From an uncultured Pseudokineococcus sp. (GTDB lineage Bacteria > Actinomycetota > Actinomycetes > Actinomycetales > Quadrisphaeraceae): 64,000 nucleotides of DNA. Location: contig NZ_CANMAA010000003.1 in NCBI RefSeq assembly GCF_947495735.1, positions 372,001 to 436,000 of the forward strand, in the 5' to 3' direction. The notes under the pieces were generated by a model. That model was not told where the DNA came from. It was given only the letters and a program-made list of their open reading frames with translations, and made no database searches. The number at the start of each line of letters is the position of its first letter. Position 1 is the stretch's first letter. This document shows, in pieces, positions 1-64,000 of the stretch. A program made the position numbers and the translations under genes.

Positions 1-155
1 CGCAGCCCTCCTGCCGGCGGGTAGGCGGCCAGCGCCTGTGCCCACGCCTGCTGGGCGACGTCGTCCCCGTCGAGGGGGCCGGCCAGGGCGCGCGCCAGCC
101 GGGCGACGTCGCGCCAGTGCTCCTCGACGAGGAGGGCGAAGGGGGGTGCGCTCAC
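1..155 (-). CDS. ECF-type RNA polymerase sigma factor, N-terminus only (runs off the window)
   Basis: Reading leftwards from a GTG at 155, the first 51 codons give VSAPPFALLVEEHWRDVARL followed by an ARALAGPLDGDDVAQQAWAQ stretch. This is the pattern of sigma-70 region 2, the helices that bind core polymerase and the -10 element, as found in ECF sigma factors. The DNA-binding region 4 lies outside the window, so the subgroup cannot be told. The gene diverges from the RsbW-like ATP-binding protein that starts at 341. That neighbour could be a regulatory partner, but nothing in the sequence proves it. The GTG start is inferred from where the homology begins. Confidence 0.6.
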   Translation of the reverse strand, partial: MSAPPFALLVEEHWRDVARLARALAGPLDGDDVAQQAWAQALAAYPPAGGL

Positions 156-340
156 GAGGAGCAGACGCGCCGGGCGCGTCCGGTGTGAGGGCGACGTCGC
201 GGAAGGCGGTCCGCGCGGGGGGTGGACCGCTGCGGCACCTGGGGTCCAGTCTGTGCCGCGGGGGGCGGGTGGAGCCCGTGTGCACCGAGGCCCCCGGCGG
301 GGCGACGACGTCCCGAGCGCGCAGGAACACGTGAGGAGCG

Positions 341-808
341 ATGCAGGTGTCCACGACCACGACCGCACCCGAGGTGCTCGACTCGCGCCAGCGCGGTGAC
401 GCGCGGGCGGTGGCCGTCGCGCACCGCCCGGGTGCCGTGCCGGTGGCGCGCCGCACCATCACGGCCGACGTCTCCGACCGCGTCGACGCCGAGCTGGCCC
501 ACGAGGTCAGCGTGGTCGCCAGCGAGCTCCTCGGCAACGCGCTGCGCCACGCGCGTCCCGACGAGTCGGGCCGGGTCCTGCTGCGCTGGCAGGTGCGCGG
601 CGAGGTCGTCGACGTCGAGGTGACGGACGGGGGCTCCGCCCACGAGGTCCGCCCGCAGCGCCCCGCGCCGATGGCGACCTCCGGCCGCGGGCTGCGGATC
701 GTGCGGGCGCTGGCCCACGAGTGGGGCGTCGTCGAGGACGACGAGGGCCGGCGCACCGTCTGGGCGGCCCTCGGCGGACCGACCCGGCGCCGTCGCCCCG
801 TCGCCTGA
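341..808 (+). CDS. RsbW-like ATP-binding protein (HATPase_c_2; anti-sigma/regulatory kinase)
   Basis: A 155-residue single-domain protein of the GHKL ATPase fold. The N-box is SELLGNALRHA (Asn66), a G1-type motif follows at VTDGGSA, and a G2 motif at GRGLRIVRAL. The length and lack of a phosphoacceptor domain match RsbW/SpoIIAB-type serine kinases and their actinobacterial relatives, which bind sigma or anti-sigma-antagonist proteins. A GAGGAG ribosome site sits just before the ATG, so this gene, unlike many in the window, is leadered. It diverges from an ECF sigma gene. The window also holds a PP2C phosphatase with LOV domain (16555-18684), the usual opposing enzyme in such partner-switch systems, but linkage is only inferred. 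Confidence 0.75.
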   Translation: MQVSTTTTAPEVLDSRQRGDARAVAVAHRPGAVPVARRTITADVSDRVDAELAHEVSVVASELLGNALRHARPDESGRVLLRWQVRGEVVDVEVTDGGSAHEVRPQRPAPMATSGRGLRIVRALAHEWGVVEDDEGRRTVWAALGGPTRRRRPVA

Positions 809-901
809 GCAGCGCCTCGTCCGACCGCCTCTCGCCCGCGCCGGCGGCGGGCGGTCGGACGCCCGCCGGGCCGCTCCCCCGGTCTGCGTAGGGTTCCCGG
901 C

Positions 902-1876
902 ATGGCGAAGAGGTCCTCGGCACGACGTCCCGGCACGCAGAGCGGCGGCGCCGCGACGGCGGCCGAGGACGTCCCCGTCGTCGGCCCCCGCGAGCCCTGC
1001 CCGTGCGGGTCGGGCAAGCGCTACAAGCTGTGCCACGGCCGCGCCGCGCGGGCGGCGGCCACGGAGATCGTCCGTCGCCCCTTCCAGGGCCTGCCCGGCG
1101 AGGCCGACTGGGTCTGCCTGCGCGAGGTCGTGCCCGCCGCCACCGCGACGCTGCGCACCACGGCCGAGCACGGCGGCCTCGACGTCACCCTCGCCACGGT
1201 CCTGCCGCTCGCCTGGCCCGGTCTGCACCGCGCCGACGGCGAGCGCATGGTCGGTCTGCAGGCCGCCGGATCCAGCGGCGACCCGAGCCGCGACCTCGCG
1301 GCCGCGCTGCTCGCCGTCCTCGCCAGCGAGCCGGGCGCGCCGCTCGAGCAGCGCCCCGACGTCACGCCGGCGACACCGCGCCTGCAGGACGTGCTCGACG
1401 TGAGCCGTCCGCTCGACGTCCGCGTGCACGAGGGGTTCGACTACTGGGTGCCCGACGGCGCCGAGGCGGAGGGCGAGGTCGCCGAGTCCCTGCAGCGCGC
1501 GAGCGAGTCCGTCGTCCCGACCGAGCGCCTCAGCTCCGTCGAGGGCGCCTACTGGTGCCGCATCGGCGAGCGCACGCACCTGCGGTGGGCGATGACGCAC
1601 GACGAGGACCCCCTGCTCGACGCCCTGGCCCGCCTGCACGCCGCCGGCCGCGCCGGTCTGGGCGAGGGCACGAAGTACGTCGGCGCCTTCCGGGCCCAGG
1701 GCCTCGTCGTCCCCGTGTGGGACCTCGCGCCGGGCGCGGTGGCAGACGACGTCGAGGAGCCCGCCGCGGCGTTCCGCAGCGCCCTGGACGAGGTGCTCGC
1801 CTCGCCGCAGCCGCTCACCGCGGACGAGCGCCGCGCCCGCGCCGGCGTCGTCTCCCGCCAGCTGACGCTGCGCTGA
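902..1876 (+). CDS. DUF5926 family protein with N-terminal SEC-C zinc motif
   Basis: A 324-residue soluble protein. Residues 32-46 carry the SEC-C motif PCPCGSGKRYKLCHG (Cys33, Cys35, Cys44, His45), the small zinc-binding element first seen at the C-terminus of SecA. The rest resembles the actinobacterial DUF5926 family, whose function is not known. No signal peptide or membrane segment is visible. TAGGGT lies seven bases before the ATG with no Shine-Dalgarno, so the mRNA is probably leaderless. The gene stands alone between the RsbW-like gene and a tandem repeat. Confidence 0.8.
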   Translation: MAKRSSARRPGTQSGGAATAAEDVPVVGPREPCPCGSGKRYKLCHGRAARAAATEIVRRPFQGLPGEADWVCLREVVPAATATLRTTAEHGGLDVTLATVLPLAWPGLHRADGERMVGLQAAGSSGDPSRDLAAALLAVLASEPGAPLEQRPDVTPATPRLQDVLDVSRPLDVRVHEGFDYWVPDGAEAEGEVAESLQRASESVVPTERLSSVEGAYWCRIGERTHLRWAMTHDEDPLLDALARLHAAGRAGLGEGTKYVGAFRAQGLVVPVWDLAPGAVADDVEEPAAAFRSALDEVLASPQPLTADERRARAGVVSRQLTLR

Positions 1877-1903
1877 CCGCGGCCCCGCCTCGCTCCCCCC
1901 GAC

Positions 1904-2029
1904 GGCACCTCGTCGGCACATCGCCGTCACGACTGGCCCACTGATGGCACTTCGTCGGCACTTCGCCGTCGAGAGCCCCACCCCGACGGCACTTCGTCGG
2001 CACATCGCCGTCGAGAGCCCCTCCCGGCG
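1904..2029. repeat. 42-bp tandem repeat, three copies
   Basis: Three head-to-tail copies begin at 1904, 1946 and 1988. Each contains GGCACNTCGTCGGCAC followed by a WTCGCCGTC tail. Copies 2 and 3 also share GAGAGCCCC; copy 1 differs there. The array fills the gap between the convergent ends of the SEC-C gene and arcA. No function is apparent. It could affect termination or simply be a minisatellite. Confidence 0.85.
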
Positions 2030-2064
2030 TCAGGGTGTCGACGAGGTGCGGACAGGGGCGGGCC

Positions 2065-3351
2065 TCAGGGGACGGGCAGGGGGTCGCGGGAGACGGGGCA
2101 GCTCATGCACCGGGGGCCGCCGCGGCCGGAGCCGAGCTCGGAGCCGCTGATGGCCAGCACCTCGACGCCGTGGGCGGCCAGGCGCGCGTTGGTGCGGGTG
2201 TTGCGCTCGTAGGCGACGACGACGCCCGGGGCCAGCGCCAGCGTGTTGTTGCCGTCGTCCCACTGCTCGCGCTCGGCGGTGACCTCGTCGAGGCCGGTGT
2301 CGACCACGTGGAGCCGGTCGATGCCCATGGCCTCGGCCGCCGCCGCGAGGAACGGTCGGGCGCTGCCGACGTGCACGCCGGCGCCGGGGTCGTCGGCGTC
2401 GACGGGCGTCAGCACGTGCGCCGTCAGGGAGTGGGCGATCGAGGGGTACATGACCACCTGGTCGACGTCGACCATGGTGCAGACGGTGTCCAGGTGCATG
2501 GTCGCGCGCTCCTGCGCCACCGGGACGGCGAGCACGACGCGCGCACGCCCGCTCCGGAAGGCCCTCTCCGCCAGGCGCTCCACGCCCGCGGGGGTCGTGC
2601 GCTCCCCCGTCCCGACGGCGAGGACGCCGTCGGCCAGCACCATGACGTCGCCGCCCTCCACGTGCTCCAGCCCCGGCTCGTAGAGCAGCTCGGTGCCGGC
2701 GAACCGCGGGTGGTGGGCGTACACGACCCGCGTCAGCGAGGTCTCGCGGTGGCGCGCCGGCATGGCCAGCGACGACACGACGACCGACGGGCCGACCCAC
2801 GCCGCGGAGTCGCGCGTGAAGAGCAGGTTGGGCAGCGGCTCGACGACGAAGTCCCCCGCCTCGCGCAGCGCCGCCACCAGGCCCGGCTCGCGCTCCGGCC
2901 GCGCGACGTCGAGCTCGTCCAGCCGCAGGCCGGCGACGAGCACCTCCGCGAGGTCCTTCGGCGCCAGCGAGTGCAGGTGCTCCCCGACGCGCTCGCCCAG
3001 GACCCGTCCGAGCGAGGGGTCGGCGAGCACGGCGTCCACGGACTCCCCCCGCGCCGTCGGGTCCTCGAGGGCCTCGGCGATCAGGTCCCCGAGCTCCAGC
3101 ACCTCGACCCCGCGTCCGCGCAGGAGCTCGGCGAAGGCGTCGTGCTCGTCCTGCGCCCGCGCGACCCAGGGGACGGCGTCGAAGAGCAGGCGGTCGTTGT
3201 TGCGCGGGGTCAGCCGCGCGAGCTCGGCCCCCGGTCGGTGCAGCACGACGGAGCGCAGGCGCCCCACCTCGCTGCTGACGCCCGCGGGCGCCGGCCGCCC
3301 CCCGTCGTCGTGCGCGAGGTCGGGCGTGGGCAGCGGCGGCTGGTCCGGCAT
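2065..3351 (-). CDS. arcA: Arginine deiminase
   Basis: A 428-residue guanidino-modifying enzyme that hydrolyses L-arginine to L-citrulline and ammonia. It opens with the family pattern [16 protein letters not shown] and has [16 protein letters not shown], the HVEGGD loop, [11 protein letters not shown] carrying the catalytic His/Asp region, and the C-terminal nucleophile Cys in [10 protein letters not shown]. Length agrees with bacterial ArcA. No arcB, arcC or arcD is adjacent, so the full fermentative ADI pathway is not encoded here; the enzyme may serve arginine use or acid tolerance. TAGCCT six bases upstream of the ATG suggests a leaderless transcript. Confidence 0.93.
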
Positions 3352-3517
3352 GGGCGGAGGCTAGCCGCGGCCGCGGCGCCCCGAGGCGGGCCTCGGGCCC
3401 GGGTGCGCGCTCACGAGCGGCGGGCGCTCGGACGGAGCTGCGGGCCCAGACCGGCGGGGCCCCTGACGACCAGACCGGTCACCTCTCGTCACGGTCCGTC
3501 TCCGAGCACCACGGATG

Positions 3518-3536
3518 TGTGGTTAGGCTCACCTCA
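3518..3536 (+). promoter_or_regulatory. IdeR/DtxR iron box
   Basis: TGTGGTTAGGCTCACCTCA matches 15 of 19 positions of the IdeR/DtxR consensus (TTAGGTTAGGCTAACCTAA). It lies about 70 bases upstream of the siderophore-binding lipoprotein start. In actinobacteria the Fe(II)-bound regulator represses iron-uptake genes from such boxes, so the operon should be on under iron limitation. The position fits an operator covering the promoter, although no clear -35/-10 pair is seen. Confidence 0.75.
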
Positions 3537-3602
3537 CTCGACACGGTCGGGCCCCGCACGGGGGGCCTGGTCGTCGACCCCGACGAGAGCCCGAGGTCCC
3601 CC

Positions 3603-4604
3603 ATGCGCGCCGCCCTCCGACCGACTCCCCCGACCCGGGGCCTGCTCGTGGCCGCGGGCGCCGCGGCCGTGCTCGCGCTGTCCGCCTGCGGCGGCACCGA
3701 GCAGGCGACCTCGGCCGGGGCCGCGAGCACGACGTCGTCCGACGCGGCGGGGACCTCGGCCGCGCCCGAGACCGTGGTCGTCGAGCACGCGCAGGGCGAG
3801 ACGGAGGTCCCCGTGGACCCGGAGACGGTCGTCGTCTTCGACCTCGGCGTCCTGTCGACCCTCGACGTCCTCGACGCCGAGGTGGCCGGCGTCCCGGAGT
3901 CCGGCGCCCTGGCGGAGCAGATGCCCGACTACGCCGGCGCCACGACCGTCGGGAGCCTCTTCGAGCCGGACGTCGAGGCGGTCGCCGCCCTCGAGCCGGA
4001 CCTCATCGTCGTGGCGGCGCGCTCGGCCGAGTCGCTGCCCGCGCTCGAGGGCATCGCGCCCACCATCGACCTGACGGTCGACCAGACCGACTTCCTGGCC
4101 AGCGCTCGCGAGCGCATCGAGACCCTCGGCACGATCTTCGGCGAGGAGGAGCTCGTGGCCGAGCGCCTCGAGGCCCTCGACGCGCTGGCCGCCGAGACGA
4201 GCGAGGCCGCGGCGGACGCGGGCACGGGCCTGGTGGTCATGACGAGCGCCGGTGAGGTCAGCGCGTACGGCCCCGGCTCGCGCTTCGGGCTCGTCCACAG
4301 CGCCATGGGCGTGACCCCGGCCGACGAGGGCCTCTCGCCCGAGGCGAGCCACGGCGACGCCGTGTCCTTCGAGCACCTCGCGGACACCGACCCCGACCAC
4401 CTGTTCGTGCTCGACCGCGACGCGGCGATCGGCCAGGAGGCCACCCCCGCGGCGCAGGTCCTCGACAACCCGCTGGTCGCCGGCACCACCGCGGCGCAGT
4501 CCGACGACATCCACTACCTGGACTCCTTCGCCTGGTACGTCGCCCCCGCCGGCCTCGGCTCGCTGGAGACGATGTTCACCGAGGTCCGCGACGCGGTGGC
4601 GTGA
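3603..4604 (+). CDS. Iron-siderophore ABC transporter, substrate-binding lipoprotein (FatB/CeuA type)
   Basis: A 333-residue extracellular binding protein. A positive N-terminus, hydrophobic stretch and lipobox LSAC (lipid-anchored Cys29) mark it as a lipoprotein. The mature part follows a low-complexity Ser/Thr/Ala linker and has the class III two-lobe fold pattern, with PETVVVFDLGVLSTLDVL early and EPDLIVVAARSAES at the first lobe, as in FatB/CeuA/PiuA proteins that take catecholate or mixed ferric siderophores. I chose the ATG at 3603 because it starts the signal peptide; the frame stays open 28 codons further up but lacks a signal there. First gene of a four-gene operon with an IdeR box upstream. 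Confidence 0.88.
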   Translation: MRAALRPTPPTRGLLVAAGAAAVLALSACGGTEQATSAGAASTTSSDAAGTSAAPETVVVEHAQGETEVPVDPETVVVFDLGVLSTLDVLDAEVAGVPESGALAEQMPDYAGATTVGSLFEPDVEAVAALEPDLIVVAARSAESLPALEGIAPTIDLTVDQTDFLASARERIETLGTIFGEEELVAERLEALDALAAETSEAAADAGTGLVVMTSAGEVSAYGPGSRFGLVHSAMGVTPADEGLSPEASHGDAVSFEHLADTDPDHLFVLDRDAAIGQEATPAAQVLDNPLVAGTTAAQSDDIHYLDSFAWYVAPAGLGSLETMFTEVRDAVA

Positions 4605-5662
4605 CGACGACCGCCCGCGCTCCACGGCGCCCCGACACCCACGCACCCGCCCCGGCGGCGCGGGGCTCGGCGGGGCGCCGTCGCGCGTCCCCGGCCGCCC
4701 TCGCGGGCGCCGGGGCGCTCGTCGTCGTCGGCGCCGTCGCGTCGATGTTCGTCGGGGCGGCCGACCTCACCCCGGCCGACCTGCTCGCCGCCCGCAGCCT
4801 CGACGACCGGGCCGTGCAGCTCGTCCTGGTCTCCCGCGGGCCGCGCCTGCTCGCCCTGCTGCTCGCCGGGTCGGCCATGGGCGTCGCGGGGCTGCTGATG
4901 ATGCACCTGACGCGCAACCGCTTCGTCTCGCCGTCGACGGCCGGCACGGTCGAGTGGGCGCAGATGGGGCTGCTCGTCGCCACGATCTCCCTCGGCTCCA
5001 CCTCGGTCGTCGGCAAGATGCTCGTCGCCGTCGTCTTCGCCCTGCTCGGCACGGCGCTGTTCCTGCGCCTGCTGCGCTCGCTCGTGCTCGCCGACGCCCT
5101 CGTCGTGCCGCTGGTCGGCCTGATGCTCGGCGCGGTCGTCAGCGGCGTCACCACCGCGGTCGCCTACCGCGCCGACCTCCTGCAGACCCTCGGGCAGTGG
5201 ACGGCGGGCGACCTCTCCGGCGTCATCGCCGGCCGCTACGAGCTGCTCTGGCTCGTGCTCGCCGCCACCGCGCTGGCCTGGTGGCACGCGGACCGCTTCA
5301 CCGTCGCCGGCCTGGGCGAGGACACCGCGGTGAGCCTCGGCGTCGACCACGGGGCGGTGGTCCGGCTGGGCCTCGTCGTCGTCGCGGTGGTGAGCGCGGT
5401 GGTCGTGGTCGTCGTCGGCGCCATCCCGTTCCTCGGGCTCGTGGTGCCCAACCTCGTGACGCTGCTCCTCGGGGACGACCTGCGCCGCGCGCTGCCGGCC
5501 ACCGCGGTCGCGGGCGCGGCCTTCGTCCTCGCGTGCGACGTCGTGGGCCGCGTGATGATCCACCCGTACGAGATCCCGGTGGGGACCGTCGCCGGCGTCG
5601 TGGGCGGTGTCCTCTTCCTCGCGGTGCTGCTGCACGCCCGACGCCGGGGGCTCGGCTCGTGA
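4601..5662 (+). CDS. Iron-siderophore ABC transporter permease 1 (FecCD family, FatD type)
   Basis: A 353-residue polytopic protein of the FecCD/BtuC permease family, with about nine to ten hydrophobic helices. Typical family segments are SRGPRLLALLLAGSAMGVAG and FVSPSTAGTVEWAQMG near the N-terminus, and GAIPFLGLVVPNLVTLLLGDDLR, which includes the coupling helix that meets the ATPase. The GTG start overlaps the stop of the binding protein (GTGA), so translation is coupled. Forms the heterodimeric channel with the next gene. Confidence 0.9.
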   Translation: MTTTARAPRRPDTHAPAPAARGSAGRRRASPAALAGAGALVVVGAVASMFVGAADLTPADLLAARSLDDRAVQLVLVSRGPRLLALLLAGSAMGVAGLLMMHLTRNRFVSPSTAGTVEWAQMGLLVATISLGSTSVVGKMLVAVVFALLGTALFLRLLRSLVLADALVVPLVGLMLGAVVSGVTTAVAYRADLLQTLGQWTAGDLSGVIAGRYELLWLVLAATALAWWHADRFTVAGLGEDTAVSLGVDHGAVVRLGLVVVAVVSAVVVVVVGAIPFLGLVVPNLVTLLLGDDLRRALPATAVAGAAFVLACDVVGRVMIHPYEIPVGTVAGVVGGVLFLAVLLHARRRGLGS

Positions 5663-6753
5663 GCGGCGACGTCGTCGTGCGCCCGGCGCGGACGCGGGCG
5701 CGTCCCGGCGCCGTCCGCCCGGGGGACACCAGCCCGGCTCCCGACCGCCTGGGCGAGCCGGACGGCGCGGGCCGCGAGCACGCCCGCCGCCGCCGGGTCG
5801 TGGCCCTGCTCGGCGCCCTGACCCTGGCCTCGTGCGTGCTGCTCATGGTGGTGGACGTCCAGGTCGCCTGGAGCTTCGTCCTGCCGCTGCGCGGCCTCAA
5901 GCTCGCCGCGCTCGTCGTCGTCGGGGTCGCCGTCGGCACCTCGACCGTGCTGTTCCAGACCGTCACCGCCAACCGGATCCTGACGCCGGCGATCATGGGC
6001 TTCGACTCCCTCTTCGTCCTCGTGCAGACGGTGGCGGTGGCGACGCTCGGCAGCTTCGCCGTGCTCACGGCCGACCCCCGGCTGCGCTTCGCGGTCGAGG
6101 TGGGCGTCCTGCTCGTCTTCGGCCTGCTGCTGCACGCGCTGGTCCTGCGGCGCACCACGTCGGGGGACGTGGTCCTGCTCGTCCTCGTGGGCGTGGTGCT
6201 GGGCACGCTCTTCTCCAGCCTGACGCTGATGGTCTCCCGCGTCCTCGACCCCAACGACGCCCTGACCCTGCAGGACCTGCTGTTCGCCTCGGTCGGGACG
6301 GTCGACGCCCAGCTGCTGCCCCTCACCGCGGTCGTCGTGGCGCTCTGCCTCCTGCTGGTGGTGCGCCGCCTGCGGGTCCTGGACGTCGTCGCGCTGGGCC
6401 GCGAGACGGCCATCGGCCTCGGCGTCGACCACTCCCGCGTGGTGCGGCGCTCGCTCGCCGTCGTCGCCGTGCTCGTGGCGGTCTCCACCGCGCTCGTCGG
6501 CCCGCTGACCTTCCTCGGGCTGCTCGCGGCGAACCTCGCCCGGGAGGCGCTGGGGACCCACCTGCACCGCTGGACGGTGCCCGCCGCCTGCCTCGTCGCG
6601 GTGCTCGCGCTCGTCGGCGGGCAGGTGCTGCTGGAGCACGTGCTCGGCTTCGGCACGGCGCTCGCCGTCGTCATCGACGTCGTCGGGGGCCTGTACCTCC
6701 TCCTCCTGCTCCTGCGGCAGGGCCGAGCGACCGCGAAGGGGCTCCTCCCGTGA
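5659..6753 (+). CDS. Iron-siderophore ABC transporter permease 2 (FecCD family, FatC type)
   Basis: A 364-residue membrane protein, second half of the siderophore channel. A charged N-terminal tail of about 45 residues precedes the first membrane segment. The FecCD pattern is clear: QTVTANRILTPAIMGFDSLF, then late in the protein LVGPLTFLGLLAANLAREAL, which holds the ATPase-contacting loop. The GTG start at 5659 overlaps the previous stop by four bases (GTGA). The frame is open far upstream, but homology begins after this GTG. Confidence 0.88.
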   Translation: MSGDVVVRPARTRARPGAVRPGDTSPAPDRLGEPDGAGREHARRRRVVALLGALTLASCVLLMVVDVQVAWSFVLPLRGLKLAALVVVGVAVGTSTVLFQTVTANRILTPAIMGFDSLFVLVQTVAVATLGSFAVLTADPRLRFAVEVGVLLVFGLLLHALVLRRTTSGDVVLLVLVGVVLGTLFSSLTLMVSRVLDPNDALTLQDLLFASVGTVDAQLLPLTAVVVALCLLLVVRRLRVLDVVALGRETAIGLGVDHSRVVRRSLAVVAVLVAVSTALVGPLTFLGLLAANLAREALGTHLHRWTVPAACLVAVLALVGGQVLLEHVLGFGTALAVVIDVVGGLYLLLLLLRQGRATAKGLLP

Positions 6754-6769
6754 CCACCTGGTTCCTCCT

Positions 6770-7561
6770 GTGATCAGCGTCCGCGACGTCTGCGCCTCCC
6801 ACCCCGGTGGCGGGCGCGTGCTCCACGACGTCACCCTCGACGTCGAGGCCGGCGCCGTCACCGCGCTCATCGGGCCCAACGGCGCCGGCAAGTCGACGCT
6901 GCTCGCGGTGATGGCGCGCCTGCTCGAGCCGGAGCAGGGGCAGGTCCTCCTCGACGGGCGCGACGTGCGCCGGACGCCCGGGGCGGAGACGGCCCGGCGC
7001 CTGGCCGTGCTGCGCCAGGACACCTCCCTGGCCGTCCGGCTCACCGTCCGCGAGCTGGTGGCCCTCGGGCGCTTCCCGCACTCCGCCGGCCGGCTGACCG
7101 ACGTCGACCGCGAGCTCGTGGCCCGCGCCGTCGAGGACGTCGACCTCGTCGACCTGGCGGACCGCCGCCTCGACCGGCTCTCCGGGGGCCAGCGCCAGCG
7201 GGCGCACCTCGCGATGGCCCTCTGCCAGATCAGCGGCGGCGACGGGAGCGAGGACGACGGGGGCGGGTACCTGCTGCTGGACGAGCCGCTGGCCGCGCTC
7301 GACCTCAAGCACTCGGTGCGGGTCATGCGCCTGCTGCGCCGGCGCGCCCGCGAGCGCGGGCTGACGGTCGTCGTCGTCGTGCACGACGTGAACTTCGCCG
7401 CCGCCCACGCCGACCGCGTGGTGGCCATGGCCGACGGCCGCGTCGTGCGGTCCGGCCCGACCGCGGACGTCATCACCGGGCCGGTGCTCGCGGCGCTCTA
7501 CGGCACCGAGGTGACCGTCCACGAGCTCGACGGGCAGCGCTTCGCGGCCTACCACGCCTGA
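6770..7561 (+). CDS. Iron-siderophore ABC transporter ATP-binding protein (FatE type)
   Basis: A 263-residue ABC ATPase that powers the two preceding permeases. Walker A is GPNGAGKST (residues 35-43), the Q-loop lies at LRQDTS, the signature is LSGGQRQR, Walker B is YLLLDEP followed by the D-loop LAALD, and the switch His is in VVVVHDVNFAAAHAD. A 14-residue acidic Gly/Asp-rich insert (SGGDGSEDDGGG) sits between the signature and Walker B, which is unusual. It starts 16 bases after the second permease and ends the operon. Confidence 0.93.
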   Translation: MISVRDVCASHPGGGRVLHDVTLDVEAGAVTALIGPNGAGKSTLLAVMARLLEPEQGQVLLDGRDVRRTPGAETARRLAVLRQDTSLAVRLTVRELVALGRFPHSAGRLTDVDRELVARAVEDVDLVDLADRRLDRLSGGQRQRAHLAMALCQISGGDGSEDDGGGYLLLDEPLAALDLKHSVRVMRLLRRRARERGLTVVVVVHDVNFAAAHADRVVAMADGRVVRSGPTADVITGPVLAALYGTEVTVHELDGQRFAAYHA

Positions 7562-7672
7562 GGGGCGTCCGGGCGCGGACGTTGAGCCACCCGCCGGGCG
7601 GACAGGCGACGACTCGCCCTCCTGGCTCGGACCCGCGGGCCGCGCGACGTGCGGCTGGGTAGCGTGCCCGTC

Positions 7673-8428
7673 GTGCGCCTCGCCGTGATCATCCCCGCCA
7701 AGGACGAGGAGGAGCGGATCGACGCCACCGTCCGCGCCGCCCTGGAGATCGAGGGCGTCGACGTCGTCGTCGTGGTCGACGACGGCAGCTCCGACCGGAC
7801 GGCCGTCACCGCCCGCGCCGCCGGAGCCCGTGTGGTGCGCCACCACCGGAACCTCGGCAAGGCCGCGGCCCTGGAGAGCGGCGCCGCCCTCGTGCGCGAC
7901 CTCGAGCAGCCGCCGCCCGGCGTCGTCCACGACACCGCCGGGCGGGCCCTGGCCACGGACGAGCCCCGCGCGCTGCTGCTCGTGGACGCCGACCTCGGCG
8001 CGACCGCCCGCGAGACCGCCGCGCTGGCGGGGCCCGTGCTGGCGGGTGAGGCCGACGCGACGATCGCCGTCCTCCCGCCGCAGTCGGCTCCCGGGGGCGG
8101 CCGCGGGCTCGTCGTCGGGCTCGCGCGCCGCGGCATCGTCGCGGCGACGGGGTGGACGCCGACCCAGCCGCTGTCGGGCATGCGCTGCCTCACGCGCGAC
8201 GCCTTCGAGAGCGCGCGCCCCCTCGCCCCCGGCTGGGGCGTGGAGACGGCGATGACGATCGACCTGCTGCGCGCCGGCCAGCGCGTGCTCGAGGTGCCCT
8301 GCGCGCTGCAGCACCGCGTCTCGGGGAAGGGCTGGCGCGCGCAGCTGCACCGCGCGGCGCAGTACCGCGACGTCGCGCGCGCCCTCGCCGCTCGCGGCCG
8401 GCTGGACGCGCTCGTCCCGCCGCGCTGA
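7673..8428 (+). CDS. Family 2 glycosyltransferase
   Basis: A 251-residue GT-A fold enzyme. The nucleotide-sugar binding start is LAVIIPAKDEEERI, followed by VVDDGSSDRT and the metal-binding LLLVDADLGA (DxD). There is no transmembrane segment, so it acts at the cytoplasmic face. Donor and acceptor cannot be read from sequence. I picked the GTG at 7673 because TAGCGT ends seven bases before it, the leaderless arrangement used repeatedly here; in-frame GTGs at 7649 and 7664 are alternatives. The membrane protein at 8894-11224 often accompanies such enzymes, but a shared pathway is only a guess. Confidence 0.8.
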   Translation: MRLAVIIPAKDEEERIDATVRAALEIEGVDVVVVVDDGSSDRTAVTARAAGARVVRHHRNLGKAAALESGAALVRDLEQPPPGVVHDTAGRALATDEPRALLLVDADLGATARETAALAGPVLAGEADATIAVLPPQSAPGGGRGLVVGLARRGIVAATGWTPTQPLSGMRCLTRDAFESARPLAPGWGVETAMTIDLLRAGQRVLEVPCALQHRVSGKGWRAQLHRAAQYRDVARALAARGRLDALVPPR

Positions 8429-8526
8429 GCGGGGCGCCGCCGCAGGAGCGACCCGACGCGGAGGTCCGGGGCCGTCCTGGGCGTCTGCGGGACGCGGCGA
8501 GGTCCCCGGCGCTACCGTCCGCCGCC

Positions 8527-8823
8527 ATGGGCGCGACGACCGTCATCCGGGCGCTGCGGGCGGGCGCGGCGGTCGCCGTCGCGGGCGGCGTGGCGCTGGG
8601 GCTCGCCCCTCTCCCGCTCGGCGACCTGGGGTGTCCCCCCGCGCTGGGCGCGTCGCCGGCGGCGGACGGCCAGGAGCTCGACGTCGTGCTCGCGTGCGCC
8701 GAGCAGCGCGCTGACCGCCAGCACCTGGTGGGCGGGCTGGTCGTCCTCGGGCTGGCCACGGCGGCCGGCGCCCGGCTCGCGACCCGCACGCCCCGCCTCC
8801 GGCCCCCCGTGGACGCCCCCTAG
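8527..8823 (+). CDS. Small membrane protein of unknown function
   Basis: A 98-residue protein with two hydrophobic segments, roughly residues 8-27 and 69-86. Between them is a loop with two cysteines (one in GDLGCP, one in VLACAEQ) that would lie outside the cytoplasm if both helices span. TACCGT lies eight bases before the ATG, again suggesting a leaderless start. I recognise no family. The codon pattern (very high GC at third positions) supports real coding. Confidence 0.55.
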   Translation: MGATTVIRALRAGAAVAVAGGVALGLAPLPLGDLGCPPALGASPAADGQELDVVLACAEQRADRQHLVGGLVVLGLATAAGARLATRTPRLRPPVDAP

Positions 8824-8893
8824 CGGAGCCCCCGGCTCCCTCGGGCAGCCGACCGGTCGTCCCGACGGGCTGGGCCCCGGGTCATCCCCCGGA

Positions 8894-11224
8894 TCATCCC
8901 GAGGGTCGTCCCCCGCGCGGGGCCGCCTCCGGCGCGGGGACCCTCGGCACGGCCACGCCCGCCGCGTCGTCCTCGAGCGCGCGGGCGCCGGCCGCGATGA
9001 GCAGCGGGACCATGAGCGTGGCCGCGACCGCGGGGATCGCCGTCCCCGAGTCGTTGACGGCGAAGCCGAGCAGCACGAGCACGAGCCACGACCAGAAGCC
9101 GGCGTGCAGGGCCGGGCTGCGGTCGAAGGCCCGCCGCAGCGCCGGGGGTCCCCAGGTCCCCGGCCGCAGCAGCACGAGCGCGACGAAGAGCGCGGCGATG
9201 GGCACCAGCAGCCCCTGCGGGTTGCCCGTGAGGATGCTCACGTTCGCGGAGAGCTTGCGCCCGACGACGTCGAGCGCACCGCCGTCGAGGACCGTCTCGA
9301 CGAAGCGCCCGAGGTGGGTGCGGTCGCCCGGGGGCCGCAGCCAGTCGAGGGTGGCGAGCAGGGCCATGGCGACGACCGTGCCCCCGCCGATGAGCAGGAC
9401 CCGCGACCATGTGATGCGCACGCCGGCGACCATCAGGGCCAGCACGGCGAAGGCCGGGATGATCGCGGGCGGGCCGCCGAAGTCGCTGCCCAGGCCGGGG
9501 GTCCCGTCGAGGACGGCGCAGGCCAGCCCGAGGACCACGACGACGGCGACGGCCCACCGCCGCCGCCCCTGCTGGAGCAGCCTGCTGGCGAAGGCCGTCG
9601 CCAGGAGCAGGCACCCGGTCGCGAAGAGGGCGAACGGCGGGTTGCCGAGCCCGTAGAAGCGCCCGGCGACGATGGGGTTGGGGCCCATGAGGCTGGAGAG
9701 CTGGAGCGTCGACCCGGTGACGACGTCCGCGGCCAGCACGGCCGCCGTCGTCCCCGCGACGGCGGCGAGCGGACCCAGCACGCCCCGCCGCCAGGGCCCG
9801 AGCAGGGCGAGGGCGGCGACGACGGCGGTCCACCCCGCCACGGCGACGACGAGGACCAGCGCGGAGGGGTCGGCCCGCCACCACGGCACCAGCCCGGCGA
9901 GGACGGTGGACACGGGCACCGACGCCGAGACGACCGACACCCGCCGCAGCCACGCGAGGACCCGTCGGCGGCCGTCCGGCCCGCCCCAGCGACGGCGCAG
10001 CGCGAGCACCGCCGCCCCGTAGAGGAGCAGCTGGGAGCCGTAGAGCGCGTAGAAGAAGGGCCCGACGACGGGGCGCACCTCGATGGCCGCGCGCGCCAGG
10101 TCGGTGACGGCGTCGCGCCGCTCCTGCGCGTCGAGCCCGGCCTCGACGGGGCGCACGGGGGCGCCGACGAACCCGCCGGGCCCCTCGACCCCCAGCGCGT
10201 CGAGGAGCGTCGGGGCCAGGTCGGTGGTCTGCAGGAGGCCGTCCTGCCGCGTGGAGGAGGAGCCGACGAGCGTGCCCTCGTAGCGGTCCGAGGCTCCTCC
10301 GGCCGCCGGGCCGACCGCCGCGAAGGCGCCGAGGTGGGCGGTCGAGGTGGCGTCGGCGATGCTGGCGACGACCACCGTCGCGTCGTCGTCGACGGCGGCG
10401 AGGACGGCCCCCACCCGGGCGTCCAGCTGCTCGACGGTGCTCGCGGCGCCCTCCTCGGGCACCTCGCCGTCGGGGCCGGCGTCGGCCAGGAGGCTGCCCG
10501 CGTCGACGACGACCAGCTCGGCGCCGTCCTCGAGCAGGCCGGCCACGGCGTCCCCGAGCCCGGCCGGGTCCGGGGGCCGCGGGACGTGCGGGCCGCCGAG
10601 GACGCCGTCGGACGTGGCGAGCGCGACGGCCGCCCCGGGGCCCACCGAGGCCGTCGCCGTGCCGGCGCGGGCGAGCGCGTCGCCGAGCAGCCCCAGGCGG
10701 GCGTCGTAGTCCTGCTCGGCCGCCGCGGCCTCGTAGACCGGCCAGCGCTCGACGAGGCCGTCGACCGGCTCGCGCGGGGTGCTGCAGCGGGTGAGCACCT
10801 CCTGCGGGTCGGGCTCGGGGCTGTCGCCGTCCGCCGCCTCCAGGTCCATGCCCGGGCGCGGGTCCAGGACGCGAGACCCGGAGGAGACGGCGAGCCAGCC
10901 GTCGGCCGGGCAGGCGCTGGCGGTCACGCTGCGGACGGCGACGTCGCCGACCCCCGCGTCGCGCAGCAGCGCGCCGAGCACGGGGGTGCGGGCTGGCGCC
11001 TGGGGCTCGCCGTCCGGACCGGCGCCCGCCTCGGCCTCGGACGGCACGGCCGCGCCGTCCTCGTCCACCGGCGTGACGTCGCCCCAGCGCAGCCCCGGCA
11101 CGCCCACGAGCACCACCGGGCCAGGCACCCCCGCGCGCTCCCCACCGCCGGCCGTCGCGCTCGCGGCGGCTGCGGGCGCGAAGCCCGTGAGGAGCACCAG
11201 GACGAGCGCGAGGACGACGGGCAC
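8894..11224 (-). CDS. Large membrane protein with extracellular phosphatase-like domain
   Basis: A 776-residue protein. It starts with a signal-anchor (VVLALVLVLLTGFAPAAAAS), then a domain of about 310 residues beginning VVLVGVPGLRWGDV and containing VVVDAGSLLAD and ATVVVASIAD. These beta-strand patterns are like alkaline-phosphatase/sulfatase-superfamily proteins, but the usual metal ligands are not obvious. About ten transmembrane helices fill residues 355-760. Similar proteins are widespread in actinomycetes without assigned function. GTG at 11224 is preceded at six bases by TACCCT, so it is probably leaderless. The frame stays open to 12142, but that upstream part overlaps the manganese exporter and is not coding. 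Confidence 0.75.
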   Translation of the reverse strand: MPVVLALVLVLLTGFAPAAAASATAGGGERAGVPGPVVLVGVPGLRWGDVTPVDEDGAAVPSEAEAGAGPDGEPQAPARTPVLGALLRDAGVGDVAVRSVTASACPADGWLAVSSGSRVLDPRPGMDLEAADGDSPEPDPQEVLTRCSTPREPVDGLVERWPVYEAAAAEQDYDARLGLLGDALARAGTATASVGPGAAVALATSDGVLGGPHVPRPPDPAGLGDAVAGLLEDGAELVVVDAGSLLADAGPDGEVPEEGAASTVEQLDARVGAVLAAVDDDATVVVASIADATSTAHLGAFAAVGPAAGGASDRYEGTLVGSSSTRQDGLLQTTDLAPTLLDALGVEGPGGFVGAPVRPVEAGLDAQERRDAVTDLARAAIEVRPVVGPFFYALYGSQLLLYGAAVLALRRRWGGPDGRRRVLAWLRRVSVVSASVPVSTVLAGLVPWWRADPSALVLVVAVAGWTAVVAALALLGPWRRGVLGPLAAVAGTTAAVLAADVVTGSTLQLSSLMGPNPIVAGRFYGLGNPPFALFATGCLLLATAFASRLLQQGRRRWAVAVVVVLGLACAVLDGTPGLGSDFGGPPAIIPAFAVLALMVAGVRITWSRVLLIGGGTVVAMALLATLDWLRPPGDRTHLGRFVETVLDGGALDVVGRKLSANVSILTGNPQGLLVPIAALFVALVLLRPGTWGPPALRRAFDRSPALHAGFWSWLVLVLLGFAVNDSGTAIPAVAATLMVPLLIAAGARALEDDAAGVAVPRVPAPEAAPRGGRPSG

Positions 11225-11317
11225 CCGGCGAGGGTAGGGCGCCGCCCTGGGCCGGCCCTGGACGCGGGAGCAGCGCGCGCCCGCCGTCGACCGGCGGTGC
11301 GGTACCGTCGGCGCGTT

Positions 11318-11450
11318 CACGAAGGGGAGTAGCCCCCAACCGCGGCGTCGACACACTGGCCGCACCCGCCCTGCGGGTGCACCCGGTGCCGCGGACCCGA
11401 GCGGATGCCGAGAGGCGTCCGGTGCGGGTGGGCGAGACCTTCGGCCGCGC
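11318..11450 (+). promoter_or_regulatory. yybP-ykoY (manganese) riboswitch
   Basis: The leader carries the hallmark pieces of the yybP-ykoY aptamer in order: GAAGGGGAGTAGC at 11321-11333, CGTCGACACACTGGC near 11346 (conserved CGTCAACATACT-type loop), a GC-rich stem around 11361-11384, and GGGCGAGACCTTCGGCC at 11430-11446 matching the conserved GAGACCTT closing segment. TACCGT at 11303-11308 gives a promoter just upstream. This class senses Mn(II) and commonly controls manganese exporters such as the one that follows at 11522. About 70 bases separate the aptamer from the start codon, room for an expression platform. Confidence 0.85.
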
Positions 11451-11521
11451 ACGCCCGCCGTGCGCCCGCCGGAGGCGCCCCCGCGCAGCCGGTCGGCGCG
11501 CGCCTGCCCCCTCGAGGACCC

Positions 11522-12118
11522 GTGGACCAGCTGCTCGTCTCGACCGCCGTCGGCTTCGGCGTCATCTTCGCCGCCGAGCTCGGCGACAAGTCCCAGCTCA
11601 TGGCGCTCACCTTCGCCACGCGCTACCGGCCCTGGCCGATCATCGCCGCGATCACCGTGGCGACGGGCGCGGTGCACCTCGCCTCCGTGGTGCTCGGCGC
11701 CGCCGTCGGCGCCGCGCTGCCGACGACGGCCGTCGCCGTGGCGGCGGGCCTGGCCTTCATCGGCTTCGGCGTCTGGACCTTCCGCGGCGACTCCCTCGAC
11801 GAGGACGAGGAGGAGAGGGCCTCCCGCACCGGTCGGTCGGTCTTCGTCACCGTCGCCGTGGCCTTCGTCCTCGCCGAGCTCGGCGACAAGACGATGCTCG
11901 CCACCGTCACCCTCGCCGCCCGCGACGAGAGCTTCTGGGAGTACGCGGGGACGTGGCTCGGCTCCACGGTCGGGATGGTCGCGGCCGACGCCCTGGCCAT
12001 CGTGCTCGGCTACCACCTCGGACGGCGCCTGCCCGAGCGGGCCGTCGCCCTCGGCGCCGGGGCGCTCTTCGTCCTCATCGGGGTCTGGCTGCTCGTCGAC
12101 GCCCTCCTCCTGGGCTGA
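11522..12118 (+). CDS. GDT1/TMEM165-family manganese exporter
   Basis: A 198-residue membrane protein with two homologous halves of three helices each. Each half carries the diagnostic metal motif: AELGDKSQL near residue 19 and AELGDKTML near residue 119. Family members exchange Mn(II) or Ca(II) for protons and protect from manganese excess. An acidic stretch (DEDEEE) lies in the loop between halves. The GTG at 11522 has GAGGA upstream and begins exactly at the family N-terminus. The yybP-ykoY riboswitch in the leader supports a manganese role strongly. Confidence 0.9.
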   Translation: MDQLLVSTAVGFGVIFAAELGDKSQLMALTFATRYRPWPIIAAITVATGAVHLASVVLGAAVGAALPTTAVAVAAGLAFIGFGVWTFRGDSLDEDEEERASRTGRSVFVTVAVAFVLAELGDKTMLATVTLAARDESFWEYAGTWLGSTVGMVAADALAIVLGYHLGRRLPERAVALGAGALFVLIGVWLLVDALLLG

Positions 12119-12214
12119 GCCGCTCCCGAGCCGGACCGCCACCCGTCCGAGCCGCTACCCGTCCGAGCCGCTCCTGGGCCGAGCCGCGCGACGACCCGGA
12201 GGGGCTCCCGGGGC

Positions 12215-13042
12215 TCAGCCCGCGCGCGCCGACCGCCGCGCCCTCGCGGCGGCGCCGGCTCCCACCACCACGACCGCCGCGAGCGCGGCCGCGACGACGA
12301 CCGGGAACGAGGAGTCCTCGCCGGACGCGCGGCCGACCGCCACCCAGGCCAGGCCCCACGCCAGCGAGAGGGCCGGGGCGAGCCGGCCGGTCGAGAGGCA
12401 GACCACGACGCCGACCGCCGTCGCCACCGCGAGGACGACGACGGCCCAGGCGCTCTCCCCCAGGCCCAGCCCGCCGACGCCGAGCTGCACCAGCCACGCC
12501 GCGACGTCCGCCACCGTCGCGACGAGCACCCAGCCCAGGTAGAGGCCGGCCGTGCCGTCCACCACCAGCGCCTCGAGCCACCCGCGCGGGGCGGTGCGCG
12601 AGAGCCGCGCGAGGACGACGCCGAGGACGGCCGCCAGGGCGGCGATGACCAGGACGCTGAGGCCGACGGACCCGGCCTGCACCACCACGATCCACGCGGC
12701 GTTGAGCAGCAGGGACGCGACCACCCACCAGCCGACGGCCCGCTGCCTCGCGTCCTGCGGGCGGGCCGCGACGAGCTGCCAGACGCCGAGCGCGAGCAGC
12801 CCCGCGTAGATCACCCCCCAGATCGAGAAGGCCGGGCCCGCCGGCGCGACGAGGCTCGACGTCGCCGAGAGCGCGCCGTCCGCGGCCTCGTCGATCGGGG
12901 TGCCCCCGAGGGCGCCCGAGCCGATCGTCGAGACGACCAGCGCCACGACCGCGCTGACGAGCACGGCCCCCTGCCGGACGCGGTCGCGCCCCGTCGCGGC
13001 GCCCGCCGACGTCGCGCTCCTTCCGCCACTGAATGTCTCCAT
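12215..13042 (-). CDS. TspO/MBR-related tryptophan-rich membrane protein
   Basis: A 275-residue protein with seven to eight predicted helices. FSIWGVIYAGLLALGVWQ and LLNAAWIVVVQAGSVGLSVL resemble the tryptophan-rich helices of TspO-like (tetrapyrrole-binding) proteins, here in the longer version common in actinobacteria. The ATG at 13042 is preceded at seven bases by TAGTGT, so the mRNA is leaderless. The start codon itself lies inside a perfect inverted repeat (13034-13052) that is probably the operator of the divergent MarR protein. The natural ligand is unknown. Confidence 0.75.
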   Translation of the reverse strand: METFSGGRSATSAGAATGRDRVRQGAVLVSAVVALVVSTIGSGALGGTPIDEAADGALSATSSLVAPAGPAFSIWGVIYAGLLALGVWQLVAARPQDARQRAVGWWVVASLLLNAAWIVVVQAGSVGLSVLVIAALAAVLGVVLARLSRTAPRGWLEALVVDGTAGLYLGWVLVATVADVAAWLVQLGVGGLGLGESAWAVVVLAVATAVGVVVCLSTGRLAPALSLAWGLAWVAVGRASGEDSSFPVVVAAALAAVVVVGAGAAARARRSARAG

Positions 13043-13052
13043 GGTGGAGACA
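13034..13052. promoter_or_regulatory. Operator between tspO-like and marR genes
   Basis: TGTCTCCATGGTGGAGACA has perfect 7-bp arms (TGTCTCC/GGAGACA) around a 5-bp centre. It covers the start codon of the leftward gene, overlaps its -10 (complement of 13050-13055) and abuts the likely rightward -10 TACGCT (13054-13059). A dimeric MarR regulator binding here would block both promoters. Confidence 0.75.
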
Positions 13053-13108
13053 CTACGCTGAGGCCCGCGCTCCCGCTTCCGGTGCGGGGCGAGGGAGGGG
13101 GCGTCGGC

Positions 13109-13633
13109 GTGGGCGAGCAGCGGCCCGGGGCCCGAGAGGACGCCGCCGGCGTGACGGGCGACGACGCGCGCGCGTCGACGCTGCGGGTCCTGCAGGCGCT
13201 GCAACGGGTGACGACCGAGACCGACCGCTACGTGGAGCAGGTCGGGGCGGCGCACGCCACGGCGCGCACGGACCTGTCCGCGGTGGCGGCCGTCGTCGAG
13301 GCCGAGGGCCGCGGGGACGAGCACAGCCCCGGCAGCCTGGGCCGCCACCTGAACCTCAGCTCCCCCGCCACCTCGGCGCTGCTCGACCGCCTCGAGCGCG
13401 CCGGCCACGTGCGCCGGGTGCGCAGCACGACCGACCGGCGGCGCGTCGTGGTCGAGGTGACCGACACCGCCCGCGACCTCGGGCGGTCGGTGTTCACCCC
13501 CCTGGCGTCCGAGCTCGCGGGGGTCCTCGACGGCTACGACGCGCAGGAGCGCGCGCTGCTGGAGCGCTTCCTCGGCGAGGCCGGCGACGCGATCGACCGC
13601 AGCCGCCGCCGCGGAGCCCGGCGCGGGAGCTGA
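13109..13633 (+). CDS. MarR-family transcriptional regulator
   Basis: A 174-residue winged-helix protein. The recognition region GSLGRHLNLSSPATSALLDR and the wing HVRRVRSTTDRRRVVVEVT are typical MarR elements; the flanking helices form the dimer interface. It diverges from the TspO-like gene and most likely represses both from the palindrome at 13034-13052. I chose the GTG at 13109, which has GAGGGAGG about ten bases upstream; in-frame GTGs at 13082 and 13151 are possible. The ligand cannot be predicted. Confidence 0.85.
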   Translation: MGEQRPGAREDAAGVTGDDARASTLRVLQALQRVTTETDRYVEQVGAAHATARTDLSAVAAVVEAEGRGDEHSPGSLGRHLNLSSPATSALLDRLERAGHVRRVRSTTDRRRVVVEVTDTARDLGRSVFTPLASELAGVLDGYDAQERALLERFLGEAGDAIDRSRRRGARRGS

Positions 13634-13834
13634 CGGGCCGTCCGGGGGCCGCCCGGCCCGGCCCGCCGGCGCTGCCGCGCGCCGAGGACGCCGGACCACC
13701 CGTCCCGGTGGTCCGTCCACGGGCCCGCCCCGCGGCGACGCGCCCTCCGCCACACTGTCGGCCGCGCGCCGGTACCGGTGCGCGGCCCCGCCAGCACGGC
13801 GGGGAGGCCGACGACGCACGGGAGCCCGGGACGC

Positions 13835-15484
13835 ATGGAACTCGCAGTGGGAACGCTCATCGCCCTGGTGCTGGTGGGGGTGCTGCTCGTCGTCCTCCTG
13901 GTGGTGGCCGTCACGGCGGTGGGGCGCTACAAGATCGCCAACCCCTCCGAGGCACTGGTCGTCGTGGGCCGCAAGGGCGGCAAGCCCGTGCTCAACCCCG
14001 AGACCGGCGAGTCCTCCATGGACCTCTCCGGCCAGCGCGTCGTCATGGGCGGCGGCGTCTTCGTCAAGCCCTTCGTCGAGCAGGCCTACGCCCTCTCCCT
14101 GGCCTCCCGCTCCATCCGGGTGCAGATCCGGGGCGCGGTGTCGCAGCAGGGCATCCGCCTGAACCTCGACGCCGTGGCCATCGTCAAGGTCGGCGGCACG
14201 GAGAGCAACGTGCGCGCGGCCGCCCAGCGGTTCCTGCACCAGCAGGACGAGATCGAGTCCTTCACGCAGGAGGTCCTCGCCGGCTCGCTGCGCTCCATCG
14301 TCGGCACGCTGACGGTCGACGAGATCATCCGCGACCGCGCCGCCTTCGCGCGCCAGGTCGCCGACGAGTCGGTCACCTCGCTCAACAACCAGGGCCTGGT
14401 GCTCGACACCTTCCAGATCCAGGACGTCTCCGACGACAGCAACTACCTGCGCGACCTCGGCCGCCCCGAGGCCGCCGCCGCCGCCCGCAACGCCGCCATC
14501 GCCGAGGCCGACGCCCAGCGCGAGTCCTCCCAGCGCGGGGCGCAGGCCCAGCAGCTCGTCGCCGAGGCCGAGCGCGACCTCGCGCTCCGCCAGGCGAGCT
14601 TCCGCGCCGACACCGACCGGGCGCAGGCCGAGGCGGAGGCCGCGGGCTCGCTCGCGAAGGCCGCGCAGGACCAGGAGGTCCTCACGGTGCAGGAGCGGGT
14701 CGCCCAGCGGCAGGCCACGCTCACCGAGACCCAGCTCGACACCGACGTGCGCAAGCCCGCCGACGCCGCCCGCTACAAGACCGAGCAGGAGGCCCAGGCC
14801 CGCCGCAGCGCGGTGCAGTACGAGGCCGAGGGCCGCGCGGCGTCCTCCGTGGCGGACGCGCAGGCGGCCGCCGAGCGCACCCGCCTGTCCGCCGACGCCG
14901 ACGCCCAGCGCCTGAGCATCAGCGCCGAGGCCGAGGCCCGCGCCGTCCGCCTCGCCGCGGAGGCCGAGCTCGCCCGGCGCACCGCGCAGGCCGACGCGCA
15001 GCGCCTGGAGGGCGAGGCCGAGGCCGCCGCCACCGAGGCGCGCGGTCGCGCGGAGGCCGCCAACCTCGCCGCCCGGGGCCGGGCGGAGGCCGCGGCCCGC
15101 CGCGAGTCGGCCGAGGCCTTCGCCAGCTACGGCGAGGCCGCCCGCCTGCAGATGGTCGTGGACGTGCTCCCCGCGATGGCCGAGGCGCTGGCCAGGCCCC
15201 TCGGGTCCATCGACGACCTCACCGTCATCTCCAACGACGGCGCCGGCGCGCTCTCGCGCTCGGTCGCGGGCAACCTGCACGAGACCCTCGAGACCGTGCG
15301 CCGCACCACCGGCGTCGACGTGCTGGGCCTGCTGCAGGGCGCGACCGGCGGGGACGGCGACCGCGGGAGCCGCTCCCCGGCGCGGCGGGAGCCGGCCCCC
15401 GCCGGCGCGAGCCCCGCGGGCGGCGCCGCGCCCGGCGGCTTCGGCGCCGGCGACGAGGGCGGCTCGGAGGACGGCCGGCGGTGA
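13835..15484 (+). CDS. Flotillin-like SPFH membrane protein
   Basis: A 549-residue protein. An N-terminal membrane helix (residues 5-30) is followed by an SPFH/band-7 domain to about residue 200 (IANPSEALVVVGRKGG, SQQGIRLNLDAVAIVKVGG, SLRSIVGTLTVDEIIRDRA) and then a coiled region of about 230 residues dominated by Ala-Glu-Ala and Arg, as in flotillin/YuaG/FloT. Bacterial flotillins oligomerise into membrane microdomains that organise signalling and secretion. The C-terminal 60 residues are Gly/Pro/Arg-rich. The ATG has GGAG upstream. The next gene overlaps its stop, so the two are co-translated. Confidence 0.9.
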   Translation: MELAVGTLIALVLVGVLLVVLLVVAVTAVGRYKIANPSEALVVVGRKGGKPVLNPETGESSMDLSGQRVVMGGGVFVKPFVEQAYALSLASRSIRVQIRGAVSQQGIRLNLDAVAIVKVGGTESNVRAAAQRFLHQQDEIESFTQEVLAGSLRSIVGTLTVDEIIRDRAAFARQVADESVTSLNNQGLVLDTFQIQDVSDDSNYLRDLGRPEAAAAARNAAIAEADAQRESSQRGAQAQQLVAEAERDLALRQASFRADTDRAQAEAEAAGSLAKAAQDQEVLTVQERVAQRQATLTETQLDTDVRKPADAARYKTEQEAQARRSAVQYEAEGRAASSVADAQAAAERTRLSADADAQRLSISAEAEARAVRLAAEAELARRTAQADAQRLEGEAEAAATEARGRAEAANLAARGRAEAAARRESAEAFASYGEAARLQMVVDVLPAMAEALARPLGSIDDLTVISNDGAGALSRSVAGNLHETLETVRRTTGVDVLGLLQGATGGDGDRGSRSPARREPAPAGASPAGGAAPGGFGAGDEGGSEDGRR

Positions 15485-16443
15485 GCGGGGCCGCCCGCCG
15501 CTACGGCTACCTGGGCCCCGAGGGCACCTTCACGGACGCCGCGCTGGGGGGCGCGCTGGCGGCCCGCGGCGAGCCCGGCGCCGAGCGCGTGCCCCTGCCG
15601 AGCGTCGACGCGGCCCTCTCGGCGGTGCGCGCCGGCGACCTGGACGCCGCCATGGTGCCGATGGAGAACTCCGTCGAGGGCGGCGTGCCCGCCACCCTCG
15701 ACGGCCTCGCCGGCGGCGAGCCGCTCGTCGTGGTGGCCGAGGCGCTCGTCCCGGTGGCCTTCGTCCTGGCCGCGCGGGCGGGCACGCGCCGCGAGGACGT
15801 CCGGGTGGTCAGCACCCACACCCACGCCCAGGCCCAGTGCCGCGGCTGGCTCGCCGAGCACCTCCCGGCGGCCGGCTACGTCCCGAGCTCCTCGACGGCG
15901 GCCGCGGCCGCGGGGCTGGCCCCCGACGCCCCGGTCGCGGGCTACGAGGCGGCGCTCTGCGCGGAGGTCGCGGCCGAGCGCTACGGGCTGGAGGTGCTGG
16001 CGCGCGACGTCGGCGACACGGCGGGCGCCGTCACCCGGTTCGTCCTCGTGGGGCGCCCGACCGCCCCGCCACCGCCCACGGGCGCCGACCGGACGAGCGT
16101 CATCGCCTTCCAGCCCGAGGACCACCCCGGCATGCTGCTGGAGCTGCTCGAGCAGTTCTCCTCCCGCGGGGTGAACCTCACGCGCATCGAGTCCCGGCCC
16201 ACCGGTGACGCCCTGGGCCGCTACTGCTTCGCCATCGACGCCGAGGGGCACGTCGAGGACGCGCGCGTCGCGGAGGCGCTCCTCGGCCTGCACCGGTTCT
16301 GCGCCCAGGTGCGCTTCCTCGGGTCCTACCCGCGGGCCGACGGCCTGCCCGTGGTCGTCCGCCCCGGCACCGAGGACGGCGCCTTCGCCGACGCCCACGC
16401 CTGGCTCGACGCCGTGCGCGCGGGGCGGACGCCGCCCGCCTGA
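15481..16443 (+). CDS. pheA: Prephenate dehydratase
   Basis: A 320-residue enzyme that converts prephenate to phenylpyruvate in phenylalanine biosynthesis. The catalytic domain begins GYLGPEGTFTDAAL, with VPMENSVEGGV in the substrate site and the family TRFVLVG segment containing the key Thr. A C-terminal ACT domain (SVIAFQPEDHPGMLLELLEQ, ESRPTGD) binds phenylalanine for feedback control. There is no chorismate mutase domain, as usual in actinobacteria. Its GTG overlaps the flotillin stop (GTGA), an unexpected pairing of membrane scaffold and amino-acid enzyme. Confidence 0.93.
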   Translation: MSGAARRYGYLGPEGTFTDAALGGALAARGEPGAERVPLPSVDAALSAVRAGDLDAAMVPMENSVEGGVPATLDGLAGGEPLVVVAEALVPVAFVLAARAGTRREDVRVVSTHTHAQAQCRGWLAEHLPAAGYVPSSSTAAAAAGLAPDAPVAGYEAALCAEVAAERYGLEVLARDVGDTAGAVTRFVLVGRPTAPPPPTGADRTSVIAFQPEDHPGMLLELLEQFSSRGVNLTRIESRPTGDALGRYCFAIDAEGHVEDARVAEALLGLHRFCAQVRFLGSYPRADGLPVVVRPGTEDGAFADAHAWLDAVRAGRTPPA

Positions 16444-16554
16444 GCCGCGGTCCGTCCGTCCGTCCGGGGGAGGCTGCACGGGGACCACCCGGACGGGCGG
16501 CGGGACGGGCGCGGGACGGGCGGCCCGTCGGGGCCCTCTCGTACTATCTGCGCC

Positions 16555-18684
16555 GTGACGGAGATCGACGGGCTCGCCGACGTGCAGCCCCTCGCGGGCG
16601 CGGTCCTGCCGTCCGTCGTCCGCGACACCCCGGCCGCCGTGCTGCTCGTGGACCTCCAGCTCGGCGAGGTCGTCTACGCCAACCACCTGGCGCAGCAGCT
16701 CGCGCCCGGCACCGGCCTCCCGGTGAGCATCCCCGAGTGGTCCCGCGCCGCCGGGCTGCACGACGACACGGGCGAGGACCTGGAGGACGGCCCGGCCCCC
16801 CTGCGCCGCGTCGCCTCGGGCGAGCCGGTCACCGGGGAGGCCGTCACCGCGGCGCGCGAGTCCGACACCACCTCGGCGCGCGAGGCCCTGTGGGTGGTCG
16901 GCATCCCGCTGACCGACGCCCCGCCCCCGCTCGCCACGCAGGCCCTCGTCGTCATGCTGCCGCTGCGCGAGCAGGAGGCCGTCGCCGAGCTGCAGGAGTC
17001 CGGCGACCTGCGCCACCGCGCCGTCCTCGCCAGCGACCTCTCGTTCAGCATCAGCGACCCCCACACCGAGGACAACCCGCTGGTCTGGGTGAACCCGGCG
17101 TTCGAGCGCACCACCGGCTACAGCTTCGAGGACGTCGCCGGTCGCAACTGCCGCTTCCTGCAGGGCCCCGGCACCGACCCGGAGGCGGTGGCGCGCATCT
17201 CGCGCGCCCTGCGCGAGGACGAGCCCGTCACGGAGGTGCTCCTGAACTTCCGCAAGGACGGGACCGCCTTCTGGAACGAGGTGGTGATCAGCCCGGTCTT
17301 CGACGCGGAGGGGCAGCTGACCCACCACGTGGGCGTCCAGGCCGACGTGACCGCCCGGGTCGAGGCCGCCGCCGAGCGCGACCGCGCGCTCGAGGCCGCC
17401 CGCCTGGCGAACGCGCGCCTGGAGGCCCTGGCGCGCGTCAGCACCGCCCTGTCCAGCCGCCTCGACAGCCGCGAGGCCCTGGCCGTCCTGCCGGGCCTCG
17501 TCGTCCCCGACCTGGCCGTCTGGGCGTTCGCGCTCGGCACCGACGGGTCCGGCCGCGCGTCCTCCTTCTCCGTCGTGCACCGCGACCCCGCCATGGCCGA
17601 GCACGCGCGGGCGCTCGCCGCCGAGGACCCGAGCGGCTACGAGCACGGACCCGTCCTCGTCGAGCTGCTCTCCGGAGCGGTCACGACCCCGCTGTCGTGG
17701 GAGCTCGGGGCCGAGGAGGTGGCCGCGACGCTGACGAGCGAGGCGTCGCGCGCGGCGGTGCGCGCCATGGGCGTCGGCCGCGTCGTCGTCGTGCCGCTGC
17801 GCGCGCGGGGCCGGACGACGGCGGTGCTCGGCCTCGTGCTCGGCGACGCGCCCCCGCCGAGCGCCACCGACGTCGCCACGATGGCCGACGTCGGCCTGCG
17901 CGCGGGCCTGGCCATCGACAACGCGCGCCTGTACGAGCGCGAGCACGCCGCCGCGCTGACCCTGCAGCGCAGCCTGCTCCCGGACCTGCCGGACCTGGAG
18001 CACTTCGACGTCGCGGCCACGTACCTGCCCGCCTCGCTGGGCGCCGAGGTGGGCGGTGACTGGTACGACGTCCTCGACCTGCCGGACGGCGCGGTGGGCG
18101 TGGCCATCGGCGACGTCATGGGCCACGACCTCTCGGCGGCCGCGGCCATGGGGCAGCTGCGCTCGGTGCTGCGCTCCTACGCCTGGAGCGGCGACGAGCC
18201 CGGCGCCGTGCTGCGCCAGCTCGACCTGCTCGTCCGCGGCCTGGGGATGGCCGGCCTCGCCACGTGCGTCTACGCGCGCATCGCCTGCGACGCCGACGGC
18301 GCCCGCTGCGCCGTCACCTACGCCAAGGCCGGGCACCCGCCGCCGCTGCTGCTCCTGCCCGACGGACGCGTGGAGCGGCTGGACCAGGCGCTCACCACGC
18401 CCATCGGCGTCGCCGCCGCCAAGACCGTCGTGGACCAGGCCGAGGTCCCGCTGCCCCCGGGGGCCTCGCTCGTGCTCTACACCGACGGGCTGGTCGAGCG
18501 CCGCGACCGCCCGCTGCGCCAGGGCATCGAGGAGCTGGCGCAGACCCTGGCGGCGGCGCCCGCCGGCTGCGACGCGACGACGCTGCGCGACCTCGTCGTC
18601 GAGCGCTTCGCCGACGGCGGTGAGGACCTCGACGACGACACCTGCGTCCTCGTCGTCCGGCGCAGCCCCGACGCCCCCGCCTGA
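16555..18684 (+). CDS. LOV-domain photoreceptor with GAF and PP2C (SpoIIE-type) phosphatase domains
   Basis: A 709-residue cytoplasmic signalling protein. Residues 15-140 look PAS-like (VLLVDLQLGEVVYANHLAQQ). Residues about 155-275 are a LOV domain: NPLVWVNPAFERTTGYS, then the flavin-adduct motif GRNCRFLQG with Cys199, then FRKDGTAFWNE. A GAF domain follows (about 285-450). Residues 460-705 are PP2C: GAEVGGDWYD, IGDVMGHDLSAAA, KAGHPPPL, LYTDGLVERR and DDDTCVLVV supply the metal-binding Asp residues. Blue light should form a flavin-Cys bond and change phosphatase activity toward an anti-sigma antagonist; the target is not known. TACTAT seven bases before the GTG indicates a leaderless start. 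Confidence 0.9.
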   Translation: MTEIDGLADVQPLAGAVLPSVVRDTPAAVLLVDLQLGEVVYANHLAQQLAPGTGLPVSIPEWSRAAGLHDDTGEDLEDGPAPLRRVASGEPVTGEAVTAARESDTTSAREALWVVGIPLTDAPPPLATQALVVMLPLREQEAVAELQESGDLRHRAVLASDLSFSISDPHTEDNPLVWVNPAFERTTGYSFEDVAGRNCRFLQGPGTDPEAVARISRALREDEPVTEVLLNFRKDGTAFWNEVVISPVFDAEGQLTHHVGVQADVTARVEAAAERDRALEAARLANARLEALARVSTALSSRLDSREALAVLPGLVVPDLAVWAFALGTDGSGRASSFSVVHRDPAMAEHARALAAEDPSGYEHGPVLVELLSGAVTTPLSWELGAEEVAATLTSEASRAAVRAMGVGRVVVVPLRARGRTTAVLGLVLGDAPPPSATDVATMADVGLRAGLAIDNARLYEREHAAALTLQRSLLPDLPDLEHFDVAATYLPASLGAEVGGDWYDVLDLPDGAVGVAIGDVMGHDLSAAAAMGQLRSVLRSYAWSGDEPGAVLRQLDLLVRGLGMAGLATCVYARIACDADGARCAVTYAKAGHPPPLLLLPDGRVERLDQALTTPIGVAAAKTVVDQAEVPLPPGASLVLYTDGLVERRDRPLRQGIEELAQTLAAAPAGCDATTLRDLVVERFADGGEDLDDDTCVLVVRRSPDAPA

Positions 18685-18717
18685 GGCGCGAGCCGCCGCG
18701 GTCCCCCGCTCAGGCGG
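18677..18717. terminator. Hairpin across two convergent stop codons
   Basis: CCGCCTGAG (18677-18685) and its complement CTCAGGCGG (18709-18717) each contain the stop codon of one convergent gene, the LOV phosphatase and the GGDEF-EAL protein. The 9-bp stem with a 23-base loop could act as a bidirectional terminator. There is no T-run. Confidence 0.45.
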
Positions 18718-20500
18718 CCACGCGGTCGCGGCGGCTGATGTCGACGTCCGCCAGCGGGACGGGCCGCTGCAGGTGGTAGCCCTGGGCCGCGTCGCAGCCC
18801 GCCTCGCGCAGCGCCGCCACCTGGTCGGGCGTCTCGACCCCCTCGGCCGTGACCTCCAGGTCCAGCGCGCGGGCCATCGCGAGCACGGCGTCCACGACGG
18901 GGGTGCACCCCTCCCCCGGGACGACGCGGTCGACGAAGGACTTGTCGAGCTTGAGGACGTCGACGGGCAGCTGGTCCAGCCGGGAGAGCGTCGACCACCC
19001 CGTGCCGAAGTCGTCCACGGCCACGCGCACGCCAGCCCGGCGCAGCTCGTCGAGCGAGGCCGTCATCGTCGGGGCGTCCGCGAACGCCGTCTCGGTCACC
19101 TCGAGCACGAGGTCGCCGGCGGGCAGGCCGCTGTCCGCCAGCGCCCGCAGGACGCGCCCGGGGTAGGCCGGTGAGGCCAGCTCGGCGCCGGAGACGTTGA
19201 CGGCCACGCCGGCCGTGGTGCCCGTCCGCCGCTGCCAGTCCCGCACCTCGTGGCACGCGGAGCGCAGGACGCGCGCGCCCAGCAGGTCCACGACGCCCGT
19301 GGCCTCCGCCAGGGGCAGGAAGCGGTCGGGGGGCAGCAGGCCCCGCTCGGGGTGCTGCCAGCGCACGAGGGCCTCGACGCCGCTCAGCGCGCCCGTCGCC
19401 AGGTCGACGACGGGCTGGTAGTGCAGGACGAGCTGCCCGTCGGTGATGGCGTGCAGGAGCTCCTCGGCCTCGGGGGTGTCCAGGCTGGCCGGCAGGAGGC
19501 CGCGGCTGCGCCGCTTGGCGGCGTAGAGGTCGGCGTCGGCGCGCTGGCGCCACGTGGCGGCGGTGTCGGCGCCGTCGAGCACGGCCACGCCGAAGGAGAC
19601 CCGCTGGCCCTGCGGCAGGTCGGCGGCAGCGGCCGAGAGCCTGCTGCGGGCGTCGTCCTCGGCGGCCTCGACGACCCACACGAACTCGTCTCCGCCGATG
19701 CGGGCCAGGAGCCCGTCCCCGAGCTCGCGCTGCAGGTGGCGGGCGACGACGACGAGGCGCGCGTCACCCGCGGCGTGGCCGAGGCTGTCGTTGACCTCCT
19801 TGAAGCCGTCGAGGTCGAGCATGGCCAGGCAGACGCGACCCGCCGCGCCGCCCGCCACGTGGGCGTCCAGGGCCCGGGCGAGCGCGCGCCGGTTCGGCAG
19901 CTGCGTCAGGTCGTCGACGTCGGCCTGCGCCACCGCCCGGCTCACGACCACCCCGAGGACGGCGACGGCGACCAGCGCGACGCCGAGGTAGACGGCCTCC
20001 ACGACCAGGCCGCCGCCGGGGACGAGCAGGAGCAGGCCGACCGCGGCGCCCACGACCAGGGCCAGGTGGGCCAGGGCTGCACGCGGGCGCAGCAGCAGCG
20101 AGGACGGGAGCACCCCGAGGACGGCCAGGCCGGTGATCGCCACGAGGCGGCCGCGGTCCCCGGCCGCGTCGATCGCCGCCAGGGCCAGCATCACCTCGGC
20201 GCCGACGACGGACGCGTGCAGCACCGCCCACGTCACCGCCGTGCGCGCGAGCAGGAGGAGGACGCCGCCCACCGCGGTGACCGCGGCGATGGCGACGAGC
20301 AGGGCGGACGTCTGGCCGGAAGCCGGGGCGAGGGCCGACAGGGCGGCGCACCCCGAGCCCAGGAGCATCACGCAGCCGGCGGCGGTCCCCGCCACGGGAG
20401 CGGGGAGCCCGCCGGGGACGGGCCCTGCGCCGCGGCCGGCGCGCCGGCCGCCAGGAGGACCGGTCGGGGGCTCCTCCTGCTCTCGTCGTCGTCCGTGCAC
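18710..20500 (-). CDS. GGDEF-EAL cyclic-di-GMP protein with N-terminal membrane region
   Basis: A 596-residue protein. About six transmembrane helices fill residues 40-195, an unassigned sensor region. The diguanylate cyclase domain has [15 protein letters not shown] and an intact active-site GGDEF (near residue 270). The phosphodiesterase domain has GVEALVRW with the EAL triplet (near 378), [18 protein letters not shown] and TAEGVET. Since both signature motifs are kept, it may make or break c-di-GMP depending on signal. The GTG at 20500 has GAGGAT six bases upstream, compatible with leaderless expression. It faces the LOV phosphatase tail to tail. Confidence 0.9.
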
Positions 20501-20660
20501 GTGCGCATCCTCCCAGCCCGGGCTCGCCGTGCGTTCACTCCGAGTGACTTATCGTGCCGCAGCGTGCTCGGCGTGCGAACCGGGAGCACACCTCGCCGTC
20601 CCCCGGACGGCGCAGCCGACGATCCGCACCCGCGCGGCCGGAGCGGGGACCCGGCCGACC

Positions 20661-21515
20661 TCAGAGCAGGGGGCGGACGGCGGCGTAGCCGACGAAGGCG
20701 ACGGCGTCGATGAGGAAGTGGGCGACGACGAGGGGCATGACGCGGCCCGTCCGCTGGTGGACCAGCCCGAGGACCAGGCCCATGACCACGTTGCCGACGA
20801 AGGGGCCGATGCCCTGGTACAGGTGGTAGCTGCCGCGCAGGAGGGCGCTGGCGACGAGCGCGGCCACGGCGCCCCACCGCAGGTCGTGCAGCCGCGCGAG
20901 CAGCCAGCCGACGACGACGACCTCCTCCAGCACGGCGTTCTTGACGGCGGCCAGCAGCAGCACCGGGACCGTCCACCAGTACGCGTCCAGGGCCGCGGGC
21001 ACGACGTCGGCGGTGATGCCGAGGGCGCGCCCGGCCAGGTACAGCCCGAGGCCCGGGACCCCGATGAGCGCGGCCAGCCCGAGCCCGCGCAGCGCGTCCC
21101 CGCCCGGCCGGCGCAGGTCGAACCCCATCGAGCGGGCCGCCGAGCGGACGGTCCCGCCCCGGCCCCACCCGAGCAGCGCCAGCGCCAGGACGACGGGCAC
21201 GAGCGCCGTCGCGTTCGCCAGCAGCTGGTAGGTGAGGTCCAGGTACGGCCGGTCGCTGCGGGAGGCGTTGAGCGTGGCGGTCGCCTCGGCGAGGGGACCG
21301 CGCGTGAGCGCCGCGACCAGGCTGACGACGGAGTACACCGCGGACGCGCCCAGGCTGAGCGCGAGGACCAGGAAGACCTCCAGGCGCAGTCGGCTGCGCT
21401 CGGCCGGCGGCAGGCCCGTGGCGACGTCGTCCGCGCCGCCCGCCCCCGCGCGCCCCGCCCCCGCACGACCAGCCGCTGACGCCGAGGGCTCCGACCGGTC
21501 GGAGGGCTCTGCCAT
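20661..21515 (-). CDS. CPBP-family intramembrane glutamic protease
   Basis: A 284-residue membrane protein with about seven helices. The family motifs are AVLEEVVVVGWLLARLHDL (motif 1, Glu-Glu followed by a Trp-Leu version rather than the usual Arg), SYHLYQGIGPFVGNVVMG (motif 2) and VVAHFLIDAVAF (motif 3 His and Asp). Such enzymes (Rce1/Abi type) cleave within membranes; in bacteria substrates are mostly unknown. I start at the ATG at 21515, where TACCCT lies six bases upstream; an earlier in-frame start exists at 21536. The missing motif-1 Arg makes activity less certain. Confidence 0.82.
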   Translation of the reverse strand: MAEPSDRSEPSASAAGRAGAGRAGAGGADDVATGLPPAERSRLRLEVFLVLALSLGASAVYSVVSLVAALTRGPLAEATATLNASRSDRPYLDLTYQLLANATALVPVVLALALLGWGRGGTVRSAARSMGFDLRRPGGDALRGLGLAALIGVPGLGLYLAGRALGITADVVPAALDAYWWTVPVLLLAAVKNAVLEEVVVVGWLLARLHDLRWGAVAALVASALLRGSYHLYQGIGPFVGNVVMGLVLGLVHQRTGRVMPLVVAHFLIDAVAFVGYAAVRPLL

Positions 21516-21652
21516 GGCCGCAGGGTAGGCGCGCACCCTGGGCGCTCCCCGGACGTCCGGCTCCTCGCCGGCCCTCCTCGTCGCGCGGCGGGCGCGGGCA
21601 GGGGGGGGCTCGAGCGGACCGGGCGGGCGGGGGCGTGCGCCAGGATGGCGGG

Positions 21653-23320
21653 GTGCGTGACGACGACCCCCGGACCGCCGCCCCCCGCTCCGCCGACCCC
21701 CGGACCGCCGCCCCCCGCTCCGCCGACCCCCGGACCGCCGACCCCCGCTCCGACGAGGACGGCACCGGCGGCGCCGGAGAGCAGGTCGTCCTCGGCGTCG
21801 ACCTCGGCACGACGGCCACCAAGGTGGCCGCCTTCACCGCGGCCGGCGACGCCGTCGTGGAGTCGGAGGCCGAGTACTCCCTGGACGAGCCCGAGCCGGG
21901 GTGGGCCGAGCAGGACCCCGCGGCGATCCTGGCCGCCGCGCGCGAGGCCGTCCGCAGCGCGGCGCGCCAGGTGCGCCGGCGCGGGGGCCGGGTCGTGGGC
22001 ATCGGCGTCAGCGGCGCCATGCACAGCCTCATCGCGGTGGGCTCGGACGACGAGCCCCTGACGCCGGTGGTCACGTGGGCCGACCGCCGCGCCACCCCGC
22101 AGGCGGAGCGGATCCGCAGCGGCCCCGGCCCGGAGGTGCACCGCCGCACCGGCACCCCGGTGCACCCGATGTCCCCCCTGCCCAAGCTGGCCTGGTTCGC
22201 CGAGGAGCGCCCCGAGGTGGCCGCCGCCGCCGCGCACTGGGTGGGGATCAAGGAGCTGCTGCTGCACGCGTGGTCGGGCGAGTGGGTGGTCGACCACTCG
22301 ATGGCGTCCGGCAACGGGCTGCTCGACCTCCACGCCCTGGACTGGGACGCCGAGGCGCTGGAGCTCGCCGGCATCACCCGCGCGCAGCTGCCCCGCCCGG
22401 TGCCCGTGACGCACCGCCTCGCCCTGCGGCCCGAGGTCGCGGACGACCTGGGCCTGGGCCGCGACGTGCCGCTGGTCGTCGGGGGCGGCGACGGGCCCCT
22501 GGCCAACCTCGGGGTGGGCGCGGTGCGGCCGGGCGTCGCGAGCGTGTCCATCGGCACCAGCGGCGCGCTGCGCGTCGTCGTCGACCGCCCCGGCGTCGAC
22601 CCGGCCGGGCGCACCTTCTGCTACGCCCTCACCGACGACCTGTGGGCCGTCGGCGGGGCCATCACGAACGGCGGCGTCGTCCTGCGCTGGGTGGGCGACG
22701 CCCTGGCCCCCGACATGGAGGTCCTCGCCGACGAGCTCGGCGACGAGCCGGAGGAGTCGCTCACCGACCTCGCGTCGCTGGCCCCTCCGGGGTCCGGCGG
22801 CCTGCTGATGCTCCCCTACCTGCTCAGCGAGCGGGCGCCGTACTGGACGGCGCTGCCGCGGGGCGCCTACATCGGCCTGCAGCGCCACCACCGGCGCGAG
22901 CACCTCGTGCGGGCGGCGCTCGAGGGCGTGTGCCAGCAGCTGGCGCTCGTGCTCGCGTCGCTGCGCGAGGCCGGGCACGAGGTCACCGAGGTCCGCGCGA
23001 CCGGGGGCTTCGCCCGCTCGGCGGTGTGGCGCCAGATGCTCGCCGACGTCCTGGGGATGGACGTCTCCTTCCCCAGCGGCACCCAGGGCTCCGGCTACGG
23101 CGCCGCCGTCATCGCCATGACGGCGCTCGGGATGGTGCCCAGCGTCGAGGTGGCCGCCGACCGCGTGGAGGTCTCGCACGTCGTGCGCCCGGACCCGGCG
23201 GCGTCGGCGATCTACGCGAAGCTCCTGCCCGTCCACGCCGGGGTCTACGACGCCCTCGAGGGCGTGTTCCGGTCGCTGCGCGACCTCGACGACGACCTCC
23301 CGCTCGAGATCGGCGACTGA
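21653..23320 (+). CDS. FGGY-family carbohydrate kinase, probably gluconokinase
   Basis: A 555-residue sugar kinase of the actin-like fold. The phosphate-1 motif is GVDLGTTATKVAAF, with SGAMHSLIAV and VSIGTSGALRVVV as gluconokinase/xylulokinase-type segments and ATGGFARSAVWRQMLADVLG near the C-terminus. PMSPLPKLAWF and SMASGNGLLDL favour gluconate over xylulose kinases. The first 50 residues are disordered and built on a 30-bp tandem repeat, absent from most relatives. GTG at 21653 follows CAGGAT by six bases. No gluconate pathway genes adjoin. Confidence 0.82.
   Translation: MRDDDPRTAAPRSADPRTAAPRSADPRTADPRSDEDGTGGAGEQVVLGVDLGTTATKVAAFTAAGDAVVESEAEYSLDEPEPGWAEQDPAAILAAAREAVRSAARQVRRRGGRVVGIGVSGAMHSLIAVGSDDEPLTPVVTWADRRATPQAERIRSGPGPEVHRRTGTPVHPMSPLPKLAWFAEERPEVAAAAAHWVGIKELLLHAWSGEWVVDHSMASGNGLLDLHALDWDAEALELAGITRAQLPRPVPVTHRLALRPEVADDLGLGRDVPLVVGGGDGPLANLGVGAVRPGVASVSIGTSGALRVVVDRPGVDPAGRTFCYALTDDLWAVGGAITNGGVVLRWVGDALAPDMEVLADELGDEPEESLTDLASLAPPGSGGLLMLPYLLSERAPYWTALPRGAYIGLQRHHRREHLVRAALEGVCQQLALVLASLREAGHEVTEVRATGGFARSAVWRQMLADVLGMDVSFPSGTQGSGYGAAVIAMTALGMVPSVEVAADRVEVSHVVRPDPAASAIYAKLLPVHAGVYDALEGVFRSLRDLDDDLPLEIGD
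21665..21754 (+). repeat. In-frame 30-bp tandem repeat in the kinase N-terminus
   Basis: Three copies of 30 bp encode DPRTAAPRSA, DPRTAAPRSA and DPRTADPRSD. The first two copies are identical. The period is a multiple of three, so copy-number change would leave the kinase frame intact. Confidence 0.9.
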
Positions 23321-23322
23321 GC

Positions 23323-23349
23323 GCCGGCGCGGCGGACCGCCGCGCCGGC
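23323..23349. terminator. Bidirectional terminator hairpin
   Basis: Perfect 13-bp arms (23323-23335 and 23337-23349, GCCGGCGCGGCGG and complement) right after the kinase stop and before the convergent cyclase stop. A second CCCGGG/CCCGGG hairpin follows near 23353-23370. It probably ends transcription from both sides. Confidence 0.65.
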
Positions 23350-23377
23350 TGCCCGGGCCCGTCGCCCGGGAGGGGCC

Positions 23378-24538
23378 TCAGGCGGCGCCGAGCACCGCGT
23401 CCAGCGCCTCGTGGACGAGCGCCGTCGGCACCGGGACGAGGGGGCGGCCGGCGTCGTCCGCCAGCGCGGACCCCAGGCCGTCCAGCAGCACCATCGGCAC
23501 CACGTCGGGCCCGCTGCCGGGCAGGTAGCCGCGCTTGTTGTCCCGCAGCAGGAGCCGCTGGACCAGGGCGCGGTCGAGCGCGGGCGGGGCCTCGCCGCGG
23601 ACGCCGAGCGGCGCCAGCACGCGAGCGTGCGCGGCCACGGCCGCGTCGTCGAGGTGGCCCAGGCGTCGTCCGACCTGCGCGGCGACGAGCATCCCCCAGC
23701 CCACGGCCTCGCCGTGGGACAGGGCGCCGCGCGAGGCCAGCTCCATCGCGTGGCCCGCGGTGTGGCCGTACTCGAAGACGAGCGCCTCGCGCCGCTCGTG
23801 CGGGTCGACGCGCAGCGCGGGCGCCTTCGCGTCGACGCCGATCTGCAGCAGGCGGACGAGCGCGTCGGACCGCTCGTCCCCGAGCCCGGCGACGGCGGTC
23901 AGGAGGTCGTCCTCGCGCTCGGGGACGACGGCGAGCACGTTCTTGGCCATCTCGGCCGTCCCGGTCAGCACCTGGCGCTCGTCGACGCCGCGCAGCCAGT
24001 CCAGGTCGCACCACACCGACCGCGGCGTCCAGAACGTGCCGACCATGTTCTTGCCCGCGGCGAGGTTGACGCCCTGCTTGGCGGACAGGACGGCGTCGAA
24101 GGCCGCGACCGGCGTCGTCGGGAGGTGGACGAGCGGCAGCCCCCGGAACAGGGTGGCCGCCACCATGCCGGCGACGTTGCCCACCAGGCCGCCCCCGAGC
24201 GCGACGACGACCGACCCGCGCGTCGTGCCCCCGGCGACCGCCTCCTCGGCGAGCGCCAGCACGGTCGAGAGCGTCTTGAGCTCCTCCCGCGCCGTGCACG
24301 CGAGCGACTGCACGGGCACCTGCGCCGACAGGCCCTCGGCCACGCGCCGCGCCAGGTCGCCCGCGACGGCGTCGTGCACGAGCAGGACCTGGTCGACGCC
24401 GGTGAGCTGGTCGGCGAGGAGGGCGAGCAGCTCCTCGGTGCACCGGTCGCCGTAGGTGTACGGGACCACCTCCTCGCCCAGGGCGAAGGTGGTGCGGTGC
24501 ACCGGCGTCGTGCGCCGGTCGGTGGCGGTGGGGCTCAT
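23378..24538 (-). CDS. 2-deoxy-scyllo-inosose synthase-like cyclase (dehydroquinate synthase superfamily)
   Basis: A 386-residue NAD- and metal-dependent sugar-phosphate cyclase. Motifs fit 2-deoxy-scyllo-inosose synthases (BtrC/NeoC), which turn glucose 6-phosphate into the carbocycle of aminoglycosides: GGGLVGNVAGMVAATLFRG, DAVLSAKQGVN (dehydroquinate synthases have SSVGGKTGVN), FEYGHTAGHAMEL and the hallmark DNKRGYLPG. Predicted metal ligands are Glu196, His259 and His275. Motif recall is from memory, so other carbocycle-forming relatives remain possible. GGAAGGA precedes the ATG. No aminotransferase or glycosyltransferase of aminoglycoside synthesis is in the window. A composite palindrome lies 76 bases upstream. 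Confidence 0.75.
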   Translation of the reverse strand: MSPTATDRRTTPVHRTTFALGEEVVPYTYGDRCTEELLALLADQLTGVDQVLLVHDAVAGDLARRVAEGLSAQVPVQSLACTAREELKTLSTVLALAEEAVAGGTTRGSVVVALGGGLVGNVAGMVAATLFRGLPLVHLPTTPVAAFDAVLSAKQGVNLAAGKNMVGTFWTPRSVWCDLDWLRGVDERQVLTGTAEMAKNVLAVVPEREDDLLTAVAGLGDERSDALVRLLQIGVDAKAPALRVDPHERREALVFEYGHTAGHAMELASRGALSHGEAVGWGMLVAAQVGRRLGHLDDAAVAAHARVLAPLGVRGEAPPALDRALVQRLLLRDNKRGYLPGSGPDVVPMVLLDGLGSALADDAGRPLVPVPTALVHEALDAVLGAA

Positions 24539-24613
24539 CGGGTCCTTCCGGGGGTGCGCGCGCACGCTGGTGGTGCGGGCCGCGCAGCGGCGGCGGGGCG
24601 TTGGGCGAGGGTA

Positions 24614-24672
24614 GACCTGACAGCAGTGCGCGCTGTCACCTCGAGGTGACTGCACGCGCCGGTTGTCAGGTC
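24614..24672. promoter_or_regulatory. Composite palindromic operator upstream of the cyclase
   Basis: Outer arms GACCTGACA (24614-24622) and TGTCAGGTC (24664-24672) flank an inner perfect palindrome GTCACCTCGAGGTGAC (24635-24650). The whole 59 bp is nearly symmetrical. For the leftward cyclase, a TACCCT -10 (complement of 24608-24613) lies directly next to the outer arm, so a bound protein would control that promoter. The outer arm resembles the CCTGACAA motifs at the inositol transporter genes. Confidence 0.65.
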
Positions 24673-24751
24673 CGCAGGAGGATCGTCGTCCCGGGAAGCC
24701 GACCGCCGGCCGCGCCCGACGTGGTCGCCGGCGCACCACCGAGGAGGTGAG

Positions 24752-25009
24752 ATGACCGGTCCGACGAGCGCCGTGGTGCGCGAGGCGGTCGCCGCCGACG
24801 CGCCGGCTCTGGCGGAGGTGCACCGCCGGTCCCGGGCGGTCGCGATGCCCTGGCTGCCCGTCCCGCACGACGAGGCCGCGGCGCGGGCGTGGTCCTCCCG
24901 CGTCGTGCTGGTCGAGCAGCGCGTGGTGGTGGCCGAGGAGCGGGGGGCCGTCCTCCGCTCGGGCGACGTCGAGATGGAGGTCCGCGTCAGCAGGAGCGCC
25001 GTCCTGTGA
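24752..25009 (+). pseudogene. Truncated GNAT N-acetyltransferase
   Basis: An 85-codon frame with a strong GAGGAGGTGAG ribosome site. Residues 7-60 (VVREAVAADAPALAEVHRRS, then RAVAMPWLPVPHDEAAARAW) match the N-terminus of GNAT acetyltransferases, which run to about 160 residues. After VVVAEERG the acetyl-CoA-binding core is gone and the frame jumps to a short tail, GDVEMEV, like the end of many GNATs. An internal deletion explains this best. Its last 23 bases overlap the intact convergent GNAT gene. Confidence 0.7.
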
Positions 25010-25032
25010 CGCCAGGCTCCATCTCGACGTCG
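24964..25032. repeat. 16-bp inverted repeat at the junction of two GNAT genes
   Basis: CGACGTCGAGATGGAG (24964-24979) recurs inverted at 25017-25032. Each arm codes for the same DVEME residues near the C-terminus of one of the two convergent acetyltransferase frames. It may fold as a terminator (37-base loop) or mark a past rearrangement. Confidence 0.7.
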
Positions 25033-25577
25033 GCGCGGTAGACCTCCTCCGGCCCGTCCTCGCCGCAGACGTCCAGCTCCGGGTCGCGCTCGAGGCCGGC
25101 GGCCAGGGCGACGCGGGCGCTGGCGGAGTTCGCCGGCCGCACCCGGGCCGTGACGGGCAGGCGGAGCGGGGAGCGGCGCGCACGCGCCACGACGGCGGTG
25201 GCCGCCTCGGTCGCCACGCCGCGCCCCCGGGCCGCGGGGTGCAGGCGGTAGAGCAGGTTCAGCACGGGGCGGTCGTGGAGGGTCATCACCGCCGTCCCGC
25301 AGACCCCGACGACGGTGCCGTCGGCGGCGCCGGGGCCCCGCCACGACAGCAGCGCGTACCCGGTGCCGTGCTCGTGCCAGTGCCGGGCCCACCGCTCGAC
25401 CCGGCGCTGCGCCGCCGCGAGGTCGGCGAGGGCGTCACCGGGGTCGTGGGCCACGACGCCGGGGGCCCGGTGCAGGGCGAGGACGGCAGCGGCGTCCGCC
25501 GGGGTCGGCGCCCGCCCCACCAGCCGAGCGGTCGTCCACGCGGGTCCCGCCGCCGGGTCGCCGGGCTCGGTGCCCAC
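24987..25577 (-). CDS. GNAT-family N-acetyltransferase (RimJ/RimL type)
   Basis: A 196-residue acetyltransferase that uses acetyl-CoA; the acceptor is unknown. It starts with WTTARLVGRAPTPADAAAVL as in RimJ/RimL-type GNATs, and carries the acetyl-CoA loop HPAARGRGVATEA (R/Q-x-x-G-x-G/A) and the C-terminal NSASARVALAAGLERD. The start is a GTG at 25577 with no clear Shine-Dalgarno. A possible 17-codon frame ends ten bases before it. The C-terminus overlaps a broken GNAT gene on the other strand. Confidence 0.82.
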   Translation of the reverse strand: MGTEPGDPAAGPAWTTARLVGRAPTPADAAAVLALHRAPGVVAHDPGDALADLAAAQRRVERWARHWHEHGTGYALLSWRGPGAADGTVVGVCGTAVMTLHDRPVLNLLYRLHPAARGRGVATEAATAVVARARRSPLRLPVTARVRPANSASARVALAAGLERDPELDVCGEDGPEEVYRADVEMEPGVTGRRSC

Positions 25578-25586
25578 GTCGTCGGC

Positions 25587-25640
25587 TCAGCCGTCGGTGC
25601 CGGGGCGGGCCGCGCCCGCCCGCCTCGTCGTGGTCGCCAT
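25587..25640 (-). CDS. Possible 17-residue leader peptide
   Basis: ATG at 25640 with GAGGAGG seven to eight bases upstream gives MATTTRRAGAARPGTDG and a stop ten bases before the GNAT GTG. The ribosome site is far better than the one of the GNAT gene, so coupled translation is plausible. It is too short to judge by composition, and chance cannot be ruled out. Confidence 0.25.
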   Translation of the reverse strand: MATTTRRAGAARPGTDG

Positions 25641-25758
25641 GACCGCATCCTCCTCGGGAGGTCGTCGCCGCGCGCGCCCCGCCCGGGCGCCGCGGACGGC
25701 TCCGGGCGCCCCCGGAGCGCCGAGCCGGGCCCTCACCGACGGGTGGAGACCGCATGAC

Positions 25759-25802
25759 GTCCTGACAAAGTCTTGACAACGCATCCGGCTGCGCAGCAGC
25801 AT
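25759..25802 (+). promoter_or_regulatory. Candidate promoter and operator of the sugar-binding protein gene
   Basis: GTCCTGACAAAGTCTTGACA includes TTGACA (25773-25778) as a -35, with CAGCAT (25797-25802) 18 bases on as a weak -10. Two TGACAA boxes at 25763 and 25774 are spaced 11 bp, one helical turn, overlapping the -35 as a repressor site would. The 10-mer GTCCTGACAA recurs at 30076. The rest of 25641-25935 shows no gene. Confidence 0.5.
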
Positions 25803-25935
25803 CGTCGGCGCACCGGCACCGCCGCCGGACCCGAGCGGGGCACCGCCGACGACGACGCGCCCCCGCCCCACCCCGCACCGCCGCGACGGCGCCCGCGCCG
25901 ACCGCACCGCCCTGTCACCGAAGATGGGATCTGCC

Positions 25936-26928
25936 ATGTGGAAGCCCCGCACGCGCGCCACCGTCGTCCTCGCGGCCCTCGCCCTGACCGCCGCCGGCTG
26001 CAGCAGCAGCGGCGGCGCGCCGGAGGCCGGCTCCGGCGGGGGTGAGAGCGGCGGCGGGTCCGGCGACCCGCAGTACACCGTCGCGATGGTCACCCACGCC
26101 GCCGCCGGCGACACCTTCTTCGACATCATCCGCGCCGGCGCGGACGTCGCCGCCGGCGAGTCCGGCGTCGAGTACACCTACGCCAACTCCGACCAGCCGA
26201 ACGAGCAGGCGACGCTCATCCAGAACGCGGTGGACAGCCAGGTCGACGCCATCGCGGTGTCGATGCCCAACGTGCCGGCGCTGACGGAGGCGCTGGCCAA
26301 CGCGGAGGCCGCCGACATCCCGGTCTTCGCCTTCAACGCCGGGCTGTCGGAGTACGAGGACGTCGGCGCGCTGGCCTACTTCGGCCAGGACGAGGCCATC
26401 GCCGGCGCGGCCGCCGGGGAGCGCCTCACCGAGGAGGGCGCCCAGAACGTCCTGTGCGTGCTGCAGGCCCAGGGCCAGGCGCAGCTGGAAGCCCGCTGCG
26501 ACGGCGTGGCCGACGCCTTCGGCGGCGCCGTCGAGAAGCTCTACGTCACCGGCACGGACATGCCCTCGGTCCAGTCGACGATCACCGCGAAGCTCGCCGA
26601 GGACCCGAGCATCGACCACGTGCTGACCCTCGGGGCGCCCTTCGCCCTGACGGCCGCGCAGTCGGTCGAGGAGGCGGGCAGCGAGGCGGCCGTGGTCACC
26701 TTCGACACCAACGCCGAGCTCGTGGACGCCATCGAGTCCGGTGACGTCCAGTGGGCCGTCGACCAGCAGCCCTACCTCCAGGGCTACGAGGCCATCGACG
26801 CCGCCGCGCTGTACCTGTCCAACGGCAACGTCCTCGGCGGAGGCGAGGCGGTCCTGACCGGTCCCGCGTTCGTGGACCAGGACAACATCGCCTCGGTCGC
26901 CGAGTACGCCCGCGCCGGCACGCGCTGA
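25936..26928 (+). CDS. Sugar (probably inositol) ABC transporter substrate-binding lipoprotein
   Basis: A 330-residue periplasmic-binding-protein type 1 (ribose-binding-like) protein. It has a lipoprotein signal (LALTAAGC) and a Ser/Gly-rich linker. The mature domain shows VAMVTHAAAGDTFFDIIRAG, DQPNEQATLIQNAVDSQVDA and DIPVFAFNAGL, typical of this fold. The ATG at 25936 has an AAGATGGGA purine stretch upstream; an in-frame ATG at 25924 is the alternative. The matching ATPase and permease are on the opposite strand 0.9 kb away, next to the iol operon, so inositol is the likely ligand. A strong terminator follows. Confidence 0.82.
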   Translation: MWKPRTRATVVLAALALTAAGCSSSGGAPEAGSGGGESGGGSGDPQYTVAMVTHAAAGDTFFDIIRAGADVAAGESGVEYTYANSDQPNEQATLIQNAVDSQVDAIAVSMPNVPALTEALANAEAADIPVFAFNAGLSEYEDVGALAYFGQDEAIAGAAAGERLTEEGAQNVLCVLQAQGQAQLEARCDGVADAFGGAVEKLYVTGTDMPSVQSTITAKLAEDPSIDHVLTLGAPFALTAAQSVEEAGSEAAVVTFDTNAELVDAIESGDVQWAVDQQPYLQGYEAIDAAALYLSNGNVLGGGEAVLTGPAFVDQDNIASVAEYARAGTR

Positions 26929-26962
26929 CCCCGCGTCCGCGGCCGCGCCGCGGACGCACCTC

Positions 26963-26993
26963 GGAGGCGGTGGGCGACTCGCCCACCGCCTCC
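26963..26993 (+). terminator. Terminator of the sugar-binding protein gene
   Basis: A perfect 13-bp GC-rich stem (GGAGGCGGTGGGC with its complement) around a 5-base loop, 35 bases after the stop. There is no T-run, as is usual in actinobacteria. Confidence 0.75.
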
Positions 26994-27100
26994 GTCGCGT
27001 CCGGCCCCGAGCACGGGCCGCGGCGCACCGCACGAGGACGAGCGCGCCGTCCAGCTCCTCCACGCACGCGGCCGGTCCCCCGCCGCGACCGCCGGGCGCC

Positions 27101-27208
27101 CGTCGTCGAGGTCTCCTGACCGGCGCCTGGTCGTAGCGCTCTCCTGACGTGCCCCCGTCGTGGAGGTCTCCTGACGGGCTCCCCCGCCGTGAGGACCCCC
27201 TGGCGGGC
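27101..27208. repeat. Degenerate tandem repeat of about 28 bp
   Basis: About four decayed copies share GTCGTNGAGGTCTCCTGACG; copies 1 and 3 are the best preserved. The array lies in the 770-base stretch without genes between the two transporter halves (26994-27763). Long frames there are low-complexity and not credible. Confidence 0.65.
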
Positions 27209-27657
27209 GCCGTGCCGCGCACGCGCGCGGTCGACCGGCAGACGGCGCCCTCGGGGCCGTGCGCACGGTCCTGCCGGCGTCGAGGAGTCCCGCACCGGGC
27301 GCACCGCGTCCGTCCTCCGACCTCGCCGGCGGCACGGCGCCGAGCCTCGGCGCGCTCCCGCCCCCTGGGCCCAGCTCGCTCGGGTGCCCACCCCCCGACG
27401 GCGAGCGGGAGGAGCGCGTCGGCCACGGCCCCGTCCCCGTCCCCGTCGGGCCACCGAGGTCGCGGGGTCCGGACGACGGGTGCGCTCCCGCACCCCGCCG
27501 CGGACCCCGGAGATGTCCCCGGTGACGCAGCGCGCGCTCGACGCGGCCAGGGCAGCAGCCACCGGGACACGTCCGTCAGGACCGGTCGCCAGGACCCGTC
27601 CACCGGGTGACCCGGTCGGCGCTGGGAGCACCCGCCCCGCCACCGGCACCAGCGCCC

Positions 27658-27755
27658 CTGAGCACCCCCGAGTCCTGAGCACCCCGGGACCTGAGCACCC
27701 CCGGGACCTCTCTGCACCCCTGAGACCTGAGCACCCCGGCACCTGAGCACCCCCG
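27658..27755. repeat. Tandem repeat with CTGAGCACCCC core
   Basis: Exact CTGAGCACCCC units start at 27658, 27675, 27691, 27727 and 27743, a 16-17-bp period with one decayed unit. It sits just before the terminator of the leftward transporter operon. Confidence 0.75.
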
Positions 27756-27763
27756 GAGCGCAC

Positions 27764-27796
27764 GAGAGCCCGCCCGTCGTCGACGGGCGGGCTCTC
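27764..27796. terminator. Terminator of the leftward ABC transporter genes
   Basis: Perfect 16-bp arms (GAGAGCCCGCCCGTCG and complement) separated by one base, so the real loop is a few bases. It lies about 50 bases beyond the ATPase stop. Confidence 0.8.
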
Positions 27797-27843
27797 GGTG
27801 CGGGCCCGCGTGGCGGCCGCCCCGCGCGAGGCGGCGGCGCGGC

Positions 27844-28707
27844 TCAGGACGGGCGCAGCGCCCGCTCCCCGTCGCCGTCGGCCTCGACCTCGGCGAGGGA
27901 GGAGCCCAGCTCGTGCCCGAGCGCCTCGAGCTCGGCCCCGCCCGCCATCTCGTTCGTCAGCTGGTCCAGGCCGATCTCCGAGCGCGAGGCGTCGAGGGAC
28001 ACGCGACCGCGGTTGAGGATGACGAAGTGGTTGCCCACCAGGTACGCGTGGTGGGGGTTGTGGGTGATGAAGACGACGCCGAGGCCCGCGTCGCGCGCCC
28101 TGGCCACGTACTTCAGGACCACCCCCGACTGCTTGACGCCGAGCGCGGCGGTGGGCTCGTCGAGGATGAGCACCTTCGCGCCGAAGTAGACGGCGCGGGC
28201 GATGGCGATGCACTGCCGCTGCCCGCCCGACAGGCTCCCGACGGGGCGCTCGAGGTCGGGGATGTCGATCCCCATCCGCAGGAGCTCCTCGTTGGCGACG
28301 CGCTTCATCGTCGCGGTGTCCAGGCTCCTGAGCGGGCCCTTCCGCAGCTCGGCGCCCATGAAGAAGTTCCGCCAGACCGACATCAGCGGCACGAGCGCGA
28401 GGTCCTGGTAGACGGTGGCGATGCCGCGCGCCAGCGACTCGCGGGGCGAGGAGAAGCTGACCTCCTCGCCGTTCACGCGCACGACGCCCTCGCTGTGCTG
28501 GTGCAGCCCCGCGATGATCTTGATGAGGGTGGACTTGCCGGCGCCGTTGTCGCCGAGCACGCAGGTGATCTCCCCCTGGCGCACCGTCATCGAGACCCCC
28601 CGCAGGGCGTGGACGTTGCCGTAGCTCTTGCCGACGTCGGTGAGCTGCAGGATCTCCGTCGTGGGGCCGCTCACCGGGTCCGCGAGCCGGTCGTCGGTCG
28701 TGGTCAT
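27844..28707 (-). CDS. Sugar (inositol) ABC transporter ATP-binding protein
   Basis: A 287-residue single-domain ABC ATPase of the ribose/inositol (CUT2) class. Walker A is GDNGAGKST, the Q-loop is in TVYQDLALVP, the signature is LSGGQRQC (Cys in place of the usual Arg at the last position), Walker B is VLILDEPTAALG, and the switch His is in VFITHNPHHAY. CUT2 ATPases are usually duplicated, about 500 residues; this one-domain form is common in actinobacterial inositol-type systems. The ATG overlaps the permease stop by four bases. It probably works with the permease and the separate binding protein at 25936. Confidence 0.9.
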   Translation of the reverse strand: MTTTDDRLADPVSGPTTEILQLTDVGKSYGNVHALRGVSMTVRQGEITCVLGDNGAGKSTLIKIIAGLHQHSEGVVRVNGEEVSFSSPRESLARGIATVYQDLALVPLMSVWRNFFMGAELRKGPLRSLDTATMKRVANEELLRMGIDIPDLERPVGSLSGGQRQCIAIARAVYFGAKVLILDEPTAALGVKQSGVVLKYVARARDAGLGVVFITHNPHHAYLVGNHFVILNRGRVSLDASRSEIGLDQLTNEMAGGAELEALGHELGSSLAEVEADGDGERALRPS

Positions 28708-29810
28708 CGCTTCTCCGCCTGCTTCCGGACGACGAGGTTGACGACGGTCGCGAGCAGGAGCATCGCGCCGAGGAAGAGGCGGAACCAGTCCGGGTTCCAC
28801 CCCGCGAAGACGATGCCCTGCGTCGTCATGCCGAAGATGAAGGCGCCGATCGCCGCCCCGACGGTGGAGCCGTACCCGCCGGTGAGCAGGCACCCGCCGA
28901 CCACGGCCGCGATGATGAAGAGGAACTCGTTGCCGATGCCCTGGCCCGACTGGATCGTGTTGAAGGCGAAGAGCTGGTGCATGCCGGCGAACCAGGCGCA
29001 CAAGCCGACGAACATGAACAGGCCGATCTTCGTCGCCCGCACCGGCACGCCGACCGCGCGGGCCGCGTCCGCGTCGCCGCCGACCGCGAAGATCCAGTTG
29101 CCGACCCGGGTGCGCAGGAGCACGTAGGTCGAGATCGCCACCAGCAGGAACCACCACAGGATGGTGATGCGGAAGCCCACCCCGCCGATCGTGATCGTCG
29201 AGGAGAAGACCGCGCGGGCGGCGGCGAACCCGTCCATGTCCGAGATCGACGGCGTCGCGACCGTCCCGGTGATGACGCGCGTCACGCCGAGGTTGATGCC
29301 CTGGAGCATGAAGAACGTGCCGAGGGTGATGAGGAAGCTCGGCAGCCCGGTCTTCAGCAGCAGCCAGGCGTTGAAGTATCCGATGGCGAGCGAGACGGCC
29401 AGCGCGATGAGGATGCCGGCCCAGACGTTCAGGCCCAGCTGCCACGACGTGATGGAGGCGGTGATGGCCGAGGCGGTGACGGCGACGCCGGCGGACAGGT
29501 CGAACTCGCCGCCGATCATGAGCAGCGCGACGGCCACCGCCATGATGCCGATCGTCGAGCTCGCGTACAGGACCGTGGCCATGGACGACACGGACCGGAA
29601 CGGGTCGGCGACCGCGAAGAAGAAGGCGAAGATCGCCACGGCGCCGATCAGCGAGCCGATCTCCGGGCGCCCGAGCAGCGCCGCCAGCGGCGCACGACGG
29701 CGCACGCGGTCGTCGCGCGCGGGCGGCCCCGCCGGAGCGGCTCCCGTCGACGGGCTCGAGGAGCTGGGGTCTGGGCGCCCCGACGCGGGGCTGTGCGCGG
29801 TCTGCGTCAT
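28704..29810 (-). CDS. Sugar (inositol) ABC transporter permease
   Basis: A 368-residue permease of the BPD_transp_2 (ribose RbsC-like) family with about ten helices. GGEFDLSAGVAVTASAIT, TGLPSFLITLGTFFMLQGIN and GGDADAARAVGVPVRATKI are family landmarks. A 45-residue Ser/Pro-rich cytoplasmic tail precedes the first helix. GAGAGG precedes the ATG at 29810. The upstream gap of 430 bases holds a GTCCTG/CAGGAC inverted repeat, suggesting its own promoter apart from the iol operon. Confidence 0.9.
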   Translation of the reverse strand: MTQTAHSPASGRPDPSSSSPSTGAAPAGPPARDDRVRRRAPLAALLGRPEIGSLIGAVAIFAFFFAVADPFRSVSSMATVLYASSTIGIMAVAVALLMIGGEFDLSAGVAVTASAITASITSWQLGLNVWAGILIALAVSLAIGYFNAWLLLKTGLPSFLITLGTFFMLQGINLGVTRVITGTVATPSISDMDGFAAARAVFSSTITIGGVGFRITILWWFLLVAISTYVLLRTRVGNWIFAVGGDADAARAVGVPVRATKIGLFMFVGLCAWFAGMHQLFAFNTIQSGQGIGNEFLFIIAAVVGGCLLTGGYGSTVGAAIGAFIFGMTTQGIVFAGWNPDWFRLFLGAMLLLATVVNLVVRKQAEKR

Positions 29811-30075
29811 CGCAGCCTCTCTTCGGAGTGCGGCGGCCGCGGGGCGGACGCACCGCAGCGGGGTCCCCGGGACCGGGGCCGCCGGGGGCGACCGTCGGGC
29901 GTCGCGCCCGTCCGGCCCTCGCGGGTCGTCGGCGACCCGAGGGGCGTTGCGTGCCTGGTGCTGGGTGGTGCTTCGCGCTCCGCGGCGGCCCCTGCGGGCC
30001 GCGCGGCCACCCGCCCTCGTCGGCGGGTGGTGTGGATCGAGGATGACGCGACGAAGGCCGCAGGTCAAGGACTTC

Positions 30076-30091
30076 GTCCTGACAACAGGAC
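30076..30091. promoter_or_regulatory. Inverted repeat, candidate operator of the transporter genes
   Basis: GTCCTGACAACAGGAC: perfect 6-bp arms around ACAA, about 265 bases before the permease start. Its left 10 bases are identical to the site at 25759 before the binding protein gene. Apart from this and the terminator at 30188-30235, nothing is recognised in 29811-30242. Confidence 0.55.
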
Positions 30092-30187
30092 ACGTCCTGG
30101 CACCGGGGCGCCGGCGGGTCCGGCCGTCGGTCGGCGAGCGCGGCGAGCGGGCGCGGGGCCGACGAGGACGGGCGCGGAGGTGGTCTC

Positions 30188-30235
30188 CCCCACGACGACG
30201 GCGCCGCCCCGGCGGGGACGGCGCCGTCGGTGGGG
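30188..30235. terminator. Terminator of the iol operon
   Basis: A long hairpin starting eight bases after the iolA stop: outer CCCCAC/GTGGGG, main stem GACGGCGCCG/CGGCGCCGTC (30197-30206, 30219-30228), then CCCC/GGGG. This separates iolA from the transporter genes transcribed in the same direction. Confidence 0.75.
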
Positions 30236-30242
30236 TGCTGGG

Positions 30243-31748
30243 TCAGTCGTTCTGGGGGAAGCCGAGGTTCAGGCCGCCGTGGGAGGGGTCGAGCCAGCGC
30301 GAGGTGACGACCTTGCCGCGGGTGAAGAAGTGCACGCCCTCGGTGCCGTGGGCGTGGGAGTCCCCGAAGAGGCTGTTCTTCCACCCGCCGAAGGAGTAGT
30401 AGGCCATCGGCACGGGCACCGGCACGTTGATGCCGATCATCCCGACCTCCACCTCGTGCTGGAAGCGCCGGGCCGCGCCCCCGTCGTTGGTGAACAGGGC
30501 CGTGCCGTTGCCGTAGGGGTTGGTGTTGATGAGCTCCAGCGCCTGCTCGTAGGTGTCCACGCGCAGGACCGACAGCACCGGGCCGAAGATCTCGTCGGTG
30601 TAGACGCTCATGCCGGTCGAGACGTGGTCCAGCAGCGTCGGGCCGAGCCAGAAGCCGTCGGCCTCGCCGTCGGGGCTCACCTGGCGCCCGTCCACGACGA
30701 CCTTCGCCCCGGCCTCCTCGCCCGCCGCGACGTAGCTCTCGACCTTGTCGCGGTGGGCCCTGGTCACCAGGGGGCCCATGTCGGCGCCGCGGGTGCCGTC
30801 GCCGGTGCGCAGGGTGTGCGTGCGCTCGGCGATCCGCGCGACCAGGTCGTCCCCCACGCCGCCGACGGCCACCAGCGCGCTGACGGCCATGCACCGCTCC
30901 CCCGCCGACCCGAAGCCGGCGTTGACGGCGGCGTCGGCGGCCAGGTCCAGGTCGGCGTCCGGCAGCACGACCATGTGGTTCTTCGCCCCGCCGAGGGCCT
31001 GGACGCGCTTGCCGGCCCGCGTGCCGGTCTCGTAGACGTACCGCGCGATCGGCGTCGAGCCGACGAAGGAGATGCTCTTGACGTCCTGGTGCTCCAGCAG
31101 GCGGTCGACGGCGACCTTGTCGCCCTGCACGACGTTGAAGACGCCGTCGGGCAGCCCGGCCTCCTTCCACAGCTGCGCCATCCACAGCGCCGCCGAGGGG
31201 TCCTTCTCGGACGGCTTGAGCACGACGGTGTTCCCCGCCGCGACCGCCACGGGGAAGAACCACATGGGCACCATCGCGGGGAAGTTGAACGGCGAGATGA
31301 TCGCCACCGGGCCCAGCGGCTGGCGCACCGAGTGCACGTCCACCTTCGTGGAGGCGTTCTCGGTGAAGCCGCCCTTGAGCAGGTGCGGGATCCCGCAGGC
31401 GAACTCCACGACCTCCTGGCCGCGGGAGACCTCGCCGAGGGCGTCGTCGAGGACCTTGCCGTGCTGGCTGGTGATGATCGCCGCCAGCTCGGGCTTGCGG
31501 GCGTTCAGCAGCTCGCGGAAGCGGAACAGCACCGCCGAGCGGCGCGCCAGCGAGGTGTCCCGCCAGCCCGGGAACGCCGCGGTCGCCGCGGCGACGGCCG
31601 CGTCCACCTCCTCCACCGAGGCCAGCGCGACCTCGCCCGTGGTGACGCCGGTGGCCGGGTTGGTCACCGGGGCGGTCCGCCCGCTCGTCGAGGCGGTGTG
31701 CGCGCCACCGACCCAGTGCGCGATGGTCTCGGGGGTCTGGTCAGCCAT
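30243..31748 (-). CDS. iolA: CoA-acylating methylmalonate/malonate-semialdehyde dehydrogenase
   Basis: A 501-residue aldehyde dehydrogenase. Last step of inositol breakdown: malonate semialdehyde plus CoA and NAD gives acetyl-CoA and carbon dioxide (also methylmalonate semialdehyde to propionyl-CoA). Features: PLGPVAIISPFNFPAMVPMW, GSTPIARYVYETGTRAGKRV, AKNHMVVLPDADLD and the nucleophile Cys in GSAGERCMAVS. The conserved PMAYYSFGGWKNSLFGD near the end separates it from ordinary aldehyde dehydrogenases. Last gene of the iol operon, 70 bases after iolH with a G-quadruplex motif in the gap. Confidence 0.95.
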   Translation of the reverse strand: MADQTPETIAHWVGGAHTASTSGRTAPVTNPATGVTTGEVALASVEEVDAAVAAATAAFPGWRDTSLARRSAVLFRFRELLNARKPELAAIITSQHGKVLDDALGEVSRGQEVVEFACGIPHLLKGGFTENASTKVDVHSVRQPLGPVAIISPFNFPAMVPMWFFPVAVAAGNTVVLKPSEKDPSAALWMAQLWKEAGLPDGVFNVVQGDKVAVDRLLEHQDVKSISFVGSTPIARYVYETGTRAGKRVQALGGAKNHMVVLPDADLDLAADAAVNAGFGSAGERCMAVSALVAVGGVGDDLVARIAERTHTLRTGDGTRGADMGPLVTRAHRDKVESYVAAGEEAGAKVVVDGRQVSPDGEADGFWLGPTLLDHVSTGMSVYTDEIFGPVLSVLRVDTYEQALELINTNPYGNGTALFTNDGGAARRFQHEVEVGMIGINVPVPVPMAYYSFGGWKNSLFGDSHAHGTEGVHFFTRGKVVTSRWLDPSHGGLNLGFPQND

Positions 31749-31782
31749 GTCTGCGTGTCCTCGTCCTTGGGTGCGGAGGTGC

Positions 31783-31813
31783 GGGGGTGCGGGGGTGCGG
31801 GGGTGCCGGGGGG
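31783..31813 (+). other. G-quadruplex motif between iolH and iolA
   Basis: Four runs of 5, 5, 5 and 6 guanines separated by TGC, TGC and TGCC on the + strand, the template strand for the iol operon. This is a textbook intramolecular quadruplex pattern. Confidence 0.75.
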
Positions 31814-31818
31814 TGGCG

Positions 31819-32706
31819 TCAGGACGCCGACGGGCTCGTCTCGGCGGGCAGCCCGTGCCGCGACGCGAGGTCGCGGATGGCGGCGAGCATCGAGGTGCCG
31901 GACTCCTCGGCGCGCTCGTCCCACCCGAAGACGCAGGTGGTGAGGACGCCGTCGAAGCCGGTGCCGGCGAGGGCGTGGAAGACCTCGTCGAAGTCGACGT
32001 CGCCGCGACCGATGTCCATGTGCTGGTGGACGCGGGCGGTCGTGCCGGGCGGGTTGAGGATGTAGCGCAGCCCGTCCGAGGCGGTGTGGTCCATGGTGTC
32101 CGCCAGGTGCACGTGCGTGAGCAGGTCGCCGGCGCGCTCGATGATCCCCGGCGCGTCGTCGCCCTGGTGGAACGTGTGGGGCGTGCAGTAGAGGAACGAC
32201 ACGAGGGGGTGGTCGATGCCCCGCACCAGGTCGACGGCCGGCACGCCCAGCTCGACGAAGTCGTCGGGGTGGGGCTCGAGCACGAGCCTGACGCCCTCGC
32301 GCTCGAGCACGGGGAGCAGCTCCTCGAGGGAGCGCCAGAACATCGCCTCGGCGAGCTCGGGCTCCTCGGGGCGGCCGTTGAGCTCGGTGTTCATCGTGTC
32401 CACGCCGAGCTCGACGCAGATCTGGATGGCGCGCTCCCAGTACCGCACCGCGGCCCGGCGCTCGTCCTCGCCGGGGCCGGACCAGCGCATCACCGGCAGC
32501 AGCGACGTCACGCCGACGCCGGCCGACGCCAGCGCGCCCCGGAGCGCCCGCACGGTGGCCAGGTCGACCCGGGGGTGCTTGAAGAAGGGGATGAAGTCCT
32601 CGCGCGGGGAGAGCTCCACCCACTCGTAGCCCATGCCGGCGACGACGTCGGGCAGCTCCAGCAGGGGGGTCGTCCGCAGCATCTGCGGGTCCAGGGCGAT
32701 CCTCAC
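31819..32706 (-). CDS. Sugar phosphate isomerase/epimerase of the iol operon (IolH/IolI-like)
   Basis: A 295-residue TIM-barrel protein of the xylose-isomerase-like/AP endonuclease 2 family. Metal-binding positions are expected at Glu in [10 protein letters not shown], His in [11 protein letters not shown] and the Asp/Glu of [13 protein letters not shown]. IolH or IolI (inosose isomerase) are the likely matches; I cannot decide which. The GTG start overlaps the iolG stop (GTGA). It could interconvert inososes so that several inositol isomers feed the pathway. Confidence 0.78.
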
Positions 32707-33779
32707 GCGGGCGCGCCCACCGCGGACCTGTCGGCGAGGCGCACCTCGACGCGCGCGCCGGTGCGCACCGACTCCACGCCGGCCTCGCAGACGGCCACGG
32801 CGGCGTAGCCGTCCCACACGCCCGGGCCGTCCACCTCGCCGCGGCGGGCGGCGTCCACCCAGCGCTGCACCTCGGTGTCGTAGGCCGGCCCGAAGCGCTC
32901 GCGGAAGCCGGGCGTGAGGCGCTCGGAGCGCAGCCCCTCGCCGGCGACGGTCTGGTGGCGGACGAGGCCGCTGTCGCGCCCGATCGTCGCGCTGCCGTCC
33001 TCGCAGACGACCTCGGTGCGCACCTCGTACGCGACGCCGGTGCGGACGAAGATCTCCACGTCGACGAGACGACCGCTGGCGGTCTCCAGCAGCACCAGCA
33101 TCGGGTCGGAGGCGCCCTCGACGGCGTGCCGCGACGCCCGGGGGCGCAGCGCGGTGACGGCGGTCACCTCCTCGTCGAGCAGGAAGCGCGCGACGTCGAC
33201 CTCGTGCACCACGGAGTCGTTGATCATCATCACGCTGTCGAAGTGCGGCGGGACGTCGGCGTTGCGGTGCGCGCAGTGCACCAGCAGCGGCTCGCCCAGG
33301 TCGCCGGAGTCCACCAGGTCCTTCAGCGCGACGTACTCGGCGTCGAAGCGGCGCATGAAGCCGAGCTGGACGAGGCGCCGGCCGGTGCGCTCGGCGAGCT
33401 CGTCCTCGGCGCGCACCACCGCGAGCGCCGACGCGGAGTCCGTGGTCAGCGGCTTCTCGCACAGCACGGGCTTGCCCGCCTCGAGGCAGGCCAGCACGAG
33501 GTCCCCGTGCGTGGGGCCGGGGCTCGCGATGACGACGGCGTCGACGTCCTCGGCCGAGATGGCCGCGAAGGGGTCGTCCACCGCCCGCGCGCCGGGGACC
33601 CCGGCGGCGACCTCGGCGGCCTTGGCGGCCACGAAGTCGTTGACCACGACCACGCGGGCGCCGGACGTGCGCTGGTGCAGCCGGGCCACGTGGTCGGCGC
33701 CCATGAGGCCGACGCCGATGACGGCGACGCGCAGGTCCCCGGAGACGGCGGGTGCCGGGGCGGTGTCGGGGAGGCTCAT
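32703..33779 (-). CDS. iolG: Inositol 2-dehydrogenase-type oxidoreductase (Gfo/Idh/MocA)
   Basis: A 358-residue NAD-dependent oxidoreductase. The Rossmann start is [18 protein letters not shown], the family EKP motif is in [11 protein letters not shown], and the substrate loop carries [18 protein letters not shown] with the catalytic-type Asp/His pair. It should oxidise myo-inositol to 2-keto-myo-inositol, the entry step. Start and stop overlap its neighbours by four bases on both sides, so iolE-iolG-iolH are translationally coupled. A second Gfo/Idh gene lies at 40764, so the division of work between isomers is open. Confidence 0.88.
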
Positions 33780-34750
33780 GCCGGGTTCTCCTGCGTCGTC
33801 GCGGGGCTCTGGTCGGAGGTGCGCAGGGGGCGCGGGCTGCCGAGCTCGACGGACGGGCGCCCGCACGAGGAGATGTAGCGGGCGGTGCGCTGCGCGATCG
33901 GCAGCGGCACGTCGGGCTCGCACGGGTAGAGGTCGTGCTCGACGATCGCGAACACGTCCAGCCCGAGCTCCTCGACGGCCTCGAGGATCGGCGGCAGGTC
34001 CGGGACGCCCTGCGGCGGCTCGATCATCGAGCCGCGCTGCACGGCCGTCGGGAAGGCCAGGTCCTGCTCGAGCACCTCGGCGACGACGGCCGGGTCCACC
34101 TGCTTGAGGTGCAGGTAGCCGATCCGCTCGGGGTAGCGGCGGATCAGGTCGAGGTTGTCCCCGCCGTAGTAGCTGACGTGGCCGGTGTCGAGGCACAGCG
34201 GCACGAGCTCGGGGTCGGTCTCGGCGAGGAAGCGCTCGATGTCGCCCTGGTAGCCGACGTGGCTGTCGGCGTGCGGGTGGAACGCGATGGAGAGGCCGAA
34301 CTCGTCGCGCACGGCGCGGCCGAGGCGGTCCATGCCGGTGGCGAGGGCCTTCCACCGGTCGTCGTCGAGGTGGCGGCTCTCGATCGCCTCGCCGGTCCGG
34401 TGGTCGCGCCACACGTCGGGGATGACCACGACGTGCGTGCCGCCCATGGCCCTCGTCAGGCTCGCGACGTCGCCGACCTGCGCCCAGACGGCGTCCCAGC
34501 TGTCGGGCCGGTGCAGGTGCTCGAAGACGGTCCCGGCGGAGACCTTCAGCCCCCGGGAGCCGAGCTCGTCGGCGAGCTGCGAGGGGTCGGTCGGCAGGTA
34601 CCCGTAGGGGCCGAGCTCGATCCACTCGTACCCGCAGCTGGCGACCTCGTCGAGGAACCGCTGCCACGGCACCTGCTGCGGGTCGTCGGGGAACCACACG
34701 CCCCACGAGTCGGGCGCCGACCCGACCCTGATGCGGCTGCTGCTGGCCAT
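33776..34750 (-). CDS. iolE: Myo-inosose-2 dehydratase
   Basis: A 324-residue TIM-barrel lyase. The N-terminal pattern [20 protein letters not shown] is diagnostic for IolE, followed by [27 protein letters not shown] and [14 protein letters not shown], which supply the metal site. It removes water from 2-keto-myo-inositol to give 3D-(3,5/4)-trihydroxycyclohexane-1,2-dione, the IolD substrate. A short Ser/Pro/Thr-rich tail extends past the barrel. The ATG at 34750 is 67 bases downstream of iolD across a G-rich gap. Confidence 0.9.
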
Positions 34751-34780
34751 GCGTGCTGCTCCTTCGCGTCGTGCGTGCCC

Positions 34781-34805
34781 GGGGTGCCGGGCCGGGGGGG
34801 TGGGG
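34781..34805 (+). other. G-quadruplex motif between iolD and iolE
   Basis: Guanine runs of 4, 3, 7 and 4 with loops TGCC, CC and T on the + strand, again the template strand of the operon. Confidence 0.65.
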
Positions 34806-34817
34806 TGCGGCGGGCCG

Positions 34818-36752
34818 TCAGTCGACCGCAGGCCGCAGGTAGGGGTGCTGGGCGCTCTTCCACCGGTCGTGGACGGCGCGCGCGCCGCGGGTGCTCTCGA
34901 GCTCGGAGACCTCGCTGACCGGGACCTCCCACCAGGACTCGCTGGAGGGCGCGTCGACGAGCGGGTCCGTCGTCACGTGCACGACGGTCGTGCGCTCGCT
35001 CGCCCGGGCCGTCCGCAGCGCCTGCTCGAAGGAGGCCGCGTCGTCGGCGACGAGGACGTCCACGCCGAGGCTCGCGGCGTTGGCGGCCAGGTCCACCGGC
35101 AGCACCCCGCCGTCGAGGCGCCCGGAGTCCGCGGACCGGTAGCGGTACCGCGTGCCGAAGCGCTGGCTCCCGAGGGACTCGGACAGGGCGCCGATCGAGG
35201 CGTACCCGTGGTTCTGCACGAGGACGACGACGACCTTGACGCCCTCCTGGACGGCGGTCACCAGCTCGGTGGCCATCATCAGGTAGCTGCCGTCGCCGAC
35301 CATGACGAAGACCTCGCGGTCGGGCGCCGCCATCCGCACGCCGATGCCGCCGGCCACCTCGTAGCCCATGCAGGAGTAGCCGTACTCGACGTGGTAGCCC
35401 TTGCGCTCCCGCGCGCGCCACATCTTGTGCAGGTCGCCGGGCATGGAGCCCGCGGCGCAGACGACGACGTCGCGGGGGTCCGAGACGCCCTCGACGATCC
35501 CGATCACCTGGTTCTGCGTGAGCAGGCCCCCCGCGCCGGAGATCGAGGGGTCGCGCACGGCGTCGACCTCGTCCTCCCAGCGCTGCTTCTCCGCGGCGGT
35601 GCGCTCGCGGTGCGCGTCGGTCACCGACCAGCCCTCGAGGGCGTCGGCCAGGGCCTCCAGCGCCTCGCGGGCGTCGGCGTGCACGGTGGCGCCGGCGTGC
35701 TTGGCGGCGTCCAGCGCGGTGACGTTGATGTTGACGAACCGGACGCCGGGGTGGCTGAACGCCGTGCGCGACGCCGTCGTGAAGTCCTGGTAGCGGGTGC
35801 CGACGCCGATGACGACGTCCGCGTCCCGCGCCAGGGCGTTGGCCGCCGTCGTGCCGGTGGACCCGATGGCGCCGAGCGACTGCGGGTGGTCGAACGGCAG
35901 CGCGCCCTTGCCGGCCTGGGACTGGCCGACCGGGATGCCCGTCGCCGAGGCCAGGCGGTCGAGCGCCTCGCTCGCCCCGGAGTAGATGACGCCGCCGCCG
36001 GCCACGAGCAGCGGCCGCTCGGCGGAGCGGATGACCGCGAGCGCCCGCTCGAGCTCGGCCCGCTGCGGCACCGGGCGCCCGACGTGCCAGGTGCGCTCGG
36101 CGAAGAGGTCGACGGGGAAGTCGTGGGCCTCGGCCTGGACGTCCTGCGGGAAGCACACCGTGACGGCGCCCGTCTCGGCGGGGTCGGTGAGGACCCGCAT
36201 CGCCCCCGTCAGGGCGCCGGCGAGCTGCTCGGGCCGCCAGACGCGGTCGAAGTACCGGGAGACCGGGCGGAAGGCGTCGTTGACCGTGACGTCGCCGCTG
36301 CCCGGCTGCTCGAGCTCCTGCAGCAGCGCGCCGGCGGAGCGGGTGGCGAAGGTGTCGGCCGGCAGGAGCAGCACGGGCAGGCGGTTGATCGTCGCGAGCG
36401 CGGCGCCGGTGACCATGTTGGTGGCGCCCGGACCCACGCTGGTGGTCACGGCCCACGTCTGCAGCCGGTCCTTGGCGCGGGCGTAGGCGACCGCGGTGTG
36501 CACCATCGCCTGCTCGTTGCGGCCGAGGACGTAGGGCAGCAGGTCGGGGTCCTCCAGCTCGGACTGCAGCAGCGCCTGGCCGAGGCCCGCGACGTTGCCG
36601 TGCCCGAAGATGCCGAAGCAGCCGGCGAACAGCCGCTGCCGCTCGCCGTCGCGCTCCGTCCACTGGGCGGCGAGGAAGCGGACCACGGCCTGGGAGACGG
36701 TGAGCCGCACCGTCTCGACCTCGGCGGGGGGTGCGTACGCCGGCTCGCTCAC
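34818..36752 (-). CDS. iolD: 3D-(3,5/4)-trihydroxycyclohexane-1,2-dione acylhydrolase
   Basis: A 644-residue thiamine-diphosphate enzyme that opens the inositol-derived ring to 5-deoxyglucuronate. The N-terminal Pyr domain has GHGNVAGLGQAL and YVLGRNEQAMVHTAVAYARA with the catalytic Glu; the PP domain has the cofactor motif GDGSYLMMATELVTA ending in QNHGYASIG (GDG-x-N). Length is typical of IolD. The GTG overlaps the iolB stop by four bases. It is the most strongly diagnostic gene of the cluster. Confidence 0.96.
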   Translation of the reverse strand: MSEPAYAPPAEVETVRLTVSQAVVRFLAAQWTERDGERQRLFAGCFGIFGHGNVAGLGQALLQSELEDPDLLPYVLGRNEQAMVHTAVAYARAKDRLQTWAVTTSVGPGATNMVTGAALATINRLPVLLLPADTFATRSAGALLQELEQPGSGDVTVNDAFRPVSRYFDRVWRPEQLAGALTGAMRVLTDPAETGAVTVCFPQDVQAEAHDFPVDLFAERTWHVGRPVPQRAELERALAVIRSAERPLLVAGGGVIYSGASEALDRLASATGIPVGQSQAGKGALPFDHPQSLGAIGSTGTTAANALARDADVVIGVGTRYQDFTTASRTAFSHPGVRFVNINVTALDAAKHAGATVHADAREALEALADALEGWSVTDAHRERTAAEKQRWEDEVDAVRDPSISGAGGLLTQNQVIGIVEGVSDPRDVVVCAAGSMPGDLHKMWRARERKGYHVEYGYSCMGYEVAGGIGVRMAAPDREVFVMVGDGSYLMMATELVTAVQEGVKVVVVLVQNHGYASIGALSESLGSQRFGTRYRYRSADSGRLDGGVLPVDLAANAASLGVDVLVADDAASFEQALRTARASERTTVVHVTTDPLVDAPSSESWWEVPVSEVSELESTRGARAVHDRWKSAQHPYLRPAVD

Positions 36753-37687
36753 CGCTGGGCTCCTTCGCTCGTGCTGGGACTCGTCCGGCTGTGGGCCGGA
36801 GGGGCGCCGGGCCTCAGCGGCAGGCGGGGGTCGACCTCCTGGTCGGCCCAGGTGCCCCGGACCCACGCGTGCTCGGGGTCGTCGACGATGCGCCAGGCCC
36901 GCTCCTGCCCGGGGCCGGCCATGACGTTGAGGTAGTACAGGTGGTGCCCCGGCGAGGCGACGGACGGGCCGTGCCAGCCGTGCGGCACGAGGACGACGTC
37001 GCGGTCGCGGACCTCCTCGAGGACCTCGATCGGCCGCTCGGGGGTGCCGTAGACGCGGTGGTAGCCGAAGCCCCGCTGGCCCTGCGGGCCCGGGGCGACC
37101 TCGAAGTAGTAGATCTCCTCGAGCTCGGACTCGACCTCGGACGTCTCGTCGTGCTTGTGCGGCGGGTAGGACGACCAGTTGCCGGCGGGCGTCACCACCT
37201 CGCAGGCGATGACCGCGTCGGCCTCGAAGACTCCGGCCGTGGCGAAGTTGCGCACCTCGCGGCTGCTGCGGCCCGCACCGCGGAGCTCGACGGGCACGTC
37301 GGCCGCGGGGCCGTACCGGAACGGCAGGCGGCGCCGGGCCCGCGCGGCGCACAGCGCGAAGCGGCCCCCGCCCGCGCTCGTCAGCACGGCCGTCGCCCCC
37401 GGCGGCAGGTAGGCGAAGTCGGTGGGCCCGTCGAAGACGCCCGCCCGTCCGGCCAGCTCGGCGCGCTCGCCCTCGCACTCGACGTCGAGGGCCCCGGAGA
37501 GGGGGACGACGACGACCTCGTCCTCGCCCGTCGCGAGCTCGTGCGACCCGCCGGCCGCGAGCGCCAGGACGCGCAGGCCGGAGTGGCCCCAGCCCGCCGA
37601 CTCGGGGGTCACCTCCAGCTCGTACGGCCCGGAGGCCGCGCTGCCCGCGGGCAGGTGGAGGGCGGACGGCTGCGCTGCCGGGCTCAT
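36749..37687 (-). CDS. iolB: 5-deoxy-glucuronate isomerase
   Basis: A 312-residue bicupin that converts 5-deoxyglucuronate to 5-dehydro-2-deoxygluconate. The metal-binding cupin motif is PPHKHDE followed by EEIYYFE, with a later VLVPHGWHGPS. The short His-rich C-terminal segment HHLYYLNVMAGPGQERAW is typical of IolB. It overlaps iolD by four bases and follows the aldolase gene after an 82-base G-rich gap. Confidence 0.93.
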   Translation of the reverse strand: MSPAAQPSALHLPAGSAASGPYELEVTPESAGWGHSGLRVLALAAGGSHELATGEDEVVVVPLSGALDVECEGERAELAGRAGVFDGPTDFAYLPPGATAVLTSAGGGRFALCAARARRRLPFRYGPAADVPVELRGAGRSSREVRNFATAGVFEADAVIACEVVTPAGNWSSYPPHKHDETSEVESELEEIYYFEVAPGPQGQRGFGYHRVYGTPERPIEVLEEVRDRDVVLVPHGWHGPSVASPGHHLYYLNVMAGPGQERAWRIVDDPEHAWVRGTWADQEVDPRLPLRPGAPPAHSRTSPSTSEGAQR

Positions 37688-37701
37688 GGTGCGGGCTCCT
37701 C

Positions 37702-37726
37702 GGGGTGGGGTCTGTGCGGGAGTGGG
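37702..37726 (+). other. G-quadruplex motif between the aldolase gene and iolB
   Basis: Guanine runs of 4, 4, 3 and 3 with loops of 1, 7 and 3 bases on the + strand. It is weaker than the motif before iolA but in the same orientation. Confidence 0.5.
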
Positions 37727-37769
37727 TCTGCGTGCAGCGGGTCTCGGCGCGCTGCACCGGGCCGCGTCG

Positions 37770-38741
37770 TCAGCGGACGAGCGAGACGGCCGTGTCGACG
37801 GCCGCGGCGACGTCGTCGTCCTGCGGGTACAGCAGGGTCCGCCCGACCACCAGGCCGCGCACGGACGGCAGGGCCAGGGCCGAGCGCCAGCGCGCGTAGG
37901 TCTCCTCCGGCGCGTCCGTCGGGTCCCCGCCGAGCAGGAGGGTGGGCAGCGTCGTCGCCGCCATCACGCGCTCCATCTCGTGCACCACGGGCAGCTTCAT
38001 CCAGGTGTGGGCGGAGGTGGCGCCGAGGCCCTGCGTGATGTGCACGGACTTGATCACGGCGTCGGCCGACAGGTCGTTGACCACCCGGCCGCCCGGCCCG
38101 TCGGGGCGGCGCGCCATGAACGGCTCGAGCATGCAGACGACACCGGCTCGGGCGCACTCGGTCACGGCACGACCCGCGGCCTCGAGCATCCCCACCGTGC
38201 TCGGGTCCTCGAGGTCGATCCGGTTGAGCATCTTGGCGGCGTCGAAGCGCGCGGCGACGACGCCGGGGACGTCGTACCCCGTCATCCGGTCGTCGAGCTC
38301 GAACGTCGCGCCCGCGAGCCCGCCCCGGTTCATCGAGGCGACGACGACCTTGTCCTCGAGCGCCCCCAGGAGCAGGAGGTCCTCGGCGACGTCGGCCGTC
38401 GCGAGCAGGCCGTCCACGCCCGGGCGGGCGAGCGCCGAACGCAGGCGGTCGAGCATGTCGCGCCGGTCGTGCATCGCCGTCGGGCGCCCCTGCGCCGCGA
38501 GGGCGCCGCGGGCGGGGTGGTCGGCCGCGACGAGCATGAGCCGGCCGTCCGCGGGCAGGAAGGACGGACGACGCCGGCGCGCCGCGAGGGCTCGCGCGAC
38601 GGCGCGCGGCTCCCGGGCGCGCAGCTCGGTGACCTCGTCGTAGGTCCGGCACAGCGGGGCCGGCGCGCTCACCGCCGCCGCCGCACCGGCGGTCGAGCCG
38701 AGCGGAGGGGCGCCGGGGGCGAGCGCGGCGGCCTCAGGCAC
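37770..38741 (-). CDS. Class I-type aldolase of the iol operon (Cgl0158 family; probable DKGP aldolase)
   Basis: A 323-residue beta/alpha-barrel protein of the actinobacterial Cgl0158-like family, always found in iol clusters. MLVAADHPARGAL opens the barrel, and IKSVHITQGLGATSAHTWMK contains candidate Schiff-base lysines. It sits where the 6-phospho-5-dehydro-2-deoxygluconate aldolase (IolJ) should be, cleaving to dihydroxyacetone phosphate and malonate semialdehyde. No other aldolase is in the cluster. The role is inferred from context. It overlaps iolC by eight bases. Confidence 0.75.
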   Translation of the reverse strand: MPEAAALAPGAPPLGSTAGAAAAVSAPAPLCRTYDEVTELRAREPRAVARALAARRRRPSFLPADGRLMLVAADHPARGALAAQGRPTAMHDRRDMLDRLRSALARPGVDGLLATADVAEDLLLLGALEDKVVVASMNRGGLAGATFELDDRMTGYDVPGVVAARFDAAKMLNRIDLEDPSTVGMLEAAGRAVTECARAGVVCMLEPFMARRPDGPGGRVVNDLSADAVIKSVHITQGLGATSAHTWMKLPVVHEMERVMAATTLPTLLLGGDPTDAPEETYARWRSALALPSVRGLVVGRTLLYPQDDDVAAAVDTAVSLVR

Positions 38742-39783
38742 GACCAGCCCCCTCGGTGGCGGCGTGGGCGCGCACGTGGGCGTCCACCTCCTCGTGCGTG
38801 GGCATGGCGGTGGAGCACTCCAGGCGCGAGGCGACGATGGCGCCGGCGGCGTTGCAGCGCCGCAGCACCTCCTCCAGCGGCAGCCCCGCCAGCAGGCCGT
38901 CGCACAGGGAGCCGCCGAAGGCGTCGCCCGCCCCGAGGCCGTTGACGACGTCCACCGGGGTCGGCGGGACGACGACGCGCTCGTCGCGCGTCTTGCCGAG
39001 GACGCCGCGCGGCCCCTGCTTCACGACGGCGAGCTGGACCCCCCGCTCCAGCAGCGCGTCGGCGGCGCGGTCGGGATCGGTCTCGCCGACCGCGACCTCG
39101 CACTCCTCGCGGTTGCCGACGGCGACGGTCACGTGCTCCAGCGCCCGCGAGACCTGCTCGGCCGCGGCCTCCTTCGACTCCCAGAACACCGGCCGGTAGT
39201 CGAGGTCGAGGACGGTGTGCTCGCGACGGGCCCGGGCCTCCCACGCCGCGTGGTGGGCCTCGCGGCTCGGGGACTCCGACAGGCCGGTGACGGTGCACCA
39301 GAACAGGTCCGCCGAGCGGACGGCGTCGAGGTCGAGGTCCTCGGGGCGCACCTGGAGGTCCGGGGCCTTGGGGCGCCGGTAGAAGTAGATCGGGAAGTCG
39401 TCGGGCGGGAAGATCTCGCAGAAGGTCACCGGGGTCGCGTGCTCGGGGTCGAGGACGACGTGCTGGTCGTCCACGCCGAGGTCGCGCAGCGCCCGGCGCA
39501 CGAAGCGCCCGAACGGGTCGTCGCCGACCCCGCTCACGAGCGCCGAGCGGCGCCCCAGCCGCGCCGCGGCCACGGCCACGTTGGCGGCGCTGCCCCCGAG
39601 GTACTTCCCGAACGTCTCGACGTCCTCGAGGCCCACACCGGTCTGCAGCGGGTACACGTCCACCCCGCTGCGCCCGAAGGCCAGCACCTCGAGCCGTCCT
39701 GCTCCTGCGAGCACCTCGTCCTCCACGTCCTCGTGGCCTCCGGCCGGCCGGTCGGGCCGTCCGCGCAGCACTCTGCTCCCCAC
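38734..39783 (-). CDS. iolC: 5-dehydro-2-deoxygluconokinase
   Basis: A 349-residue PfkB-family kinase that phosphorylates 5-dehydro-2-deoxygluconate. VLAFGRSGVDVYPLQTGVGL and TFGKYLGGSAANVAVAAARL are IolC-type; VVNGLGAGDAFGGSLCDGLL carries the catalytic Asp and anion hole. The first 30 residues after the GTG at 39783 are extra compared with typical IolC, so a start further in is possible. First gene of the iol operon, divergent from the GntR regulator, with a TTGTCC/GGACAA repeat directly upstream. Confidence 0.93.
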   Translation of the reverse strand: MGSRVLRGRPDRPAGGHEDVEDEVLAGAGRLEVLAFGRSGVDVYPLQTGVGLEDVETFGKYLGGSAANVAVAAARLGRRSALVSGVGDDPFGRFVRRALRDLGVDDQHVVLDPEHATPVTFCEIFPPDDFPIYFYRRPKAPDLQVRPEDLDLDAVRSADLFWCTVTGLSESPSREAHHAAWEARARREHTVLDLDYRPVFWESKEAAAEQVSRALEHVTVAVGNREECEVAVGETDPDRAADALLERGVQLAVVKQGPRGVLGKTRDERVVVPPTPVDVVNGLGAGDAFGGSLCDGLLAGLPLEEVLRRCNAAGAIVASRLECSTAMPTHEEVDAHVRAHAATEGAGRA

Positions 39784-39803
39784 CGCACGAGCGTGTCAAC
39801 GCT

Positions 39804-39823
39804 TTGTCCGGTCATATGGACAA
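39804..39823. promoter_or_regulatory. Operator between iolC and the GntR regulator gene
   Basis: Inverted repeat TTGTCC-8 bp-GGACAA, 21 bases before the iolC start. Its left part TTGTCCGGTC matches TTGTCAGGAC (the complement of the 10-mer at 25759 and 30076) at 8 of 10 positions. Probably bound by the adjacent GntR-family protein to repress iolC and itself until an inositol intermediate accumulates. Confidence 0.6.
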
Positions 39824-39912
39824 CGCGACGGCCGTTCATCACGTCACCCCGCTCTGGCACCATGGGCCCTCCCGACGGCGCCGTCGCCCGGGAGGACCCG
39901 AGGAGGACCGCC

Positions 39913-40671
39913 GTGGTGGCCACCCCGCCCGCGAGCCCGTCGGCGCCGCAGTTCGACGTCGACCGCTCCAGCCCGACCCCGCTCTACTACCAGCTGTCGC
40001 AGGCCATGGAGCGGGCCATCACCGACGGCGCGCTGCCTGCCGGGTCGCGGCTGGAGAACGAGATCGCCCTGGCCCAGCGCTACGGGCTCTCGCGGCCCAC
40101 CATCCGGCGCGCCGTCCAGGAGCTGGTGGACAAGGGCATGCTCGTGCGCAAGCGCGGCGTCGGCACGCAGGTGGTGCAGTCCCCCGTCAGCCGGTCGGTC
40201 GACCTCACGAGCCTCTACGACGACCTCGCGCGCGCCGGCGGGGCCCCCACGACGTCGGTCCTGGAGCTCGCGCGCGAGCCGGCGTCCGCGGACGTCGCCG
40301 CCGCGCTGGGCGTGGCCGAGGGCGACGAGATCACCCGCCTCGTCCGCCTCCGCCGCACGCACGGCGAGCCGCTGGCCCTGCTGACCAACCACCTCCCGGG
40401 CCGCTTCACCCTGACCCAGGAGGACCTCGCGGACCACGGCCTCTACCAGCACCTGCGCGCCCAGGGGGTGCACCTGAGCGTGGCCCACCAGAAGATCGGG
40501 GCGCGCCTGGCGGGCGCCCGGGAGGCGAAGCTCCTGGACGAGGCGCCGCGGGCGGCCCTGCTGACGATGGAGCGCACGGCCTACGACGACTACGGGACGG
40601 TCGTCGAGCACGGCACCCACGCCTACCGCGCCTCCCGCTACGAGTTCTCCACCACGCTCGTCGACCGCTGA
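39913..40671 (+). CDS. GntR-family (HutC/UTRA) regulator, probable inositol repressor
   Basis: A 252-residue regulator. The N-terminal winged helix has PTPLYYQLSQAMERAI, LPSEN-like GSRLENEIALAQRYGLSRPT and IRRAVQELVDKGML; the rest is a UTRA ligand domain (VYLRRTHG-like LVRLRRTHGEPLALLTNHLP). By position and family it should be the IolR-type repressor of the divergent iol operon. The GTG at 39913 has GAGGAGGACC upstream, which decides this start over an in-frame ATG at 39862. Confidence 0.85.
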   Translation: MVATPPASPSAPQFDVDRSSPTPLYYQLSQAMERAITDGALPAGSRLENEIALAQRYGLSRPTIRRAVQELVDKGMLVRKRGVGTQVVQSPVSRSVDLTSLYDDLARAGGAPTTSVLELAREPASADVAAALGVAEGDEITRLVRLRRTHGEPLALLTNHLPGRFTLTQEDLADHGLYQHLRAQGVHLSVAHQKIGARLAGAREAKLLDEAPRAALLTMERTAYDDYGTVVEHGTHAYRASRYEFSTTLVDR

Positions 40672-40763
40672 GCCCTCGCCGCGCGACCCACCACGCCGTC
40701 CCACCGGGAGGGCCCGACCACGCCGGCCCGCCGGCAGCGCCGCACGGCGCGGAGGAGGCACGC

Positions 40764-41780
40764 ATGAGCGCAGCGACGCAGGGCCGAGGGCTCGTCCTCG
40801 GCGTCGTGGGCACGGGGCGGATCGGCGCGATGCACGCCCGCAACGCCGTGCAGACCCCGGGCGTCTCGCAGGTGCTGCTGGTCGACGCCGCCCCCGAGCA
40901 GGCCGAGCGCGTCGCGCGCTCGGTGGGCGCGGACGCCGTCGGCTCGGTGGAGGAGCTGCTGGGGCGGGTCGACGGGCTGGTCGTGGCCGCCGCGACGGCC
41001 GCGCACCCCGAGCTGGTGCGCGCGGGGGTGGACGCGGGCCTGCCGGTGCTGTGCGAGAAGCCCGTCGCGCCCGACGTCGCGTCGTCGCTGCCGGTGCTCG
41101 AGCACGTGGCCGCCGCGGGCGGCGTCGTGCAGATGGGCCACCAGCGCCGCCTGGACGCGGGCTACCTCGAGGCCCGGCGGGCGCTGCGGGCCGGCGAGCT
41201 GGGCTGGCTGCACAGCATCCGCTCCGTCACGTGCGACGCGGCGCCCCCGCCCGTCGCCTTCCTCGCGACCTCGGGCGGGATCTTCCGCGACGTCAGCGTC
41301 CACGACTTCGACGTGCTGCGGTGGCTGACCGGCGAGGAGGTCGTCGAGGTCTGGGCGCGCGGCAGCAACCTCGGGGACCCGGAGATCGGCGCCGTCGGCG
41401 ACGTCGACACGGCCCTCGCCGTCTGCACGACGAGCAGCGGGCTGCTCGCCGTCGTCACCGCCTCCCGCTACAACGGCGCCGGCCACGACGTGCGCACCGA
41501 GCTGCAGGGCTCGGAGGGCGCGCTGGTCGTGGGGCTCGACGACCGGGCGGCGCTGCGCTCCTCCGAGCGGGGCGTCACCTTCCCCGCCGGCCCGCCGCAC
41601 CCCACGTTCGCCGAGCGCTTCGCCGACGCCTACCGCGCCGAGCTGGCCGCCTTCTGCGAGCTGGTCCGCGGCGAGCGCGAGAACCCGTGCACGCCGCAGG
41701 ACGCCGTCGCCGCCTCCCGCGTGGCCGACGCCGCGCAGGAGTCCCTCGTCACCGGGCGGCCCGTGCGCGTCCTGGGCTGA
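40764..41780 (+). CDS. Gfo/Idh/MocA-family inositol dehydrogenase paralogue
   Basis: A 338-residue NAD(P)-dependent oxidoreductase. VLGVVGTGRIGAMHARNAVQ binds the cofactor, PVLCEKPVAPD is the EKP motif, and GGIFRDVSVHDFDVLRWLTG holds the catalytic Asp-x-x-x-His-type loop. This loop pattern is typical of inositol 2-dehydrogenases, so it may oxidise myo-, scyllo- or D-chiro-inositol beside iolG. It follows the regulator by 92 bases on the same strand with GGAGGAGG before the ATG, probably in one transcript with it. Confidence 0.85.
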   Translation: MSAATQGRGLVLGVVGTGRIGAMHARNAVQTPGVSQVLLVDAAPEQAERVARSVGADAVGSVEELLGRVDGLVVAAATAAHPELVRAGVDAGLPVLCEKPVAPDVASSLPVLEHVAAAGGVVQMGHQRRLDAGYLEARRALRAGELGWLHSIRSVTCDAAPPPVAFLATSGGIFRDVSVHDFDVLRWLTGEEVVEVWARGSNLGDPEIGAVGDVDTALAVCTTSSGLLAVVTASRYNGAGHDVRTELQGSEGALVVGLDDRAALRSSERGVTFPAGPPHPTFAERFADAYRAELAAFCELVRGERENPCTPQDAVAASRVADAAQESLVTGRPVRVLG

Positions 41781-41797
41781 GGAGGAGGCGGCAGCCC

Positions 41798-42160
41798 TCA
41801 GACGCGGTAGGGCCGCAGGCAGGACGCCGGCAGCCAGCCGGTGACGACGCCGGACGTGCCGTCGTCCCCCAGCGCGTAGGCGACGCGCGCCTCCCACGCG
41901 CCGACCCCGTCCCGGCGCCACCCGGCGACGACGCCGGGCATCGGGTCGGCGTCGGGCATGAGCACCCAGCAGTGCGTGCCCCGGCCACCGCGGCGCTCCG
42001 CGTCCGCCTGCTGCCGGCCCGCCACCTGCTCGTCGCCTCCGACCTGCTGGTCCCGCTCGCCGTGCCGGCCCCGCTCGTCGTGCCGGCCCTGCTCGTCGTG
42101 CTGGTCGGCGAGCGAGCGGCGGAAGGACGCCGCCCTGCTGCTCGACCACCCTCCGCCCAC
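41798..42160 (-). CDS. Small conserved-looking protein of unknown function
   Basis: A 120-residue frame. The C-terminal half, HCWVLMPDADPMPGVVAGWR and onward to GWLPASCLRPYRV, has the look of a folded SH3-like actinobacterial protein. Residues 18-58 are a low-complexity Gln/Asp/Glu/Arg/His stretch (DQHDEQGRHDERGRHGERDQ) from a decayed repeat. GTG at 42160 is tentative; the same frame may start at 42177. It converges on the dehydrogenase gene with a 17-base gap. I do not recognise a function. Confidence 0.5.
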   Translation of the reverse strand: MGGGWSSSRAASFRRSLADQHDEQGRHDERGRHGERDQQVGGDEQVAGRQQADAERRGGRGTHCWVLMPDADPMPGVVAGWRRDGVGAWEARVAYALGDDGTSGVVTGWLPASCLRPYRV

Positions 42161-42249
42161 GCGGAGTAGGTTCGCACAGGTGTTCGAGTGATCGCACGGC
42201 GCGCCCCCGGACGGGTGAGCCGCCGCGGGAGGGACGGCGGAGGGGGCGG

Positions 42250-43251
42250 CTACCGCCGGCCGGGGCTCTCGCGCAGCAGCGCCTCGACGTCGGCGCGGTG
42301 CGGTGCGGAGGTCGCGGCGCCGTGGCGCTGGACCGACAGCGCGGCCGCGGCCGTCGCGGTGCGCGCCGCCGCGACGAGCACCGCCTCGCCCGGCGCGCCG
42401 CCCCCGGCCCGCCCGTCGTGGGCGCGGGCCTCCTCCAGCGCGGCGACGAGGGCACCGCCGAAGGCGTCCCCCGCCCCGGTGGTGTCGACCGCCTCGACGG
42501 GCAGGCCGGGCACGTGGACGCCGTCGGGCGCCCCGTCACGGACGGCCACGAGGGCGCCCCCGGCGCCCAGGGTGACGACGACCGCCGGCACGTCCGGGAG
42601 CAGCCGGCGCACCAGGGTGCGGGCTCGCTCGACGGCGGACCCGGCGTGCTCGACGCCGTCCCCGGCCCGAGGACCGGACAGCGCGGCGGCCTCGTGCTCG
42701 TTCACGAGCAGGACGTCGACGTCCCCCAGCAGCCCCGCCGGCAGGGGCTGGACCGGTGAGGGGTTGAGCACGACGACGACGCCCGAGGAGACGGCCGCTG
42801 CGGCAGCGGCGGCCACGGTCGCCGGCGGCACCTCGAGCTGGCAGAGCAGGTGCCCCGCGCCGCGCACGACGTCGAGCTCGGCGGGGCCGAGGTCGGTGAG
42901 CCCGGCGTTCGCCCCGGGGTCCACGACGATGGCGTTCTCCCCCGACGCCGCGACGGTGATGAGCGCCGTGCCCGTGGGCCGCTCCAGCAGCCGGGTGCGG
43001 ACCTCGACGCCGGCGCCGGCGAGCGCCTCGCGCAGGCGCCGTCCCGCGCCGTCGTCGCCGACGGCTCCGACGAAGGTGGTCGCCGCGCCGCAGCGGGCCG
43101 CCGCGACGGCCTGGTTGAGCCCCTTGCCGCCGACGTGCTCGGCGCGCGAGCGCGCCAGCACCGTCTCCCCCGGGCGTGGGATCTCCTCGACGGCGAGCAC
43201 GACGTCGAGGTTCGCGCTGCCCACCACCACGACGCCGCTGCGCTCTCCCAC
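42250..43251 (-). CDS. Ribokinase-type PfkB sugar kinase
   Basis: A 333-residue PfkB-family kinase. VVVVGSANLDVVLAVEEIPR and HVGGKGLNQAVAAARCGA match ribokinases; NPSPVQPLPAGLL and DTTGAGDAFGGALVAAL supply the substrate and catalytic motifs. It phosphorylates ribose or a similar sugar. CAGGGT lies seven bases before the GTG at 43251, hence that start (an in-frame GTG at 43260 is the alternative). No ribose transporter is adjacent. Closeness to the iol region may be chance. Confidence 0.85.
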   Translation of the reverse strand: MGERSGVVVVGSANLDVVLAVEEIPRPGETVLARSRAEHVGGKGLNQAVAAARCGAATTFVGAVGDDGAGRRLREALAGAGVEVRTRLLERPTGTALITVAASGENAIVVDPGANAGLTDLGPAELDVVRGAGHLLCQLEVPPATVAAAAAAAVSSGVVVVLNPSPVQPLPAGLLGDVDVLLVNEHEAAALSGPRAGDGVEHAGSAVERARTLVRRLLPDVPAVVVTLGAGGALVAVRDGAPDGVHVPGLPVEAVDTTGAGDAFGGALVAALEEARAHDGRAGGGAPGEAVLVAAARTATAAAALSVQRHGAATSAPHRADVEALLRESPGRR

Positions 43252-43322
43252 GGCCGCCACCCTGCCGCACGGCGCGGCGCAGCGGTCGGTCCCGGCGCCG
43301 GGGCGGAGCGCTGCCGGTGCGG

Positions 43323-43742
43323 TCAGCCCTCCGGGAGGAAGAGGCAGAAGGGGTGGCCGGCCGGGTCCAGCACCACCCGCACGTCGTCCTGGGGCTGGTG
43401 CTCGGGGAGCCGGCCGCCGAGGGCGACGGCGCGGTCCGCCGCCGCGGCGAGCGAGCCGACCGGGTCGCCGCCCGCGACCTCGACGGCGACGTCGAGGTGC
43501 AGCTGCATCCGCTGGTCCCGCGGCCCGTGCGGCCAGGTCGGCGGCACGTGGTCGGCCTCGAGCTGGAACGACAGCCCGGCGCCACCGCCGGGCGGCGCGA
43601 GCATGACCCACTCCGGCTCCTCCAGGAGCACCTCCCAGCCCAGGAGCTCGCGGTAGTAGGCCGCGAGCGCGACCGGGTCGGGTCCGTCCAGCACGGTGGC
43701 GGACAGGCGCAGCGACGGGGCGGCGGTCGGGTCCGGGCTCAC
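43323..43742 (-). CDS. VOC (glyoxalase-like) family protein
   Basis: A 139-residue two-module beta-alpha-beta-beta-beta protein. LSATVLDGPDPVALAAYYRE, LGWEVLLEEPEWVMLAPPGG and DVRVVLDPAGHPFCLFLPEG are typical of the VOC superfamily, whose members bind metals or antibiotics, or isomerise small molecules. The common substrate-free annotation is the most that is safe. GTG start at 43742; the gene runs the same way as the ribokinase 70 bases away. Confidence 0.82.
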   Translation of the reverse strand: MSPDPTAAPSLRLSATVLDGPDPVALAAYYRELLGWEVLLEEPEWVMLAPPGGGAGLSFQLEADHVPPTWPHGPRDQRMQLHLDVAVEVAGGDPVGSLAAAADRAVALGGRLPEHQPQDDVRVVLDPAGHPFCLFLPEG

Positions 43743-43839
43743 GAGCGGTCCTCTCGACGACGAGTGGTCGGCTCCCGCATCCTCGCGCGATCGCGCCCGC
43801 CGCGGGGGCCGGTGCACCCGCGGAGGACGCCGCACGCGA

Positions 43840-43874
43840 CGAGGCCCCGCACCGCCGAGCGGTGCGGGGCCTCG
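43840..43874. terminator. Terminator of the epimerase gene
   Basis: Perfect 16-bp stem (CGAGGCCCCGCACCGC and complement) with a 3-base loop, 10 bases after the stop of the leftward epimerase. Confidence 0.85.
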
Positions 43875-43884
43875 TGCGGGGTGC

Positions 43885-44745
43885 TCAGACCTCGTCGCGC
43901 CAGGAGTGCTGCGGGTCGAAGCCGAGGAGCTCGCGGGCGGTGTCGATGCCGAGCAGGGTCTCGTGCTCGCCGAGCTCGCGGCGGATCTCGACGCCGGGGA
44001 AGACCTCGGCCATCAGGCCGGCGCTGGAGCGGCTCATCACCGTGTCGGCGGCCGCGATGATCGCGACGTGGGAGCCCGGGCGGTCGAGCTCGAGCCCCTT
44101 GCGCACCGCCTGCGCGCCGTCGCGGGCGTCGATGTAGCCCCACAGGTTCCACTTGCGCCGCATCGGGTCGGCGTCGAAGGACGGGAACTGCGCGTAGTCG
44201 TGCAGCTCCATGACGTTGGAGAACCGCAGGCCCACCATGGTCAGCTCGGGGTCCCACCGGCACAGGTGGTGCGCCATCTCCTCCTCGAGGGTCTTCACGA
44301 GGGAGTAGGTCGAGCCGGGGCGGGCGCGGTAGGCCTCGTCGACCGGCGCGTAGGGCGGCGGCTCGTCGAAGGGGAGGCCGAGGACGGTCTCGCTCGAGGC
44401 CCACACGACGTGCTTCACGCCGGCGGCCCGGGCGGCCGTCTGCACGTTCCACGACGCCGCCATGTTGTTGGCGAAGGTCGCCGAGTTGGGCACGATCCCC
44501 GGCGCTGGGACGGCGGCCATGTGCGCGACGGCGTCGACGCGCCCCTCGCGCTCGTCGGTGCGGCCGCCGATGACCTCGACGACCTGCGCCTGGTCGGTGA
44601 GGTCGACCACCAGCAGGCCCTCGGGCGACTCCGGCGTGCGGGCGCGGTCCACGGGCAGGACGTCCCACCCGTGCTCGCGCAGGTCCGCCGTGACGGCGCG
44701 GCCGAGCTTGCCGGCCGCCCCGGTGACGACGACGCGGCCGGTCAC
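43885..44745 (-). CDS. NAD-dependent epimerase/dehydratase (extended SDR)
   Basis: A 286-residue SDR protein. The nucleotide-binding start is VVVTGAAGKLGRAVTADL; the catalytic Ser is in VVWASSETVLG and the Tyr-Lys pair in STYSLVKTLEE. Gene pattern and length fit sugar-acid or uronate dehydrogenase/UDP-glucose-4-epimerase-like relatives. The substrate is not predictable. It starts with GTG at 44745 and is framed by terminators on both sides, so it is probably monocistronic. Confidence 0.85.
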   Translation of the reverse strand: MTGRVVVTGAAGKLGRAVTADLREHGWDVLPVDRARTPESPEGLLVVDLTDQAQVVEVIGGRTDEREGRVDAVAHMAAVPAPGIVPNSATFANNMAASWNVQTAARAAGVKHVVWASSETVLGLPFDEPPPYAPVDEAYRARPGSTYSLVKTLEEEMAHHLCRWDPELTMVGLRFSNVMELHDYAQFPSFDADPMRRKWNLWGYIDARDGAQAVRKGLELDRPGSHVAIIAAADTVMSRSSAGLMAEVFPGVEIRRELGEHETLLGIDTARELLGFDPQHSWRDEV

Positions 44746-44888
44746 CGGTCGCCCGCCACCGGGACGAGGGCGGGAGCCGGCGCGGGTGCCCGCAGCGGTG
44801 CGGTCGGGGTGTGAGGGCTCATGCGGGCGACCGTCCCACCGCCGCAGGGCTCGCGCACCCCGGCGCCGCGCCCCGCGGCGCAGACGCC

Positions 44889-44923
44889 GACGGCGCCCGT
44901 CCCCGGTGGGGACGGGCGCCGTC
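44889..44923. terminator. Terminator of the subtilase gene
   Basis: Perfect 16-bp stem (GACGGCGCCCGTCCCC and complement) with a GGT loop, 20 bases past the protease stop. Confidence 0.85.
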
Positions 44924-44942
44924 GGTCGTCAGCCGTGCGCGG

Positions 44943-46451
44943 TCAGCGCACCGTCACCGCGGCGAGGGCGTCCACGAGGCCCTCGCCGAAGTAGGAGTTG
45001 TCCTCGACCGAGCCCGCGCAGGGCGCGGTCGTGGGCGACGCCGGCGTCGCCGGGCACGCCGTGTCGGTGGCCTGCTCCTCGAGCAGCGCCCGCAGCTCGG
45101 CCGGCGTGGCGCCGGGGTGCGTCGTCGCCAGCAGCGCGAGCACGCCGGCCACGTGCGGGGAGGCCATCGACGTGCCGGAGATCGACGCGTACCCGGACGG
45201 GGAGACGCTCAGGGGGAAGGTCGAGACGACCGCGCTGCCCGGGGCGGCGACGTCGATGACGCCCGCGCCGTAGTTGGAGAAGGCGGACAGCGTGCCGGCG
45301 GACGTCGTCGAGGAGACGGTGACGACGCCGGGCAGCTCGGTGGGCATGTCGACGCAGCCGGTGACGTCGCGGCCCGGGATGGCGCCGCTGCCGTCGTTGG
45401 GGCTCGAGCTGCTGGTCGTCTTGTTCGCGAGGTCGTACCGCGAGTTGCCGGCCGCGGCCGCGCTCACGACGCCCTGCTCCTGGGAGTAGGCGACGGCGCG
45501 CTCGACGGCCTCACGGGCGGCGGCCTGGTCCACCTCGTCGTCGCACCAGAACTCCCACGGGTCGACGTAGTAGCTGTTGTTGGTGACCTCGAAGCCCTCC
45601 TCCGCGGCGTGCATGAAGCCGCAGATGGCCGACTCCGGGAAGATGAAGCCCTCGGCGCTGACGACCTTGACGGCGGCCAGCGTGACGCCCGGGGCGACGC
45701 CGACGATCCCCTCGCCGTTCTCCGCCGCGCCGATCGTGCCCGCCACGTGGGTGCCGTGGTAGGCGCCCGCGAAGGGCAGGTGGGCGCCCTCGCTGCCGTC
45801 GAAGCGGCCGCCGCCCGTGCAGTCGCCCGAGAGGCTGCGGTCCACGCGGCCCGCGAGGTCGGGGTGGGTGTCGTCGATGCCGTCGTCCAGGACGCCGACG
45901 ACGACGTCCGGACTGCCGGGCTCGACGGCGTTCGCGCGGTCGGCGCCGATGGCGGCCATGTCGTACTGCAGCGCCTCGCCCGGGTCGGGCACGTCCACCT
46001 GCGCCGCCTCGACGCCCGTGCGGCCGCCGAGCCCGCGCAGGTCGGTGCGCTGCGGCTGCGCGCCGGGGCCGCGCAGGCGACCGGGGACGCCCTCGACGAC
46101 GGGCACCGTGCGCGTGGGGCCGACGGAGTCGACGAGCGCGGAGAAGTGCCCGCCGAGCACCTGGTCGCGGAAGGCCGGGTTCGCCGAGCGGGCCACGACG
46201 ACGCCGATCTCCGGGTAGTCGACGACGGTGGCCCCGCCCGCACGGGCGACGGCCACGCGCACGCGGGCGACCGCGCTCTGCGTGGCGTCGGTGTTGACGA
46301 CGTAGCTCATGACCCCCTCGCCCGGTGCGGTGCGGGTGATCGGCTCCGCCGCAGCGGGACCGGCGACAGCCGTGGCGGTGGCGGCGCCGGAGAGCGCCAG
46401 GGCGAGGACGGCCGCGGTCGCGCGTCCGGCACGGCGGTGTGCGTGGGTCAC
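44943..46451 (-). CDS. Secreted subtilisin-like serine protease (S8)
   Basis: A 502-residue exported protease. The Sec signal peptide ends around AVAGPAAAEP; an inhibitor-I9-like propeptide follows (VMSYVVNTDATQSAVARVRV). The catalytic triad is clear: Asp in VVVGVLDDGIDDTHPDL, His in YHGTHVAGTIG and Ser in ISGTSMASPHVAGVLA. Several Cys residues near CTGGG, CGFMH, CDDE and CVDMP suggest disulfides, fitting with an extracellular life. AGGAGAT precedes the GTG at 46451. A 20-bp tandem repeat lies in the upstream gap. Confidence 0.92.
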   Translation of the reverse strand: MTHAHRRAGRATAAVLALALSGAATATAVAGPAAAEPITRTAPGEGVMSYVVNTDATQSAVARVRVAVARAGGATVVDYPEIGVVVARSANPAFRDQVLGGHFSALVDSVGPTRTVPVVEGVPGRLRGPGAQPQRTDLRGLGGRTGVEAAQVDVPDPGEALQYDMAAIGADRANAVEPGSPDVVVGVLDDGIDDTHPDLAGRVDRSLSGDCTGGGRFDGSEGAHLPFAGAYHGTHVAGTIGAAENGEGIVGVAPGVTLAAVKVVSAEGFIFPESAICGFMHAAEEGFEVTNNSYYVDPWEFWCDDEVDQAAAREAVERAVAYSQEQGVVSAAAAGNSRYDLANKTTSSSSPNDGSGAIPGRDVTGCVDMPTELPGVVTVSSTTSAGTLSAFSNYGAGVIDVAAPGSAVVSTFPLSVSPSGYASISGTSMASPHVAGVLALLATTHPGATPAELRALLEEQATDTACPATPASPTTAPCAGSVEDNSYFGEGLVDALAAVTVR

Positions 46452-46535
46452 AGGGGATCTCCTGGGTCGGTGGCCGGCCCCGGGGCGGGGGCCGCGCAGA
46501 CCGTACGTCGAGGCACCGACATCCGGGGCGCAGCG

Positions 46536-46614
46536 GTCGCATCCCGGGCACACCAGTCGCATCCCGGGCACACCAGTCGCATCCCGGGCACACCAGTCGC
46601 ATCCCGGGCACACC
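46536..46614. repeat. 20-bp tandem repeat, four copies
   Basis: Four nearly exact copies of GTCGCATCCCGGGCACACCA lie between the convergent-to-divergent ends of purB and the protease promoter region. Each holds the CCCGGG palindrome. The leftward frame through it gives a Cys-rich repeat (CPGCDWCARDATGVPGMRLV), which I do not regard as coding. Confidence 0.9.
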
Positions 46615-46668
46615 GGGCGAACACCAGGTGCGCGCCGCCGTCGCGGCCCGCCCGGGCGCCCGGCGGCG

Positions 46669-48117
46669 TCAGCCCAGCTCGTCGACCAGCCGCGCCGCGA
46701 GGCCGGTGTACGTCGCGGGGGTCAGGTCCGCCAGGCGCGCGGCCACGTCGTCGGGCAGGCCGAGGCCGGCGACGAACTCGCGCATCGCGGGGCCGTCGAC
46801 GCGACGGCCGCGGGTGAGCTCCTTGACGCGCTCGTACGGCTCGTCCATGCCCGGCGTCCCCGCGATCGCCTGCGCGCGCATCACCGACTGGACGGCCTCG
46901 CCGAGGACCTCCCAGTTGGCGTCGAGGTCGGTCGCCATGACCTCCGCGGCGACGTCGAGCCCGCGCAGCCCGCGGCGCACGTTGTCGAGCGCGAGCAGCG
47001 AGTGGCCGACGGCCGTGCCGATGTTGCGCTGCATCGAGGAGTCGGTGAGGTCGCGCTGCAGCCGCGACGTCACGAGGGTCGAGGCGAGCACGTCGAGCAG
47101 GGCGTTCGAGACCTCGAGGTTCGCCTCGGCGTTCTCGAAGCGGATCGGGTTCACCTTGTGCGGCATCGTCGAGGAGCCGGTCGAGCCGTGGGCGCCGAGC
47201 TGCTGGCGGAAGTACCCGGTGGAGATGTAGCTCCACACGTCGGTGCAGAGGTTGTGGAGCACCCGGTTGAAGCGGGCGAGGTCGGCGTACAGCTCGGCCT
47301 GCCAGTCGTGGGACTCGATCTGCGTGGTCAGCGGGTTCCACGTCAGCCCGAGGTGCTCGACGAAGTCCTGGCCGACGCGCGGCCAGTCGACGTCCGGCAG
47401 CGCCGCGACGTGCGCGCCGTAGGTGCCCGTGGCGCCGTTGATCTTGCCGAGGAACTCCGCGCCCTCGACCCGGCGCAGCTGGCGGCGCAGCCGGGAGGCG
47501 AGGACGGCGAGCTCCTTGCCGAGCGTCGTCGGTGTCGCGGGCTGGCCGTGGGTGCGGGCGAGCATCGGGACGTCGGCGCTCGCGCGCGCCATCTCGGCGA
47601 CCTGGTCGACCAGCGCCATCGCGGCCGGCAGCCACACCTGCTGCACCGCCCCGCGGACCATCAGCGCGTAGGAGAGGTTGTTGACGTCCTCGCTCGTGCA
47701 GCAGAAGTGGACGAGCGCCTCGGCGCCCTCGAGCGAGGTGCCCTCCAGGTTCCGGGCGACGTAGTACTCGACGGCCTTGACGTCGTGCGCCGTCTCGCGC
47801 TCGAGCGCGGCCAGCTCGGCGACGGAGTCGGCGTCGAAGCGCTCCACCAGCCCGCGCAGCGCGGCGACGTCGTCCGCGGTCGGCTGCGGGGCGCCCGGCA
47901 CGACGCCCGTCAGGTGCAGCAGCCACTCGACCTCGACGTGGACGCGCTCGCGGTTCAGCGCCGCCTCGGACAGGTGCTCCACCAGCGGCGCGACGACGCC
48001 GCGGTAGCGCCCGTCCAGCGCCCCGAGGGGGATGCCGGCGTCGGCCAGCGGGGTCGAGGTGGGCCCGGTGGTCGGAGTGGTCTGGGCTGCGGCGGGCGCG
48101 TCGGTCACGGCGGTCAT
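46669..48117 (-). CDS. purB: Adenylosuccinate lyase
   Basis: A 482-residue fumarase/aspartase-superfamily enzyme acting twice in purine synthesis: it frees fumarate from SAICAR and from adenylosuccinate. The signature loop is GSSTMPHKVNPIRFEN; THGQPATPTTLGKELAV and TSEDVNNLSYAL are further active-site segments. It is longer at the N-terminus than the typical 430-residue form and resembles the E. coli-type PurB. The ATG at 48117 is 38 bases after larC on the same strand, so a housekeeping gene ends the nickel-cofactor operon. Confidence 0.94.
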   Translation of the reverse strand: MTAVTDAPAAAQTTPTTGPTSTPLADAGIPLGALDGRYRGVVAPLVEHLSEAALNRERVHVEVEWLLHLTGVVPGAPQPTADDVAALRGLVERFDADSVAELAALERETAHDVKAVEYYVARNLEGTSLEGAEALVHFCCTSEDVNNLSYALMVRGAVQQVWLPAAMALVDQVAEMARASADVPMLARTHGQPATPTTLGKELAVLASRLRRQLRRVEGAEFLGKINGATGTYGAHVAALPDVDWPRVGQDFVEHLGLTWNPLTTQIESHDWQAELYADLARFNRVLHNLCTDVWSYISTGYFRQQLGAHGSTGSSTMPHKVNPIRFENAEANLEVSNALLDVLASTLVTSRLQRDLTDSSMQRNIGTAVGHSLLALDNVRRGLRGLDVAAEVMATDLDANWEVLGEAVQSVMRAQAIAGTPGMDEPYERVKELTRGRRVDGPAMREFVAGLGLPDDVAARLADLTPATYTGLAARLVDELG

Positions 48118-48155
48118 GGTCCCAGAGCCGGGAGGCAGGGAGGTCCCGCCCGGGC

Positions 48156-49460
48156 TCAGGTCTGCGGCGCGCCCGGGGGCGGCCACGGGCCCCCGGCGAC
48201 CAGGCCGGCGGCGCGGCCCGCCGCGCGGGCCTCGTCCAGCACGTCGGCCACCGCCGCCCCCGACCGCCGCGCGGCCGCGAGCGCGTCCTCGAACTCCGGC
48301 GTCGCCTGGAGCACGGCGCCGTCCCGGTGGCCCACCTTCACGCGCACCTGCCCGCCCGCGGTCCTCACCGGCCGCCAGTCCCGCTGCAGGACGTCGCGCT
48401 CGACGCGCCCCCGCCGCACGCCCAGGGTGCTCGTGAGCTCCAGCACCCGCGCGGAGAGCCCGGAGGCCGAGGCCGGCGCGGCCAGGACGCTCAGCACGTG
48501 GCCGGGGCGGCCCTTCTTCATGAGCACGGGCGTGAGCCAGGCGTCCAGGGCGCCCTCGGCCAGGAGGTGGTGCAGGACGTCCGGCCAGACGCGCGGGTCG
48601 AGGTCGTCGACCGTCGCCTCGAGGACGACCACGTCCTCGCGCCCTCCCCCGTCGACCGGCGCGCCGGCTCCGGCCCGCGCCGCCGCAGCCGCGCCCAGCA
48701 CGACCCGCGTGACGTTCGCCCGCCCCGGCACGTCGCGCGTCCCCGCGCCCTGGCCCGACGCCCGGACGTCCATCCGCGGCAGCGCCCCGGTCCTCGTGCA
48801 CAGGGCGGTGAGCAGAGCGGCGCCCGTGGGCGTCGTCAGCTCGCCCTCGCCGCCGCCGAGGACGTCCCACCCCCGCACGAGCTGGAGGACGGCGGGCACG
48901 GGCACCGGCAGCACCCCGTGGGCGGCGCGGACGGTGCCGCTGCCCAGGGCCATCGGGGAGGTGACGAGCTCCTCGACGCCGAGGTCCTCCAGCGCGGCGC
49001 AGCAGCCGACGACGTCGGCCACGGCGTCGAGCGCCCCGACCTCGTGGAAGTGCACGTCCTCGGGCGGCATCCCGTGGACGCGACCCTCCGCCTCCGCGAG
49101 CCGCGCGAAGACGGCCAGCGCACGGTCCCGGACGCCTGCGGGCAGCTCCGCGTCCCCGATCATCTGCGCGACGGCGGCCCACGTCCGGTGCGGGGGGTCG
49201 GCGACGAGCACCTCCACGTCGAGCTTCGACGCCAGCAGCCCGGCCCGCTCGACGTCGTGGACGCCGAGGCGCACGGAGCCGGGGACGACCGCGTCGACGC
49301 AGCGCTGCACGGACGCCAGGTCGGCCCCGGCGTCGAGCAGCGCCCCCAGCAGCATGTCGCCGGCGACGCCCGCCGACGCGTCGACCCACGCGAGCAACCC
49401 GCCGCCCCCGGTCGGGCTCGCGTCCGTCCCGCGGGGCGAGGGGGCGTCGCCGGAGGCCAT
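48156..49460 (-). CDS. larC: Nickel insertion protein for the pincer cofactor
   Basis: A 434-residue LarC protein, which inserts nickel in the last step of making the nickel-pincer nucleotide. LLAWVDASAGVAGDMLLGAL, HFHEVGALDAVADVVG (His-rich metal site), GELTTPTGAALLTAL and VVVLEATVDDLDPRVWP are family landmarks. In Lactobacillus the gene is split by a programmed frameshift (larC1/larC2); here the frame is continuous. The ATG overlaps the larB stop by one base (TGATG). Confidence 0.92.
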   Translation of the reverse strand: MASGDAPSPRGTDASPTGGGGLLAWVDASAGVAGDMLLGALLDAGADLASVQRCVDAVVPGSVRLGVHDVERAGLLASKLDVEVLVADPPHRTWAAVAQMIGDAELPAGVRDRALAVFARLAEAEGRVHGMPPEDVHFHEVGALDAVADVVGCCAALEDLGVEELVTSPMALGSGTVRAAHGVLPVPVPAVLQLVRGWDVLGGGEGELTTPTGAALLTALCTRTGALPRMDVRASGQGAGTRDVPGRANVTRVVLGAAAAARAGAGAPVDGGGREDVVVLEATVDDLDPRVWPDVLHHLLAEGALDAWLTPVLMKKGRPGHVLSVLAAPASASGLSARVLELTSTLGVRRGRVERDVLQRDWRPVRTAGGQVRVKVGHRDGAVLQATPEFEDALAAARRSGAAVADVLDEARAAGRAAGLVAGGPWPPPGAPQT

Positions 49461-50155
49461 CACGACGCCGCGACCTGCGCGGCCACGTGGCCCGCGCCGT
49501 AGCCGTTGTCGATGCCGACCACGCTGACGCCCGGCGCGCAGGCGCTGAGCATCGTGAGCAGCGGCGTGATCCCGGCGAAGGAGCTCCCGTAGCCGACCGA
49601 TGTCGGGACGGCGACGACCGGCGCGCTCACCAGCCCCGCCACCACCCCGGGCAGGGCGCCGTCCATCCCGGCGACGACGACGAGCACCCGGGCCCGTCGG
49701 AGCAGGTCGAGGTGGCCGAGGACCCGGTGCAGTCCCGCGACCCCGACGTCGACGACGAGCTCGCACGCGCGCCCGAGGTGGCGCGCGGTGTGCAGGGCCT
49801 CGAGGGCCACGGGCAGGTCGGAGGTCCCCGCCGCGACGACGACGACCAGCCCGCCCCGGGGCTCGGGCGGCTCCGCGGGCACGACGACGAGGCGGGCCTC
49901 CGGCTCGTGCCGGGCGCCCGGCAGCTGCGCGAGCAGCGGCTCGACCTGGTCCGCGCGCACCCGGGTGAACAGGGTCGGCTGGCCCGAGCGCGCGATCGCC
50001 GCGGCGATCGCCGTCAGCTGGTCGACCGTCTTGCCCTCGCAGAAGACGGCCTCCGCGTACCCGCGGCGGGCGAGGCGGTCGGTGTCGAGCTCGGCGACGT
50101 CGAGGAGGGGCTGGGGCGGCTGCCAGTCCTGCTGGCCCTGCGCGCCGTCAGCCAC
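49460..50155 (-). CDS. larB: Nicotinate mononucleotide carboxylase/hydrolase of nickel-pincer synthesis
   Basis: A 231-residue PurE-like protein. LarB carboxylates the pyridine ring of nicotinic acid adenine dinucleotide and releases AMP, the first step to the pincer cofactor. AEAVFCEGKTVDQLTAIAAA, VVVVAAGTSDLPVALEA and VPTSVGYGSSFAGITPLLTM, then GIDNGYGAGHVAA, match the family closely. The GTG at 50155 lies inside the end of larE (8-base overlap), consistent with a coupled larE-larB-larC unit. Confidence 0.92.
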   Translation of the reverse strand: MADGAQGQQDWQPPQPLLDVAELDTDRLARRGYAEAVFCEGKTVDQLTAIAAAIARSGQPTLFTRVRADQVEPLLAQLPGARHEPEARLVVVPAEPPEPRGGLVVVVAAGTSDLPVALEALHTARHLGRACELVVDVGVAGLHRVLGHLDLLRRARVLVVVAGMDGALPGVVAGLVSAPVVAVPTSVGYGSSFAGITPLLTMLSACAPGVSVVGIDNGYGAGHVAAQVAAS

Positions 50156-51035
50156 CGCGCACCTCGACCAGCGGCAGGGTGAAGGCGCCGCTCTGGAGCC
50201 CGCTCAGGTCCACGGTGACGAAGCGGAAGCCCGCGGCGCGCACCGCGGCGACGACCTCCGCGCGCCGCGGCTCCTCGACGAGCGCGGCCAGCAGCTCGGT
50301 GCCCAGCTCGAGCCGGGCGACGTCGCCGTGGTGGCGCACCCGCACCTCTCGCAGGCCGAGGTCGTGCAGCGCCGCCTCGGCGCGCTCGACCTGCCCCAGC
50401 CGCTCCGGGGTGACCTCGGTGCCGTGCGGGATGCGGGAGGCCAGGCACGGCGCGGCGGGCTTGTCGGCGGACGGCAGGCGGAGCAGCCGGGCCACGCGCC
50501 GCACGTCCGTCTTGCCCATCCCGGCGTCGGCCAGGGGCCGCAGGACGCCGTGCTCGAGCGCCGCGCGCGCCCCGGGGCGGTCGCGGCGCAGGAGGTCGTC
50601 GGCGTTCTCCCCGTGGGCGACGGCGGCCAGCCCCTGCGCGGCCACGACCCGCTCGTCGATGCGCGTGAAGAGCTCGTCCTTGCAGTGGAAGCAGCGGTCC
50701 GGGCCGTTGGCCCGGTAGGCGGGCGAGTCGCCCTCCTCGGTGGGCACCTCGAGGACCTCGACGCCGACGGCCGCGGCCACGCCGCGGGCGGCCTCGAGCT
50801 CGCGCGCGGCCAGGCTCGGCGACACCCCGACGAGCGCGAGCACCCGGTCGGCGCCGAGCGCGAGCGCGCCCAGGGCGAGCACGACGGAGGAGTCGACGCC
50901 CCCGGAGAAGGCGACCCCCAGGCGACCGGCGTCCCCGCAGGCGCCCCGCAGCTGCTCGACGACCGCCCGGGCGCCGGGCTCCTCGGCGAGGACGTCGGCC
51001 CCCAGGGGCTCTGCGCGCAGCTCCACGTCCGTCAC
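50148..51035 (-). CDS. larE: ATP-dependent sulfur transferase of nickel-pincer synthesis
   Basis: A 295-residue PP-loop pyrophosphatase. The ATP motif is SGGVDSS (residues 44-50). LarE puts two sulfur atoms on the pyridine dicarboxylate, either by sacrificing its own Cys or with an iron-sulfur cluster. Here PCLASRIPHG supplies Cys197, equivalent by position to the sacrificial Cys of L. plantarum LarE. A Cys-x-x-Cys pair (Cys115, Cys118 in RCFHCKDEL) is also present, so a three-Cys cluster-type mechanism is possible. The GTG overlaps the stop of the transporter gene. Confidence 0.92.
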   Translation of the reverse strand: MTDVELRAEPLGADVLAEEPGARAVVEQLRGACGDAGRLGVAFSGGVDSSVVLALGALALGADRVLALVGVSPSLAARELEAARGVAAAVGVEVLEVPTEEGDSPAYRANGPDRCFHCKDELFTRIDERVVAAQGLAAVAHGENADDLLRRDRPGARAALEHGVLRPLADAGMGKTDVRRVARLLRLPSADKPAAPCLASRIPHGTEVTPERLGQVERAEAALHDLGLREVRVRHHGDVARLELGTELLAALVEEPRRAEVVAAVRAAGFRFVTVDLSGLQSGAFTLPLVEVRGG

Positions 51036-52120
51036 GGGGCCCCTCCGGCGGGCACGTCGGCGGGCGCCGGCACCGCCTGGGCGGCGCGCCCGAGGTTCCA
51101 CTCGTCCTCCGCCTGCGGGCTGACGCCCCGGCGCTCCTGCCAGCGGGCCACGGCCGCGACGACGAAGGGCACGAGGATCGCCGTGACGACGGTCGCGGCG
51201 GCGACCTGCGCGGTCGCGAGCGCCTGGACCCCCTCGTAGCTCTGGTCGACGAGCGCGATCGCCGCCGGCGTCGCGATGGCGTTGCCCGCCGTCGTCGACT
51301 CGGCGGCCCCCGCGACGAGGTTGCGGGCGCGCTTCGGCCGGCCGCGCAGGACGTGCACCAGCCACAGCACCCCCATCGCCGCGCCGCCGGACAGCACGAC
51401 CGTCATGATCCCGAGCAGGGCGCCGGGCAGGCCCGCCTGCGCGAAGGTCCCGAAGTCGATGCCGGTGCCGACGACGAAGCCGATGAACGGGATGGTCAGG
51501 GCCTCCCCGGGCTTGAGGAACTCGCGGGCCGCGGGGCTCACGTTGCCGACGGCGAACCCGATGAACAGCGGCAGGAGGATGCCGACCAGCATCTCGAGGG
51601 GGAAGGCGGCGAGCCCCGCCGCGCCGAGCGCGATCATCGTGAAGAACGGCCCGTCGTTCATCGCGATGACCGTGATGGCGCCCCGGTCGCTCGTGTTGCC
51701 GAACTGCTTGGTGAGCGCGACGTAGAGGGCCGAGTTCGAGTTGGTCATCGCCGCGATGATCGCGAGCGGCAGCAGGCCGAAGAGCTCGCCGCTGGGGAGC
51801 AGGAAGGCGACGGCCAGGCCCACGGCCACGCCGATCCCGACCTTGCCGACCAGGACCGCGAAGCCCTTCTCGACGGTGGCCGGCGCGGTCCGGAAGTCGA
51901 GCTGGGCCCCGAGGCAGAAGAAGAACAGCCCGAGCAGGGCGCCGGTGCCCTCGCTGAACAGGGCGGTGGTGAAGCTGCCGATCTCGAGGAGCTGCGGGAA
52001 GAACGAGTTGGTGATCGCCCCGAGGAAGAGCGGGATGATCATGATGGCGCCCGGGATCTTCCCCAGGGCGCGGCCCGCGCCCGCGAGGGGGCCGCCGGCC
52101 GTGCTCGTGGTCGTGCTCAT
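51032..52120 (-). CDS. KdgT-family 2-keto-3-deoxygluconate-type transporter
   Basis: A 362-residue membrane protein with about ten helices. IPLFLGAITNSFFPQLLEIG and AAMTNSNSALYVALTKQFGN are typical of the KdgT family, which carries 2-keto-3-deoxygluconate and related sugar acids with protons. GAGGAGAC precedes the ATG at 52120. It is the first gene of the unit kdgT-like-larE-larB-larC-purB and diverges from larA, so it probably imports the hydroxy acid that LarA isomerises. Confidence 0.86.
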   Translation of the reverse strand: MSTTTSTAGGPLAGAGRALGKIPGAIMIIPLFLGAITNSFFPQLLEIGSFTTALFSEGTGALLGLFFFCLGAQLDFRTAPATVEKGFAVLVGKVGIGVAVGLAVAFLLPSGELFGLLPLAIIAAMTNSNSALYVALTKQFGNTSDRGAITVIAMNDGPFFTMIALGAAGLAAFPLEMLVGILLPLFIGFAVGNVSPAAREFLKPGEALTIPFIGFVVGTGIDFGTFAQAGLPGALLGIMTVVLSGGAAMGVLWLVHVLRGRPKRARNLVAGAAESTTAGNAIATPAAIALVDQSYEGVQALATAQVAAATVVTAILVPFVVAAVARWQERRGVSPQAEDEWNLGRAAQAVPAPADVPAGGAP

Positions 52121-52356
52121 GCGTGGAGGTCTCCTCGGGGGCACATCGCCGTCGACGTGGGCAGCGGGGCTGGCTGGGCGGGGGTCCAGGACGCCGGGCA
52201 GCGGTGAGCGGCTCGGACCTCGAGCGCCGCGCGGGGAGGCTATCGGCCCGTCGACCGGCGCCCTCGCACCCCTCGAGGGCCGCCGCGCGACGTCGCCGCC
52301 CCGGCCCACGCGCCGCGGCGAGCCGCCCCGGGGCGCCGGTCGGGCAGGATGCGCAG

Positions 52357-53631
52357 ATGACTCGCATCTCGCTCTCCTACGGTCGCGACGGCCTCGACAT
52401 CGAGCTGCCGACCGAGCGGACGCAGGTGGTGGAGCCGTCCTTCACCCCGGCCCCCGCCGACCAGGGGGCCCTGCTGAGGGACGCCCTCCAGCGGCCCGTG
52501 TCCGGCCCGCCGCTGCGAGAGCTGGTGCGCCCGGGGGCCACCGTGGCCATCTCGATGTGCGACGGCACCCGGCCCCAGCCGCGGCACCTCGTCATCCCCG
52601 CGGTGCTGGAGGCGCTCGAGGGCGTCGTGCGCCGGGAGGACGTCGTGATCCTGGTGGCCACGGGGACCCACCGGGGCAACACGCCGGAGGAGATCCGGGA
52701 GATGGTGGGCGACGAGGTGGCGGACAGCGTCACGATCATCAACCACGACGCGCGGGACGACAGCTCCCTGGTCTACCTCGGGCGCCACGGCGACGACGTC
52801 CCCGTGTGGCTGAACAAGCACTGGGTCGAGGCCGACGTCCGGATCACGACGGGCTTCGTCGAGCCGCACTTCTTCGCCGGCTTCAGCGGCGGCCCGAAGC
52901 TCGTCGCGCCCGGACTGGCCGGGCTCGAGACGGTCCTGACCCTCCACGACGCGCGGCGCATCGGCGACGAGCGCGCGACGTGGGGGATCTGCGAGGGCAA
53001 CCCGGTCCACGACGACGTGCGCGCGGTCGTCGACGCCGTCGGCGGCGTCGACTTCGCGCTCGACGTCGTGCTCAACCGCGAGCAGGCGATCGTCCAGGCG
53101 TTCGGCGGCCCGGTGCTGGCCATGCACGCGCAGGCGCGGGAGGCGGCACGGCGCCTGGCCATGGCCCCGGTCCCGGAGCTGTTCGACGTCGTCGTGACCA
53201 CGGGGTCCGGCTACCCGCTCGACCAGAACCTCTACCAGTCGGTCAAGGGCATGTCGGCCGCCGCGACGGTCGTCAAGCCCGGCGGCACGATCGTGTGCGC
53301 CGCGGAGTGCCGGGACGGCTTCCCCGACCACGGCTCCTACCGCGAGGTCCTCGCCTCGGCGGCCTCGCCGCAGGCCCTGCTGGCCGACATCCGCGCTCGC
53401 CCGGAGACGGTCCCGGACCAGTGGCAGGTGCAGGTCCAGGCCAAGGTGCAGAGCCACGCCCGGGTGGTGATGCGCACGTCGTTCCTGAGCGACGCCGCCC
53501 TGGCCACGGCGCACCTGGAGCAGACCGACGACATCGAGCGCACCGTGCGCGAGGCGCTGGCGGCCGCGGGCCCGCAGGCGCGGGTCTGCGTGCTGCCCGA
53601 GGGCCCCCAGACGATCCCGTACGTGGCCTGA
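52357..53631 (+). CDS. larA: Nickel-dependent hydroxyacid racemase/epimerase of the LarA family
   Basis: A 424-residue LarA-family enzyme using the nickel-pincer cofactor for hydride transfer at an alpha-hydroxy acid. Lined up with L. plantarum LarA, His105, His171, Lys181 and His197 keep exactly the 66-, 10- and 16-residue spacings of His108, His174, Lys184 and His200. Asp69 and Arg72 in SMCDGTRPQPRH match the phosphate-binding pair. All cofactor contacts seem intact. The substrate need not be lactate: the neighbouring sugar-acid transporter suggests an aldonate such as gluconate. CAGGAT six bases before the ATG implies a leaderless transcript. Confidence 0.9.
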   Translation: MTRISLSYGRDGLDIELPTERTQVVEPSFTPAPADQGALLRDALQRPVSGPPLRELVRPGATVAISMCDGTRPQPRHLVIPAVLEALEGVVRREDVVILVATGTHRGNTPEEIREMVGDEVADSVTIINHDARDDSSLVYLGRHGDDVPVWLNKHWVEADVRITTGFVEPHFFAGFSGGPKLVAPGLAGLETVLTLHDARRIGDERATWGICEGNPVHDDVRAVVDAVGGVDFALDVVLNREQAIVQAFGGPVLAMHAQAREAARRLAMAPVPELFDVVVTTGSGYPLDQNLYQSVKGMSAAATVVKPGGTIVCAAECRDGFPDHGSYREVLASAASPQALLADIRARPETVPDQWQVQVQAKVQSHARVVMRTSFLSDAALATAHLEQTDDIERTVREALAAAGPQARVCVLPEGPQTIPYVA

Positions 53632-53711
53632 GCCGTCCGGGCTCGGCGCGCGCGGGGGCGTCCGCGCCGGGTCCGGTCGTCGCCGGCCTCGCCCGGAGAG
53701 GGCGGTGCGCG

Positions 53712-54398
53712 TCAGGCGAAGGGCAGCAGCGTCTGCCAGTAGTCCCAGAAGCGGACGCCGACGAGCGCGACGACGACCGCGAGGGAGACGGCGATGAGCG
53801 GCACGCGCAGGTCGACGACGGCGGTGGCGAGCCCGCGGGGGGCCGGCAGCGCGCCCTGCTCGAGCGAGCGGGCCGTCGTCGTCCAGAAGAGCGCGATCAT
53901 CACCGCCCACACGACCATGCAGTAGGGGCACAGCGCGCCGACGACGTAGAGGCTCTGGCTGATCAGCCAGACGACGAACGCGGTGCCCGCCGTCACCCCG
54001 ACCTGGACCCCCACCTGGACCCAGCGCGCCAGGCGGGCCCCGCTGAGCAGCACGACGCCGAGCGTCGTGAGGACCGCGAAGCACGCGACGCCGATGATCG
54101 GGTTGGGGAAGCCGAGCAGCGCCGCCTGCTCGGTCTGCATGACGCTGCCGCAGGACAGGATCGGGTTGATGCTGCAGGTGGGCACGTAGCTCGGGTCGAG
54201 CGCCAGCTCGAAGCGCTCGACCGTGAGCACGAACGCGGCGACGAAGCCGAGCAGGCCGGTGACGAGCATCCACGCGCCGAAGCGCCGGTCGCCGATCACG
54301 GGCGGGGCGTCGTGCTCCTCGCCGAGCAGGGCGTCGTCGTCCGCCGCGTCGACGCCGTCCGGCTCCTCGCGGGTGCTCCGCTGGTCGAGATGTGCCAC
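53712..54398 (-). CDS. Vitamin K epoxide reductase-family protein
   Basis: A 228-residue membrane protein with five helices. The quinone-linked active site is LCPYCMVVW (Cys-x-x-Cys); the partner loop pair is in TCSINPILSCGSVM. SVMQTEQAALLGFPNPIIGV is diagnostic of actinobacterial VKORs. These enzymes reoxidise a DsbA-like protein and so drive disulfide formation outside the cell, which may serve the Cys-containing secreted subtilase. No DsbA gene is adjacent. TACCCT lies six bases before the GTG at 54398, hence that start. Confidence 0.9.
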   Translation of the reverse strand: MAHLDQRSTREEPDGVDAADDDALLGEEHDAPPVIGDRRFGAWMLVTGLLGFVAAFVLTVERFELALDPSYVPTCSINPILSCGSVMQTEQAALLGFPNPIIGVACFAVLTTLGVVLLSGARLARWVQVGVQVGVTAGTAFVVWLISQSLYVVGALCPYCMVVWAVMIALFWTTTARSLEQGALPAPRGLATAVVDLRVPLIAVSLAVVVALVGVRFWDYWQTLLPFA

Positions 54399-54553
54399 GT
54401 CGCGAGGGTAGGTCGCCGCCCCTGGGAGCCAGCCGTGAACCGGGCGCACGCCCCCTGGGAACCGCACGGCGAGCGCACCCTCGGGACGGAGGTCCCGGGA
54501 CCCAGGTCCCGGGACCCGAGCCGGCCGGGCGAGCCGGCGACGACCCGCCCTCG

Positions 54554-56101
54554 TCAGCGGCCGTGCCGAGGGCGCAGCGCGAGCGCCACCAGGGCGGCGG
54601 CGGCGAGGACGACGGCGGCGCCGATGGCCGCGGTCGCGTCGACGCCGGCGGCGAAGGCGTCCTGCGCGGACGCGAGCAGCGCCGCGCCGTCCGCCCCGCC
54701 GAGCGCGCCCGCCGCCTCGACGGCGCCGCCGAGCGTCTGGGTCGCCGCGTCGGCGGCGTCGGCGTCGGCGCTGGCCGGCACCTCGAGCGACGCCCGGTAG
54801 ACGGCGCCCAGCACGCTGCCCAGGACGGCCGTGCCGAGCACCGCGCCGAGCTCGTACGCCGTCTCGGACACGGCCGAGGCGGCGCCCGTCCGGTCGGCCG
54901 GCGCCGAGGTGAGGATAGCGTCGTTCGTCAGCGTCTCCGCCAGGCCGACGCCCGCGCCGACCAGCACGGACGCCGCGACGAGCAGCCCGGCCTCCGGGCC
55001 GCCGCCCAGCTGGGTGGCGACGCCGTAGCCGACGGCGGACGTCGCGAGCCCGACCGGCACGAGGACGTGCAGCGGCCAGCGGCGGGACAGCCGCACCGCG
55101 AGCAGCCCGGTGACGATCGTGGCGGCCATGCTCGGCAGCAGGTGCAGCGCCGCGACCAGCGGCGACAGCCCGACGACGAGCTGCAGGTACTGCGAGGTGA
55201 AGAACAGCAGGCCCGCAAAGGCGAAGATCCCCATGAGGTTCGCCGCCACCGAGGCGCTGAAGACCGGTGCGCGGAAGAGCGACAGGTCCAGCAGGGGGCG
55301 GGCGCGCCCCAGCTGGCGCCGCACGAAGGCGACGCCGCTCACCACGGCGACGACCGCGGAGGCCACCGCCACGGGCGAGACGCCGTGCTCGGCGGCGGTC
55401 TTGATGGCGTAGACGAAGGGGACCATCGTCGTCAGGGACAGGACGACGGACAGCAGGTCCACCGGGCCCGGCGCGCTCTCGCGGGACTCGGGCAGCACCC
55501 GCGGCCCGACGAGCAGGATCAGCGCGGACACGGGGACGGCCACGAGGAAGGCCGAGCCCCACCAGAAACGCTCGAGCAGGACGCCGCCGAGGATCGGCCC
55601 GAGCGCCGCGCCGGCGGAGAAGCCCGTGGCCCAGATCGCCACCGCGAGGCGGCGCTGGCCGGCGTCGGGGAAGACCGAGCGCAGCAGCGCCAGCGTCGGC
55701 GGCATGAGCATGGCGCCGAAGACGCCGAGCACCGCACGGGCCGCGATCAGCGCACCCGCCGTCGGCGCGAGAGCCGCCACGGCCGACACCAGGCCGAAGC
55801 CCGCGGTGCCGACGAGCAGCAGCCGACGGCGGCCGATCCGGTCGCCGAGGAAGCCCATCGCCACGAGCAGGCCGGCCAGCACGAGCGGGTAGACGTCGAC
55901 GACCCACAGCAGCTGGGTCGCCGTCGGCCGCAGCGAGGTGCTGATGGTCGGCAGGGCGAAGGACAGGATCGTCCCGTTCGCCGCCACGAGCAGGGTCGGC
56001 AGCACGAGCACGGCGAGCCCGGCCCACTGCCGCGCGGTCACCCGAGGGGGCGCCGCCGGGGCGGTCTCGTCGGGGGCGCGGGTGGGGGTCGCGGTGCTCA
56101 T
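54554..56101 (-). CDS. MFS drug exporter of the DHA2 (EmrB/QacA) family
   Basis: A 515-residue transporter with 14 predicted helices. VLPTLLVAANGTILSFALPT and LGDRIGRRRLLLVGTAGFGL (motif A) and the helix-5 RAVLGVFGAMLMPPTLALLR (motif C region) are typical of proton-driven multidrug efflux. The last 80 residues form a long Ala/Asp-rich loop before the final helix. It diverges from a TetR gene; an ACCGTC/GACGGT repeat lies between. Quaternary amines or dyes are likely cargo, by family only. Confidence 0.88.
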   Translation of the reverse strand: MSTATPTRAPDETAPAAPPRVTARQWAGLAVLVLPTLLVAANGTILSFALPTISTSLRPTATQLLWVVDVYPLVLAGLLVAMGFLGDRIGRRRLLLVGTAGFGLVSAVAALAPTAGALIAARAVLGVFGAMLMPPTLALLRSVFPDAGQRRLAVAIWATGFSAGAALGPILGGVLLERFWWGSAFLVAVPVSALILLVGPRVLPESRESAPGPVDLLSVVLSLTTMVPFVYAIKTAAEHGVSPVAVASAVVAVVSGVAFVRRQLGRARPLLDLSLFRAPVFSASVAANLMGIFAFAGLLFFTSQYLQLVVGLSPLVAALHLLPSMAATIVTGLLAVRLSRRWPLHVLVPVGLATSAVGYGVATQLGGGPEAGLLVAASVLVGAGVGLAETLTNDAILTSAPADRTGAASAVSETAYELGAVLGTAVLGSVLGAVYRASLEVPASADADAADAATQTLGGAVEAAGALGGADGAALLASAQDAFAAGVDATAAIGAAVVLAAAALVALALRPRHGR

Positions 56102-56152
56102 GGCCGTCCTTCGTCGTCGTCGCGCCCCAGTGGGCGCGACGACGGTAACTGT

Positions 56153-56166
56153 ACCGTCTGGACGGT
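56153..56166. promoter_or_regulatory. TetR operator between exporter and regulator genes
   Basis: ACCGTCTGGACGGT, perfect 6-bp arms with two central bases, 52 bases before the exporter ATG and 45 before the regulator ATG. It is a likely binding site of the adjacent TetR protein. Confidence 0.65.
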
Positions 56167-56210
56167 CTATTCCTCGGCGACGTCGGGCGACCGCTGACTA
56201 CGCTGACCGG

Positions 56211-56780
56211 ATGACGGCACGGGACCGCGTCCTCGACGCCTACGAGTCCCTGCTCATCGAGGCGGGCCCGGCGGCCGCGACGCTCGACGCGGTGTCCTCG
56301 GCCGCCCAGGTCTCCAAGGGCGGGCTGCTCTACCACTTCCCCAGCAAGGAGGCCCTGGTCACCGGGCTGCTGGAGCGGCTGCGCCAGCGGGGCCTCGAGG
56401 ACGCCGCGCAGATGCGCGCGGCGCCGGACGGCGCCGTCGCCACCTGGCTGCGCGGGTCCGCTCCCCCGCTCGGCGGCGCCAGCGGCCTGTCCCGGACCTA
56501 CGTCGCCGCGCTGCGCGTCGCCGGCGGGGACGAGGCGTCCGAGCTGGCCCGCGCCGTCTTCGCCGAGATCGACGAGGGCTGGTTCGCCGCCCTGCGCGAC
56601 GAGCTCGGCGACCCGGCGCGGGCGCGCCTGGTGCAGCTCGTCGGCGACGGCCTCTACCTCGCGGCGCTCACGGGCGCCGAGGACGCCGGCCCGGTGCCCG
56701 TCGACGACCTGCTCGCCGCGCTCGCGCCCGTCCTCGAGCGCCCGATGCCGTCGTCTGGCGACGTCTCCGCCGAGGGCTAG
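56211..56780 (+). CDS. TetR-family transcriptional regulator
   Basis: A 189-residue repressor. The N-terminal helix-turn-helix reads AATLDAVSSAAQVSKGGLLY HFPSKEALV in two parts and is textbook TetR; the C-terminal helical domain binds an unknown ligand. It diverges from the DHA2 exporter, so it probably represses that gene until a toxic compound binds. TACGCT lies six bases before the ATG, consistent with a leaderless message. Confidence 0.88.
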   Translation: MTARDRVLDAYESLLIEAGPAAATLDAVSSAAQVSKGGLLYHFPSKEALVTGLLERLRQRGLEDAAQMRAAPDGAVATWLRGSAPPLGGASGLSRTYVAALRVAGGDEASELARAVFAEIDEGWFAALRDELGDPARARLVQLVGDGLYLAALTGAEDAGPVPVDDLLAALAPVLERPMPSSGDVSAEG

Positions 56781-56827
56781 ACGCTCGAAGACCGCCCTCG
56801 ACGCGGGACGCGTCCTAGCGTGGCCGC

Positions 56828-57514
56828 ATGAGCAGCGGGGGCGCGGAGGTCCGGGACGTCGAGCACGAGCTGACGCTGCCCGAGGAGCTGCTGCTGCTCG
56901 TCTACGACGACGAGAAGGGCAGCACGTGGAGCACGACGCTGGACGTCGGGCTCGGCGGCGCCGTCCAGGTGGACCTGTCGCTGCGGGGGCGCGTCGACGT
57001 GCGCGACGGCGACCTCGTCGTCCTCGACGCGACGCCGACGGGCGAGCCCGTCCTCGACGCGGCCCTGGCCGAGGTCGCGGCGGGGGCGCGGCCGAAGCCG
57101 CCGAAGCGGTGGCTGACGGCGCTCGGGAAGGACGCGCGGGCGGCCTCGCTGGAGCGGCTCGTCGAGCGCGGCGTCCTGCGGCGCGAGGAGGGCAGGGTCC
57201 TCGGCCTCTTCCCGCGCACCCGCTACCCCGAGGCCGACGGCGGCCCGGAGGCCCGCGTGCGGCAGCGGCTGCACGACGCCGTCGTCGTCGGCACGACGCC
57301 GGACGCGCGCACCGCCGCACTGGCCTCGCTGGTGCGGGCCCTGCGCCTGCGCGGCGAGGTCTTCCGCGGCGAGGACCGGCGGGCGACCGACCGCCGGCTC
57401 GAGGAGCTGTCCGAGGGCGAGTGGGCGGGCGCCGCGGTCAAGCGCGCGCTCGACGAGATCATGGCGGCGGCGACCACGGTGGTCATCACGACGGGCGCCG
57501 CGTCGTCCGGCTGA
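56828..57514 (+). CDS. GPP34 (GOLPH3-like) family phosphoprotein
   Basis: A 228-residue all-helical protein of the GPP34 family, which includes eukaryotic GOLPH3, a phosphatidylinositol-4-phosphate binder of the Golgi. LTLPEELLLLVYDDEKG at the N-terminus, DVGLGGAVQVDLSLRGRV and the C-terminal VKRALDEIMAAATTVVITTG are typical. Many actinobacteria have several copies; a role at membranes containing phosphoinositides is suspected but unproven. TAGCGT is six bases before the ATG. Confidence 0.85.
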   Translation: MSSGGAEVRDVEHELTLPEELLLLVYDDEKGSTWSTTLDVGLGGAVQVDLSLRGRVDVRDGDLVVLDATPTGEPVLDAALAEVAAGARPKPPKRWLTALGKDARAASLERLVERGVLRREEGRVLGLFPRTRYPEADGGPEARVRQRLHDAVVVGTTPDARTAALASLVRALRLRGEVFRGEDRRATDRRLEELSEGEWAGAAVKRALDEIMAAATTVVITTGAASSG

Positions 57515-57553
57515 CCCGGGCGCCTCCGCCGCGGGGCGTGGCGCCTGGTGCTG

Positions 57554-58660
57554 TCAGAACGCGTAGCGCACGGTGAGCCACGGCGTCCGCTCGGCCACGA
57601 GGTCGAGCAGGCGCTGCAGCCACACCTTCTTCCAGGCCGCGCGGTAGCGGACGTTCTCCATGCCGTTCTGCGAGCGCTTGGACTCCTGGATGTCGGGGCG
57701 CCAGATCGCCTCCTCGCCCTTCGGGTGCCAGCCGAGGTTCACCTCGTGCAGCCCGGCGTTGTGGGTCAGGAGGATCACCTCGGCCTGCGCCTGCGCCTTG
57801 GCGGCGGGCGACAGGACGTCGTCGAGCTCGTCGAGCAGCTCGGCCCACTCCTCCAGCCAGCCCTCGTGGACGACGACGGGCGAGAGGTTGAGGTGCACCT
57901 CGTACCCGGCCGCGACGAAGTCGTCCACGGCCGCGAAGCGCTGGCTCACGGGAGAGGTGCGCACGTCGAGCAGCTTCGCCATCCGGTGCGGCATCACCGA
58001 GAAGCGCACGCGGGTGCGCCCCTGCGGGTCGTAGCCGAGGAGGTCGCGGTTGACCTGCTTGGTGGCGAAGGAGGCCTTGGCGGTCGGCATCGCGCGGAAG
58101 GCCGTGACGAGGTCGCGCACGTTGTCGCTGACGACGGCGTCGACCGAGGCGTCGCTGTTCTCGCCGATGTCGTAGACCCACGCCGCCGGGTCGCACTGGT
58201 CGGGCTCGGGCTTGAGGCCCTGGCGGGCGACGTGGCGCTGGAGGTAGCCGACGACCTGGTCGATGTTCGCGTAGACGGTGATGGGGTTGGCGTAGCCCTT
58301 GTGCCGCGGCACGTAGCAGTACGCGCACGCCATGGCGCAGCCGTTGGCCGTCGACGGCGCGATCCAGTTGGCCGACCGCTCGTTGCGCCGGGCCGTGAGC
58401 GTCTTGCGGACGCCGAGCGCCAGCACCTCGGTCTTCACCCGGACCCACCGGTCGACGGACGCCGCGTCGTCGTGCAGGCCCTGGACGCGCTGGGCGGACG
58501 GCACCTCGACCACCTCGGCGCCCGGCCACCGGGCGACCACCTGCCGGCCGCGCTCGAGCTCCAGCGCAGCCGGCTCCGCGTAGATGGTGCGGACGTCGAG
58601 CAGCTGCCCTGGCGCCCTCGTCCGGGCGACGGGCGCCTCGTCGGCGGCGGGGGTGCTCAC
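57554..58660 (-). CDS. Spore photoproduct lyase-family radical SAM protein
   Basis: A 368-residue radical SAM enzyme. The 4Fe-4S-binding motif Cys-x3-Cys-x2-Cys is in NGCAMACAYCYVPRHKG. The C-terminal NVRYRAAWKKVWLQRLLDLV and an extra Cys-poor region differ from Bacillus SplB, but the overall pattern is of the SPL family, which repairs the thymine dimer of spores. Endospores are not expected in this lineage. The real substrate may be another DNA photoproduct. GTG at 58660 fits the start of weak N-terminal similarity. Confidence 0.82.
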   Translation of the reverse strand: MSTPAADEAPVARTRAPGQLLDVRTIYAEPAALELERGRQVVARWPGAEVVEVPSAQRVQGLHDDAASVDRWVRVKTEVLALGVRKTLTARRNERSANWIAPSTANGCAMACAYCYVPRHKGYANPITVYANIDQVVGYLQRHVARQGLKPEPDQCDPAAWVYDIGENSDASVDAVVSDNVRDLVTAFRAMPTAKASFATKQVNRDLLGYDPQGRTRVRFSVMPHRMAKLLDVRTSPVSQRFAAVDDFVAAGYEVHLNLSPVVVHEGWLEEWAELLDELDDVLSPAAKAQAQAEVILLTHNAGLHEVNLGWHPKGEEAIWRPDIQESKRSQNGMENVRYRAAWKKVWLQRLLDLVAERTPWLTVRYAF

Positions 58661-58792
58661 CCGCCCATGGTCTCCTCCCGCCGTCCGCGCCCGGCAGCCG
58701 CCCGCCCGGACGGCGAGAGGCTGCGACATCGCCCCAGGGACGCCCCCGGACGGAGGAGGGCGACGAGGCCCGGGTGGGGGAGGAGCGCGGCG

Positions 58793-59215
58793 TCAGCGGC
58801 TGGGACGACGGCGGCGGGCGCCCACGAGGTGGTCGAGGCTCGCGCGCCCCGGGCCGGCACCGAGGAGGGCGAGGGCGACGGCGGCGATGACGCCGACGAG
58901 CTCCCAGCCGCCGCCGTCGACGAAGACGCCGCTGCCGCGGTGCACGAGCCAGTACGCGGCGGCCATGTCCACGAGGACGAGCGCGGAAGCCACGACCGTG
59001 GCGGCGCCCAGGACCAGCAGCACGCCGGTGACGAGCTCGAGGACGGCGAGCACGACCGCCGCGACCTCGGGCGCGGGGACGCCCAGCGACGCCATGAAGC
59101 CGGCCGTGCCGGAGACCCCCTGGACGGCGAGCTTGTCCCAGCCGTGGGCGACGAGGACCACCCCGACGAGGACGCGGGCGAGGAGCAGGGCGATGTCGCG
59201 GACGGGCTCGGGCAC
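58793..59215 (-). CDS. DoxX-family membrane protein
   Basis: A 140-residue protein with four hydrophobic helices. LLLARVLVGVVLVAHGWDKL and VSGTAGFMASLGVPAPEVAA are standard DoxX patterns. Relatives take part in oxidative-stress or thiosulfate-linked membrane complexes, but most are uncharacterised. I start at the GTG at 59215; the frame is open further upstream but is low-complexity there. Confidence 0.82.
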   Translation of the reverse strand: MPEPVRDIALLLARVLVGVVLVAHGWDKLAVQGVSGTAGFMASLGVPAPEVAAVVLAVLELVTGVLLVLGAATVVASALVLVDMAAAYWLVHRGSGVFVDGGGWELVGVIAAVALALLGAGPGRASLDHLVGARRRRPSR

Positions 59216-59367
59216 GGTCGGCCTCCGGGGTCGGCGGTGCGAGCGCACGCCGGTGCGTGAGCCCTCAAGGAGTCCGGAGCCTACCGCGACGCCCGGCGGG
59301 GGCAGGGGCGACGCCCGCGGGTGCGGACCCACGGCGCGCTCCTCCGCGTCGTGGGTCCGCCCGCCTC

Positions 59368-60126
59368 TCAGGACAGGTGCTCGCCCGCCCACGCGACCAT
59401 CGCGTCGCGCAGGAAGCCCGCGAGCCCGGGCTCGACGCCGTCGTAGAACGCCCGGTAGCGCTCGTCCTCGACGTACAGGTCACCGAGCCCGGTGTAGCCG
59501 GCGCGGCCCGGCGTCCAGTGCTGGGCGACGGAGGCGTGGTGCTCCGCGACGAGCGCCTGCACCGCCCCGTCCCCCGGCTCCGCGCCCGCGCGCACCCGCT
59601 CGGCGAGGCGCTCCGCGAGCTCCCGGTGCTCCTGCCCCGCGCGCTCCAGGTCTGCCCGCGACCAGTCGCCGGTCCGCTCGGCCGCCTCGGCGAACGCCCC
59701 GCGCACGCCCTCGCCGTAGCGGTCCACGAGCTGCTCCTGCAGCTGCGCGCGGTCGCGCGCCAGCCCCTCGAAGAACTCCGTCTCGGTCATCTCGCCCTCT
59801 CCCTCCAGGTGGGCCGCGGTGCGGCGGGCGGTGGCGGCGAGCCGGGCGAGCCGGCTGCCCTCGGCCTCGAGCCGGTCGGCGTGCTCGCGCAGGGCCGCGA
59901 CCTCGTCGCGCTCCCCCGCCAGCACCTCCCCGACCAGACCGAGGGGCACGCCCAGCTCCCGGAGCACGAGGATCCGCTGCAGCCGCAGCAGGTGCTCCCG
60001 CTCGTAGAGCCGCACGCCCCCGGGACCCGTCCCGGCCGGCACGAGCAGCCCGACGGCGTCGTAGTGCCGCAGCGTGCGCGCCGTCGTCCCCGACATCCGC
60101 GCCACCTCAGCCGTCGTCCACGCCAC
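59368..60126 (-). CDS. MerR-family regulator with TipAS ligand domain
   Basis: A 252-residue regulator. The MerR winged helix has TTAEVARMSGTTARTLRHYD and GGVRLYEREHLLRLQRILVL; after a coiled dimer helix, residues 110-250 resemble the TipAS domain (WSRADLERAGQEHRELAERL, GLGDLYVEDERYRAFYDGVE), which traps thiopeptide antibiotics in Streptomyces. It probably senses a drug or stress compound and bends its promoter to activate it. No target gene is linked, except perhaps itself. Confidence 0.87.
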   Translation of the reverse strand: MAWTTAEVARMSGTTARTLRHYDAVGLLVPAGTGPGGVRLYEREHLLRLQRILVLRELGVPLGLVGEVLAGERDEVAALREHADRLEAEGSRLARLAATARRTAAHLEGEGEMTETEFFEGLARDRAQLQEQLVDRYGEGVRGAFAEAAERTGDWSRADLERAGQEHRELAERLAERVRAGAEPGDGAVQALVAEHHASVAQHWTPGRAGYTGLGDLYVEDERYRAFYDGVEPGLAGFLRDAMVAWAGEHLS

Positions 60127-60202
60127 CGCGCGCCCCTTCCGTCCACCGCTCCCGCGGCGCCGTCGGGACCTCCCCGACCGGCTCGCTCGACGCTAGGGAC
60201 TG

Positions 60203-60224
60203 ACGCTGCGTCAACCGCAAGCGT
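60203..60224. promoter_or_regulatory. Candidate MerR-type operator
   Basis: ACGCTGCGTCAACCGCAAGC followed by GT: arms ACGCT and AGCGT with related inner bases, upstream of the TipAS-like gene. On the leftward strand TTGACG (complement of 60208-60213) overlaps it as a -35, with TAGCGT (complement of 60190-60195) as a possible -10. Confidence 0.4.
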
Positions 60225-60289
60225 CGACCCGTGCCCTGCGAGCGCGCCGATGACCGGCGAGCCGGTACGTCATCGCCGCACGCCGCCCC

Positions 60290-60443
60290 GGTGACGCCCA
60301 CGAGGCGGGCGAGTCGCCGCGCCTCACGCCCCCGCGACCCGGTGAGCGCCCACGAGGCGGACGGGTCGGCCCGTCACGAGGCACCCGCCCCAGGTGACGC
60401 CCACGAGGCGGGCGGGTCGGCCGGTCGCGGGGCACGTGAGCCG
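60290..60443. repeat. 51-52-bp direct repeat, three copies
   Basis: Copies begin at 60290, 60341 and 60393, each starting GGTGANCGCCCACGAGGCGG with slight variation and continuing into a GGGTCGGCC-type segment. They fill the gap between the TipAS-like gene and oligopeptidase B. Confidence 0.8.
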
Positions 60444-60515
60444 AGCAGCGAGGTCGGGGCGCGAGCCCCGACCGAGCGCGTAGGCAGTGCCCCGCGACCG
60501 GCCGACCCGCCCGCC
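60407..60515. repeat. 29-bp perfect inverted repeat with inner hairpin
   Basis: Arms 60407-60435 and 60487-60515 are exact reverse complements over 29 bases (left arm begins GGCGGGCGGGTCGGCC). The 51-base loop holds its own perfect hairpin GGTCGGGGC-GCGA-GCCCCGACC (60452-60473). The left arm is part of the third 52-bp direct repeat. It lies past the stop of oligopeptidase B and may act as its terminator, but it is much larger than needed. Confidence 0.9.
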
Positions 60516-60568
60516 CCCCGACCACAGGCGACCGACCCGACCCCGACCGCTGACCGCGAGCGAACGCC

Positions 60569-62791
60569 TCAGGGCCGGGGCAGCAGCTCCGCTGGCGCGC
60601 CGAGGACGTCGAGCACCCAGGCGTACTCGAGGGCGCGCTCCTCCCAGCTCTTGTAGCGACCGGAGGCGCCGCCGTGGCCGCCGTCCATCTCGGTGCGCAG
60701 CAGCACCGGGCGGCTGCCCGTCCCGAGCTCGCGCAGGCGGGCGACCCACTTGGCGGGCTCGACGTACAGCACGCGCGTGTCGTTCAGGCTCGTCATGGCG
60801 AGGACCGCGGGGTGGTCGACGGCCGCGACGTTCTCGTACGGCGAGTACGCCTTCATGTACGCGTAGACCTCGGGGTCCTCGAGCGGGTTGCCCCACTCGT
60901 CCCACTCGGTGACCGTCAGCGGCAGCGAGGGGTCGAGGATAGAGGTCAGCGGGTCCACGAAGGGCACCTGGGCCAGCACGCCGGCGAAGGCCTGCGGCGC
61001 CAGGTTGAGGGCGGCGCCCATGAGCAGCCCGCCCGCGGAGCCGCCCATGGCGACGGTGCGCTCCGGCGTCGTCCAGCCCTGCTCGACGAGCGCCGCGGCC
61101 GAGGCCACGAAGTCGGTGAAGGTGTTGGCCTTGGTCAGCTTCTTGCCGTCGTCGTACCAGTGCCGGCCCAGCTCGCCGCCGCCGCGCACGTGCGCCACGG
61201 CGAAGACGACGCCGCGGTCGAGCAGCGACAGCCGCGAGATGGAGAAGGACGGGTCCATGCTCGCCTCGTAGGAGCCGTAGCCGTAGACCACCGACGGCGC
61301 GGGCTCGCCGGCCTCGACGGCGGCGGCGACGTCGCGCCGGGCCACCACCGAGACGGGCACGCGGACGCCGTCGGGCGCCGTCGCCCAGGTGCGGCGCTGC
61401 ACGTAGTCGCCGGAGTCGTACCCGCCGAGCACGGGCGTCTCGCGGCGCAGCGTCTGCTCGCCGGTGGCGACGTCGAGGTCCAGGACCCGCGGCGGGGTCA
61501 CGAAGGACGTGCGCACGAAGCGCAGCAGCGGCTGGTCGAAGCCGCGGTTGCCGCCGAGGCCGACGCTGAAGAGCTCCTCGTCGACCTCGACCTCCTGCGG
61601 CGCGCCGATCGCCTCGGCGGTCAGCGGGGCCACAGCCAGGCGGGGCAGGACGTCGCGGCGGTAGGCCAGGGCGACGAAGCCCGCGAAGGGGGCCACGCCC
61701 TCGAGCCGGGTGCCGGGGACGTGCGGCAGCACCGTCTCCCAGTGCTCCGGCGCCGGGTCGTCGACGTCGACGACGGAGAGCTGGAAGTCCTCCGCCCCGC
61801 CGTCGTTGTGGAGCACGAGGAAGCGGTCGCGCACGGAGCCGTCCGGCTGGGGCAGCACGACGTGCTCGACGTCGTACTCCAGGCCCTCGCGGCGGGGCGC
61901 CACGACGCGCAGCCCCGCGTCGGGGTCGGTGGTGTCGAGGACGTGCGTCTCGCTCGTCGTCTTCGCGGCGCTCTCGACGACGAGGTAGCGGCGGCTCCGG
62001 GTGCGCCCGACGCCCACCCAGAAGCGCTCGTCGTCCTCGCGGTAGAGGACGTCGTCCTCGGCGGCGGGCGTGCCGACGCGGTGGCGGCGGACCTCGTGGG
62101 GGCGCCAGGCCTCGTCGACGACCGTGTAGTGGACGACGGCGGAGTCGGCGGACCAGGTGGCGGAGTAGAAGGTGCCGGGCACCTCGTCGGGCAGGTCCTG
62201 GCCCGTCTCGAGGTCGCGCACCCGCAGGGTGAAGCGCTCGTCGCCGGTGGTGTCGCTGGACCAGGCGAGCCTGGTGCCGTCCGGGCTCACCGAGGCGGCG
62301 CCGACCGAGAAGAACTCGTGGCCCTCGGCCTCGACGTTGGCGTCGAGCAGCACCTGCTCGCCCGGGAGGGCCCCGTCGGGGCCGGCCGGGGGCGGGTCCC
62401 AGCTGCCGGGGGCGTCCGGGTCCTGCACCGGCGCCCGGCAGGAGAGGCCGTACTGCTGCCCCTCGACCGTGCGGCCGTAGTACCACCAGCCGCCCTCGCG
62501 GCTGGGCACGGACAGGTCCGTCTCCTGCGTGCGGGCCTTGATCTCGCCGAACACGGCCGCGCGCAGCCCCTCCTGGCCGGCGATCACCGCCTGCGTGTGG
62601 GCGTTCTCCGCCTCCAGGTGGGCGCGCACCTGCGGGTCGTCCTTGGCGCGCAGCCACTCGTAGGGGTCCTCCACGACGTCGCCGTGGTGCTCGCGCCGCA
62701 CCGGTCGCCGCTCGGCGACGGGGGCTGGCACCTGCAGGGGGCCGGGGGTGGGCTGCGCCTCGTCGGCGTCGCTCGTCGCGGAGGGGCTCAT
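60569..62791 (-). CDS. ptrB: Oligopeptidase B (prolyl oligopeptidase family S9A)
   Basis: A 740-residue cytoplasmic serine peptidase cutting short peptides after Arg or Lys. The N-terminal start (EDPYEWLRAKDDPQVRAHLE) and seven-bladed propeller lead to the alpha/beta-hydrolase domain: nucleophile Ser in MGGSAGGLLMG, Asp in SLNDTRVLYVEP, His in DGGHGGASGRY. HVRGGGELGRHWYDDGKKL carries the substrate-site residues. TACGGT seven bases before the ATG suggests a leaderless mRNA. Confidence 0.93.
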   Translation of the reverse strand: MSPSATSDADEAQPTPGPLQVPAPVAERRPVRREHHGDVVEDPYEWLRAKDDPQVRAHLEAENAHTQAVIAGQEGLRAAVFGEIKARTQETDLSVPSREGGWWYYGRTVEGQQYGLSCRAPVQDPDAPGSWDPPPAGPDGALPGEQVLLDANVEAEGHEFFSVGAASVSPDGTRLAWSSDTTGDERFTLRVRDLETGQDLPDEVPGTFYSATWSADSAVVHYTVVDEAWRPHEVRRHRVGTPAAEDDVLYREDDERFWVGVGRTRSRRYLVVESAAKTTSETHVLDTTDPDAGLRVVAPRREGLEYDVEHVVLPQPDGSVRDRFLVLHNDGGAEDFQLSVVDVDDPAPEHWETVLPHVPGTRLEGVAPFAGFVALAYRRDVLPRLAVAPLTAEAIGAPQEVEVDEELFSVGLGGNRGFDQPLLRFVRTSFVTPPRVLDLDVATGEQTLRRETPVLGGYDSGDYVQRRTWATAPDGVRVPVSVVARRDVAAAVEAGEPAPSVVYGYGSYEASMDPSFSISRLSLLDRGVVFAVAHVRGGGELGRHWYDDGKKLTKANTFTDFVASAAALVEQGWTTPERTVAMGGSAGGLLMGAALNLAPQAFAGVLAQVPFVDPLTSILDPSLPLTVTEWDEWGNPLEDPEVYAYMKAYSPYENVAAVDHPAVLAMTSLNDTRVLYVEPAKWVARLRELGTGSRPVLLRTEMDGGHGGASGRYKSWEERALEYAWVLDVLGAPAELLPRP

Positions 62792-62884
62792 GACGGCGAC
62801 CGTAGGCCGCTCGCCGCGACGGCGTCCCGGCGGGCTCCGCGACGGGTGCCGGCTGCGCGGCGGGGTGCTGCTGGGACGACGGGC

Positions 62885-63328
62885 TCAGGCGCCCAGGCAG
62901 GCCCACACGTGCTTGCGGGAGCCCTCGACGTACCAGCCGCGGTCGTGCGCGAGCAGCGCCACCAGGGGCAGGCCGTGGCCGCCCAGACCGGGCGAGCGGT
63001 CGTGCTCCGGCGAGGGGGGCTTGGTGACGTCGGGGTCGGCGACGTCGAGCAGGCACCGGCCGCCGTCGAGCACCACGGTGACCTCCGCGGGCGGGGAGGC
63101 GTGCCGCAGGGCGTTGGTGACGAGCTCGCTCAGCAGCAGCGCGAGCGTGTCCGGGAGGCTGATCGCCCCGGCCCACCCCTCACCGGCCGCCGGCATCTCG
63201 GAGGCGTGCGAGGCGAGCTCGCGCCGAGCGGTGGTGAGGTCCGAGGAGCTGCGGACGACCCAGGAGAGGAAGGGGGGACCCTCCACGTCGGGGTGCCCCT
63301 GGGGCCAGGTGGTGCTGCAGGACACCAT
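62885..63328 (-). CDS. RsbW-like ATP-binding protein (HATPase_c_2)
   Basis: A 147-residue GHKL-fold protein. The N-box is LLLSELVTNALRHA; GLGGHGLPLVALLA is the G2-like ATP-lid motif. Such small proteins act as anti-sigma kinases in partner switches with PP2C phosphatases. I start at the ATG at 63328, preceded by GAGGGTGG; the frame extends to 63433 but the extra residues do not look conserved. It is the second of this family in the window. Confidence 0.78.
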   Translation of the reverse strand: MVSCSTTWPQGHPDVEGPPFLSWVVRSSSDLTTARRELASHASEMPAAGEGWAGAISLPDTLALLLSELVTNALRHASPPAEVTVVLDGGRCLLDVADPDVTKPPSPEHDRSPGLGGHGLPLVALLAHDRGWYVEGSRKHVWACLGA

Positions 63329-63458
63329 CCACCCCACCCTCGACCCCCACGGGTCCTCGACACGTCCGGGCGCGTCGACGCCCGTGCTCGCGAACCACGG
63401 TAGGTGCGACGCCCCGTGAGCGCCCGTCCGCACCGCGCCGAGGTCCCTCGGACGGGGC

Positions 63459-64000
63459 TCAGGCGCCGCTGGCGGCGGTGCCCACGCGCGCGGACGCGGC
63501 GTCGACGAGCGCCGCCCAGCGCGGGTCCTCGCGCAGCGGCTGGGCCGCCGCCAGGACGCGGGAGCGCGCGGCGAGCACGAGGCCCAGGTGCTCGGCGTCC
63601 GGCCGCACAGCCTCCGCGGCGCGGGCCAGCAGGTCGAGCAGCGCGACGACGACCATAGGGTCGCCGGAGCCGTAGAGCAGGGGCTGGCCGACGACGAGGT
63701 CGAGGACCTCCGGCACGCCGTCGCGGCGCAGCACCACCCGGACCTGCCCGTCGTCGTCGCGCAGCAGCGCGTCCCCGACCCCGAGCTCGAGCGCCTCGGC
63801 GGTGGCCGCGCGCAGGTGGGTGATGGCGTGGACGGCGGTCGTCGGGTCGTTCAGCGAGGAGGACACCGCGCGCATCGCCACGTCGGCGAGCTGCCGCAGG
63901 CCGAACGTGGGGTCCTGGGTCGCCGACCGCTCCTCGCCCACGGCGACCGCCCGCCGCACGTCCCGCTCCAGCGAGGCGTCGTGCGCGCCGGTGCCGCTCG
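63459..64000 (-). CDS. DUF2254 membrane protein, C-terminal part (start outside the window)
   Basis: At least 180 residues, open to the window edge. TFGLRQLADVAMRAVSSSLN followed by DPTTAVHAI is the signature of the DUF2254 family, integral membrane proteins of unknown function; the membrane helices lie beyond the edge. A predicted in-frame GTG at 63959 is not the start, since family homology continues upstream of it. Confidence 0.75.
   Translation of the reverse strand, partial: SGTGAHDASLERDVRRAVAVGEERSATQDPTFGLRQLADVAMRAVSSSLNDPTTAVHAITHLRAATAEALELGVGDALLRDDDGQVRVVLRRDGVPEVLDLVVGQPLLYGSGDPMVVVALLDLLARAAEAVRPDAEHLGLVLAARSRVLAAAQPLREDPRWAALVDAASARVGTAASGA

Follow-up and report, generated by a model that had tools for sequence, protein, structure and literature searches.

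A predicted PAS-LOV-GAF-PP2C protein and the whole-heptad LOV-to-GAF linkers of its relatives

Can a single soluble protein carry blue light into a partner-switching stress response, and does the gene at 16555-18684 of the 64,000-nucleotide stretch of DNA analysed here (the window) encode one? The initial annotation had read this gene as a LOV domain joined to GAF and PP2C domains and had suggested that light may act through partner switching. We consider it probable that the product is a soluble, RsbU/RsbP-type receptor for blue light acting on a STAS/RsbW-like partner switch. Most likely, the gene belongs to a common and little-studied group in which light tunes a stress-type switch and no histidine kinase takes part. 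The features of the locus, with the evidence for each, are as follows.

16542..16547, + strand: TACTAT, a -10-like TANNNT box 7 nt before the GTG, likely a leaderless promoter (sequence, congeneric conservation, background rate)
16555..18684, + strand: PAS-LOV-GAF-PP2C gene (ORF, translation, Pfam, AF2 model)
16636..16965, + strand: PAS-like N-terminal domain, residues 28-137 (AF2, Foldseek; sequence profiles are blind to this domain)
17017..17358, + strand: LOV domain, about residues 155-268 (Pfam, NCBIfam, PDB matches, Foldseek)
17149..17151, + strand: codon of Cys199, the presumed flavin-adduct cysteine (conserved in each of the 23 full-length relatives read)
17350..17454, + strand: LOV-to-GAF helix, residues 266-300 (AF2; length conserved modulo 7 in the linker survey)
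17467..17865, + strand: GAF-like domain, about residues 305-437 (AF2; sub-threshold Pfam GAF)
17863..17976, + strand: GAF-to-PP2C helix, residues 437-474, with NARLY and LQRSLLP motifs (AF2, sequence)
17977..18663, + strand: SpoIIE/RsbU-type PP2C domain, residues 475-703 (Pfam, alignment, PDB relatives)
18710..20500, - strand: GGDEF-EAL gene, intact, tail-to-tail neighbour (Pfam; synteny within the genus only)
341-808, + strand: HATPase_c_2 (RsbW-like) protein (Pfam)
62885-63433, - strand: HATPase_c_2 (RsbW-like) protein (Pfam)

The frame starts with GTG and encodes 709 amino acids (~74 kDa); internal stops are absent from the ORF and its translation, and the third-position GC is 0.99. Orthologs with 75-84% identity across the full length were found in three other genomes of the genus. 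A TANNNT box stands 6-7 nt before the GTG in four of four congeneric genomes: two of the three orthologs share TACTAT and the 7-nt spacing, the third has TAGGAT at 6 nt, and the sequence farther upstream diverges. As a background rate, TANNNT at that spacing precedes 6 of 1432 occurrences of [AG]TG on the + strand of the window and 6 of 1515 on the - strand (12 of 2947 in total, the gene's own box included). A promoter and terminator scan found nothing. The mRNA is likely leaderless, as had been proposed in the initial annotation, and the conserved box supports this.

The LOV domain was recognised by several searches. PAS_9 matched residues 172-267 at 1.6e-20, over the Pfam cut-off, and LOV-specific NCBIfam models matched residues 148-280 (YtvA family, 3.7e-39; blue-light-activated HK, 1.7e-36), each of them short of its full-length cut-off. 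Matches to LOV structures in the PDB reached 1.5e-37, and Foldseek aligned the AF2 model with the Brucella LOV domain 3t50 at 0.7 A over 105 columns. The intact motif GRNCRFLQG begins at residue 196, so the number given earlier to Cys199 is right. N198, Q203, N231, N241 and Q262 are also in place; we take Cys199 to be the adduct cysteine and N198, N231, N241 and Q262 to be flavin-contact residues, and the domain is predicted to bind flavin and to undergo LOV photochemistry.

The output domain is equally clear. SpoIIE (PF07228) matched residues 510-703 at 1.3e-45, with 156.1 bits against a cut-off of 25. D502, D520 and D644 are invariant in 49 aligned proteins and the D693-D695 run is present in the window protein; all of these are presumably metal-binding aspartates. 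The closest solved relative of the PP2C domain is M. tuberculosis Rv1364c (3ke6, 1e-22), and RssB is another PDB relative. With the Pfam match over its cut-off and the aspartates all there, the claim that a complete SpoIIE-type PP2C is joined to LOV stands, and both domains are certain.

An AF2 model of the 709-residue protein, computed as a monomer, contains four domains (mean pLDDT 88.7, pTM 0.73). The predicted GAF domain is assigned from this model together with weak GAF matches at residues 398-456, which lie below the Pfam cut-off (E 0.009-0.01). Residues 28-137, which the initial annotation had not described, look like a PAS-like domain in the model: when they were modelled alone the pLDDT was 74.9, and the Foldseek matches, nearly all of them PAS domains, were weak (one at E <= 0.001). 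Pfam PAS models gave no match over these residues, nor did a profile-profile comparison against the LOV alignment. No HisKA/HATPase kinase core was matched by Pfam in the window protein at E <= 1.

PAS and GAF domains are common sensors of other cues, and with two more sensor-like domains in the protein the LOV domain might bind flavin and yet serve mainly for redox sensing or as a constitutive module, with the PP2C output set by GAF or by the PAS-like domain. For redox sensing as such the adduct cysteine would be dispensable, yet all 23 full-length relatives read retain it, and so does L101, a LOV-PP2C locus with the variant motif GQNCRFLR. We therefore regard a redox or constitutive role as quite unlikely and prefer control of the phosphatase by light.

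How the LOV domain might reach the phosphatase is suggested by the linker between LOV and GAF, which was measured between the conserved Gln of LOV and the beginning of the first helix of GAF and is 26 residues long in the window protein. From 68 LOV-PP2C segments, 63 were unique and 60 were scored; the others were L138, which is without GAF, and L221 and L224, in which the GAF start was unrecognised (by eye, these two are 7 residues apart from each other). The scored lengths were 19 (3 proteins), 26 (26), 33 (18), 40 (8), 47 (3), 54 (1) and 36 (1). Modulo 7, 59 of the 60 fall into one class; the remaining periods between 2 and 11 were also tried, and their largest classes contain 26 to 36 of the 60. 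On a tree built without the linker there were at least 12 length changes, a count that is only approximate because this was a quick tree with 14 of its 57 inner branches open; each change is a multiple of 7 except at one odd tip. The sole LOV-PP2C that breaks the heptad rule among the 60 scored is L142, with a linker of 36.

As a control, the same ruler was applied to 13 LOV-GGDEF rows (one of them a duplicate) and gave only 20 and 34, matching the pair of 21 and 35 that the consulted portion of the LadC study reports for LOV-GGDEF linkers and describes as heptad in character (PMC10396304). Heptad dependence is known from experiment for the LOV kinase YF1, according to an excerpt of the relevant paper (PMC6798134), and passages of another propose a coiled-coil linker mechanism for RsbU-type phosphatases in general (PMC12143880). 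Taken with these precedents, the quantised linker speaks for a parallel dimer of the window protein in which the signalling helix is continuous. We regard the whole-heptad LOV-to-GAF differences among relatives, which are new in this analysis, as the mark of a coiled-coil signalling linker. If the heptad rule is true, insertion of 7 residues should keep light control and insertion of 1 to 6 should alter it.

Whether such proteins are unusual was examined in class, order and phylum samples, in which a DNA pattern for the LOV motif was used and the matched loci, at most 30 per sample, were then searched with Pfam. The pattern matched 20 of 394 class genomes, 47 of 396 order genomes and 42 of 396 phylum genomes. 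Most frames were read only 1.5 kb beyond the LOV motif, and the patterns miss variants such as the GQNCRFLR of L101; the first pattern missed two host genes, on contigs C21 and C5. Among the matches listed, SpoIIE was the output in 29 of 30 LOV loci in the order (GGDEF in 1) and in 18 of 30 in the class (GGDEF in 12), and kinase models were found in neither of these samples, among the matches listed, at 1e-5. Of the 30 phylum loci among the matches listed, 28 were read, L168 (a 37-aa frame) and L176 (truncated by the contig end) being omitted; the outputs were SpoIIE (16), HATPase_c (4), GGDEF (3), HisKA (2) and HisKA_3 (2), and other loci of this sample had sensor domains only within the part read. 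The samples share some loci (L132/L197, L133/L208 and L134/L167).

LOV-phosphatases had been called rare compared with LOV-kinases in the initial annotation, and a section of a 2014 survey puts HK at about 50% among 1390 bacterial LOV proteins (PMC4844311). For the order and the class of the host this rarity is rejected, since SpoIIE predominates among the loci read in both samples and LOV-phosphatases are therefore the usual LOV output here. All 13 family genomes searched carry at least one LOV-PP2C frame. Full-length relatives were found in Kineococcus indalonis, K. rubinsiae, K. siccus, a Quadrisphaera MAG and Acidiferrimicrobium; the last (L033, 44% identity) lies outside the Kineococcus/Quadrisphaera group, and gene transfer is possible in this case.

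The host genome (4.2 Mb, 59 contigs) contains five LOV motifs, three on PP2C proteins (the window gene and those on C21 and C5) and two on LOV-GGDEF proteins (C11 and C24). The C5 paralog (L227 4816-6123) is a short LOV-PP2C protein of 435 aa without GAF, in which GDISGRG replaces the usual GDVxGH. As the two other host LOV-PP2C genes could replace the window gene, the latter might be a decaying gene or encode a pseudo-enzyme. Its intact frame, complete motifs and strong codon signature, and the full-length identity of 75-84% in three congeneric genomes, speak against decay and make this explanation extremely improbable; we continue to treat the product as a predicted active phosphatase.

The substrate of that phosphatase was sought in the neighbourhood. 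Upstream lie PheA, flotillin-like and MarR genes, and downstream lie GGDEF-EAL and Rce1-like genes. PheA, GGDEF-EAL and Rce1 are retained in three of three congeneric loci, and PheA and Rce1 occur in none of nine distinct loci outside the genus; GGDEF relatives (36-40% identity) are encoded in four of these nine cases (L001, L003, L004 and L117) and are located elsewhere. With 35 GGDEF matches, the 4.2-Mb host is a c-di-GMP-rich bacterium. The tail-to-tail c-di-GMP gene pointed out in the initial annotation is thus real, but its position is kept in the genus only, and as a candidate partner this neighbour was rejected on that ground and on the abundance of GGDEF genes (44-61) in the outside genomes.

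The light-regulated PP2C may instead act outside any STAS/sigma switch, for instance on a c-di-GMP protein or some other phosphoprotein: the GGDEF-EAL gene is tail-to-tail throughout the genus where no STAS gene adjoins, and GGDEF is the other LOV output in the class, among the matches listed. GGDEF genes are, however, abundant (35 in the host, 44-61 in the genomes of relatives), the tail-to-tail position is not kept outside the genus, and other clades show LOV-PP2C together with STAS/RsbW-like genes or domains. A substrate of this other kind seems rather improbable, and a phosphorylated STAS protein is preferred.

The evidence from relatives came from a regular-expression scan for the STAS motif, which was found in 13 of 58 LOV-PP2C loci (flanks of about 1.5 kb) and in 0 of 12 LOV-GGDEF loci. 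None of 9 other family loci had it (L101, among these 9, turned out to encode LOV-PP2C), but 6 of 75 GAF-SpoIIE loci (flanks up to 8 kb) did. Five STAS proteins beside LOV-PP2C genes were confirmed by Pfam. In L115 a STAS gene (Pfam) and the longest LOV-PP2C frame share 4 nt; in L094, L095 and L088 (three genomes, one clade) the LOV-PP2C protein is fused to a HATPase_c_2 (RsbW-like) domain with STAS genes on both sides; and in three of three Kineococcus loci a HATPase_c_2 (RsbW-like) gene is tail-to-tail with LOV-PP2C.

Within the host, the C21 paralog (L118 8032-11554) is a LOV-GAF-PP2C protein fused to an RsbW-like HATPase and flanked by two STAS genes at 8032-8514 and 10730-11554 of L118, and by its sequence this locus reads as a complete partner-switching module with its own predicted light sensor. 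On contig C1 (L163 5542-7142) a SigB/F/G-type sigma factor (252.5 bits against a cut-off of 234.35) is a candidate end point of the switch, and an RsbW-like gene overlaps its gene by 4 nt (25.7 bits, below the Pfam cut-off of 27.4).

Around the window gene itself the picture is sparser. No STAS or RsbW-like gene adjoins it, the nearest host match in a genome-wide search that covered PF01740 alone being ~50 kb off, and no STAS motif was found in the 17-19 kb around the three congeneric orthologs. The two RsbW-like ATPases and the sigma factor that had been listed for the window are all present, the former as HATPase_c_2 matches and the latter, with regions 2 and 4, starting in the first ~370 nt on the - strand and leaving the window at its left end; within 1-808 the sigma factor gene is divergent from the RsbW-like ATPase gene 341-808. 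As partners, however, they were rejected as evidence: the RsbW-like genes are 15.7 and 44 kb and the sigma factor about 16 kb from the LOV-PP2C gene, and the host genome has 21 HATPase_c_2 matches. The earlier idea of partner switching therefore survives as the likeliest pathway, but on the strength of the STAS/RsbW-like neighbours of relatives and not of these genes. Since such genes lie beside LOV-PP2C in relatives, partner switching is the best guess for the window gene, and its partner would be one of several host STAS proteins (9 PF01740 matches), alongside 12 SpoIIE phosphatases.

In the proposed mechanism, blue light would be absorbed by the LOV flavin, which would form an adduct with Cys199. 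The resulting change would reach GAF through helix 266-300, a parallel coiled coil, and a second helix (437-474) would relay it to PP2C and alter the Ser/Thr phosphatase activity, activation in the light being slightly favoured. The phosphatase is likely to act on a phosphorylated STAS protein (an anti-anti-sigma factor), through which light would shift a partner switch between an RsbW-like anti-sigma factor and STAS; further inputs may enter through GAF and the N-terminal PAS-like domain. A broader proposal, to which we give a little less than even credence, is that blue light in this order is read mainly by LOV-PP2C proteins feeding STAS/RsbW switches directly, without a stressosome or histidine kinase, through a register-keeping coiled coil between LOV and GAF that evolves by whole heptads and shares the mechanics of LOV kinases and cyclases.

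LOV kinases and cyclases have been dissected; a biochemical LOV-PP2C study was not found in the literature searched, which held passing mentions only and no characterised LOV-PP2C or LOV-SpoIIE member. The 2016 LOV census (Glantz and others) lay outside this search and may already hold the linker rule. Should the enzyme indeed be switched by light, a partner switch would have a natural light input made of one protein, the coiled-coil mechanism proposed for RsbU-type phosphatases could be tested with a clean on/off stimulus, and the protein might find use as an optogenetic Ser phosphatase.

The kind of protein is already in print: LOV-SpoIIE is named as a typical LOV output in the consulted passages of a 2014 review (PMC4844311), and 16555-18684 is a further example. 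Like other bacterial LOV-SpoIIE proteins it joins LOV to a SpoIIE-type phosphatase, but it adds a PAS-like domain before LOV and a GAF domain after it. With RsbP and RsbU of B. subtilis it shares a sensor, a helical linker and a PPM phosphatase of the type that starts a partner switch; RsbP needs RsbQ and RsbU needs RsbT, whereas the window protein has a built-in predicted photosensor. Rv1364c of M. tuberculosis, the closest solved PP2C relative, is an RsbU-RsbW protein, and the host C21 paralog likewise has a C-terminal RsbW-like domain; Rv1364c has PAS instead of LOV-GAF and a fused STAS, as part of one study describes (PMC12143880), whereas the window protein ends after PP2C. YtvA (LOV-STAS; Bacillus and Listeria) has the same LOV type, the NCBIfam YtvA family matching at 3.7e-39 over 155-280, but the window protein scores 134.7 bits against the family cut-off of 250 (NF052652) with its LOV part only, is without STAS and has a phosphatase output. 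LadC, of the LOV-activated diguanylate cyclases, also combines LOV with a helical linker that varies by whole heptads, as excerpts of its description state (PMC10396304); its output is GGDEF with no intervening GAF, whereas that of the window protein is PP2C, with GAF between.
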